Part shown: positions 1 through 26,216 of the stretch, piece by piece
Position numbering within the stretch: the first letter of the stretch is position 1
Layout: each line of letters begins with the position of its first letter
Source: a virus
DNA length: 26,216 bases
Strand: one strand, 5' to 3'
Virus record (IMG/VR): IMGVR_UViG_3300006305_000016
Coordinates: 1 to 26,216 of that record
Notes under the pieces: generated by a model
What the model saw: the letters and a program-made list of their open reading frames with translations, nothing else
What the model was told of the DNA's origin: nothing
Database searches by the model: none
Position numbers and translations under genes: made by a program

Positions 1-1308
1 AATCGGTAAATACTTGTTTATTATCTTTGTTTTGATACCAGTGTCCATTAATAGATTTCTTGCAACATCTACATAAAACTTATCTTCTCTTAACTTAGTA
101 ATCTGTTCCTCTTGTAGTTTACATCTTTCTGATAGTCTTGTAAGTTTAACTTTATCTTCTTCAGATACCTCACCTTTCTTCATAGCCTGTATCTGTATAT
201 TTGTTTGTCTAATTAATCTTTCCATATGTGCTATGGAAGTACATATCTTTGCAACCTCAACTTCTTTCTCTCTAATTTGTTTTGATAACATCTCTATACC
301 TTTAAGAAGTTGTTCTTTATCATCTAGTTCTATTTTAAGTTTGTCTATACCACTATTAAGTTCTTGTATTCTTTTTGACTTCTCTTCTATCTTTTGTTTC
401 TTCAATTCTAGTTCTATATCTTGAGTACAAACTGGACAAGTTTCATTATTCTCAAAGAATTCTTTTTGTCTTTTATTCTCATCTACTCTATTAGATAATT
501 TAGCTTCCATTTTATGATACTCACGAATACTACTTTTAACATTTTCTTTTTGTGATGTTTCTGGTTCTAAACTTTTTATTTCTAATTTTATCTTATCTGC
601 TTTCTCTTGTTCTGACAACACAACTCTTTCACTATCAAATACTAAATGTTCTTTTTCTTCTATTATTCGTTCTTTGTTTTTTCTTATGTCTTCAATGTAT
701 TTGTTTTGTAAATCTATCTTTTCTTTTGATAGTCTAAATTCATATTCTATTGATTTTAATTCTTCAGAAACTTCTTTTACTTTATGTTTCAATAAAAAGT
801 TCATCAAAGAAAATATCTTAATATCTAATATATCTTCTACTACTTCTCTTCTATCTTTACTTCTTAATTGCATAAAAGGAATAAATGTTGAAGAGCCTAG
901 TATTACGACTTGAGTAAATGAACGATAATTTAATTTAAGGATTTGTTGTTCTAATATCTTTTGTGTATCTAATGCATTTGCATCTTGATTCATCATACGA
1001 CCATTACAATATATTTCAAATATATTTGGTTTCATACCACGAATAATTTTAAAATTATTTTTCTGTATTACAAATTCTATCTCAACAATAGTTCCCCCTA
1101 AGTTAATAGAGTTAACAAGTTGTGATTTACTTATAGTTCTAAATGGTTTATTGAACAATACAAAACATAGTGCATCAAGAACTGTTGATTTACCAGAACC
1201 ATTTTCTCCGACTATGAGTGTTGTAGGACTTCTATCTAATTGAACTTCTAAGAAATAATTACCAGTAGATAGAAAATTCTTCCATCTAACTTTCTTGAAT
1301 ATTATCAA
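1..1308 (-). CDS. 46: Recombination endonuclease large subunit gp46 (partial, 3' end outside window)
   Basis: SbcC/Rad50-type ATPase that pairs with gp47 to resect DNA ends for recombination-dependent replication. The frame is open from position 1308 to the window edge (436 codons seen, no stop), so the C-terminal half with Walker B lies outside. The Walker A motif GENGSGKST is at residues 34-42. A long charged coiled coil follows, broken by a zinc-hook CPVC at 291-294. The T4 protein has the same order (Walker A, coiled coil, CPTC hook). The chosen start is TTG at 1308, giving MIIFKKVRWKNFLSTGN, which matches the N-terminus of marine T4-like gp46 proteins. The ATG nearby at 1285 is out of frame and gives only eight codons. 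The start lies inside the end of the upstream small gene (1286-1528), suggesting translational coupling. Family assignment is secure; the start codon is an inference. Confidence 0.95.
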   Translation of the reverse strand, partial: MIIFKKVRWKNFLSTGNYFLEVQLDRSPTTLIVGENGSGKSTVLDALCFVLFNKPFRTISKSQLVNSINLGGTIVEIEFVIQKNNFKIIRGMKPNIFEIYCNGRMMNQDANALDTQKILEQQILKLNYRSFTQVVILGSSTFIPFMQLRSKDRREVVEDILDIKIFSLMNFLLKHKVKEVSEELKSIEYEFRLSKEKIDLQNKYIEDIRKNKERIIEEKEHLVFDSERVVLSEQEKADKIKLEIKSLEPETSQKENVKSSIREYHKMEAKLSNRVDENKRQKEFFENNETCPVCTQDIELELKKQKIEEKSKRIQELNSGIDKLKIELDDKEQLLKGIEMLSKQIREKEVEVAKICTSIAHMERLIRQTNIQIQAMKKGEVSEEDKVKLTRLSERCKLQEEQITKLREDKFYVDVARNLLMDTGIKTKIINKYLPI

Positions 1309-1528
1309 TCTTTATTTCACTTTCTGTTTCAATAACAACTCTTGCACCACAAGATAAAATTGGTTTATCATTACCACCATAATACATTTTAGATGGCCCT
1401 AATATCTCCACACTATGACAGTATGTATTTTTCTTACCCTCTTTGATTGTAATAACTGGTTCATTAGTTCCGTGTTTTTTGTTTGCACGAATCTTGTGTT
1501 GATTTACATGAATATATTTTTTAGTCAT
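1286..1528 (-). CDS. Conserved small phage protein of unknown function upstream of gp46
   Basis: An 80-residue basic, hydrophilic protein with no signal peptide or membrane segment. It begins MTKKYIHVNQHKIRANKK, and the centre (TIKEGKKNTYCHSVEILGPS) looks like a short beta-rich domain. I recognise the style of a small conserved protein found beside gp46 in marine T4-like phages but know no function for it. Its 3' end overlaps the TTG start of gp46 by 23 bases, so the two are probably co-translated. It is preceded by a good sigma70-type promoter ending only eight bases before the ATG, so this gene begins a transcription unit with gp46. The ATG at 1528 is the only reasonable start. Confidence 0.75.
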   Translation of the reverse strand: MTKKYIHVNQHKIRANKKHGTNEPVITIKEGKKNTYCHSVEILGPSKMYYGGNDKPILSCGARVVIETESEIKIDNIQES

Positions 1529-1536
1529 AAATTCCT

Positions 1537-1564
1537 ATTCTATCATATTTTTTTATTTTGTCAA
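1537..1564 (-). promoter_or_regulatory. Sigma70-type promoter for the small gene and gp46
   Basis: On the minus strand, TTGACA (1564-1559) is followed by a 16-base spacer and TAGAAT (1542-1537): six of six and five of six matches to consensus. The -35 box overlaps the TGA stop of the gene at 1561-2058. The usual start site, about seven bases past the -10 box, falls near 1530, just before the ATG at 1528, so the transcript would have almost no leader and the AGGA at 1536-1533 would not be included. Promoter quality is read from sequence; the start site is inferred. Confidence 0.7.
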
Positions 1565-2058
1565 TCCTCATCTTTACAAATACCCATAATCAACCCTAAA
1601 AACATTTTACCTGGCGGTGCAATGATTCTAATACCAGAGTTAGGAGGCATCACTATGAAACTACCTTCTTTAAGTGGTAATTTAAATATACCTTTCTCAC
1701 CAGTTTGTATATCTAAGTCAATACAGTCTGGTGTGCAACAAGGTACATATAACATTCTATGATGTGATGGAACATCTGTTGCTTTATTAAAATCTGCCTG
1801 AACTACATAATATTTACCCAATCCAACATCTTCTAATAATTTCATTAGTTTATCAAATAGTGGTTGCATCCAATCGTGTTCAGTTACATCTGCAAACCTT
1901 TTATCTTCTGTAAAAACATCTTTTGCAACATCAAGGAAATTCTCGTGAAAGGATAACGCTTGACTATGCAAAAGAGTTTTATCATTCTTATTACGATTTT
2001 CACCTATCCAAATAGAACCTTTTGGATGAACATCTTTTATTTCACTAAATTTAATCAT
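1561..2058 (-). CDS. Unknown 165-residue protein downstream of pstS
   Basis: I do not recognise this protein. It is soluble, with no signal peptide or membrane helix. The C-terminal third (KLPLKEGSFIVMPPNSGIR and following) has the alternating hydrophobic pattern of a beta barrel such as a cupin or 2OG-oxygenase fold. However, no HxD motif with a distal His is evident, so no enzyme call is made. Visible residues include HSQALSFHENFLD near 31-43 and a cysteine pair CCTPDC around 107-112. The ATG lies inside the end of pstS (overlap 2051-2058), with the stop codon of pstS just after it, so translation is probably coupled. It may act in the same host-support role as pstS, but that is only positional. 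Confidence 0.7.
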   Translation of the reverse strand: MIKFSEIKDVHPKGSIWIGENRNKNDKTLLHSQALSFHENFLDVAKDVFTEDKRFADVTEHDWMQPLFDKLMKLLEDVGLGKYYVVQADFNKATDVPSHHRMLYVPCCTPDCIDLDIQTGEKGIFKLPLKEGSFIVMPPNSGIRIIAPPGKMFLGLIMGICKDED

Positions 2059-3022
2059 TAAGTGGTATGAGTCCTTTATCTATTAAATATCCGTCTTCAC
2101 CTATTGCTCTATCAGATGTAAATTCTTTTGTATATTCTCTAATGCCTGGAATTACAGCTGCGTGTGCATCTTTTACATAAAACCATAATGACCTAGAAAT
2201 AGGATATGTACCATTACTAATTAATTCAAATTCTGGACTAACACCATTAATTGTTGCAGGCTTTACTTTATCTCTATTTTCATCTAAAAAAGAATAACCA
2301 AATATACCTAATGAATCTGGGTTTGTTATCAATTTTTCAATTATTAGATTGTCGTTCTCACCAGCTTCTATATATACACCATCTGTTCTTATTGCACGAC
2401 ATTCGGATTTATATAATTTTTTATTACTTTCTTTAAGTTTTTTTCTCTCTGGATAAGTTTTACAACCTCTTTCAATACCAAGTTCGTTTAATGCATCTCT
2501 AGTACCAGATGTTGGTGGTGGGCCGTAAACAACAATAGGTAAGTCTGGATATGTTGGATTTATTTCTATCCATTTTTTATATGGATTAGGTTTGACAGTT
2601 TTACCATCAATGTCTGCTGGTACATCTTTTGCAAGTGCAAGATATAAATCTCTTAAAGATAAATGAAAGTTTACACCTTTTTTTGAGTTTGCAATCGCAA
2701 TACCATCATATCCTATTTTAACTTCTGTAATATCTTTGATACCGTTCTTTTTACAATTATCTATTTCTGTTTGTTTTATTCTTCTTGATGCATTTGTTAT
2801 ATCTGGGTGTTGTGTGCCTAGTCCAGCACAAAATAATTTTAATCCACCACCAGAACCAGTTGACTCAACTACTGGTGTTTTAAATCCACTAGTCTTACCG
2901 AATCGTTCTGCAACAGTTGTTGCGAATGGATATACAGTAGAACTACCTACTATTTTAATTTGGTCTCTTGCAAATAAGTTTGTTGCAAATAATAATGTAA
3001 ATATAAATAAAAAGTTTCTCAT
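2051..3022 (-). CDS. pstS: Periplasmic phosphate-binding protein PstS (auxiliary metabolic gene)
   Basis: Substrate-binding protein of the high-affinity phosphate ABC transporter, expected to be exported and to supply the host PstCAB transporter during infection. The N-terminus is a clear Sec signal peptide: MRN, a hydrophobic run FLFIFTLLFATNLF, and cleavage after Ala18. The mature protein has the phosphate-binding hallmarks: GSSTVYPF at 26-33, the ESTGSGGG loop at 53-60, an aspartate in DITNASRR (74-81), and the SGTRD helix cap at 172-176. At 323 residues it is of normal length and intact. It resembles proteobacterial PstS more than cyanobacterial types, which hints at the host. It follows gp47 by nine bases with a strong GGAGAAGG ribosome site. 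I see no separate promoter or Pho box, so it should be transcribed with the recombination genes rather than by host phosphate control. Confidence 0.92.
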   Translation of the reverse strand: MRNFLFIFTLLFATNLFARDQIKIVGSSTVYPFATTVAERFGKTSGFKTPVVESTGSGGGLKLFCAGLGTQHPDITNASRRIKQTEIDNCKKNGIKDITEVKIGYDGIAIANSKKGVNFHLSLRDLYLALAKDVPADIDGKTVKPNPYKKWIEINPTYPDLPIVVYGPPPTSGTRDALNELGIERGCKTYPERKKLKESNKKLYKSECRAIRTDGVYIEAGENDNLIIEKLITNPDSLGIFGYSFLDENRDKVKPATINGVSPEFELISNGTYPISRSLWFYVKDAHAAVIPGIREYTKEFTSDRAIGEDGYLIDKGLIPLND

Positions 3023-3031
3023 TTCCTTCTC

Positions 3032-4099
3032 CTACATTTCCATATTACTAGCCTCAACATACAATCCTTTTAACATTGTCTTGAGTCTATTTTTATCTAA
3101 GTTATTCACATCTAGTTCATCAACATATGAATCTAATAAAGTAACTGTGTCTTGTGCATTTTCAATAATTTCATTTTTTACATTCTCTGCTTTTAAATCT
3201 GAAAAGTCCTCTATAATTTTAACATCGTGTGCTTTAGACTCTGTTAAAACTTTGTCTACAAACTTGTCAAACATATATAAGTCTTTTTTATTAACAACTA
3301 TTAGTTTGACATATTTGTCTTTTAAATCTTTTATCTGATTGAAATTGTAGTCTTGACCATTAGAATCATCATAATAAACTTTTTTGAATATTGTATGTGG
3401 ATTGATTATTCTTTCTAATTCTCTTGTTTCTGTATCAAATATATGAAACCCTTTTGGACACTTATCATCGTTCCAATATATTTGATAAGGTGTTCCTAAA
3501 TAAAATATATGTCCGTCATCTGACTTTTTGTGAAAGTGTCCAGACATTACCATATCAAACCTATTAAACTCTGATTTATCCATACCAGTCTCACTTGGAA
3601 AACCGTGATGCATTTCAAATCCCTTTATCTCAAGGTGACCCATTGCAACTGTAGCCTTTGTCTTTTGCATCTTCTCAAGTGTACTGTTGTAATTTGTTGA
3701 ATTTATCCAAGGTAGAAAAAATATAGGTATATCAAACTCAACAGTTTCTGCTTCTCTATATATCTTTATGTTCTCATAACGATTACCAATCAACTCATCA
3801 AGTGAATTTACTTCATTAGTGTTCTTAAAGTATGTATCGTGATTACCCACTATCATGTGTACATTTATATCATTTGTCACAAAAGTTTCACAAAACTGTT
3901 CTCTGAAATCTTTTGCAGTTTTATATGACACAAACTTTCTTCTATCCATTACATCACCTAAATGAATACAAGTTTTTATATTATGTTCTTTGAGATAAGG
4001 AAAGAATATATCCTCGTAGAATTTATAAAAATATGTGTTAAAGTGGTCGTGGTCATTTCTTGCACCGAAATGAGTGTCCGTAACTAAAGCTATCTTCAT
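3032..4099 (-). CDS. 47: Recombination endonuclease nuclease subunit gp47
   Basis: SbcD/Mre11-type metallophosphoesterase, the catalytic partner of gp46 in DNA end resection. All phosphoesterase motifs are present in order: DTHFG (D8, H10), HLGDVMDRR (D49), VGNHDTY (N86, H87, D88), GHLEIKG (H155) and SGHFHKK (187-192). The length of 355 residues is close to the T4 protein (339). It starts at an ATG three bases after the thermonuclease stop and is followed by pstS, so gp47 and gp46 are separated by three cargo or unknown genes. Assignment is secure from motifs and synteny. Confidence 0.96.
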   Translation of the reverse strand: MKIALVTDTHFGARNDHDHFNTYFYKFYEDIFFPYLKEHNIKTCIHLGDVMDRRKFVSYKTAKDFREQFCETFVTNDINVHMIVGNHDTYFKNTNEVNSLDELIGNRYENIKIYREAETVEFDIPIFFLPWINSTNYNSTLEKMQKTKATVAMGHLEIKGFEMHHGFPSETGMDKSEFNRFDMVMSGHFHKKSDDGHIFYLGTPYQIYWNDDKCPKGFHIFDTETRELERIINPHTIFKKVYYDDSNGQDYNFNQIKDLKDKYVKLIVVNKKDLYMFDKFVDKVLTESKAHDVKIIEDFSDLKAENVKNEIIENAQDTVTLLDSYVDELDVNNLDKNRLKTMLKGLYVEASNMEM

Positions 4100-4102
4100 T
4101 AT

Positions 4103-4534
4103 TTAATCAATCAAACCTTGTGCTTTTAAATATGATATGTTCTTTAATTGTTGTTCTTTTATGAGTTCTTTTGATTGACCCTCATATGCAACACCTACAT
4201 TATGTTTTATCATATACTCAACTATACCCATTCTTCTATCTTCTTGACCATCATATATATCAAAGTCCCCAAGTGTTCTTCCAAACTTACCAGATTTGTC
4301 TTTAGTTGTTTTGAGAACTTGTGTAGAACCAACTGGTAAGAAACCCTCAACAACACCCTTTGCATATAGACCAGCTTTCTTTTCCTCTGGGTCTCTTGTC
4401 CTTGATTCTGGAGTATCTATACCATTCAGTCTTATTCTTTCTTTCCACAACCAAGTATTGAAACCTAAATCTATATTAACATCAACAGTATCGCCATCAA
4501 CGACCCTTACTATCTCGCATTTATATTCATACAT
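4103..4534 (-). CDS. Staphylococcal-nuclease-like thermonuclease
   Basis: A 143-residue SNase-fold nuclease that should cut DNA or RNA with calcium. Every catalytic position of staphylococcal nuclease has a counterpart: VDGDTVDV (13-19) for the first acidic metal ligands, R35 in RIRLNGIDTPES, metal ligands D40 and T41, general base E43, and R86 in GKFGRTLGD. There is no signal peptide, so it should act in the infected cell, perhaps in host DNA breakdown or recycling of nucleotides. That role is inference. It sits between a SAP/HeH-like mini-protein and gp47 in the gp55 transcription unit. Such genes occur in marine T4-like phages. Confidence 0.9.
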   Translation of the reverse strand: MYEYKCEIVRVVDGDTVDVNIDLGFNTWLWKERIRLNGIDTPESRTRDPEEKKAGLYAKGVVEGFLPVGSTQVLKTTKDKSGKFGRTLGDFDIYDGQEDRRMGIVEYMIKHNVGVAYEGQSKELIKEQQLKNISYLKAQGLID

Positions 4535-4536
4535 TA

Positions 4537-4719
4537 TTATTTTCCGTTAATATGTGACCAAAGTTGTTCAACCAAGTCATCTTTAAGATATCTTCTATCT
4601 AATTCTATTCCGTGTTTACGGCCTAGTGTTTCCAATTCTCTTTTAGTCATTGTTAAAAGTCTTGACTTTTTAATTGGTTTTGGTTTTGGTTTAAATAGAT
4701 TCGTAATGAAACTAAACAT
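4537..4719 (-). CDS. Small protein with SAP/HeH-like helical motif
   Basis: A 60-residue protein. I place the start at ATG 4719 (MFSFITNLFK) because AGGAGA lies six bases upstream. The longer frame to 4764 runs back into the glutaredoxin gene without a ribosome site. A lysine/proline linker (KPKPKPIKK) is followed by a helix-extended-helix pattern, LTKRELETLGRKHGIELDRR-like, over residues 22-56. This resembles SAP, LEM or Rho-N domains that bind nucleic acid. The short aromatic N-terminus (FSFITNLF) could be a membrane or protein anchor. The role is unknown; nucleic-acid binding is inferred from the pattern and from the adjoining nuclease genes. Confidence 0.7.
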   Translation of the reverse strand: MFSFITNLFKPKPKPIKKSRLLTMTKRELETLGRKHGIELDRRYLKDDLVEQLWSHINGK

Positions 4720-4720
4720 A

Positions 4721-5008
4721 CTATTCTCCTTTGTATCCGTCAATGTGTTTCCATTGACTATCATATATGTAAGATTTTAAATCATCATATCCACCGATGT
4801 GTTTGTTCTTTTCATTCCATATTTGTGGAACAGTTTTGAACCCTTGTTTTTTAAAATCTTCTCTTATATCATCATTTGATACATTGTGTTCTTCATAATC
4901 TATGTTAAAGTTTTCCATAAGTTTTTTAGCTTTATCACAATAAACACAAGTATCTGCTGTAATGATTCTGTATTTAACTCTTTTTTTTATGTAATTATCT
5001 AAGTTCAT
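4721..5008 (-). CDS. grx: Glutaredoxin
   Basis: A 95-residue thioredoxin-fold redox protein. It has the dithiol active site CVYC at 21-24, the cis-proline loop TVPQIW (59-64) and the glutathione-binding GGYDDL (72-77). It is likely to reduce ribonucleotide reductase or other disulfides in the cytoplasm during phage nucleotide synthesis. The ATG overlaps the gp55 stop codon (ATGA), so expression is coupled to the late sigma factor. Glutaredoxins near gp55 and gp47 are usual in marine T4-like phages. The tail after residue 80 is a short extension. Confidence 0.93.
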   Translation of the reverse strand: MNLDNYIKKRVKYRIITADTCVYCDKAKKLMENFNIDYEEHNVSNDDIREDFKKQGFKTVPQIWNEKNKHIGGYDDLKSYIYDSQWKHIDGYKGE

Positions 5009-5550
5009 TTTTCCTCATAAAAATTTTCTAAACTCTTTTTAGTTTCTTTTTTCTTAGAACTATTTGCTTTGTAAACTTCTTGGCCATCTTGTGGTAACAT
5101 ATTCTTTTGTAAATAATCCATATATTGATTACCATAGTTTGTATCATCTAAGGGATTCTGGTCAAAGGTAGGCATCATATTCTTTTCTATTATTTTATGT
5201 TTAGTGTGTGTTTGTTTTTTTTCTTTTTGTATTCTACGAATAAATGCATAGTATATTATTTGTGTAAAATATGAAAAGGGGTTCTTTGATTTTTCTGGGT
5301 CAAAATTTTTTACATATTGTAGACAGTTTTCTATACCATCACCTATCATCTCTTCTTTAAATGTATAGTTTATAAAGTTAGGTCTAAATGATAAGTGTTG
5401 TGCAATCTTTAAAAAACACTCACCAATATAATCTGTTACTGGTGGAGCTTCTTCTCCTAAAGATTCTGCATCTTTTACTTTTTCTTTCCACTCTGTGATT
5501 GCCTCTAAGAATTGTTTATTGTTAACATAATGTTTTGCATTTGCAGCCAA
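5005..5550 (-). CDS. 55: Late-transcription sigma factor gp55
   Basis: Phage sigma factor that directs host RNA polymerase to TATAAATA late promoters, helped by the sliding clamp and gp33 (not in this window). The 181-residue protein aligns by eye with T4 gp55 (185 residues). Shared stretches include YVNNKQFLEAITEWK at the N-terminus, then FRPNFINYTFKEEMIGDGIENCLQYVKNFD and the NPFSYFTQIIYYAFIRRIQKEKK segment, the sigma region 2 core. The start is TTG at 5550, seven bases after an AAGGA site; no ATG upstream keeps the frame. It is the first gene after a 121-base gap with a sigma70-type promoter, as expected for a gene needed before late expression. The late boxes elsewhere in this window are its likely targets. 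Confidence 0.94.
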   Translation of the reverse strand: MAANAKHYVNNKQFLEAITEWKEKVKDAESLGEEAPPVTDYIGECFLKIAQHLSFRPNFINYTFKEEMIGDGIENCLQYVKNFDPEKSKNPFSYFTQIIYYAFIRRIQKEKKQTHTKHKIIEKNMMPTFDQNPLDDTNYGNQYMDYLQKNMLPQDGQEVYKANSSKKKETKKSLENFYEEK

Positions 5551-5571
5551 TATATTTTCCTTGTATTCATT

Positions 5572-5599
5572 ACTTTAACATATTTTATTTTATTGTCAA
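5572..5599 (-). promoter_or_regulatory. Sigma70-type promoter for the gp55 operon
   Basis: Minus-strand TTGACA (5599-5594), a 16-base spacer and TAAAGT (5577-5572, four of six matches). The predicted transcript starts near 5565 and keeps the AAGGA ribosome site at 5561-5557 ahead of the TTG start. This would be a middle or early promoter for gp55, glutaredoxin, thermonuclease, gp47 and pstS. The weak -10 box lowers confidence. Confidence 0.55.
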
Positions 5600-5623
5600 C
5601 CATATAAAAAAATAAATTACCTA

Positions 5624-5651
5624 TTGACAAAATATTTTTGGGTGTTATACT
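5624..5651 (+). promoter_or_regulatory. Plus-strand sigma70-type promoter, antisense to the next gene
   Basis: TTGACA (5624-5629), a 16-base spacer and TATACT (5646-5651): six of six and five of six matches. It points into the 3' end of the minus-strand gene at 5672-6115. No plausible plus-strand coding sequence follows, so if active it makes an antisense or non-coding RNA. It could also be a chance match in AT-rich DNA. Confidence 0.45.
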
Positions 5652-5671
5652 TATTCTTGTATTGATTGAAA

Positions 5672-6115
5672 TTAGTGTTTAGTTTCATCATAATCATAAG
5701 GTACATTTTGATATTCATCAATTAATTCTTCCATATCGGATTCTTCTAATGTAGTTTTCTGTTCTTTGACTTCAATATTGTCGTCATTTACTTTTAATTC
5801 ATCACCGTCTTTATTTCTATATCGTTCAGCATCATCATATCTTTTTAATATATATTCATAATATTTACATAACCCAATGTTTACTTCATAGTGTAGAACG
5901 ACTTGAGTTTTTTCTATTGCAAATACTTTATCTTTAGTAAATGTAGCCCACTTACGAAGTGCAAGATTTTCTTCATATTTACCATCTTTTCCCATAGTAT
6001 TTACCGTACACATCTTCATAGGATATCCTACTTTAAAATATCCATTTTCAGCATTGTGTAACTTACAAATGATTTCATCACCATTTGATAGTTTCATTAT
6101 TCGGTAACTACTCAT
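5672..6115 (-). CDS. Conserved phage protein with possible small-barrel (Sm-like) N-terminus
   Basis: A 147-residue hydrophilic protein. The first 70 residues (IMKLSNGDEIICKL, then GYFKVGYPMKMCTV and LALRKWATF) have the strand pattern G-D-E-I-I-C-K of a small beta barrel similar to LSm/Hfq-type folds. The second half is acidic and probably disordered (DDNIEVKEQ, ESDMEELIDEY). Proteins of this style occur near uvsW in marine T4-like phages without known function. The ATG at 6115 lies eight bases inside the preceding gene. It is the last gene of the uvsY-led chain. The fold suggestion is weak. Confidence 0.7.
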   Translation of the reverse strand: MSSYRIMKLSNGDEIICKLHNAENGYFKVGYPMKMCTVNTMGKDGKYEENLALRKWATFTKDKVFAIEKTQVVLHYEVNIGLCKYYEYILKRYDDAERYRNKDGDELKVNDDNIEVKEQKTTLEESDMEELIDEYQNVPYDYDETKH

Positions 6116-6359
6116 TCCACAACCTTAACTTTTTATCCATTGGTTTCCATTCAACTGGGGGTTCATCTAACTTAGCTCTATTTAAATTTACATTTTCCCA
6201 GAAGTGTTCAAAAACCTCTTCTTTTGTTTCCATTATATTAAATTCAAATTCTTCATACATCTTATCAATTCTTTTTTTTATCTTTTCTTTATTATACTCA
6301 ATCTTTCTTTTATAGTCATACATTTCTTTAAATTTTTCATAATCCTTTTCATTTATCAT
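6108..6359 (-). CDS. Small unknown protein downstream of uvsW
   Basis: An 83-residue, highly charged protein. The first 45 residues are almost entirely helical in composition (KDYEKFKEMYDYKRKIEYNK region), a likely coiled coil. The C-terminus contains EPPVEWKPMDKKLRLW. It has no signal peptide or membrane segment. The ATG overlaps the uvsW stop codon (ATGA), and its own end overlaps the next gene by eight bases, so it is translated in a coupled chain. I do not recognise the family. Confidence 0.65.
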   Translation of the reverse strand: MINEKDYEKFKEMYDYKRKIEYNKEKIKKRIDKMYEEFEFNIMETKEEVFEHFWENVNLNRAKLDEPPVEWKPMDKKLRLWNE

Positions 6360-7795
6360 AATTTTATCCTATGTATTGTATAATCAAATTGTTCTTCGTT
6401 GTATATATTTATTCTTTCCATAAAATGACGAAGTGTAAAGTTCTGTCTATTTTTATATGAAAAGTCATCTGCTATGTCAAATAATTTACACTCTGTTTTA
6501 TTATCACCTAATCTCAAACCTCTACCAATAGATTGTAAAACTCTAATCTTACTTTTAGATGGTGATGAGAAAATTATATTATGTAAGTTTTTAATATTAA
6601 TACCAGTAGAGAAAGTACCATATGATGCAACAATGATTGCATCTTTAGATTTTTCAGTTATAGCTCTAATCTCTTCTCTAGTCAATGCATCAACACCACC
6701 ACTTACAAAGAAAACTTTTCTGTCTTTGTAAGTATTTGTTATCAAATCATATAAAGGTTTTCCGTGTTTTTCTACATATTGATATAATACTAATGTATTA
6801 CCTTTAAGTGGACTAACTAATTTATTTACAAAATTTAATCTTTGTCTATGATTTACAATGTAATCTATTTCATCTGCGTACTTTAAATCTTTTACTATCT
6901 TGCACTCATTTTCACTATATCCTAAAATTAGACTATCTATTTTAAGATTAGATAATGTTTTCTTTTCTATCAATTCTTTTGTGGATATAACTTTATTTGT
7001 AGTACCAAACAATCCTTCTAAAACTAATTTATGTGTTTGTAAATCATCTAATGTACCAGTAAGTCCAAAACGATACTTGCATAAATGTAGTTTAGTCATT
7101 ATAGATGTGAGTGATTTTGCTTTGAATAGATGGGCTTCATCACCTATGACACAACCAAACTGTTCAAAATATTTTTTAGGAAACTTATGTAAAGATTGCC
7201 AAGTAGATATCACAACATCTTTTTCTATCTTTTTACTATGACCAGAATATACTTTTTGAATATATGATTCTAACCAACCATAGTCTAAGAAATCACTAGA
7301 CATCTGTTCTACTAAACTTGTTGTGGGTACGAGTATCAATGTTTTAAGATTCTTTGAATGACACCATCTTGTAAGACCATAAATGATTAACGATTTACCA
7401 GATGCAGTAGGACAAACAAAAAGACCACGACATTTTCTGGCACCATAAAGAATACTAGAAATCTGATAATCACGAGCTTTGTATGGAACTTTAAGGTGTT
7501 TAATAAATGACTTAATAGTTGATTCATCAATGTCCTCTGGTCTTGTATTGAAATCTAATTCGTATCTAATGTCATTTCGTTTACAGAACTCTCTGATGTA
7601 TGGTAACAATCCCAAATAGATTTGTCCAGTAGCAACTGAGAATAATCGTATTTTTCCATCCCATACTTTGTTTCTATAACTGGGCATAAATCTTGCACCA
7701 GGCACTTCAAAGGTAAAATACTCTGAGAGTTCTCTTGCAATATGTGGTTCTGTTTCAATTCGTATGTATACTTCATTTTTCTTCTCTATTTTCAT
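6356..7795 (-). CDS. uvsW: UvsW-type recombination and R-loop helicase
   Basis: Superfamily 2 helicase that in T4 unwinds R-loops and branched recombination intermediates and shifts replication from origin-driven to recombination-driven. It is 479 residues long (T4 UvsW 503). The N-terminal double-stranded-DNA-binding domain includes ARFMPSYRNKVWDGKIRLF (34-52). The Q-like RDYQ (108-111) is followed by Walker A PTASGKS (129-135), DEAH box (219-222), the LTGTLDD motif III region, and motif VI QSIGRGLR in the second RecA lobe. All motifs are intact. The start overlaps the end of the upstream oxygenase gene by 23 bases. It lies between the oxygenases and gp55, as in related marine phages. Confidence 0.96.
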   Translation of the reverse strand: MKIEKKNEVYIRIETEPHIARELSEYFTFEVPGARFMPSYRNKVWDGKIRLFSVATGQIYLGLLPYIREFCKRNDIRYELDFNTRPEDIDESTIKSFIKHLKVPYKARDYQISSILYGARKCRGLFVCPTASGKSLIIYGLTRWCHSKNLKTLILVPTTSLVEQMSSDFLDYGWLESYIQKVYSGHSKKIEKDVVISTWQSLHKFPKKYFEQFGCVIGDEAHLFKAKSLTSIMTKLHLCKYRFGLTGTLDDLQTHKLVLEGLFGTTNKVISTKELIEKKTLSNLKIDSLILGYSENECKIVKDLKYADEIDYIVNHRQRLNFVNKLVSPLKGNTLVLYQYVEKHGKPLYDLITNTYKDRKVFFVSGGVDALTREEIRAITEKSKDAIIVASYGTFSTGINIKNLHNIIFSSPSKSKIRVLQSIGRGLRLGDNKTECKLFDIADDFSYKNRQNFTLRHFMERINIYNEEQFDYTIHRIKL

Positions 7796-8513
7796 AAGGT
7801 ACTTCTTCTTTATCTAATTCTGGAAAGTCTATGTCTTTTTGTCTATAAGTTGCATTTTTATCAGCATCATTGGCAGCTTTTACCTTATCCATATCTTTCG
7901 TTGTGTGTGGAAGACCAAGTGCTGGTCTAGAATCAAATTTACAAAAATCACCATATGGGCCGTTCTTGTCTACATAATGTAAAAATACTTGTGTTTGCCA
8001 CGCACCCTCTGGTGCGTTAAACGCTTCTCTCCAATGTTCTACTTCACACCCACGATAGATTACTCCATCACCAGGCTCCATAGGAATCATCTTACCCTTT
8101 GTACCTCTTTCACCATTTTCTGGGCCGACAAACATACCCCAGTTGTAATCTTTTTTACCCTTGTAATCATATCCTAAACAACAAGTAATAGATACCTCAC
8201 AAGATGGTCTATCTTTATGTCTTTTTAATACATCACCTACTTTATATAATCTATAATAAGAATAAGTAGGCCACAATTCTAATCCAGTAGATTTTTCTAT
8301 TGTCTTTCTTCCGAAATTCAAAAGTGTTTCCATAAGTGGGTCACCATAAACACTATGACTGCCTGGAATTTGAGCACCTTCTGATTCTGGTTGAAAATTA
8401 CTTGCTCTATCATAATGAGAATATTGAGTTGCTACTTTTGCAATATCTCTAGGTATCATCTCTTTTATGAGAACATACTTTTTTTCTTTGAAAAATTTTA
8501 CAGTATCAATCAT
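7773..8513 (-). CDS. 2OG-Fe(II) oxygenase (first of two)
   Basis: A 246-residue iron- and 2-oxoglutarate-dependent dioxygenase. The metal triad is visible: H99 and D101 in LKRHKDRPSCEVS and H160 in CEVEHWREAF. PGDGVIYRG (147-155) is the typical strand before the distal histidine, and an Arg/Tyr-containing strand follows (TQVFLHYVD). The first 80 residues resemble the N-terminal part of small phage hydroxylases. The substrate is unknown; protein or nucleic-acid hydroxylation are both possible. The C-terminal 50 residues are charged and likely flexible. The ATG shares bases with the stop of the next oxygenase (ATGA), so the two are co-translated. They are not close paralogues of each other. Confidence 0.87.
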   Translation of the reverse strand: MIDTVKFFKEKKYVLIKEMIPRDIAKVATQYSHYDRASNFQPESEGAQIPGSHSVYGDPLMETLLNFGRKTIEKSTGLELWPTYSYYRLYKVGDVLKRHKDRPSCEVSITCCLGYDYKGKKDYNWGMFVGPENGERGTKGKMIPMEPGDGVIYRGCEVEHWREAFNAPEGAWQTQVFLHYVDKNGPYGDFCKFDSRPALGLPHTTKDMDKVKAANDADKNATYRQKDIDFPELDKEEVPYENREEK

Positions 8514-9373
8514 CTAAACATCTTTCCTAAATTCCATATTACTAAAGAATATCTAGTCCCCTCTGTAACTGGAGTAACCAAGTGGTGTATAAATGATGGA
8601 AATACTATGATAGAACCTCTTGGTCTTATTTCCGTACAAGTGTGATATCTTTTATTACCCATATGAGGCCCTAAATCAAATTTAAGATTACCACCTTTGT
8701 AATTTTTTGGATTGGTTAAATTTACCGTTACGGATAATTTTCTAGTCTTCCAGAACTGATTTGGATTATCCACAAAACCAGGCGCTGGAATATATCTAGG
8801 TAAACCTTCAAATTTTCCGTCTCTATATGTTTTATCAAACTTTATTTCTTTACCAGTATCATCTTTTGCAATCATATAGTTACCATTACTATCTTTTCTT
8901 CTTTGTTCCTTTACTGTTGGGTCAAATGGTATATATGGTCTTGAACCACCATCAGTGTGCCACGAATAAAATTGGCCTGGATTGTAAACTGTAAACTGAC
9001 AAGTTTCAGAAAAATCCCATTGATAGTTCCAGTTTGCTTTTTGATTTGCTTCGTGTATATATGGGTGCATTAAATCATATATCCATTTATCTGCTAACCA
9101 CCCAACTTTAGTATCTCTAACATATACATCTTCTTCTTTAATACCTTTTTTTCTTCTGCCTTGTGCAGTCAAATGATTTTGTGCGATATTACCAGCATTA
9201 GATGTTTCACCACCTTTTTGTCTAAAATCAAAAGTAGTAGCATCTGTGGCGTGTTTACCACTCTTTTGTTCTGTGAGAGTCATGTCAGACAACCCTCTCT
9301 CTATAATTGCATTACATTGTTGGTCATTTAATGCACCTATGAAATAATAGTAACTATTTTCACATATACTCAT
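8510..9373 (-). CDS. 2OG-Fe(II) oxygenase, PiuC/prolyl-hydroxylase-like (second of two)
   Basis: A 287-residue dioxygenase with HTD at 139-141 (FYSWHTDGG), distal H264 in FIHHLVTPV and the 2-oxoglutarate-binding R274 in EGTRYSLVIW. This C-terminal block is very close to the PiuC/PKHD hydroxylase signature. Between the two halves is an insert of about 65 residues (roughly 143-208, charged with NGNYMIAKDDTGKE) that bacterial PiuC lacks and that related cyanophage proteins carry. The substrate is not known. The ATG overlaps the uvsY stop (ATGA) and a GGAGGG ribosome site lies just upstream, so expression is tied to uvsY. Confidence 0.9.
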   Translation of the reverse strand: MSICENSYYYFIGALNDQQCNAIIERGLSDMTLTEQKSGKHATDATTFDFRQKGGETSNAGNIAQNHLTAQGRRKKGIKEEDVYVRDTKVGWLADKWIYDLMHPYIHEANQKANWNYQWDFSETCQFTVYNPGQFYSWHTDGGSRPYIPFDPTVKEQRRKDSNGNYMIAKDDTGKEIKFDKTYRDGKFEGLPRYIPAPGFVDNPNQFWKTRKLSVTVNLTNPKNYKGGNLKFDLGPHMGNKRYHTCTEIRPRGSIIVFPSFIHHLVTPVTEGTRYSLVIWNLGKMFR

Positions 9374-9780
9374 AATGCACCCTCCGTATATTTAATCCAA
9401 GTTGTTATGTTTCTTAGTTGGAATCCTCTATTGTGTAGATTTTTCACTATGTGTTCCAAATAACTAGAAACAACTTTAAGATAATCTAATTTAGATTGTA
9501 ATCTAACCATATCTTCATCTGATTCTAAGTATGTTGGAATATCTTGTCTAAGAATTTTCAACTCAAATGGTTTCTCTGATTTACCAGAATAGTATTCCCA
9601 TTTTTGTTTTTTTAATATTTTCATATCAGTTTCAGCTTTACTTAACATAAGTCTAAAATTAGTATAAAGTTTTAAATATTTATTAAGTAATGCTGGACTT
9701 CTAGTCTCCTCTAGATTGATGTTAGTTTCATCAATCTTGGAATCTTTATCAAACATTTCTTGTATTTTTTGTAAGTCCAT
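9370..9780 (-). CDS. uvsY: UvsY recombination mediator
   Basis: Loads the UvsX recombinase onto single-stranded DNA coated with gp32. The 136-residue length nearly equals T4 UvsY (137). Recognisable features are the N-terminal LQKIQEMFDKDSKID, KILKKQKWEYYSGKSEKPFE in the middle (T4 has a similar ...RLDYYSGRG...), and a C-terminal region SRYLEHIVKNLHNRGFQLRNIT-like that corresponds to the hexamerisation helix. The ATG at 9780 has no Shine-Dalgarno sequence. Instead a perfect sigma70 promoter ends five bases upstream, which implies a leaderless message. It heads a chain of overlapping genes down to 5672. Confidence 0.93.
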   Translation of the reverse strand: MDLQKIQEMFDKDSKIDETNINLEETRSPALLNKYLKLYTNFRLMLSKAETDMKILKKQKWEYYSGKSEKPFELKILRQDIPTYLESDEDMVRLQSKLDYLKVVSSYLEHIVKNLHNRGFQLRNITTWIKYTEGAL

Positions 9781-9785
9781 ACGGT

Positions 9786-9814
9786 ATTATATACTATAAT
9801 TAAAAAGTTGTCAA
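9786..9814 (-). promoter_or_regulatory. Perfect-consensus sigma70 promoter abutting uvsY
   Basis: Minus-strand TTGACA (9814-9809), a 17-base spacer and TATAAT (9791-9786). This is a full consensus match in both boxes with optimal spacing. Only five bases (ACCGT) separate the -10 box from the uvsY ATG, so the normal start site falls on the ATG itself. The promoter is located just past the gp3 stop codon at 9818. Confidence 0.85.
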
Positions 9815-9817
9815 GTC

Positions 9818-10408
9818 TTATAACGATTCAAATTTAAATAATTGATATTGAAAAGTTGCAGTTGCACTCATATATTGAGTGTCTGATTGGTCATTTGTAT
9901 ATTGTAACGCAGAAAGTGATACTGGATATACATTTGAAAAGTTTACATTTAATACTGGATTATTCTTATTAGATAGTATTGTTAATGTTGCATCTGAATA
10001 CATTGCACCGTCTGGTGTTCTAGGTTTAGGTGTATCTGATGGTGCATTTATCTTTGATTGAGATGTAGGAAACTGACCTACATTTTCTTGTCTAAAACTT
10101 TTGAACTGTGCTCTATCTTCTGGAAATCCAATCGCCATAATCCACCTAAAGAGTTCTTGATAGTTTTGTAACTTTTCATCTACTAAAAATGTTATCTCAA
10201 GATTTTCAAATGTTACTTTATCTGGTAATATTGGAATATCTTTAAATGGTGTGGGAAATATTGCATCACCCATATTTACGCCAGGTATATTACACGCAGT
10301 AGTGAAGAATTGTACTTTGGGTAATTGTATAATAGAGAACCTATACTGACTCGGTGCAGAATAGTCTATTTCCTCTGGTTGTCGTGTGAGTGCGTTTATA
10401 TCTGTCAT
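9818..10408 (-). CDS. 3: Tail completion / tail-tube terminator protein gp3
   Basis: Caps the head-proximal end of the tail tube and sheath. The 196-residue protein has the tube-protein fold signature: FSIIQLPKVQFFTTACNIPG, then a beta strand plus FLVDEKLQNYQELFRWIMAIG, which matches the VDENL...W motif of T4 gp3 and tube proteins. Its C-terminal strands (VYPVSLSALQYTND, ATATFQYQLFKFE) fit the same fold. The gene lies between gp23 and uvsY, exactly where marine T4-like phages carry gp3. I use ATG 10408 (MTDINALTRQPEE), not the upstream TTG at 10426, because that TTG lies beside the T-run of a terminator. No ribosome site is seen; the late promoter directly abuts the ATG. It could alternatively be another tube-fold protein such as gp54. 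Confidence 0.82.
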   Translation of the reverse strand: MTDINALTRQPEEIDYSAPSQYRFSIIQLPKVQFFTTACNIPGVNMGDAIFPTPFKDIPILPDKVTFENLEITFLVDEKLQNYQELFRWIMAIGFPEDRAQFKSFRQENVGQFPTSQSKINAPSDTPKPRTPDGAMYSDATLTILSNKNNPVLNVNFSNVYPVSLSALQYTNDQSDTQYMSATATFQYQLFKFESL

Positions 10409-10413
10409 ACTAT

Positions 10414-10421
10414 TATTTATA
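10414..10421 (-). promoter_or_regulatory. T4-type late promoter for gp3, predicted leaderless
   Basis: Exact TATAAATA. With the T4 rule that this box spans -13 to -6, the +1 base is the A of the gp3 ATG at 10408. It sits immediately after the terminator that ends gp23 transcription, so gp3 appears to have its own start. Confidence 0.72.
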
Positions 10422-10424
10422 ATC

Positions 10425-10454
10425 AAAAAAAAAGGGGAGCGAACTCCCCTTTTT
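10425..10454 (-). terminator. Intrinsic terminator after gp23, UUCG loop
   Basis: Minus-strand RNA reads AAAAAGGGGAG, loop UUCG, CUCCCC, then nine U. The GC-rich six-base-pair stem can be extended by pairing the A-run with the U-run. It lies 24 bases after the gp23 stop. On the plus strand the same hairpin ends in five T, so it may act in both directions. Confidence 0.93.
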
Positions 10455-10477
10455 AGTGGTGTGGTAGATTGTATTTA

Positions 10478-11818
10478 TTACATTAAGTTAGCGACTTTAA
10501 CTCTTCTGTAATATTGGTTAGTTTCTTTAGTAAATGCAGTATTTGAAGAACCAGCATCATTACCGTCAGCTAACGCACCAGCGTCAACAGCGAATGGGTT
10601 ATCAATCATACCGTATCTAGTTTTGAAACCGATTTTTGGTTGGAAAGTTTGCTCACCAACTGCTCTCACCATTTGTAGTGGAACATATGGACAATAGAAA
10701 GTACCAGCATCGTAAGGTGAAGTACCTTTATATCCACAGACATAGTATTGACTTGCAGCTACATTTGCAGCGTATGGGTCAACATATACTCTGTAACGAC
10801 CATTCAATACACCAGCAAAAGTGTTTTGAGTGTCATCCACTTGTAGGTTGTTGTTTAATGCAGATTGGTAATCTAGGATACCAGCCATTTGTAAAGCAGA
10901 GGCAACATCAGCACTTACTAGTAAAAGGTTACCTTTCCCTCTACGAGTTTTTTGACCGATTGCATTTGCATCTCTTTCAATCTGGAACATTAGTCCTTTG
11001 AATTTTTCAACAGACCATCTACCGTTAGAATCTGTATCTAAGTCAAAAGTACCAGCAGTAGTTGTATTTACTTGAGCACCTTCTACGGCAGTTCTGTAAA
11101 TTCTTCTTACTACTTCCCTATTGATTTCTGCAAGAATTTCAGCAGAAAGGATATTTGCAAGTTCTGTTTCTGCATCAAGACCGTGAATTGCTTTTAAGTC
11201 TTGTGCAAGTTCCATTGTGTATTCGGCTTTAAGTGCTCTAGACTTTGCAGTAACAGTTGATTTCTCAATAGAGAAAGCCATTTGTGCAAAGTGGTTTTGA
11301 GAACTATCACCTAATGCTTCAGCCTGTGCAGTAGTCATACCTTGTGAAAAAGTATAAGTACCTTCTGGTGAATCATTAAGAATACTAGGGTTAGTGCCTT
11401 GCTGTGCAGTTGTTAATGAAGATGATGCGTTATCAGCAGAATGTTCTGCATCTGCTTCATCTACTAATGCTTCTGCACCAGACTGGTCATCAAATCTTGA
11501 ACGCATTGCCAAGATTAAACCAGTTGGGCCAGTCATTGGTTGCACACCACAAATGTCATATGCAATCAAGTTTGGCATAGCTCTTCTGACAAGTGAAATC
11601 AAAATTGGATCCCAATTTGCCATTGGATTGGCACCAGCCGCAGTTGCGTTAACTGGAGTTCCTTCTGCCAAGAAAGAAGCATCTTCTCTGAGTGCCTTCT
11701 CTTGGTTTTCTAAAATAACAGTAGTGACGGCTCTTCTGTAAGCATCATTGATTTTTGGTAAATCTGGATGGTCTAGAACGGGCTGCCACTTCTCTTGTAA
11801 ATGTGTTGTTTGAAACAT
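10478..11818 (-). CDS. 23: Major capsid protein gp23 precursor
   Basis: Forms the hexamers of the prolate head. The 446-residue protein carries gp23 hallmarks in order: QEKWQPVLDHPDLP (T4 LLNKWKPLLEGEGLP), SLVRRAMPNLIAYDICGVQPMTGPTG (68-100 region), SRALKAEYTMELAQDLKAIHGLDAETEL, EINREVVRRI, FAGVLNGRYRVYVDPYA, GFKTRYGMIDNPFA and a C-terminal YYRRVKV. It is shorter than T4 gp23 (521), as usual for marine relatives that lack the insertion domain. A likely gp21 cleavage site is FLAE after Glu52, matching the L-x-E rule. It ends in tandem stops and a strong terminator, and has its own ribosome site AAGGAG and late-type promoter. Confidence 0.98.
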   Translation of the reverse strand: MFQTTHLQEKWQPVLDHPDLPKINDAYRRAVTTVILENQEKALREDASFLAEGTPVNATAAGANPMANWDPILISLVRRAMPNLIAYDICGVQPMTGPTGLILAMRSRFDDQSGAEALVDEADAEHSADNASSSLTTAQQGTNPSILNDSPEGTYTFSQGMTTAQAEALGDSSQNHFAQMAFSIEKSTVTAKSRALKAEYTMELAQDLKAIHGLDAETELANILSAEILAEINREVVRRIYRTAVEGAQVNTTTAGTFDLDTDSNGRWSVEKFKGLMFQIERDANAIGQKTRRGKGNLLLVSADVASALQMAGILDYQSALNNNLQVDDTQNTFAGVLNGRYRVYVDPYAANVAASQYYVCGYKGTSPYDAGTFYCPYVPLQMVRAVGEQTFQPKIGFKTRYGMIDNPFAVDAGALADGNDAGSSNTAFTKETNQYYRRVKVANLM

Positions 11819-11845
11819 CTTAGTTTCTCCTTATATATTTACTTA

Positions 11846-11853
11846 TATTTATC
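11846..11853 (-). promoter_or_regulatory. Near-consensus late promoter for gp23
   Basis: GATAAATA, one mismatch from TATAAATA, between the gp22 stop and gp23. Predicted +1 at 11840 leaves a leader of about 21 bases containing the AAGGAG ribosome site. Position matches late promoters upstream of gene 23 in T4. Confidence 0.62.
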
Positions 11854-11854
11854 A

Positions 11855-13111
11855 TTACGATTTGTTTACTGCCCTTTTATGGGTTTTATTAATTGCAGCC
11901 GTATATGCCGCCATTGCATCTGAGTCTGCTTCAATAGTCTTTGGACTTTCAGCGTCTTCAGATAACACTTCTTCAACTTTTTTCTCTGAAGGGAAGTATG
12001 ATTCTTTCAAAGTAGATAGTTTTTCTTTGAAAGACTCTTCACCAGAAAATTCAACATCAGCAGTTAAAGAATGAAATTTTTCTTTTTCTGTTTCTGCTAA
12101 ATCTTTTGATACTTCAGAAATTAATGATTCACGAACAAGTTCACCAACTCTATTCTTAGTTGACTTATCTTGTTCCATTAAATCGTTTACCTTTGCTTTT
12201 AGTTCCTCAATCTCTTTAGTCTGTGCTTCAAGAATATCATATTTTTCGTTTGGAACATCAATATAGTGGTCTTCAAATAAAGATTTAAGACCAGTAATAA
12301 AGTCTTCAGCGATTTCTCCCTTTAGACCTCTTTCAATAGCAAGTTGGTTTTCTTTCTTCCACTCTTCAGTTACATAAGTTAGATATGAGTCAATTTTATC
12401 AATCATATCTTCTTTTGCTTCTTCAATAGCTTGAGTTTTTTCTTCTTCTAAAGTTTCTTTAACTTCAGAAATTCTAGATGATACTGCAGCTTCAAATATT
12501 GTTTCAGCTTTAGTTTTGAACTCATCAGAAAAGTCTTCACCTTCTAGGAGTGCATCAACATCTTTTTTGACATCAATACTTTCTCCCATTTTCTTTTTCT
12601 TTTCGTCATCTTTACCGTGCATTTTCATAGCATTTTTCATACCAGTACCGTACTCTACGATACCTTTTGCGAGTGCAGCTTTGGTCATACCTTTGGTGTA
12701 TTGACTAACGAGTTCAGTTTTAGAAAGTTTAGATAATTTAGATATTTGTTCTTCCATATCGTCATCATCGTCTTCCTCATCATCTTTCTTCATCATTTTT
12801 TTAGGTTCTTCATCGTCCTCATCATCGTGTGCAGCTTCTTTAATTTTATCAGCTGGTTCTGGAGGAACAGCACCTTTAGTTGGTGCAGAAGAGTCCTTTT
12901 TAACTTTTTTTGCAGAATCTGGTTTTCCAACCATATTCGCATCTTTTTCAGGGGTTGGGCCACCTACATCCTCTGGTTTCTCACCATCTTTCATTTTTGG
13001 CATAGGGTCTGCCTTACCACCAGTAGAATTCGGTTGTTTGCCGTTGGCTTCATCTAGTTCCGCTACGACTTCTTTTTCCAACTCCTCAATAGTCTTATCT
13101 AGTTCTGACAT
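11855..13111 (-). CDS. 22: Prohead core scaffolding protein gp22
   Basis: Main scaffold of the prohead, degraded by gp21 during maturation. It is 418 residues long against 269 in T4. The C-terminal 240 residues align with T4 gp22: DALLEGEDFSDEF followed by ETIFEAAV (T4 SIFES...VFEATV), then VTEEWKKENQLAIERGLKGE and ITGLKSLFEDHYIDVP, then heptad-rich helices. The first ~175 residues are an added, low-complexity extension rich in Lys, Pro, Asp and Glu (for example DDEEDDDDD near residue 110). The protein is very acidic and coiled-coil, as expected. Its start has an AAGGAGAA ribosome site and a TATAAATA box upstream. Confidence 0.95.
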   Translation of the reverse strand: MSELDKTIEELEKEVVAELDEANGKQPNSTGGKADPMPKMKDGEKPEDVGGPTPEKDANMVGKPDSAKKVKKDSSAPTKGAVPPEPADKIKEAAHDDEDDEEPKKMMKKDDEEDDDDDMEEQISKLSKLSKTELVSQYTKGMTKAALAKGIVEYGTGMKNAMKMHGKDDEKKKKMGESIDVKKDVDALLEGEDFSDEFKTKAETIFEAAVSSRISEVKETLEEEKTQAIEEAKEDMIDKIDSYLTYVTEEWKKENQLAIERGLKGEIAEDFITGLKSLFEDHYIDVPNEKYDILEAQTKEIEELKAKVNDLMEQDKSTKNRVGELVRESLISEVSKDLAETEKEKFHSLTADVEFSGEESFKEKLSTLKESYFPSEKKVEEVLSEDAESPKTIEADSDAMAAYTAAINKTHKRAVNKS

Positions 13112-13142
13112 TGAAGGTTCTCCTTGTTTTTATTATCATTAT

Positions 13143-13150
13143 TATTTATA
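13143..13150 (-). promoter_or_regulatory. T4-type late promoter for gp22
   Basis: Exact TATAAATA in the 42-base gap between gp21 and gp22. Predicted +1 at 13137 gives a leader of about 25 bases with the ribosome site. Confidence 0.78.
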
Positions 13151-13153
13151 GTT

Positions 13154-13801
13154 TTATAACTTTTTAAGAAATTTTGCAAACGCAAGTGCTTCCAAATTTG
13201 GAATTTTTTTACGCACAGAATCCTCAATAGTTTCAACTATATCATTTATTTCAACTTCTTTTAGAAGTCCATTATTCCAAACCCATTCTTTACCTTCCAT
13301 AATTCCGTTTACGAAAGCTTTAGGTGCAGAAGGGTCTGCAACTATATCAGCAGCAGCTGCCAACATAAAATCTGGTTTAACATAATTTGCACCGTTCTTC
13401 TGTTCAAGACTACCCATACCTCTAGAAGAAACACCAAGTGTACCACCCTCATCCATAATGTTTTTTACTATTTTACCCATTGGGGTATTCATAATTTTTG
13501 CTTCACCTATAAAGTTATCTCCATCTCTTTCAAGAGATGTAACCATATGTGAAACTCTATCTAAATTTACAGTAGGGCCCTCTGGGTGTCCAAGTTCACC
13601 ATATGCACGATTATTTTCAATAAATTTATCAGAGTATCTTTTTACTTCTTTTTCTAACACTTCAGTCGGATAAACTCTACCATTACGGTTCTTTATGTTA
13701 CCTTGCATAAAGATACCTTTTATCTTATAATTTTTCTTACCATTATCGTCTTCTTCTGCAAGAAACTTTACATCTTCTAATGCTTCAGATATTAATTTCA
13801 T
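13154..13801 (-). CDS. 21: Prohead core protein protease gp21
   Basis: Serine protease that cleaves scaffold, core and capsid precursors after L/I-x-E sites. The 215-residue protein (T4 212) shows the herpesvirus-protease-like catalytic residues: H72 in AYGELGHPEGPTVN and the serine at 125 or 126 in GTLGVSSRGMG. The third residue is likely the second conserved His/Asp region DRVSHMVTSL. N-terminal KIKGIFMQGNIKNRNGRVYP is diagnostic of the family. It lies directly upstream of gp22 as in T4, with an AGGGAAAG ribosome site. Confidence 0.96.
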   Translation of the reverse strand: MKLISEALEDVKFLAEEDDNGKKNYKIKGIFMQGNIKNRNGRVYPTEVLEKEVKRYSDKFIENNRAYGELGHPEGPTVNLDRVSHMVTSLERDGDNFIGEAKIMNTPMGKIVKNIMDEGGTLGVSSRGMGSLEQKNGANYVKPDFMLAAAADIVADPSAPKAFVNGIMEGKEWVWNNGLLKEVEINDIVETIEDSVRKKIPNLEALAFAKFLKKL

Positions 13802-13811
13802 TAATCTTTCC

Positions 13812-14198
13812 CTATGTTATGTTGTTATAACCAGAAACTTTTCTTAATTTCATTATTACATAACCAACACAAGCAGCATCGTTTTCCATATGTATATCAC
13901 CAGATATACCACTTCCAGCATTATTAGTAATTGGTGGTAATTGTTGACTACCAATATTAAAATTACCATTACCATTTAATGTAAGTGCAGTTGTGTTAGA
14001 TGTTGCGTGAAATTCTATTTCAGTAGTTGAACTTACACTCCAGTTACAAGATACAATCGCAAGTCTAGGGTCTGTTGAGGCTCCAGCAAGTCCAGATGCA
14101 TCTACAACTTCAGCTGCAGTTCCGTTTGTTCCAGTAATAAGAACAAGAACTACTGTTTCAAAATCTGTATCTTTTAGATTTCTTACTGTAAAAGCCAT
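13812..14198 (-). CDS. Small beta-rich conserved phage protein between core genes and gp21
   Basis: A 128-residue protein rich in Thr, Ser, Asn and Gly with alternating beta strands (FETVVLVLITGTNGTAAEVV, TEIEFHATSNTTALTLNG). It has no catalytic motif, signal peptide or membrane segment. Composition and strand pattern suggest a virion or capsid-decoration protein. Similar ORFs occur at this place in marine T4-like phages, but I know no tested function. It starts two bases after the previous stop, with an AGGAAAG site. Confidence 0.75.
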   Translation of the reverse strand: MAFTVRNLKDTDFETVVLVLITGTNGTAAEVVDASGLAGASTDPRLAIVSCNWSVSSTTEIEFHATSNTTALTLNGNGNFNIGSQQLPPITNNAGSGISGDIHMENDAACVGYVIMKLRKVSGYNNIT

Positions 14199-14199
14199 A

Positions 14200-14448
14200 T
14201 TACTTTCCTATCGTTAACATTTCTCTTTCAAAGTAATTCATCAATTCTTTGTTTGTTACTTTGTGTTTCTTAGAAACTAAATTAATATTGTTCTCAAAAC
14301 TATTTATAAAATCTGAAGAGTTAGAATCCATTTTATTGAATATTTCATCAACTGCCTTTTTCATTTTAGGAGTCAGTTTTTTATATTCTTTACTTCTTTT
14401 ATGTTCGTCTTTTTCTACTATTTTAGAGTAAAAATTATCAAACCTCAT
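14200..14448 (-). CDS. Prohead core-region small protein (gp68 position)
   Basis: An 82-residue, lysine-rich helical protein (KEYKKLTPKMKKAVDEIFNKM). It sits after gp67 and before gp21, where T4 encodes the core protein gp68, and its ATG overlaps the end of gp67. It is shorter than T4 gp68 (141) and I cannot show direct similarity, so the gp68 role is positional only. Composition fits an internal core or DNA-contact protein. Confidence 0.68.
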   Translation of the reverse strand: MRFDNFYSKIVEKDEHKRSKEYKKLTPKMKKAVDEIFNKMDSNSSDFINSFENNINLVSKKHKVTNKELMNYFEREMLTIGK

Positions 14449-14623
14449 CGTCCCCTACCTCTGGTATATGTGATGTTACCATATCTTTTGCAATAGTCTG
14501 TCTTTCTTTTTCTAAAGTTTCTCCAACTTTATCAGACATAATATTTTTAAAATCAGACTCTGACTCTAAATTGTTACCACTAACTATATTATCAACCATT
14601 GATTTTATTTTTTCCTGGCTCAT
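14438..14623 (-). CDS. 67: Prohead core protein gp67
   Basis: A 61-residue core protein needed for head shape. The chosen start is ATG 14623 (MSQEKIKSMVDNIVSG), because an AAGGAGAT ribosome site lies four bases upstream. The longer frame to 14707 would only extend into the gp20 reading region. The pattern IVSGNNLESESDFKNIMSDK, then ETLEKERQTIAKDMV, matches short gp67 proteins of marine T4-like phages (duplication-prone helical pair, then acidic tail). The first 32 bases overlap the end of the portal gene. Confidence 0.8.
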   Translation of the reverse strand: MSQEKIKSMVDNIVSGNNLESESDFKNIMSDKVGETLEKERQTIAKDMVTSHIPEVGDDEV

Positions 14624-16112
14624 TACCATCTCCTTTTTGTTCAAAGTTATTGTCGCCATCTTCTCCGTTATCGTCACCCTCACTATCCATTTGTTTTTGC
14701 ATCTCACCTATTTCATCATCTGTTAAGTGTAATACATTTTTCTTAACCCACTCTTTAGAGAAATATGTACCAACATAGTTTTCAACTTGTGATAACATTT
14801 CTAATCTCTCTTTAAGTAGTTCTGCATTTTTTAATTCTGTAAAGTTGTTATCTTGTAAGAAATCAAACTGTATATGTTCAGACATTGATTTCCATTCTTC
14901 TTCTGCAATAACACCAGTAAGAATTAATTGTGTTTTAAGTAAATCATTAAAGATTACTGAGAATTTCTTTCTTAACTTACCTACAAATTTAGTAAATTTT
15001 AATTCATCTCTTGTAATCTCTGTTGACCTACCTAACGAAAAGTTTTGTTCTGCTTCTAATCTTGAGATAGGAACATTTAATGAACGATACAACTTTCTTT
15101 GAAAGTATGTAATATCATCTATCTCACCAAGATTTGCACCACCAGGCAGTGTAGTAATCTCTGTACCTCTACCACCTTCTCTTCTTGGTAACCAAAAATC
15201 CTCTAACATAGACATATGATTTCTATCATCACGAATCTCACCAGTAGATGCATCATATACTAGTTTGTTACGATAACGATTCATAACATCTTTTAGATAT
15301 TGTTCTGCTTTTATTTTAGGTAAATTACCTACATCAATATAAAATATTCTTCTTTCTGGAGCTCTTGATATTCTGTATATTACAACAGAGTCTTCAATCA
15401 TTCTTAATTGATTTACTGGTTTGATTGCTTTATTAAGATACGATAATACAGTACCTTTATGCATATCAATAAGACCAGAAGGACAATATGCGATTGAATC
15501 AAATGTTAATTTAACACCAGTAGAAGTATTATTTACTTGATGTCCGTGTTGATTATATATGTAAAACTCTTTAAACTTTTTTACAACATCAACTTGACCT
15601 CTTTTACCAGTTTGTACTTCTCTAACTTTTTTAATTTTTCTAGGGTCTATATAACGAAGTTGTTGAATACCTTTTCTAGGATTTTGTGAATCAATAACTT
15701 TGTGATAGAATATTCTTCCATCAACATACCATCTTCTAAAAATATCGTGTGCTTTATTATTAAAATCTAATAGTTGAAGAATTCTTTCAAACTCTTCTTT
15801 TATTCTTTTTTTAATTGTGGCAGAAACTTGTAAATTATCTAATACAACAGATACACACATATCTCTTTCATCAGATGCGATTGCTTCACTTACGATATCT
15901 TCTATTGCACTATCACACTCTGGTTGTATTGCAATATCTCTATATCTTCGGATTAAATCATCTTCTGTGCGTGAACGACCATCTGTATCTAGAATCGTGG
16001 AATAGAAACCACCACCAGATATATCGTATGTACCATCATCAGTAGCTGGAGGCGTTACTGCCCCCAACTCCTTTTCTTTTCTTTTTATTTCAAAACCAAA
16101 AAACTCAGCCAT
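14592..16112 (-). CDS. 20: Portal vertex protein gp20
   Basis: Dodecameric portal at the special vertex; initiates head assembly and is the docking site for the gp16/gp17 packaging motor. The 506-residue protein (T4 524) has typical blocks: DLIRRYRDIAIQPECDSAIEDIV (52-75), RWYVDGRIFYHKVID, YIDPRKIKKVREVQ, RISRAPERRIFYIDVGNLPK, and the LPGGANLGEIDDI plus YRSLNVPISRLE stretch. The C-terminal 40 residues are acidic and low-complexity (EGDDNGEDGDNN). The start has AAAGGAG upstream and a late promoter. Confidence 0.98.
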   Translation of the reverse strand: MAEFFGFEIKRKEKELGAVTPPATDDGTYDISGGGFYSTILDTDGRSRTEDDLIRRYRDIAIQPECDSAIEDIVSEAIASDERDMCVSVVLDNLQVSATIKKRIKEEFERILQLLDFNNKAHDIFRRWYVDGRIFYHKVIDSQNPRKGIQQLRYIDPRKIKKVREVQTGKRGQVDVVKKFKEFYIYNQHGHQVNNTSTGVKLTFDSIAYCPSGLIDMHKGTVLSYLNKAIKPVNQLRMIEDSVVIYRISRAPERRIFYIDVGNLPKIKAEQYLKDVMNRYRNKLVYDASTGEIRDDRNHMSMLEDFWLPRREGGRGTEITTLPGGANLGEIDDITYFQRKLYRSLNVPISRLEAEQNFSLGRSTEITRDELKFTKFVGKLRKKFSVIFNDLLKTQLILTGVIAEEEWKSMSEHIQFDFLQDNNFTELKNAELLKERLEMLSQVENYVGTYFSKEWVKKNVLHLTDDEIGEMQKQMDSEGDDNGEDGDNNFEQKGDGNEPGKNKING

Positions 16113-16137
16113 TATCTACAACTCCTTTATATTGTTA

Positions 16138-16145
16138 TATTTATA
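16138..16145 (-). promoter_or_regulatory. T4-type late promoter for gp20
   Basis: Exact TATAAATA between the gp19 stop and gp20. Predicted +1 at 16132 leaves a leader of about 19 bases that includes AAAGGAG. Confidence 0.78.
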
Positions 16146-16148
16146 GAG

Positions 16149-16682
16149 TTATAAATTGATGCCTGTGACTCTGAATGTGTCATATCTCCAAGTGATTTCA
16201 AATTGTTCAATAGCATCATTAGTATCATATGCAAGGTCTATTGCACCTAATGTTTGAGGATAACAACCTTCAAGAACATATTGATGAAGAATTGTATCAT
16301 CTCTATCTAATTGTTGAACAATCATATCCACTCTGTAATCAGCTGGGTTGGTTGCACCAGTATTATTAACTAAGTCATTAATACCGTTCATCCATCTTTC
16401 AACTTCTCTACGAATTCCAAAATCTGTATCGTTAAATACAGTTGTTGTCCATACTTCAAAAGTTCTTTCACCAGCAACATAAAGTTGTCTACCTCTGAAT
16501 GGAATTGCAATTTCAGCAAGTGTTTGACCAGGCAAAGATGCTGACCTACACAGAAATGCAAACTGTTCAGTATTGATAGCTGCAGTTACTTGTCCAACTG
16601 GTGGGGGTAAAATTACCCTAAACTGATTGGCACGAGCACCACCACCAGCGAGTCTTGATTTAAAATCGTTAATATTTGCCAT
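16149..16682 (-). CDS. 19: Tail tube protein gp19
   Basis: Stacks into hexameric rings of the inner tail tube. The 177-residue protein (T4 163) has the N-terminal block ANQFRVILPPPVGQV, then FLCRSASLPGQTLAEIAIPFRGRQLYVAGERTFEVW, followed by the tube-fold strands VFNDTDFGIRREVERWMNGIND and C-terminal YDTNDAIEQFEITWRYD. All are typical of gp19. The ATG is four bases after the gp18 stop with a GGAGGG ribosome site, so sheath and tube are made from one message. Confidence 0.97.
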   Translation of the reverse strand: MANINDFKSRLAGGGARANQFRVILPPPVGQVTAAINTEQFAFLCRSASLPGQTLAEIAIPFRGRQLYVAGERTFEVWTTTVFNDTDFGIRREVERWMNGINDLVNNTGATNPADYRVDMIVQQLDRDDTILHQYVLEGCYPQTLGAIDLAYDTNDAIEQFEITWRYDTFRVTGINL

Positions 16683-16686
16683 CTAA

Positions 16687-18699
16687 TTACCCTCCTATCT
16701 CTGTAAACGCAACACCAGTTCGTACAGCGACAAAGTTAAGAGTGATAAAGTTGATAGACCTTGTTGGTTTGACAAAAATGTCTGCAACAAATTCGTTTCT
16801 ATCAATTACTTCACCAGTGTTATTAGATTCATCTGCAACTACTTTAAAGTCAGTAATACCTCTTCGTCCTTGAATCTCTCTCAAGAAAGGTTCTACTAAG
16901 TTTTTAAACTGAGCTCTTGTGAATTCATCATTGAACTCAAATAGTTGGAACTTAGCTGCAGTTGCGATTGCCTTTTCAAGAATAATGAATAGTCTTCTAA
17001 CATTTATTCTGTCAAACGCACTTGGTTTTGCAAGAGCAGTCTTATCACCAAATAACACAGTACCTTGGCCAGGAAATGAGTTGACTGGATTAATTCTTGC
17101 TTTATATAGTGTATCTCTTTGGTCTTTGTTAGGTTCGTATGCAAGTTTAACTGCACCTCTAATTTGACCTCTGGTAAAACCAGCAGGAGAGAAAAACGCA
17201 TCTGCAACAGATTCAGTAAACGCAGTTACACCAGCGATATCACCATTTAATGGTACATAACGATATACATCGTTAAATCTATCATATTGGTATTTGTAAC
17301 CACTATCAAAAACTGCAAATGATGTACTTGGAAGTAAATCAAAAAAGTTCTTGACATTTGTAGTTTGTGTGTTAGAATCTGCAACACCTACAACATCACT
17401 TCTTTCTGGAGAAATAAAGACTAATGCATCTTTTCTTTTTTCCACAATAGTTACTAAGTTTGTTGCAAGAGTTGAAGTTGCTTTTGCAGCCATAATTAGG
17501 TTTACATCAACTGCTTCACCGTCATCAAATCTTGCGTATGAAGTAAGTTGTTCACCGTCTGTAACAGCATAATCGTCTGTTCCATTTGCAAGAGTAGACC
17601 TATCTACATTTTCTACACCAGTTGAAAGTTTGTTGAAAAACTTTGAACCTTGTACTGATAAATCAGATGAAAGAGGTTGACCCCAGTCACCAGATGCATC
17701 AATAGCTGCAGTTGGGTGGTCTCCCCAATATACAAATTTAGAATCTCTGTAAATTACATCTGGATAATAATTTGAATTACCTTGAGGTGTAGTTGCTTCT
17801 GGATGTTTTGATACAAATGCAAATGTTTCTAGTACAGAGTTTAATCTCTCACCAGCAACATCGTTATCAAAACCAGTTTGTCTACCAGATGAATCATATA
17901 CAACTATGTGTATTTCATCATCACCAACACCTCTTGCAGATGCAAATTCAGATGTGCCTGGAGCAGTATCAAATAAATCTGAAAATCTCCAGTATCTTTT
18001 AACATAAGAATCGTCTGCTAAGTCTGCGATTAATCCACTACCAGCAGGGTCATCTAACTGTCTTATTGTAATTGTTTCAGCAGATGTGTCAACTGCCGTA
18101 ATTTCGTATTTTTGTGCTTCGTGTCCAGTTGCAAAAACTGTGCCACCAGCATCTGAATAAAATTCTATAACTTCACCTACTGCAAAATCAGCTGCATCAA
18201 AAGCGTCCATTGTAATTGTTGCTTCAGCTGCACTTGCACTTGCATCGTTAACTTGTTTGTTTGACATTTCTGAAAAGTTGTTTTTATCACAAATGTCTAT
18301 TTTAATTCCGTTTGCGTGTATACCAGCCGTTCTTGCTGACCAAGTACCGTGAGTACCTTGTCCATCTGCAAAAGACTCTTGATAATGCAAAGTGTTTCTG
18401 ATTAAAATACCAGAACCACCAGAAGATGCATTTTTCAATGCGCTTTCAGTTCTTACAACTCTTAGTGAATTTGAATACTGTAAAAAGTTTGCAGCTGTGA
18501 AAAAATACTCAAAATTGTTTGCATTTGGTTTACCAAACACTTCAACGAGTTGTTTTTCGGAACTGATACTTGTTATTTCACTTACAGGCCCTTTTTCAAA
18601 GGGGCCACAAACAGCACCAATAGTTGTAGAAACGGCAGGAACAATATTCGTTAGGTCAACTTCTTTGACTTCTACGCCTGGAGAAACTTGAAATCCCAT
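16687..18699 (-). CDS. 18: Contractile tail sheath protein gp18
   Basis: Forms the contractile sheath. It is 670 residues long (T4 659). The N-terminus QVSPGVEVKEVDLTNIVPAVSTTIGAVCGPFEKGP is diagnostic of gp18. The conserved C-terminal core carries LRGQIRGAVKLAYEPNKDQRDTLYKARINPV-type sequence, FPGQGTVLFGDKTAL, FDRINVRRLFIILEKAI and FVADIFVKPTRSINFITLNFVAVRTG. The central part (about residues 110-370) is the more variable, surface-facing protrusion domain. A late promoter 41 bases upstream and an AAGGAG site fit high late expression. Confidence 0.98.
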   Translation of the reverse strand: MGFQVSPGVEVKEVDLTNIVPAVSTTIGAVCGPFEKGPVSEITSISSEKQLVEVFGKPNANNFEYFFTAANFLQYSNSLRVVRTESALKNASSGGSGILIRNTLHYQESFADGQGTHGTWSARTAGIHANGIKIDICDKNNFSEMSNKQVNDASASAAEATITMDAFDAADFAVGEVIEFYSDAGGTVFATGHEAQKYEITAVDTSAETITIRQLDDPAGSGLIADLADDSYVKRYWRFSDLFDTAPGTSEFASARGVGDDEIHIVVYDSSGRQTGFDNDVAGERLNSVLETFAFVSKHPEATTPQGNSNYYPDVIYRDSKFVYWGDHPTAAIDASGDWGQPLSSDLSVQGSKFFNKLSTGVENVDRSTLANGTDDYAVTDGEQLTSYARFDDGEAVDVNLIMAAKATSTLATNLVTIVEKRKDALVFISPERSDVVGVADSNTQTTNVKNFFDLLPSTSFAVFDSGYKYQYDRFNDVYRYVPLNGDIAGVTAFTESVADAFFSPAGFTRGQIRGAVKLAYEPNKDQRDTLYKARINPVNSFPGQGTVLFGDKTALAKPSAFDRINVRRLFIILEKAIATAAKFQLFEFNDEFTRAQFKNLVEPFLREIQGRRGITDFKVVADESNNTGEVIDRNEFVADIFVKPTRSINFITLNFVAVRTGVAFTEIGG

Positions 18700-18740
18700 A
18701 TTTCTACTCCTTATATAGTTTTATTAATCTACTACAACTA

Positions 18741-18748
18741 TATTTATA
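18741..18748 (-). promoter_or_regulatory. T4-type late promoter for gp18
   Basis: Exact TATAAATA in the gap between gp18 and the plus-strand gene. Predicted +1 at 18735 gives a 35-base leader ending in ATAAGGAG before the ATG. Confidence 0.78.
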
Positions 18749-18790
18749 AAAAATCATTTTTTGTATGTTTGTTTTTATACCAAGTCTAAA

Positions 18791-18798
18791 TATAAATA
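18791..18798 (+). promoter_or_regulatory. Plus-strand TATAAATA overlapping a start codon
   Basis: Exact late box whose last A is the first base of the ATG at 18798. By T4 spacing the +1 (about 18804) would fall inside the gene, so the box may be fortuitous or may serve a shorter product. It faces away from the gp18 promoter 43 bases to the left. Confidence 0.35.
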
Positions 18799-19124
18799 TG
18801 AGTGAACATTATCAAAAATATCGCAATACAATACGAAAAGTTGCACGAAGACATCGTAGACTAAAAGATAAATGGATTAACGAACAGTTAAGAGATAAAT
18901 CTTGTAAATACTGTGGCGAGTCTGAGATAATCGTATTAAAATTTTATCCAGATGATAGAAAAATTCGTGCAGATTCTAAAAAGAAAAGTTTAAAAAAAGA
19001 TACTAGGAAATTGTTATTAGAACAAATAGATAACAATGTTATAGTCTGTCATAATTGTTTTTTAAAAAAAGATAATGATTTAATTGACGAAGATGCATTT
19101 ACCAATTTGTATCATACTTCCTAA
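18798..19124 (+). CDS. Small four-cysteine (degenerate HNH/zinc-ribbon-like) protein, only plus-strand gene
   Basis: A 108-residue very basic protein. CKYC at 36-39 and CHNC at 84-87 would bind one zinc, and their spacing with VIVCHNC resembles HNH endonucleases. The usual catalytic histidines after the first pair are replaced by VLKFYPDD, so nuclease activity is doubtful. The N-terminal 30 residues (TIRKVARRHRRLKDKWINEQ) are strongly positive and suit DNA or RNA binding. Two starts are possible: ATG 18798 (MSEHYQ, used here) or ATG 18765 with 11 more residues; neither has a ribosome site. The gene is convergent with gp17 and its end overlaps the gp17 3' end by 26 bases. It could be a decayed homing endonuclease. 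Confidence 0.72.
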   Translation: MSEHYQKYRNTIRKVARRHRRLKDKWINEQLRDKSCKYCGESEIIVLKFYPDDRKIRADSKKKSLKKDTRKLLLEQIDNNVIVCHNCFLKKDNDLIDEDAFTNLYHTS

Positions 19125-20739
19125 TAACTGGTGTCCATCTTTCACCGTACTCATCAATTTGTGGTATAGGGTCATCAATACCATTGTCTAGGAATCCAAA
19201 TGGTGCAAGGTCTTGTTCTAATTGATTTTGACTTTCTGCAAACAACTTAGCTCTAACATCACTATCAGTAAGTTCTTTAAAGTAAGTTTGTCCAGATAAC
19301 CACGCAAACAATACACAACACATCATTAAATCATCGTGGTGTCCTTCTTCTGCTTGATATGACTGTCCGTGAAGAACAAATGAAGACATCTCTGCAACTA
19401 TATCATAATCTTCTAATATAATCTTATTAGACTCTACCATTGTTTTTAGATTAGAACAACCGATTTTTTTGACTGCTTTAGTTGTTCTCACACCAAGTTG
19501 TGATTTACCACCACTAAATCCACCACCAACTATTTGACCAGCACGACCTCTCATACTCGCCATAATTAGATTATCATACTCTAAATCAAATTGTAATGCG
19601 TTTGCAACTTGGTCACCAATATCATTTACCTCTACTAAAACAAATGCTTGATTATATGCAAGTGCAACATCCTTAATAATATTAGGAAATAACATAGGTT
19701 TTATTTCATTATTTTTATATTTTGCAACCATACGATATGGTAGTTTAGATACATCAACAACTATAAACGCAGATGCATCACCTTGAATACCCCTGGCTAC
19801 ATCTGCAACAATCACATATGTGCGACCCTTTTTAGGTTTTTCATATACATCAAGACCAGCATTAGATGTTAAAGGTGTTCTTAAAGGTATTGTTTTTATT
19901 TTAGATGCACTTATTAATGTATTAGTAGAACCTAAGAACTCACACTCAAATTCTTTTTGAAACTGTGCTTCACTTGTATTTGCAATCGTTTCTTTTTTCC
20001 ATTTCTCATCTCTGCCTGGTACTTCAGACCAATGGACTTCTATCGGTACATAACTATTCTTTTTTGTTTCTGCATCTGTCCATAATTTATAATACATATT
20101 CATACCATTTGGTGTTGATACAATAATCACTTTTGTAGATTGACCAGATGAAATAGTAGGATAAACTGAACTAAAAAACTCTTCTGCAATATTTGTAGGT
20201 ACAAACGCAAACTCATCTAAAAATATCATATTGTATGAACCACCACGAACTGCACTTGATGATGTTGAGGCTGCAACTATGCGTGAACCATTTTCTAATT
20301 CTAAACTACCTTTATTCCACGATAGTATTCCTTGTTGCAACCATTTAGGTAAATGTTCATATGCAAGTTGTAATCTAGATAAAATATCTCTTGCAGTTGC
20401 AGCTTTGTTTGCAAGTATAGCGACATTCATATTTTGATTAAATAAAACATAATGTAATATATACGAAACCATTGTGGTTGTTTTACCAGATTGTCTGGGT
20501 AGTTTACAAATTGTAAAACGATTGTTGTGAAATGTACCAACCATTTCTTTTTGAAAAGGGTACATATCAAATGGTATTAAACCTTTATCTAATGATACAA
20601 TTTTTATATATTTTTCAATAAAATATTGTGGGTCATTCATACATTTTTGAAACTCAAGAATATTTTCTTTTGTAAACTCTTGACTTACAAATGCTTTCTT
20701 TAAATTAGGATTTCCTAGATATTGATTCTCTATGCCCAT
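19099..20739 (-). CDS. 17: Terminase large subunit gp17
   Basis: ATP-driven packaging motor and headful nuclease. The 546-residue protein (T4 610) has Walker A LPRQSGKTT (80-88; T4 has a similar SRQLGKTT), Walker B MIFLDE with D175-E176, and the coupling motif VSTPNG (208-212). The RNase H-like nuclease acids are in VADVARG (D313), VEVNDIGD and the C-terminal HHDDLMM block. No intron, inteins or frameshift is seen. Its ATG GGC ATA overlaps the TGG GCA TAG end of the upstream fibre gene. It is separated from gp16 by two fibre genes, unlike T4 where 16 and 17 adjoin. Confidence 0.97.
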   Translation of the reverse strand: MGIENQYLGNPNLKKAFVSQEFTKENILEFQKCMNDPQYFIEKYIKIVSLDKGLIPFDMYPFQKEMVGTFHNNRFTICKLPRQSGKTTTMVSYILHYVLFNQNMNVAILANKAATARDILSRLQLAYEHLPKWLQQGILSWNKGSLELENGSRIVAASTSSSAVRGGSYNMIFLDEFAFVPTNIAEEFFSSVYPTISSGQSTKVIIVSTPNGMNMYYKLWTDAETKKNSYVPIEVHWSEVPGRDEKWKKETIANTSEAQFQKEFECEFLGSTNTLISASKIKTIPLRTPLTSNAGLDVYEKPKKGRTYVIVADVARGIQGDASAFIVVDVSKLPYRMVAKYKNNEIKPMLFPNIIKDVALAYNQAFVLVEVNDIGDQVANALQFDLEYDNLIMASMRGRAGQIVGGGFSGGKSQLGVRTTKAVKKIGCSNLKTMVESNKIILEDYDIVAEMSSFVLHGQSYQAEEGHHDDLMMCCVLFAWLSGQTYFKELTDSDVRAKLFAESQNQLEQDLAPFGFLDNGIDDPIPQIDEYGERWTPVIRKYDTNW

Positions 20740-22364
20740 TGTAAAGACACACCATGTATTTTATTCGCACCAGTTAAAGAAGAACCCACTATTTTCCATC
20801 TTAATTGAACTTGAGGACTTGCACTACCAGTCAAAGGTGTGCTACCAGAAAAGATTTTAATACCAGAACTTCCTGCTTGGAATCCTTCGTCTGTAAGAGT
20901 AACTGCGTTAAATGTGGTATTATCTCTCGTTACTGATGCGTTTATATCTGTATTTAAATCGTCTGGTATTTCTGCAAAAACTACAAGTCTTGCTTTACTA
21001 GGTGTTGAACTTGCAGTAAATGTATCAGATATTAGTGTCATAGATGTATTATTATTTAAGAATCGTGATGTTGCAACAACAACTCTGCCGTCTGCTCCAT
21101 CGCCACCTTCTGATACAGCACCACCTCCACCACCACCGCCAGTATTGGCAACAGCATTTTTACTGCCTATCTCACCGCCAGAAATTCCACCTTCATCTCC
21201 TTCTCCACCTTCGCCTGCACCAGTAGGGTAAGAATACCCAGCACCACCTCCACCAGCGAAAGCTACAGCAGTAGAACCATCTAAAATGTTATAATCTAAT
21301 GCTTCACCACCACTTGTGCCTGCACCAAAACCTTGTGGATTTGGCCAATTAAAGTTTGCACTTCCAGCACCACCACCACCTAAACCATAAACTTGTGGGC
21401 CTGCACTAGGATTACCAAAACTACCAACTTGTTCTGAACCTTCAGCAGAAAAAGTTGGTGGAGAGTTTGGATAGGGTGTCCCCTCAAAATCAGACAATCC
21501 AGTAACTGGATGATTTGTAGATTGTGTTCCAGTTCCACCAGTATGTGTGAGTGTATATTGATTTGACAAACCACCACCAGAACCGCCTGGTCTTTGAGAA
21601 CCACTTGTGTAACCAGCACCACCACCGCCTTCACCTATGATATTTACACTCGGTGAATAAACAAATGTTGTATCACCTCCGTCATCAGCTACGCCTGGGC
21701 CAGGATAACCTTTTCCTTCACCACCCTCTCCTATTGTAACAGAATAAGTTCCACCAGCAGTAACTGGTAAATTATTTAAATAAATTAATCCTCCAGCACC
21801 ACCAGCACCAGCAGAATAAGATGGGTGTCCATCACCACCACCACCTCCACCACCGACTACTAATAAATTAATTGCAGTTGTTGTTGCTGGTGCAGTATAT
21901 GTGCCTGGACTTGTAAAATCAGAAACTATGTATGGACTGCCTGGATATGTGCCTGATTGTTGATTAGAATAAAAATCTGATGATGCATCATATAATGCAT
22001 TTGTATTTTCTGCCGTATCTATACCATCTTCACTATTAAATTCATCAACGACACCATCAATTAAATTAAATATTGTTAAACCTTCTTGCACTGCCATTTT
22101 AAAACCGAGAAGTCCTACATTAAAAATTGCCTCATCTATACCTTGTACATTTATCGTACCACCACTACCATTTGCTTGAACAAATTGAGATGAAGGAACA
22201 CTACTTAAATCTAATTTAGTTGCTGATATGTTTGCACTTGGTGATATATCATCATTTGTAATAGCTGCATTTATTTTTGATGAATCAACTGATGTACCAC
22301 TAGTCTTACTAGAAGTAATTACATTATCATTAAGATTTTGATTTTCTAATTTTGTTATGCCCAT
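20730..22364 (-). CDS. Glycine-rich tail-fibre/adhesin-type protein B
   Basis: A 544-residue fibre-like protein between the terminase genes. Residues 1-80 hold S/D-rich repeats (VDSSKINAAITNDDISPSAN), as in T4-like fibre attachment regions. Residues 81-132 are a conserved neck, 133-440 a poly-glycine segment (GGGGGGG runs starting near LLVVGGGGGGG), and 441-544 a conserved beta-rich tail ending LQWA. Poly-glycine helices of this kind form receptor-binding tips in S16-type phage adhesins and in Gly_rich tail proteins. Neck and tail are shared with the neighbouring protein A, while the middle differs. The role in host recognition is inferred. Confidence 0.82.
   Translation of the reverse strand: MGITKLENQNLNDNVITSSKTSGTSVDSSKINAAITNDDISPSANISATKLDLSSVPSSQFVQANGSGGTINVQGIDEAIFNVGLLGFKMAVQEGLTIFNLIDGVVDEFNSEDGIDTAENTNALYDASSDFYSNQQSGTYPGSPYIVSDFTSPGTYTAPATTTAINLLVVGGGGGGGDGHPSYSAGAGGAGGLIYLNNLPVTAGGTYSVTIGEGGEGKGYPGPGVADDGGDTTFVYSPSVNIIGEGGGGAGYTSGSQRPGGSGGGLSNQYTLTHTGGTGTQSTNHPVTGLSDFEGTPYPNSPPTFSAEGSEQVGSFGNPSAGPQVYGLGGGGAGSANFNWPNPQGFGAGTSGGEALDYNILDGSTAVAFAGGGGAGYSYPTGAGEGGEGDEGGISGGEIGSKNAVANTGGGGGGGAVSEGGDGADGRVVVATSRFLNNNTSMTLISDTFTASSTPSKARLVVFAEIPDDLNTDINASVTRDNTTFNAVTLTDEGFQAGSSGIKIFSGSTPLTGSASPQVQLRWKIVGSSLTGANKIHGVSLQWA
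20733..21044 (-). repeat. Duplicated fibre C-terminal domain, copy B
   Basis: Encodes the conserved tail of protein B from SMTLISDTF to LQWA. Long identical runs at DNA level with copy A (22358-22666). The repeat extends through the stop codon and into the start codon of the next gene. Confidence 0.88.
21969..22124 (-). repeat. Duplicated fibre neck domain, copy B
   Basis: Residues 81-132 of protein B, from FNVGLLGFKM to SSDFY. It starts at exactly the same residue number as copy A at 23789-23944. Confidence 0.85.
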
Positions 22365-24184
22365 TGGAGTGCTACACCATGTATTTTGTTATTACCAGTT
22401 AAAGATGAACCTACTATTTTCCATCTTAACTGAACTTGAGGACTTGCACTACCAGTTAAAGGTGTACTACCAGTAAAGATTTTTATACCAGAACTTCCTG
22501 CTTGAAATCCCTCATCAGTCAAAGTTATTGCGTTGAATGTTGTATTATCTCTGGTTGCACTTACACTGAAATCTGAAGTTCCATCTGGTAATTCAGCAAA
22601 TAACACTATTCTCGCTTTACTTGGTGTTGCGTTTGCAGTAAATGTATCGGATATTAAAGTCATAGAATTTTGTAAAGAACCAGTTTGTGAAACTGCTACA
22701 TAAATTACACCACTACCACCTTCTTCACCAGCATAACCAGTGCCAGGAGAACTATTATTTCCACCTCCTCCACCTCCTCCACCGAAAGATAGAGCTGCAA
22801 TTTGTGGGCCAAATTGTGGTGGAGTTGTACCATTTAAAAGTGGATAACTTGGAGAAGTCACTGCTGTATCTGCTTGTTCACCGACTGTTGTACCAGAACC
22901 ACCTCTACCACCACCCCCAGTTGCAGTTTCAGTCATAGTAGCAGGCCCTCCAATACCACCACCTCCACCTCCAGCATATGCAATAGAGGTTGAACCATCT
23001 GCGATTGTATATAAAAGACCATCACCAGCTTCTGAGAATTGACCAGCGGCAGGAGATGCACTTGCTTGTTCACCAGCACCACCACCAGAACCAAAACGAT
23101 AGTTAGGGCCTGGAGTTGGTGGGCCAAATCTTGGAGCTGCACCATCGTTACCATAACTACCTTGTAAATTTACATTTGGACTCTGGTCAACTGCGTTTGC
23201 ACCAGCAGGAGTTATGCCTGGTATTGGAAAATTATCTGCTTGAGTCCCTTCACCATATGGATTTAAGCCAGGACTTATTGGATTACCATTATAGAATCCA
23301 CCACCACCTCCAGAACCACCTTGAAAGCCTGGAGTATCGCCAGGATATCCACCACCCCCACCACCACCTTCACCAGTGATAGAAGTTCCAAAAGGTGTGG
23401 GAGTTGGTGAGGTAAATACACTATCACCACCTTGTTCACCCTCTTGATTAGCAGAAGAACCACCAGCACCAACTGAGATAGGATAAGTTGCACCACCAAT
23501 TACTGGAAAATTTTCTATATAGACTAGACCACCACCGCCACCACCGCCGCCGCCACCAACGGCAGAACCAGTTAAAGAACCAGCACCACCGCCACCTCCA
23601 CCAACGACTAGTAAATTAACAGAAACTGCTGAGGGTGGTGCAGTATATGTAAATGGAGCACTTTCTGCATTTGCTTCCACACCAGCACCAGGCGATGTAG
23701 TTCCATGAGTGGTTTCATCAGTAGCAGTGTTGTTCCAAAATGCTTGAATGTTTGTTGTTGCTGGAACTGAAGCAGTAGAGTCATTAGTATAAAAATCAGA
23801 AGTAGAATCGTAAGTTGCGTTTGAATTTTCTGCCGTATCTATACCACCTTCACTATTAAACTCATCCACGACACCATCTACTAAATTAAAAATTGTTAAA
23901 CCATCATTGACTGCCATCTTAAAACCAAGAAGGCCAATGTTAAATGCGTTTGTGTCTATTGCAGTCGTATCTACTGAAGCAAAAGAACCATCGCCTCTTA
24001 AAAAATCTGATGCACTTCCAGGCGTGCTAAGTTTTGATACTGTGATAGCTGCAGTAGGAGATATGTCTGCGTTTACTAAACTACTATCAGTAATATTTGC
24101 AGATGATATAGAATTAGGTGCAAGTTTACTTGAATCAATCGCACCATCTTGTATCATGTTATTATTGACTTTAGTTTCACCCAT
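22355..24184 (-). CDS. Glycine-rich tail-fibre/adhesin-type protein A (paralogue)
   Basis: A 609-residue paralogue of the next gene with the same plan: S/D-rich N-terminus (IDSSKLAPNSISSANITDSS), neck at 81-132, a longer glycine segment at 133-506 with uninterrupted glycine runs, and a shared tail at 507-609. Neck identity to protein B is 43 of 52 residues by eye, and the last 64 residues match at 60. Start at ATG 24184 forms a TAATG junction with gp16. Codons in the glycine region are mostly GGT/GGC/GGA, making this the most GC-rich DNA in the window. Probably a virion surface protein; receptor binding is inferred. Confidence 0.82.
   Translation of the reverse strand: MGETKVNNNMIQDGAIDSSKLAPNSISSANITDSSLVNADISPTAAITVSKLSTPGSASDFLRGDGSFASVDTTAIDTNAFNIGLLGFKMAVNDGLTIFNLVDGVVDEFNSEGGIDTAENSNATYDSTSDFYTNDSTASVPATTNIQAFWNNTATDETTHGTTSPGAGVEANAESAPFTYTAPPSAVSVNLLVVGGGGGGAGSLTGSAVGGGGGGGGGGLVYIENFPVIGGATYPISVGAGGSSANQEGEQGGDSVFTSPTPTPFGTSITGEGGGGGGGYPGDTPGFQGGSGGGGGFYNGNPISPGLNPYGEGTQADNFPIPGITPAGANAVDQSPNVNLQGSYGNDGAAPRFGPPTPGPNYRFGSGGGAGEQASASPAAGQFSEAGDGLLYTIADGSTSIAYAGGGGGGIGGPATMTETATGGGGRGGSGTTVGEQADTAVTSPSYPLLNGTTPPQFGPQIAALSFGGGGGGGGNNSSPGTGYAGEEGGSGVIYVAVSQTGSLQNSMTLISDTFTANATPSKARIVLFAELPDGTSDFSVSATRDNTTFNAITLTDEGFQAGSSGIKIFTGSTPLTGSASPQVQLRWKIVGSSLTGNNKIHGVALQWA
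22358..22666 (-). repeat. Duplicated fibre C-terminal domain, copy A
   Basis: Direct repeat of 20733-21044 in the upstream gene. The final 64 codons encode 60 identical residues. Confidence 0.88.
23521..23620 (-). repeat. Poly-glycine codon run in fibre protein A
   Basis: A simple-sequence stretch of GGN codons (CCACCGCC patterns on the plus strand) encoding two clusters of glycines. Similar shorter runs occur at 21118-21150 and 21832-21858 in protein B. Such runs are prone to slippage and recombination. Confidence 0.7.
23789..23944 (-). repeat. Duplicated fibre neck domain, copy A
   Basis: Residues 81-132 of protein A, from FNIGLLGFKM to TSDFY; 43 of 52 residues identical to copy B. Confidence 0.85.
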
Positions 24185-24582
24185 TACTTACTCCCATTGT
24201 TTTTTAACATTTTTTGTAGTTCTGTTGTAGAACCAACAAACAATGCGTTAGTTACATTCTTCGGCCCCTTGTCTGGTAACTCTTTCAACTTTTGCATCTT
24301 CAAATGTAAATCACCAAGTTTCTCTGTGACCTCTGCGACATTTTTTATAAGTTGTCCAGCAACTTCATATGTTCTTGGATGTTCACTTTCCCTTGCAAGG
24401 TCTAATATACCCTCTATTGCATCTTGTCCTTTTTCAACTAATGAATAAAAATTTTGTCTTTGATATTCAAAATCATTACCTTCATTATTTGTTTTGACAA
24501 CAGTTTTTGGTTTATCTTCAACCTTCATAATTTGTTCACCTATCAATGTTTCATCTAGAATATTATTAACTTTGGATGCCAT
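24184..24582 (-). CDS. 16: Terminase small subunit gp16
   Basis: Regulates packaging initiation and stimulates the gp17 ATPase. The 132-residue protein (T4 164) shares the T4 core by eye: FEYQRQNFYSLVEKGQDAIEGILDLARESEHPRTYEVAGQLIKNVAEV (T4 [22 protein letters not shown]... helical hairpin) and the C-terminal NVTNALFVGSTTELQKML (T4 NATVFMGSPTELMDEI). The start has AAAGGA upstream. It lies between the fibre-chaperone-like gene and fibre protein A rather than next to gp17. Confidence 0.9.
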   Translation of the reverse strand: MASKVNNILDETLIGEQIMKVEDKPKTVVKTNNEGNDFEYQRQNFYSLVEKGQDAIEGILDLARESEHPRTYEVAGQLIKNVAEVTEKLGDLHLKMQKLKELPDKGPKNVTNALFVGSTTELQKMLKNNGSK

Positions 24583-24585
24583 GGT

Positions 24586-24870
24586 TTATCCTTTAGGGTA
24601 CTTATCTTTTACTTTTTTAATCGCATCTTCCCATGTTGTTGTACCATTTTTTAAATCATGATACTGCATATCTAACTGGTCTGGAATTGGTGGATATTCT
24701 TGTTCTCGCTTTTCTGCATATGTCAACTCTCGTGGAGTTGGATTAACAAAAGAACCATCACTTTGTTTTATTTGACCACATATTACAGAATCTGACACTT
24801 CTTCAAACCCATCTTCTTTATAAGGTTGTTTTTGTATTACTATATTTTTTTCTATTTTAACCCAAGCCAT
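24586..24870 (-). CDS. Small fibre-associated protein, possible assembly chaperone
   Basis: A 94-residue protein starting at ATG 24870 (MAWVKIEKN), in a TAATG junction with the upstream fibre gene. The frame to 24885 would begin at a TTG inside that gene. The C-terminal block REQEYPPIPDQLDMQYHDLKNG, then TTWEDAIKKVKDKYP, is common in short proteins encoded next to phage tail-fibre genes. These are often annotated as tail or fibre assembly proteins, and I assign the same tentative role. No enzyme motif is present. Confidence 0.72.
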   Translation of the reverse strand: MAWVKIEKNIVIQKQPYKEDGFEEVSDSVICGQIKQSDGSFVNPTPRELTYAEKREQEYPPIPDQLDMQYHDLKNGTTTWEDAIKKVKDKYPKG

Positions 24871-25685
24871 TATGCTACCTTCCAAAATAATGCTGTTCTA
24901 TTCATCCAAATAGTAGTACCACCAGATGATGAGAATGATTGTGAATATCCTTGACCATAAGTGCTTGTAGAAGTTTGAGCAGACGCTTGTATTTTAAAAG
25001 TTTTTTGTGCTGCGATTGTAAATCTTCCTTTTATAAAAGAGATTAAATTGTTTGTATGACTTGAATCATTATACATCAAAGCACCCTCAAGCACTAATGA
25101 ACTATCTGCTGTGTTATAAAGTCTAGATACAAAGGAATTACATCTTGCAGTACATATCATTATATCAGCAAAATATGTACCTGATGGTAAAGTAACTTCA
25201 TTACTTGATAATGATGCTCCCGATATTTCATTCGTTTTTACTGTATTAAAAATAAAATCAGTATAACTTGTTCCTATGGATGTGCTTTGGTGTGTAGCGT
25301 GTTCATTTTGTATGTGAAATAAAGCTGATTCATAAACACCAGCACTTCCAAATTCAAGTCCAGTTCCACCAGTATTTACTTTGACTGCTTGACCGCCAGA
25401 ACCTAAAGTATTAATGTTAAACAATCCGATTTTATCTAGAAAAGTTTCGTTAAATAATATTCTATCATCTGCATTTGTACTAGAATTATCTGTTCCATCT
25501 AATACTAAAAAATCACCTTTGTTTGCACCAGCACCATCTGTTCCATCTAATATAATTGAATCGTTCTGTAAACCTAGTCGTGTGTCTGCATCTATTTTTG
25601 CTTTTGATATACTATTACTTGCAATATCAACGGCTTGTATTGATGCATCTGCAATAGCTCTACTTGGTAATGTTCTTATCGGCAC
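24870..25685 (-). CDS. Tail-fibre-like protein with jelly-roll-type C-terminus
   Basis: A 271-residue protein. The start is GTG at 25685 (MPIRTLPSRAIAD), preceded by AGGAGAG. The N-terminal 60 residues (RAIADASIQAVDIASNSISKAK) are the S/A/D-rich attachment type also seen in the two glycine-rich fibres. The middle has DGTDGAGANKGDFLVLDGTD repeats. The C-terminal 130 residues (GTYFADIMICTARCN through WMNRTALFWKV) resemble a C1q/TNF-like jelly roll found at fibre tips. It is probably a short receptor-binding or neck fibre. Domain naming is by eye. Confidence 0.75.
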   Translation of the reverse strand: MPIRTLPSRAIADASIQAVDIASNSISKAKIDADTRLGLQNDSIILDGTDGAGANKGDFLVLDGTDNSSTNADDRILFNETFLDKIGLFNINTLGSGGQAVKVNTGGTGLEFGSAGVYESALFHIQNEHATHQSTSIGTSYTDFIFNTVKTNEISGASLSSNEVTLPSGTYFADIMICTARCNSFVSRLYNTADSSLVLEGALMYNDSSHTNNLISFIKGRFTIAAQKTFKIQASAQTSTSTYGQGYSQSFSSSGGTTIWMNRTALFWKVA

Positions 25686-25701
25686 TTTTCTCTCCTACTC
25701 T

Positions 25702-25709
25702 TATTTATT
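25702..25709 (-). promoter_or_regulatory. Possible late promoter for the fibre gene
   Basis: AATAAATA, one mismatch from the late box, overlapping the gp15 stop codon. Predicted +1 near 25696 keeps the AGGAGAG ribosome site before the GTG. Confidence 0.4.
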
Positions 25710-26216
25710 CATCTTGTCCAGTTTCTGGATTATAGTCTTTTGCATCTTGAAAGAAAGATGTTGTTTCATTGAATCCAAAGTTGTCGTCAAACTCAGCAGA
25801 TACTGGTTCTGGTGTGACACTATATCTTTGTTCTCTCTTAGGTGATTTGTCTGGTAAATCTGTAAACTGGTCAACTTGAACTGATTTGATAACAGACTGT
25901 GAAGTAACAGGCCCATACAAATAAAATTTTGCAGTAAAAGATAATGTATAAATGATTGCTCGTCTTGTTGTGAAATCACCTTCATAATTATCTTCGTAAT
26001 CTATACCAGTTAATACAATAGGAACATCTCTTTTTTGTTTCATATCTAAATTATCGTTGACTGTAATTGTATATTCTGGTTGAAAGAAAGGTAATATTTG
26101 TTCTATGATTTGTAGTGCATCATCACCACTTTTTGCCATAACAAATAATTGTAAATCAACATTATAAGGAACAGGCATATATTGTGTTTCTAATTTACCA
26201 GAACCTTTTGCACTTG
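25705..26216 (-). CDS. 15: Tail sheath stabiliser / completion protein gp15 (partial, 5' end outside window)
   Basis: Forms the ring that caps the tail and joins it to the head. The frame stays open to the right edge (SAKGSGKLETQYMPVPYN...), so the apparent ATG at 26178 is internal and the true start lies outside. The visible 169 codons match T4 gp15: DALQIIEQILPFFQPEYTITV (T4 DMFQIVEQILPYFQPHFNTT), KRDVPIVLTGIDYEDNYEGDFTTRR and YTLSFTAKFYLYGPV. The last 45 residues are acidic and less conserved. Synteny gp15, gp16, gp17 agrees apart from the inserted fibres. Confidence 0.92.
   Translation of the reverse strand, partial: SAKGSGKLETQYMPVPYNVDLQLFVMAKSGDDALQIIEQILPFFQPEYTITVNDNLDMKQKRDVPIVLTGIDYEDNYEGDFTTRRAIIYTLSFTAKFYLYGPVTSQSVIKSVQVDQFTDLPDKSPKREQRYSVTPEPVSAEFDDNFGFNETTSFFQDAKDYNPETGQDE

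Follow-up and report, generated by a model that had tools for sequence, protein, structure and literature searches.

What might a strong host-type promoter do when it points into the 3′ end of a gene on the opposite strand? The question arises in a window of 26,216 nt (the whole stretch of DNA analysed here, positions 1 to 26,216 of IMG/VR record IMGVR_UViG_3300006305_000016), which belongs to a T4-like marine phage similar to HTVC008M and Mosig. All genes around the site lie on the minus strand, in the order uvsW helicase (6356–7795; Pfam UvsW_N and helicase domains), a small ORF, a 147-aa gene of the phrog_471 family (5672–6115), the late sigma factor gp55 (5005–5550; phrog_234, E 1.7e-61) and a thioredoxin-domain gene, so that uvsW lies upstream of the 147-aa gene in the same direction. 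ORFs further downstream resemble, judged by eye, a nuclease and gp47.

Two divergent promoters behind the Sm-like gene

Two TTGACA boxes stand back to back in the spacer between the 147-aa gene and gp55, one on the minus strand (5594–5599) and one on the plus strand (5624–5629), exactly as the first-pass annotation had described them. The minus-strand box, followed after 16 nt by the −10 box TAAAGT (5572–5577), forms the promoter of gp55, which starts with a TTG codon at 5550 and has AAGGA at 5558–5562. The plus-strand box is followed, again after 16 nt, by TATACT (5646–5651) with an extended −10 TG at 5643–5644, all read directly from the sequence; this is a sigma-70 pairing of TTGACA with a TATAAT-like hexamer 16–18 nt away. 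As the same annotation had proposed, this promoter aims at the 3′ end of the upstream minus-strand gene and has no plus-strand gene to serve. The two −35 boxes make an inverted repeat without strand (5593–5630; arms 5593–5599 and 5624–5630), whose exact match of 7 nt comprises little beyond the boxes themselves. Family-wide alignment places the predicted antisense start at G5659, with a 13-nt leader (5659–5671, plus strand) ahead of the 147-aa gene; the RNA body would then cover the 3′ end of that gene on the plus strand (5672–5800, the end coordinate being a guess).

Taken alone, the plus-strand promoter of the window is good though not decisive. It is the best of 34 promoter-like sites between 4000 and 8000 (11 of 12 matches), and 1% of 100 shuffles of the spacer region equal it; its significance is moderate because such sites are common by chance in this stretch, where 25.9 are expected. 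Across the full 26 kb only six sites reach 9.9 or more, and this promoter is the only intergenic one on the plus strand. Another strong promoter-like site, TTGACA-16-TAGAAT (17351–17378, plus strand), lies inside the minus-strand ORF 16687–18699.

The product of 5672–6115 is shown by profile and structure model to have a predicted Sm fold. The family profile matches PDB 3by7 (E 2.5e-15) and TIP60; the model of the window protein (mean pLDDT 78.9) matches 3by7 with a Foldseek probability of 1.00 and a TM-score by target of 0.86, and its next matches are spliceosomal Sm/LSm chains. In Pfam, the window protein alone scores 15.2, under the cut-off of 29.4, and its S-RSM4 orthologue passes at 31.1. 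Since profile and model both give Sm/LSm, the label methylamine utilization carried by this family is doubtful. In many cyanophages the gene bears that label as T4-GC 139, and by profile and fold it is Sm/LSm-like (the window and orthologues in L081–L085 and L265–L274); most members of the pelagiphage type have K-T-[ILV]-H at their C terminus.

Conservation and gene linkage of the antisense promoter

Conservation was assessed at 246 gp55 loci, drawn from three viral-contig scans (80 loci each), five named phages and the window, and grouped at about 85% identity into 59 clusters; promoter scoring demanded A at place 2 and T at place 6 of the −10 box. In 52 of the 59 cluster representatives, at least 95% of dinucleotide shuffles score below the best antisense promoter, and in 50 at least 99% do, compared with 49 and 41 for the sense gp55 promoter; many antisense sites carry a perfect TTGACA-16/17-TATAAT. 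One representative, L145, failed through a mis-called gp55 start, and its antisense box is visible on inspection. Of the 58 representatives for which an upstream ORF is listed (L236 has none), 55 have an upstream gene of one family, the Sm-like one. The antisense promoter passes the shuffle test in 52 of these 55 clusters and in none of the four others (L059, L176, L184, L236).

A second set was built around the Sm-like gene, which is present at 267 of 272 loci, some of them from the same contig. At 261 of the 267, an antisense promoter with a score of 9.4 or more lies no further than 110 nt from the Sm-like stop codon. Grouped by Sm-like identity, it occurs in 157/161 groups at 90%, 97/100 at 70% and 39/42 at 50%, against 0, 1 and 2 of 42 in three antisense control windows (the end of the Sm-like gene, 300–410 nt downstream and 240–350 nt upstream); scored in the sense direction, where the next gene often has its promoter, the same interval behind the stop codon gives 20/42. 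Spacers are 16 or 17 nt in all 261 promoters, as a sigma-70 promoter demands, though 15–18 nt were allowed, and the −10 box lies 15–69 nt past the stop codon (median 31; 97 groups at 70% identity). No antisense promoter was found in P-TIM40 and the L069 group, and Melnitz keeps the −10 box and start motif with a weak −35. The 46-nt spacer behind the Sm-like gene of P-TIM40 (L272) holds a near-perfect AT-rich palindrome and neither an antisense nor a gp55 TTGACA promoter.

Within the lineage of the window, the antisense −35 box, −10 box and 13-nt leader are identical in all 25 members, which differ at Sm-like third positions (diversity 0.123) and in gp55 (0.129); the sense −35 and −10 boxes are likewise invariant, and variation (0.08) occurs in the 7-nt stretch that separates the antisense −10 box from the start. 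The plus-strand −10 box, on whose conservation the first-pass annotation had staked its reading, is invariant within this lineage, and such a promoter is retained in 39 of the 42 groups that share less than 50% Sm-like identity, which strongly supports the proposal of an antisense promoter. Being conserved across lineages, the promoter stands well above chance, and we have high confidence that this predicted element is real.

To which gene it belongs can be read from the 18 records with another gene upstream of gp55. Two are short and hold no Sm-like gene; the other 16, mostly from few clades and so not independent, hold one nearby, and in 16/16 the antisense promoter stays behind the Sm-like stop codon, its −10 box 27–47 nt away, when a gene stands between the Sm-like gene and gp55. 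Twelve of the 16 have no sense promoter of at least 9.4 alongside. S-SSM6a keeps the antisense promoter though the gene upstream of its Sm-like gene differs from uvsW. Among eleven isolate genomes searched, the promoter lies behind the Sm-like orthologue in nine. Nine of the eleven also hold Sm-like paralogues (profile score of at least 8 bits), 22 ORFs in all and sometimes side by side, and 0/22 have an antisense promoter at a distance of up to 110 nt from the stop codon (best score 8.6). The paralogue-bearing genomes (L286–L304) are Mosig, S-RSM4, P-HM1, Syn9, S-SM2, S-SSM6a, S-SM1, S-ShM2 and P-TIM40. Comparative gene order shows that the predicted promoter belongs to the Sm-like gene rather than to gp55. 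The first-pass view of a site next to the late sigma gene gives way here, and a divergent promoter serving only to control gp55 is ruled out by the 16 separated records.

The putative antisense RNA and its alternatives

Our preferred reading, to which we assign a probability of about one half, is that the promoter yields a cis-antisense RNA directed at the 3′ end of the Sm-like transcript and acting in the manner of GadY. The strong host-type (sigma-70) promoter behind the Sm-like stop codon would fire backwards into the gene, and the first dozens of bases of the RNA would anneal to the last codons of the Sm-like mRNA and to its 3′ untranslated region. The duplex there would probably set how the uvsW / Sm-like message is cut or stabilised, or how it is separated from the gp55 message downstream; such processing is proposed by analogy with GadY, which guides cleavage of a two-gene message and stabilises its first part. 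The layout is that of GadY, with a promoter behind a gene, directed into its 3′ end, and a co-directed gene downstream; transcription, the RNA end and the action of the RNA are what we infer. Host-like promoters in Syn9 are said, from the RNA-seq of Doron (2016), to drive middle genes, in which case both promoters would be of the middle phase. We found no title, abstract or passage describing this promoter; the Syn9 RNA-seq and two antisense papers outside the search may contain the start.

Features of the predicted RNA point to a cis-acting rather than a structured molecule, since it lacks a notable fold, a coding signal and a general terminator. A TG within the allowed offset, present in 97/97 representatives, is the basis for the inferred start. 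Near +6 to +17 lies a loose GGTTCA/TTCAGAGA motif, with T at +9 in 82% of the 97 and GGGTTCA in 21/97; beyond about +17 the sequence is hardly conserved. The first 60 or 100 nt fold about as shuffles do (mean z −0.04 and −0.22), which speaks against a strongly folded RNA, and no structured RNA known to Rfam matches in the window at gathering scores. The longest ORF with a preceding Shine–Dalgarno sequence that starts no more than 90 nt past the plus-strand −10 box has 5 codons, and such ORFs of at least 20 aa occur downstream in 4/97 representatives and in 4/97 controls, leaving no excess that would indicate a hidden plus-strand gene. Antisense terminators at a score of 15 number 13 among the 97, against 10.5 in shuffles, which gives a general intrinsic terminator no support in number; clear examples occur in two groups only, and 10 of the 13 lie at clustered positions, 110–185 nt along. 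In L141 and L142, textbook intrinsic terminators are embedded in the Sm-like coding sequence about 165–173 nt in the antisense direction.

Synonymous change in the last 20 Sm-like codons falls to 0.53 and 0.39 of the gene mean (two bins; 0.73 and 1.09 for the gp55 counterpart), which hints at constraint on the Sm-like 3′ end and is suggestive only, as 245 of the 342 pairs come from one group; the last ten codons agree in 8 of 11 groups. A covarying palindrome lies around the antisense start, with stems of at least 4 bp in 19 of 50 representatives compared with a mean of 2.8 and a maximum of 8 in 2000 partner shuffles (two of 52 representatives, having no TGT, were dropped). It sits on the start in many pelagiphage-like groups (for example L082, L174, L215 and L228) and has a folding score of −1.31 on the antisense and −0.67 on the sense strand. 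Its left arm, however, lies upstream of the start, so that half of it would not be transcribed. The −35 dyad also folds better than shuffles, equally on both strands (z −1.0); as TTGACA boxes placed back to back necessarily pair, nothing is concluded from this about a sense-strand terminator doubling as the −35.

A trans-acting small RNA, partnering the Sm-like protein encoded opposite it in a compact chaperone-plus-RNA cassette, is a less likely alternative. It would explain why the promoter tracks this Sm-like gene and none of its paralogues, and the loosely conserved 5′ motif with its frequent T at +9 also speaks for it. However, a molecule of this kind sits poorly with the scant conservation past about +17 and with the lack of a stable fold and a general terminator, and RNA binding by this Sm-like family is itself only putative.

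We consider it rather unlikely that the RNA is a by-product of transcriptional interference, in which backward-moving polymerases would collide with uvsW / Sm-like transcription and insulate gp55 and the replication genes. The place of the site in Mosig, between uvsY, uvsW and structural genes on one side and gp55 and replication genes on the other, is consistent with such insulation, as is the poorly conserved RNA body. Against it, the 200 nt behind the Sm-like gene hold no sense promoter of at least 9.4 (7.0–8.9) in 12 of the 16 separated records; there the next gene follows closely and seems to depend on read-through. The invariant leader in the lineage of the window also counts against it.

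We give a similarly low weight to a coupled pair, in which the two promoters would be regulated as one unit, whether through a protein that binds the dyad and serves both, through contacts between polymerases on the same face of the helix, or through supercoiling. Helical phasing speaks for it: where both promoters score at least 9.4, which holds at only 176/267 loci, the gaps between the −35 boxes cluster near 5, 14, 24, 35, 45 and 53–58 bp. They follow the helical repeat in 26 groups below 50% identity (R(10.5) = 0.66, reached by 0 of 5000 draws in two null models) and in 65 groups at 70% (R(10.5) 0.59, likewise not reached in 5000 draws of two null models), though shared ancestry among groups lies outside these models and relatedness was handled by grouping only. 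The bases of the boxes also pair beyond shuffles (2.35 versus 1.53 of 5; n = 40; 0/2000). The phasing suggests a shared helix face for the two sites, yet in the window the dyad is just the −35 boxes, and the antisense promoter stands alone in 12 of the 16 separated records. Because it persists there without a strong sense promoter, the first-pass alternative of a dyad controlling both directions fails as a general explanation; the phasing leaves it some room.

In T4, the uvsY promoter is a replication origin, and the present AT-rich strong promoter lies near uvsY and uvsW, but a T4-style origin primed by its transcript is very improbable, as the promoter moves with the Sm-like gene and the GC skew of Mosig (3-kb steps) keeps its sign around the site at 21.3 kb; for Mosig an origin here is rejected. 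An annotated tmRNA gene occupies 111467–111805 in the genome of this pelagiphage (L248 11467–11805). Chance promoter-like sequence in AT-rich DNA, for which the local surplus of such sites would speak, is scarcely credible and, for the family as a whole, refuted by conservation (39/42 groups below 50% identity against 0–2 of 42 in antisense controls).

Meaning and comparison with known systems

It is easy to write off antisense promoters in phages as noise. Conservation in 39 of 42 groups, together with movement alongside one gene, is strong evidence of function, and conservation across so diverse a group of viruses suggests that phages make a regulatory antisense RNA at this place. Speculatively, marine T4-like phages (Kyanoviridae and relatives) may carry a built-in RNA-chaperone cassette, made up of an Hfq/Sm-like protein gene and an antisense small RNA from the promoter fixed behind its stop codon, in which the antisense RNA would control the Sm-like gene, could partner its product and would be tuned with the late switch by helical phasing to the late sigma promoter. 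The Sm-like gene, which many records label methylamine utilization, is carried by widespread sea viruses, and the site offers a precise, testable handle both on how marine T4-like phages regulate their messages after transcription and on the role of the protein.

Several known systems resemble parts of this arrangement. 3BY7, a cyanophage pentamer from which the designed cage TIP60 is built, has the same fold as the product of the Sm-like gene; the entries give no function. Antisense cover shields cyanophage messages, presumably those of the podovirus P-SSP7, from RNase E. In that system, phage antisense RNA likewise acts in cis on phage mRNA, but the cover is described as almost complete (PMC9692554), whereas here there is one defined, conserved promoter. 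In the T4-like cyanophage S-PM2, the antisense RNA cfrI lies 3′ of psbA (PMC5931967); here the site follows the Sm-like gene and occurs family-wide. Antisense transcription is also mentioned in Kyanoviridae in a further source (PMC10976474), and together these three sources show that cyanophages use antisense RNA or have been proposed to do so. The bidirectional promoters of Escherichia coli, too, launch divergent starts from one short stretch, but they share one symmetric −10 box (PMC12825309), in contrast to two promoters arranged −35 to −35 here, with separate −10 boxes at 5572–5577 and 5646–5651. The closest counterpart is GadY of E. coli, which is likewise made from a spacer promoter between genes of one message and is antisense to the 3′ end of the preceding gene, gadX (PMC7368042). 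The present site, known here from sequence alone, differs in belonging to a lytic phage family and in that the gene covered encodes an Sm-like protein.

Follow-up and report, generated by a model that had tools for sequence, protein, structure and literature searches.

The window, meaning the whole stretch of 26,216 nucleotides that was analysed, comes from a T4-like marine myovirus. Its minus strand carries head and tail genes and includes gp17-gp23, gp3, UvsY, UvsW and gp55. The gene for the major head protein gp23 (10478..11818, minus strand; PHROG 138, E 2e-162) ends with a stop codon at 10480-10478 and is followed after 24 nt by an intrinsic terminator (10429..10454, minus strand) with an 11-pair stem, a UUCG loop and a U tract that extends to 10425. 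The arms of the terminator read AAAAAGGGGAG-UUCG-CUCCCCUUUUU, then UUUU; its folding energy is -15.3 kcal/mol (z -4.2), and it is the sole terminator-like site within 8-14 kb of the window. The original prediction described a UUCG-loop terminator with nine U; the hairpin and the nine U were right, but five of the U residues pair with A residues of the stem.

The next gene (9818..10408, minus strand) encodes a gp3-like protein of 196 aa from the tail completion/tail-tube family (PHROG 45 tail tube, E 9e-35). Judged by gp3, the nearest isolates are Pelagibacter phage Mosig (44% identity) and Methylophilales phage Melnitz together with Pelagibacter phage HTVC008M, whose tail completion protein is 36% identical; all three are Kyanoviridae. 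The window also includes the gene for the late sigma factor gp55 (5005..5550, minus strand; PHROG 234, E 2e-61), which is the presumed reader of the promoter box described below. A phage-borne gene for a PstS-like phosphate-binding protein lies at 2051-3022 on the minus strand; its best bacterial matches (58-67%) come from Proteobacteria as well as from other groups, and hence name no host.

An exact T4-type late promoter box, TATAAATA, which is conserved among relatives, occupies 10414..10421 (minus strand) and is separated from the gp3 start codon (10408-10406) by the five-base spacer ATAGT (10409..10413, minus strand) with T at -1. On the minus strand the gp23-gp3 junction thus reads ...AAAAAGGGGAGTTCGCTCCCCTTTTTTTTTGATTATAAATAATAGT immediately followed by ATGACAGATATA... 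The T4 late box is numbered from -13 and covers -13 to -6 (T4 late transcription review, PMC2988020). As the box ends at -6, the predicted transcription start is the sixth base past it, namely the A of the gp3 AUG at 10408 (minus strand), and only with +1 at 10408 does the box fall at -13 to -6. No Shine-Dalgarno sequence was found in the DNA directly before the ATG. The exact box five bases from the ATG and the lack of a ribosome site were therefore as originally predicted. No further in-frame ATG occurs in gp3 of the window before residue 46. An in-frame TTG at 10426 was considered as a start and rejected; it is absent from relatives such as L020 and, being upstream of the predicted start site, could not be on the late transcript. 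Accordingly, gp3 combines the features of a leaderless gene (predicted start at the codon, AUG start, no Shine-Dalgarno sequence on the predicted message) with those of T4 late promoters (exact box, gp55-family sigma gene, virion gene, here for a tail protein, directly downstream).

The other gene-facing boxes of the window lie ~25-45 nt from the ATG of gp18, gp20 and gp22 (exact) and gp23 (one mismatch), and the leader of each of these genes includes AGGAG (AAGGAG-type in gp23). Within the window, gp3 is the exception. TATAAATA is common in A+T-rich DNA, and it could lie near the gp3 ATG by accident or through minimal intergenic space and be functionless. Indeed, the window shows no enrichment of the box: seven exact copies were observed as compared with a Markov expectation of 4.4 +/- 2.1, and the count of boxes with at most one mismatch equals chance. 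For a box placed exactly 5 nt ahead of an ATG that opens an ORF of at least 60 aa, the window has one case against ~0.1 expected, which is only suggestive for the window alone; the case against chance is made instead by the comparison with relatives.

In close relatives (96-100%), TATAAATA-ATAGT-ATG is unchanged. A wider comparison, in which only ATG starts were considered, covered 111 gp3 representatives <90% alike, many of which share descent and do not amount to 111 independent events. ATAAATA lies exactly 5 nt from the gp3 ATG in 52 of the 111, and CTAAATA does so in 6 more (58). The spacing is 6 nt in two and 7 nt in three representatives (L174, L425, L431, L433 and L446), 8-12 nt in none of the 111, and 13 nt in one, cyanophage P-TIM68. 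In another 37 of the 111 the box is 18-25 nt away, giving a predicted leader of ~13-20 nt that nearly always contains AAGGA or a close variant. A few gp3 genes (L100, L195 and L490) have no box. In the small clade of L431, L433 and L446, TATAAATACTATTATATG or a close variant precedes gp3, which corresponds to the spacing of 7 and would give a leader of 1-2 nt. Comparison of the junction in related phages, which had been proposed as a check, thus showed the 5-nt design to be conserved across diverse gp3 genes.

The base before the ATG is T in 50 and C in 3 of the 53 predicted leaderless (class A) gp3 genes, i.e. a pyrimidine in all 53. Genome-wide, a pyrimidine at -1 was found in 28/30 genes with the 5-nt spacing versus 38/63 leadered genes (Fisher p 0.001). 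A purine stands at the sixth base past the box in every class A gp3 gene and in 38/38 leadered (class B) gp3 genes, with A in 34 and G in 4 of the latter. Bacterial start sites prefer a pyrimidine-purine step, and the pattern at the gp3 AUG fits this preference. A start on the A of the ATG, as deduced originally from T4 spacing, would therefore agree with both the box numbering and the -1 pyrimidine/+1 purine signature. Separately, the first two bases past ATAAATA are GT in 18/30 genes with the 5-nt spacing, counted in HTVC008M, G002, Mosig, Melnitz, G001 and G003; this bias suggests an extended box ATAAATAGT in the pelagimyophage-type lineage.

The same signature bears on the possibility that transcription starts 1-3 nt upstream or downstream of the A, yielding a tiny leader or a partial AUG, with translation from another start or from a minor start site. 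The five gp3 genes with spacings of 6 or 7 and the range of 5 to 9 in the UvsY promoters (see below) would be in keeping with such a shift. However, the signature is located exactly at the A, the constancy of the 5-nt spacing points to a fixed register, and the next in-frame ATG of gp3 is not before residue 46. A displaced start is thus considered most unlikely.

The DNA upstream of the box is far more variable than the box and spacer. In L020, a gene for 370 aa (1025-2137) with no Pfam match is inserted between gp23 and gp3 and ends 25 nt before gp3, with the box and spacer intact. L033 has no terminator and unrelated DNA upstream, and its box, spacer and gp3 start are identical to those of the window. 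Altogether, ~23 unrelated upstream types, which are either the end of some other gene or terminators with differing sequences, precede the predicted leaderless gp3 genes; many relatives have a different hairpin of the same kind before the box, and others have none. In a maximum-likelihood tree of gp3, the leaderless state occurs throughout most of the diversity of pelagimyophages, and almost every leadered gene, the Melnitz-like sequences included, falls in one well supported clade.

These data can be set against translation of gp3 mainly from read-through gp23 mRNA, in which initiation would be independent of a Shine-Dalgarno sequence on an A/U-rich stretch and TATAAATA would be incidental or minor. 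T4-like structural genes are often co-transcribed, terminators leak, and the A/U-rich stretch UUUUUUUUUGAUUAUAAAUAAUAGU does precede the gp3 AUG. Yet read-through leaves unexplained the exact 5-nt spacing, the pyrimidine at -1 and the switch to a Shine-Dalgarno sequence only where the box is 18-25 nt away; furthermore, a strong terminator lies in between, and the same spacing is found before many other genes. Reliance on read-through is, hence, very unlikely, and a leaderless late message accounts for the pattern better.

The other genes were surveyed by measuring the distance from ATAAATA to the ATG of ORFs of at least 60 aa, with boxes of permuted letters as a control. In HTVC008M, the box stands at exactly 5 nt in nine genes, and no gene has it at 0-4 or 6 nt (Poisson P ~2e-9 versus permuted boxes). 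These nine genes start at 6280, 7562, 19456, 31132, 49760, 75559 and 142360 on the plus strand and at 18916 and 16007 on the minus strand, and Mosig gp3 starts at 24964 (minus strand). The 5-nt spacing was also found for eight genes in G002 (P 3e-8), six in Mosig (2e-5) and three in Melnitz (3e-3). Permuted boxes averaged ~0.3-0.55 per position, and the real 5-nt spike exceeded the permuted level 10-20 times in several genomes. Together with conservation of the arrangement among gp3 genes that differ widely and are preceded by unrelated DNA, this makes an accidental, functionless box scarcely credible. The excess is absent in T4 (0), Syn9 (0), S-PM2 (1) and P-TIM68 (1). Therefore, the view that the design is unusual for T4-like phages stands with respect to these four but not for pelagimyophages, which use it widely. 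In the close relatives G150 and G151, a second 5-nt match opens only 12-19 codons and was rejected as a gene. A pattern scan of IMG/VR with NATAAATANTAGTATG gave, among the matches listed, mostly unrelated contigs and was kept out of the evidence.

Many of the predicted leaderless genes are late virion genes. The genes with the 5-nt spacing include those for the baseplate tube cap, baseplate wedge proteins, tape measure, head-tail adaptor, a 2OG-Fe(II) oxygenase and proteins of unknown function, and the DNA end protector gene has this spacing in HTVC008M, G002, Mosig and Melnitz. For almost all of these genes, no in-frame start earlier than the ATG at 5 nt is possible. A Shine-Dalgarno-like sequence is present in Mosig in 20/21 leadered late genes versus 0/6 predicted leaderless ones, and in HTVC008M in 6/6 versus 2/9, the two exceptions being upstream of the predicted start.

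In Melnitz, the gp3 start is displaced 17 nt further downstream, behind AAAAGGG, and an out-of-frame ATG is left at the predicted 5' end of the RNA. The same order of elements, i.e. the box, an ATG 5 nt on, AAAAGG and the annotated gp3 ATG at 22-25 nt, was observed in Melnitz (L035, 3971-4003), L502, L510, L511 and L516-L518. As judged by sequence, Melnitz-like gp3 looks like an intermediate between the leaderless and leadered designs, whose message would start with a decoy AUG.

UvsY, which adjoins gp3, is preceded by a consensus sigma-70 promoter TTGACA-17-TATAAT (9786..9814, minus strand) that matches 12/12 consensus bases and was not part of the original prediction. The -10 box ends 5 nt before the UvsY ATG at 9780, and the UvsY message is thus probably leaderless or nearly so, and non-late. 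In relatives, such a promoter is kept at 5-9 nt from the ATG, and gp55-like genes in some relatives (named by resemblance only) have the same short design. In Mosig and G003, sigma-70-like promoters peak at 6 nt from the ATG, which again would place +1 on the A. An excess of leaderless sigma-70 promoters was not seen in two SAR11-like host genomes chosen by a SAM-V riboswitch and 29% GC (G057, with 36% GC, was dropped), where too few promoters were available to give more than little power.

Taken together, it is highly probable that the mRNA for gp3 is leaderless and depends on gp55, and that gp3 belongs to a class of such genes in marine pelagimyophage-type T4-like phages. The late-sigma-driven leaderless gp3 of the original prediction was thus upheld by the invariant spacing, the initiator signature and the occurrence of Shine-Dalgarno sequences only in leadered relatives. 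From these observed features, together with the anatomy of the junction and the recurrence of the arrangement across genes and genomes, we infer the gp3 start site, the activity of the promoter and the mode of ribosome binding. The junction would then be a compact transcription boundary. The terminator would stop most gp23 transcripts and limit read-through, and we propose that gp3 can in this way be regulated separately from the capsid gene, which is expressed at a very high level. The late sigma factor gp55, presumably acting as in T4 together with gp33 and the sliding clamp, would recruit RNA polymerase to TATAAATA; transcription that starts on the A of the AUG would give a leaderless mRNA beginning 5'-AUGACAGAU. 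As start sites of the T4 type can vary in position by 1-2 nt, a gp3 leader of this length is possible. The ribosome would bind the 5'-terminal AUG directly, as for other leaderless mRNAs, assuming that the host is able to translate leaderless messages.

A more tentative proposal, which we regard as possible but somewhat doubtful, is that the late regulon of pelagimyophage-type phages operates in two modes. A Shine-Dalgarno-leadered set that includes the head genes would be distinct from the systematically leaderless genes for the baseplate, tail completion, tape measure and DNA end protector, with separate initiation routes that could be tuned separately late in infection. If so, the scheme would reach back to earlier genes through the sigma-70 promoters of UvsY and gp55, which leave a near-zero leader. 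The findings further provide exact start-site predictions for ~25 genes of phages that are cultured or near-complete, and they sharpen the rule by which start codons are annotated; Melnitz gp3 illustrates how one mode may be exchanged for the other.

In textbook accounts of T4 late transcription, late genes carry leaders with ribosome-binding sites. The gp3 promoter is like the gp55/gp33/gp45-dependent late promoters of T4 in its box, the A/T-rich downstream DNA and the gp55-like sigma gene in the window. It differs in that T4 boxes lie 12-35 nt from the ATG and none at 5 nt, and most such T4 genes have a Shine-Dalgarno sequence. The late promoters of cyanophages Syn9, S-PM2 and P-TIM68, which belong to the same family Kyanoviridae, have the same box, [N]ATAAATA (PMC2984593); unlike gp3 here, their leaders are mostly longer, with the box 18-40 nt from the ATG. 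In a survey of pelagimyophages, late promoter prediction by the methods used for cyanophages failed (PMC7029224), and the leaderless class may help to explain this failure.

The gp3 message resembles leaderless mRNAs in its predicted 5'-terminal AUG and the lack of a Shine-Dalgarno sequence. The lambda cI mRNA is an example of this type. Leaderless mRNAs are known from bacteria and phages (Brock 2008 as cited in PMC5312081). However, known leaderless messages arise from host-type or other promoters, as opposed to the T4-type late-sigma promoter predicted here. No report of a leaderless T4-type late gene class was found among the open-licence PMC papers searched; T4 late promoters and leaderless mRNAs are each known, and it is their regular pairing in one phage lineage that was not found there. 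If the pairing is true, one and the same promoter machinery can be coupled to another way of starting translation, and this in an abundant group of ocean phages. HTVC008M, Mosig and Melnitz share with the window the gp23-gp3-UvsY-UvsW-gp55 neighbourhood and the class of genes with the box 5 nt from the ATG, the difference being that in Melnitz gp3 itself starts downstream of the 5-nt ATG, behind AAAAGGG.
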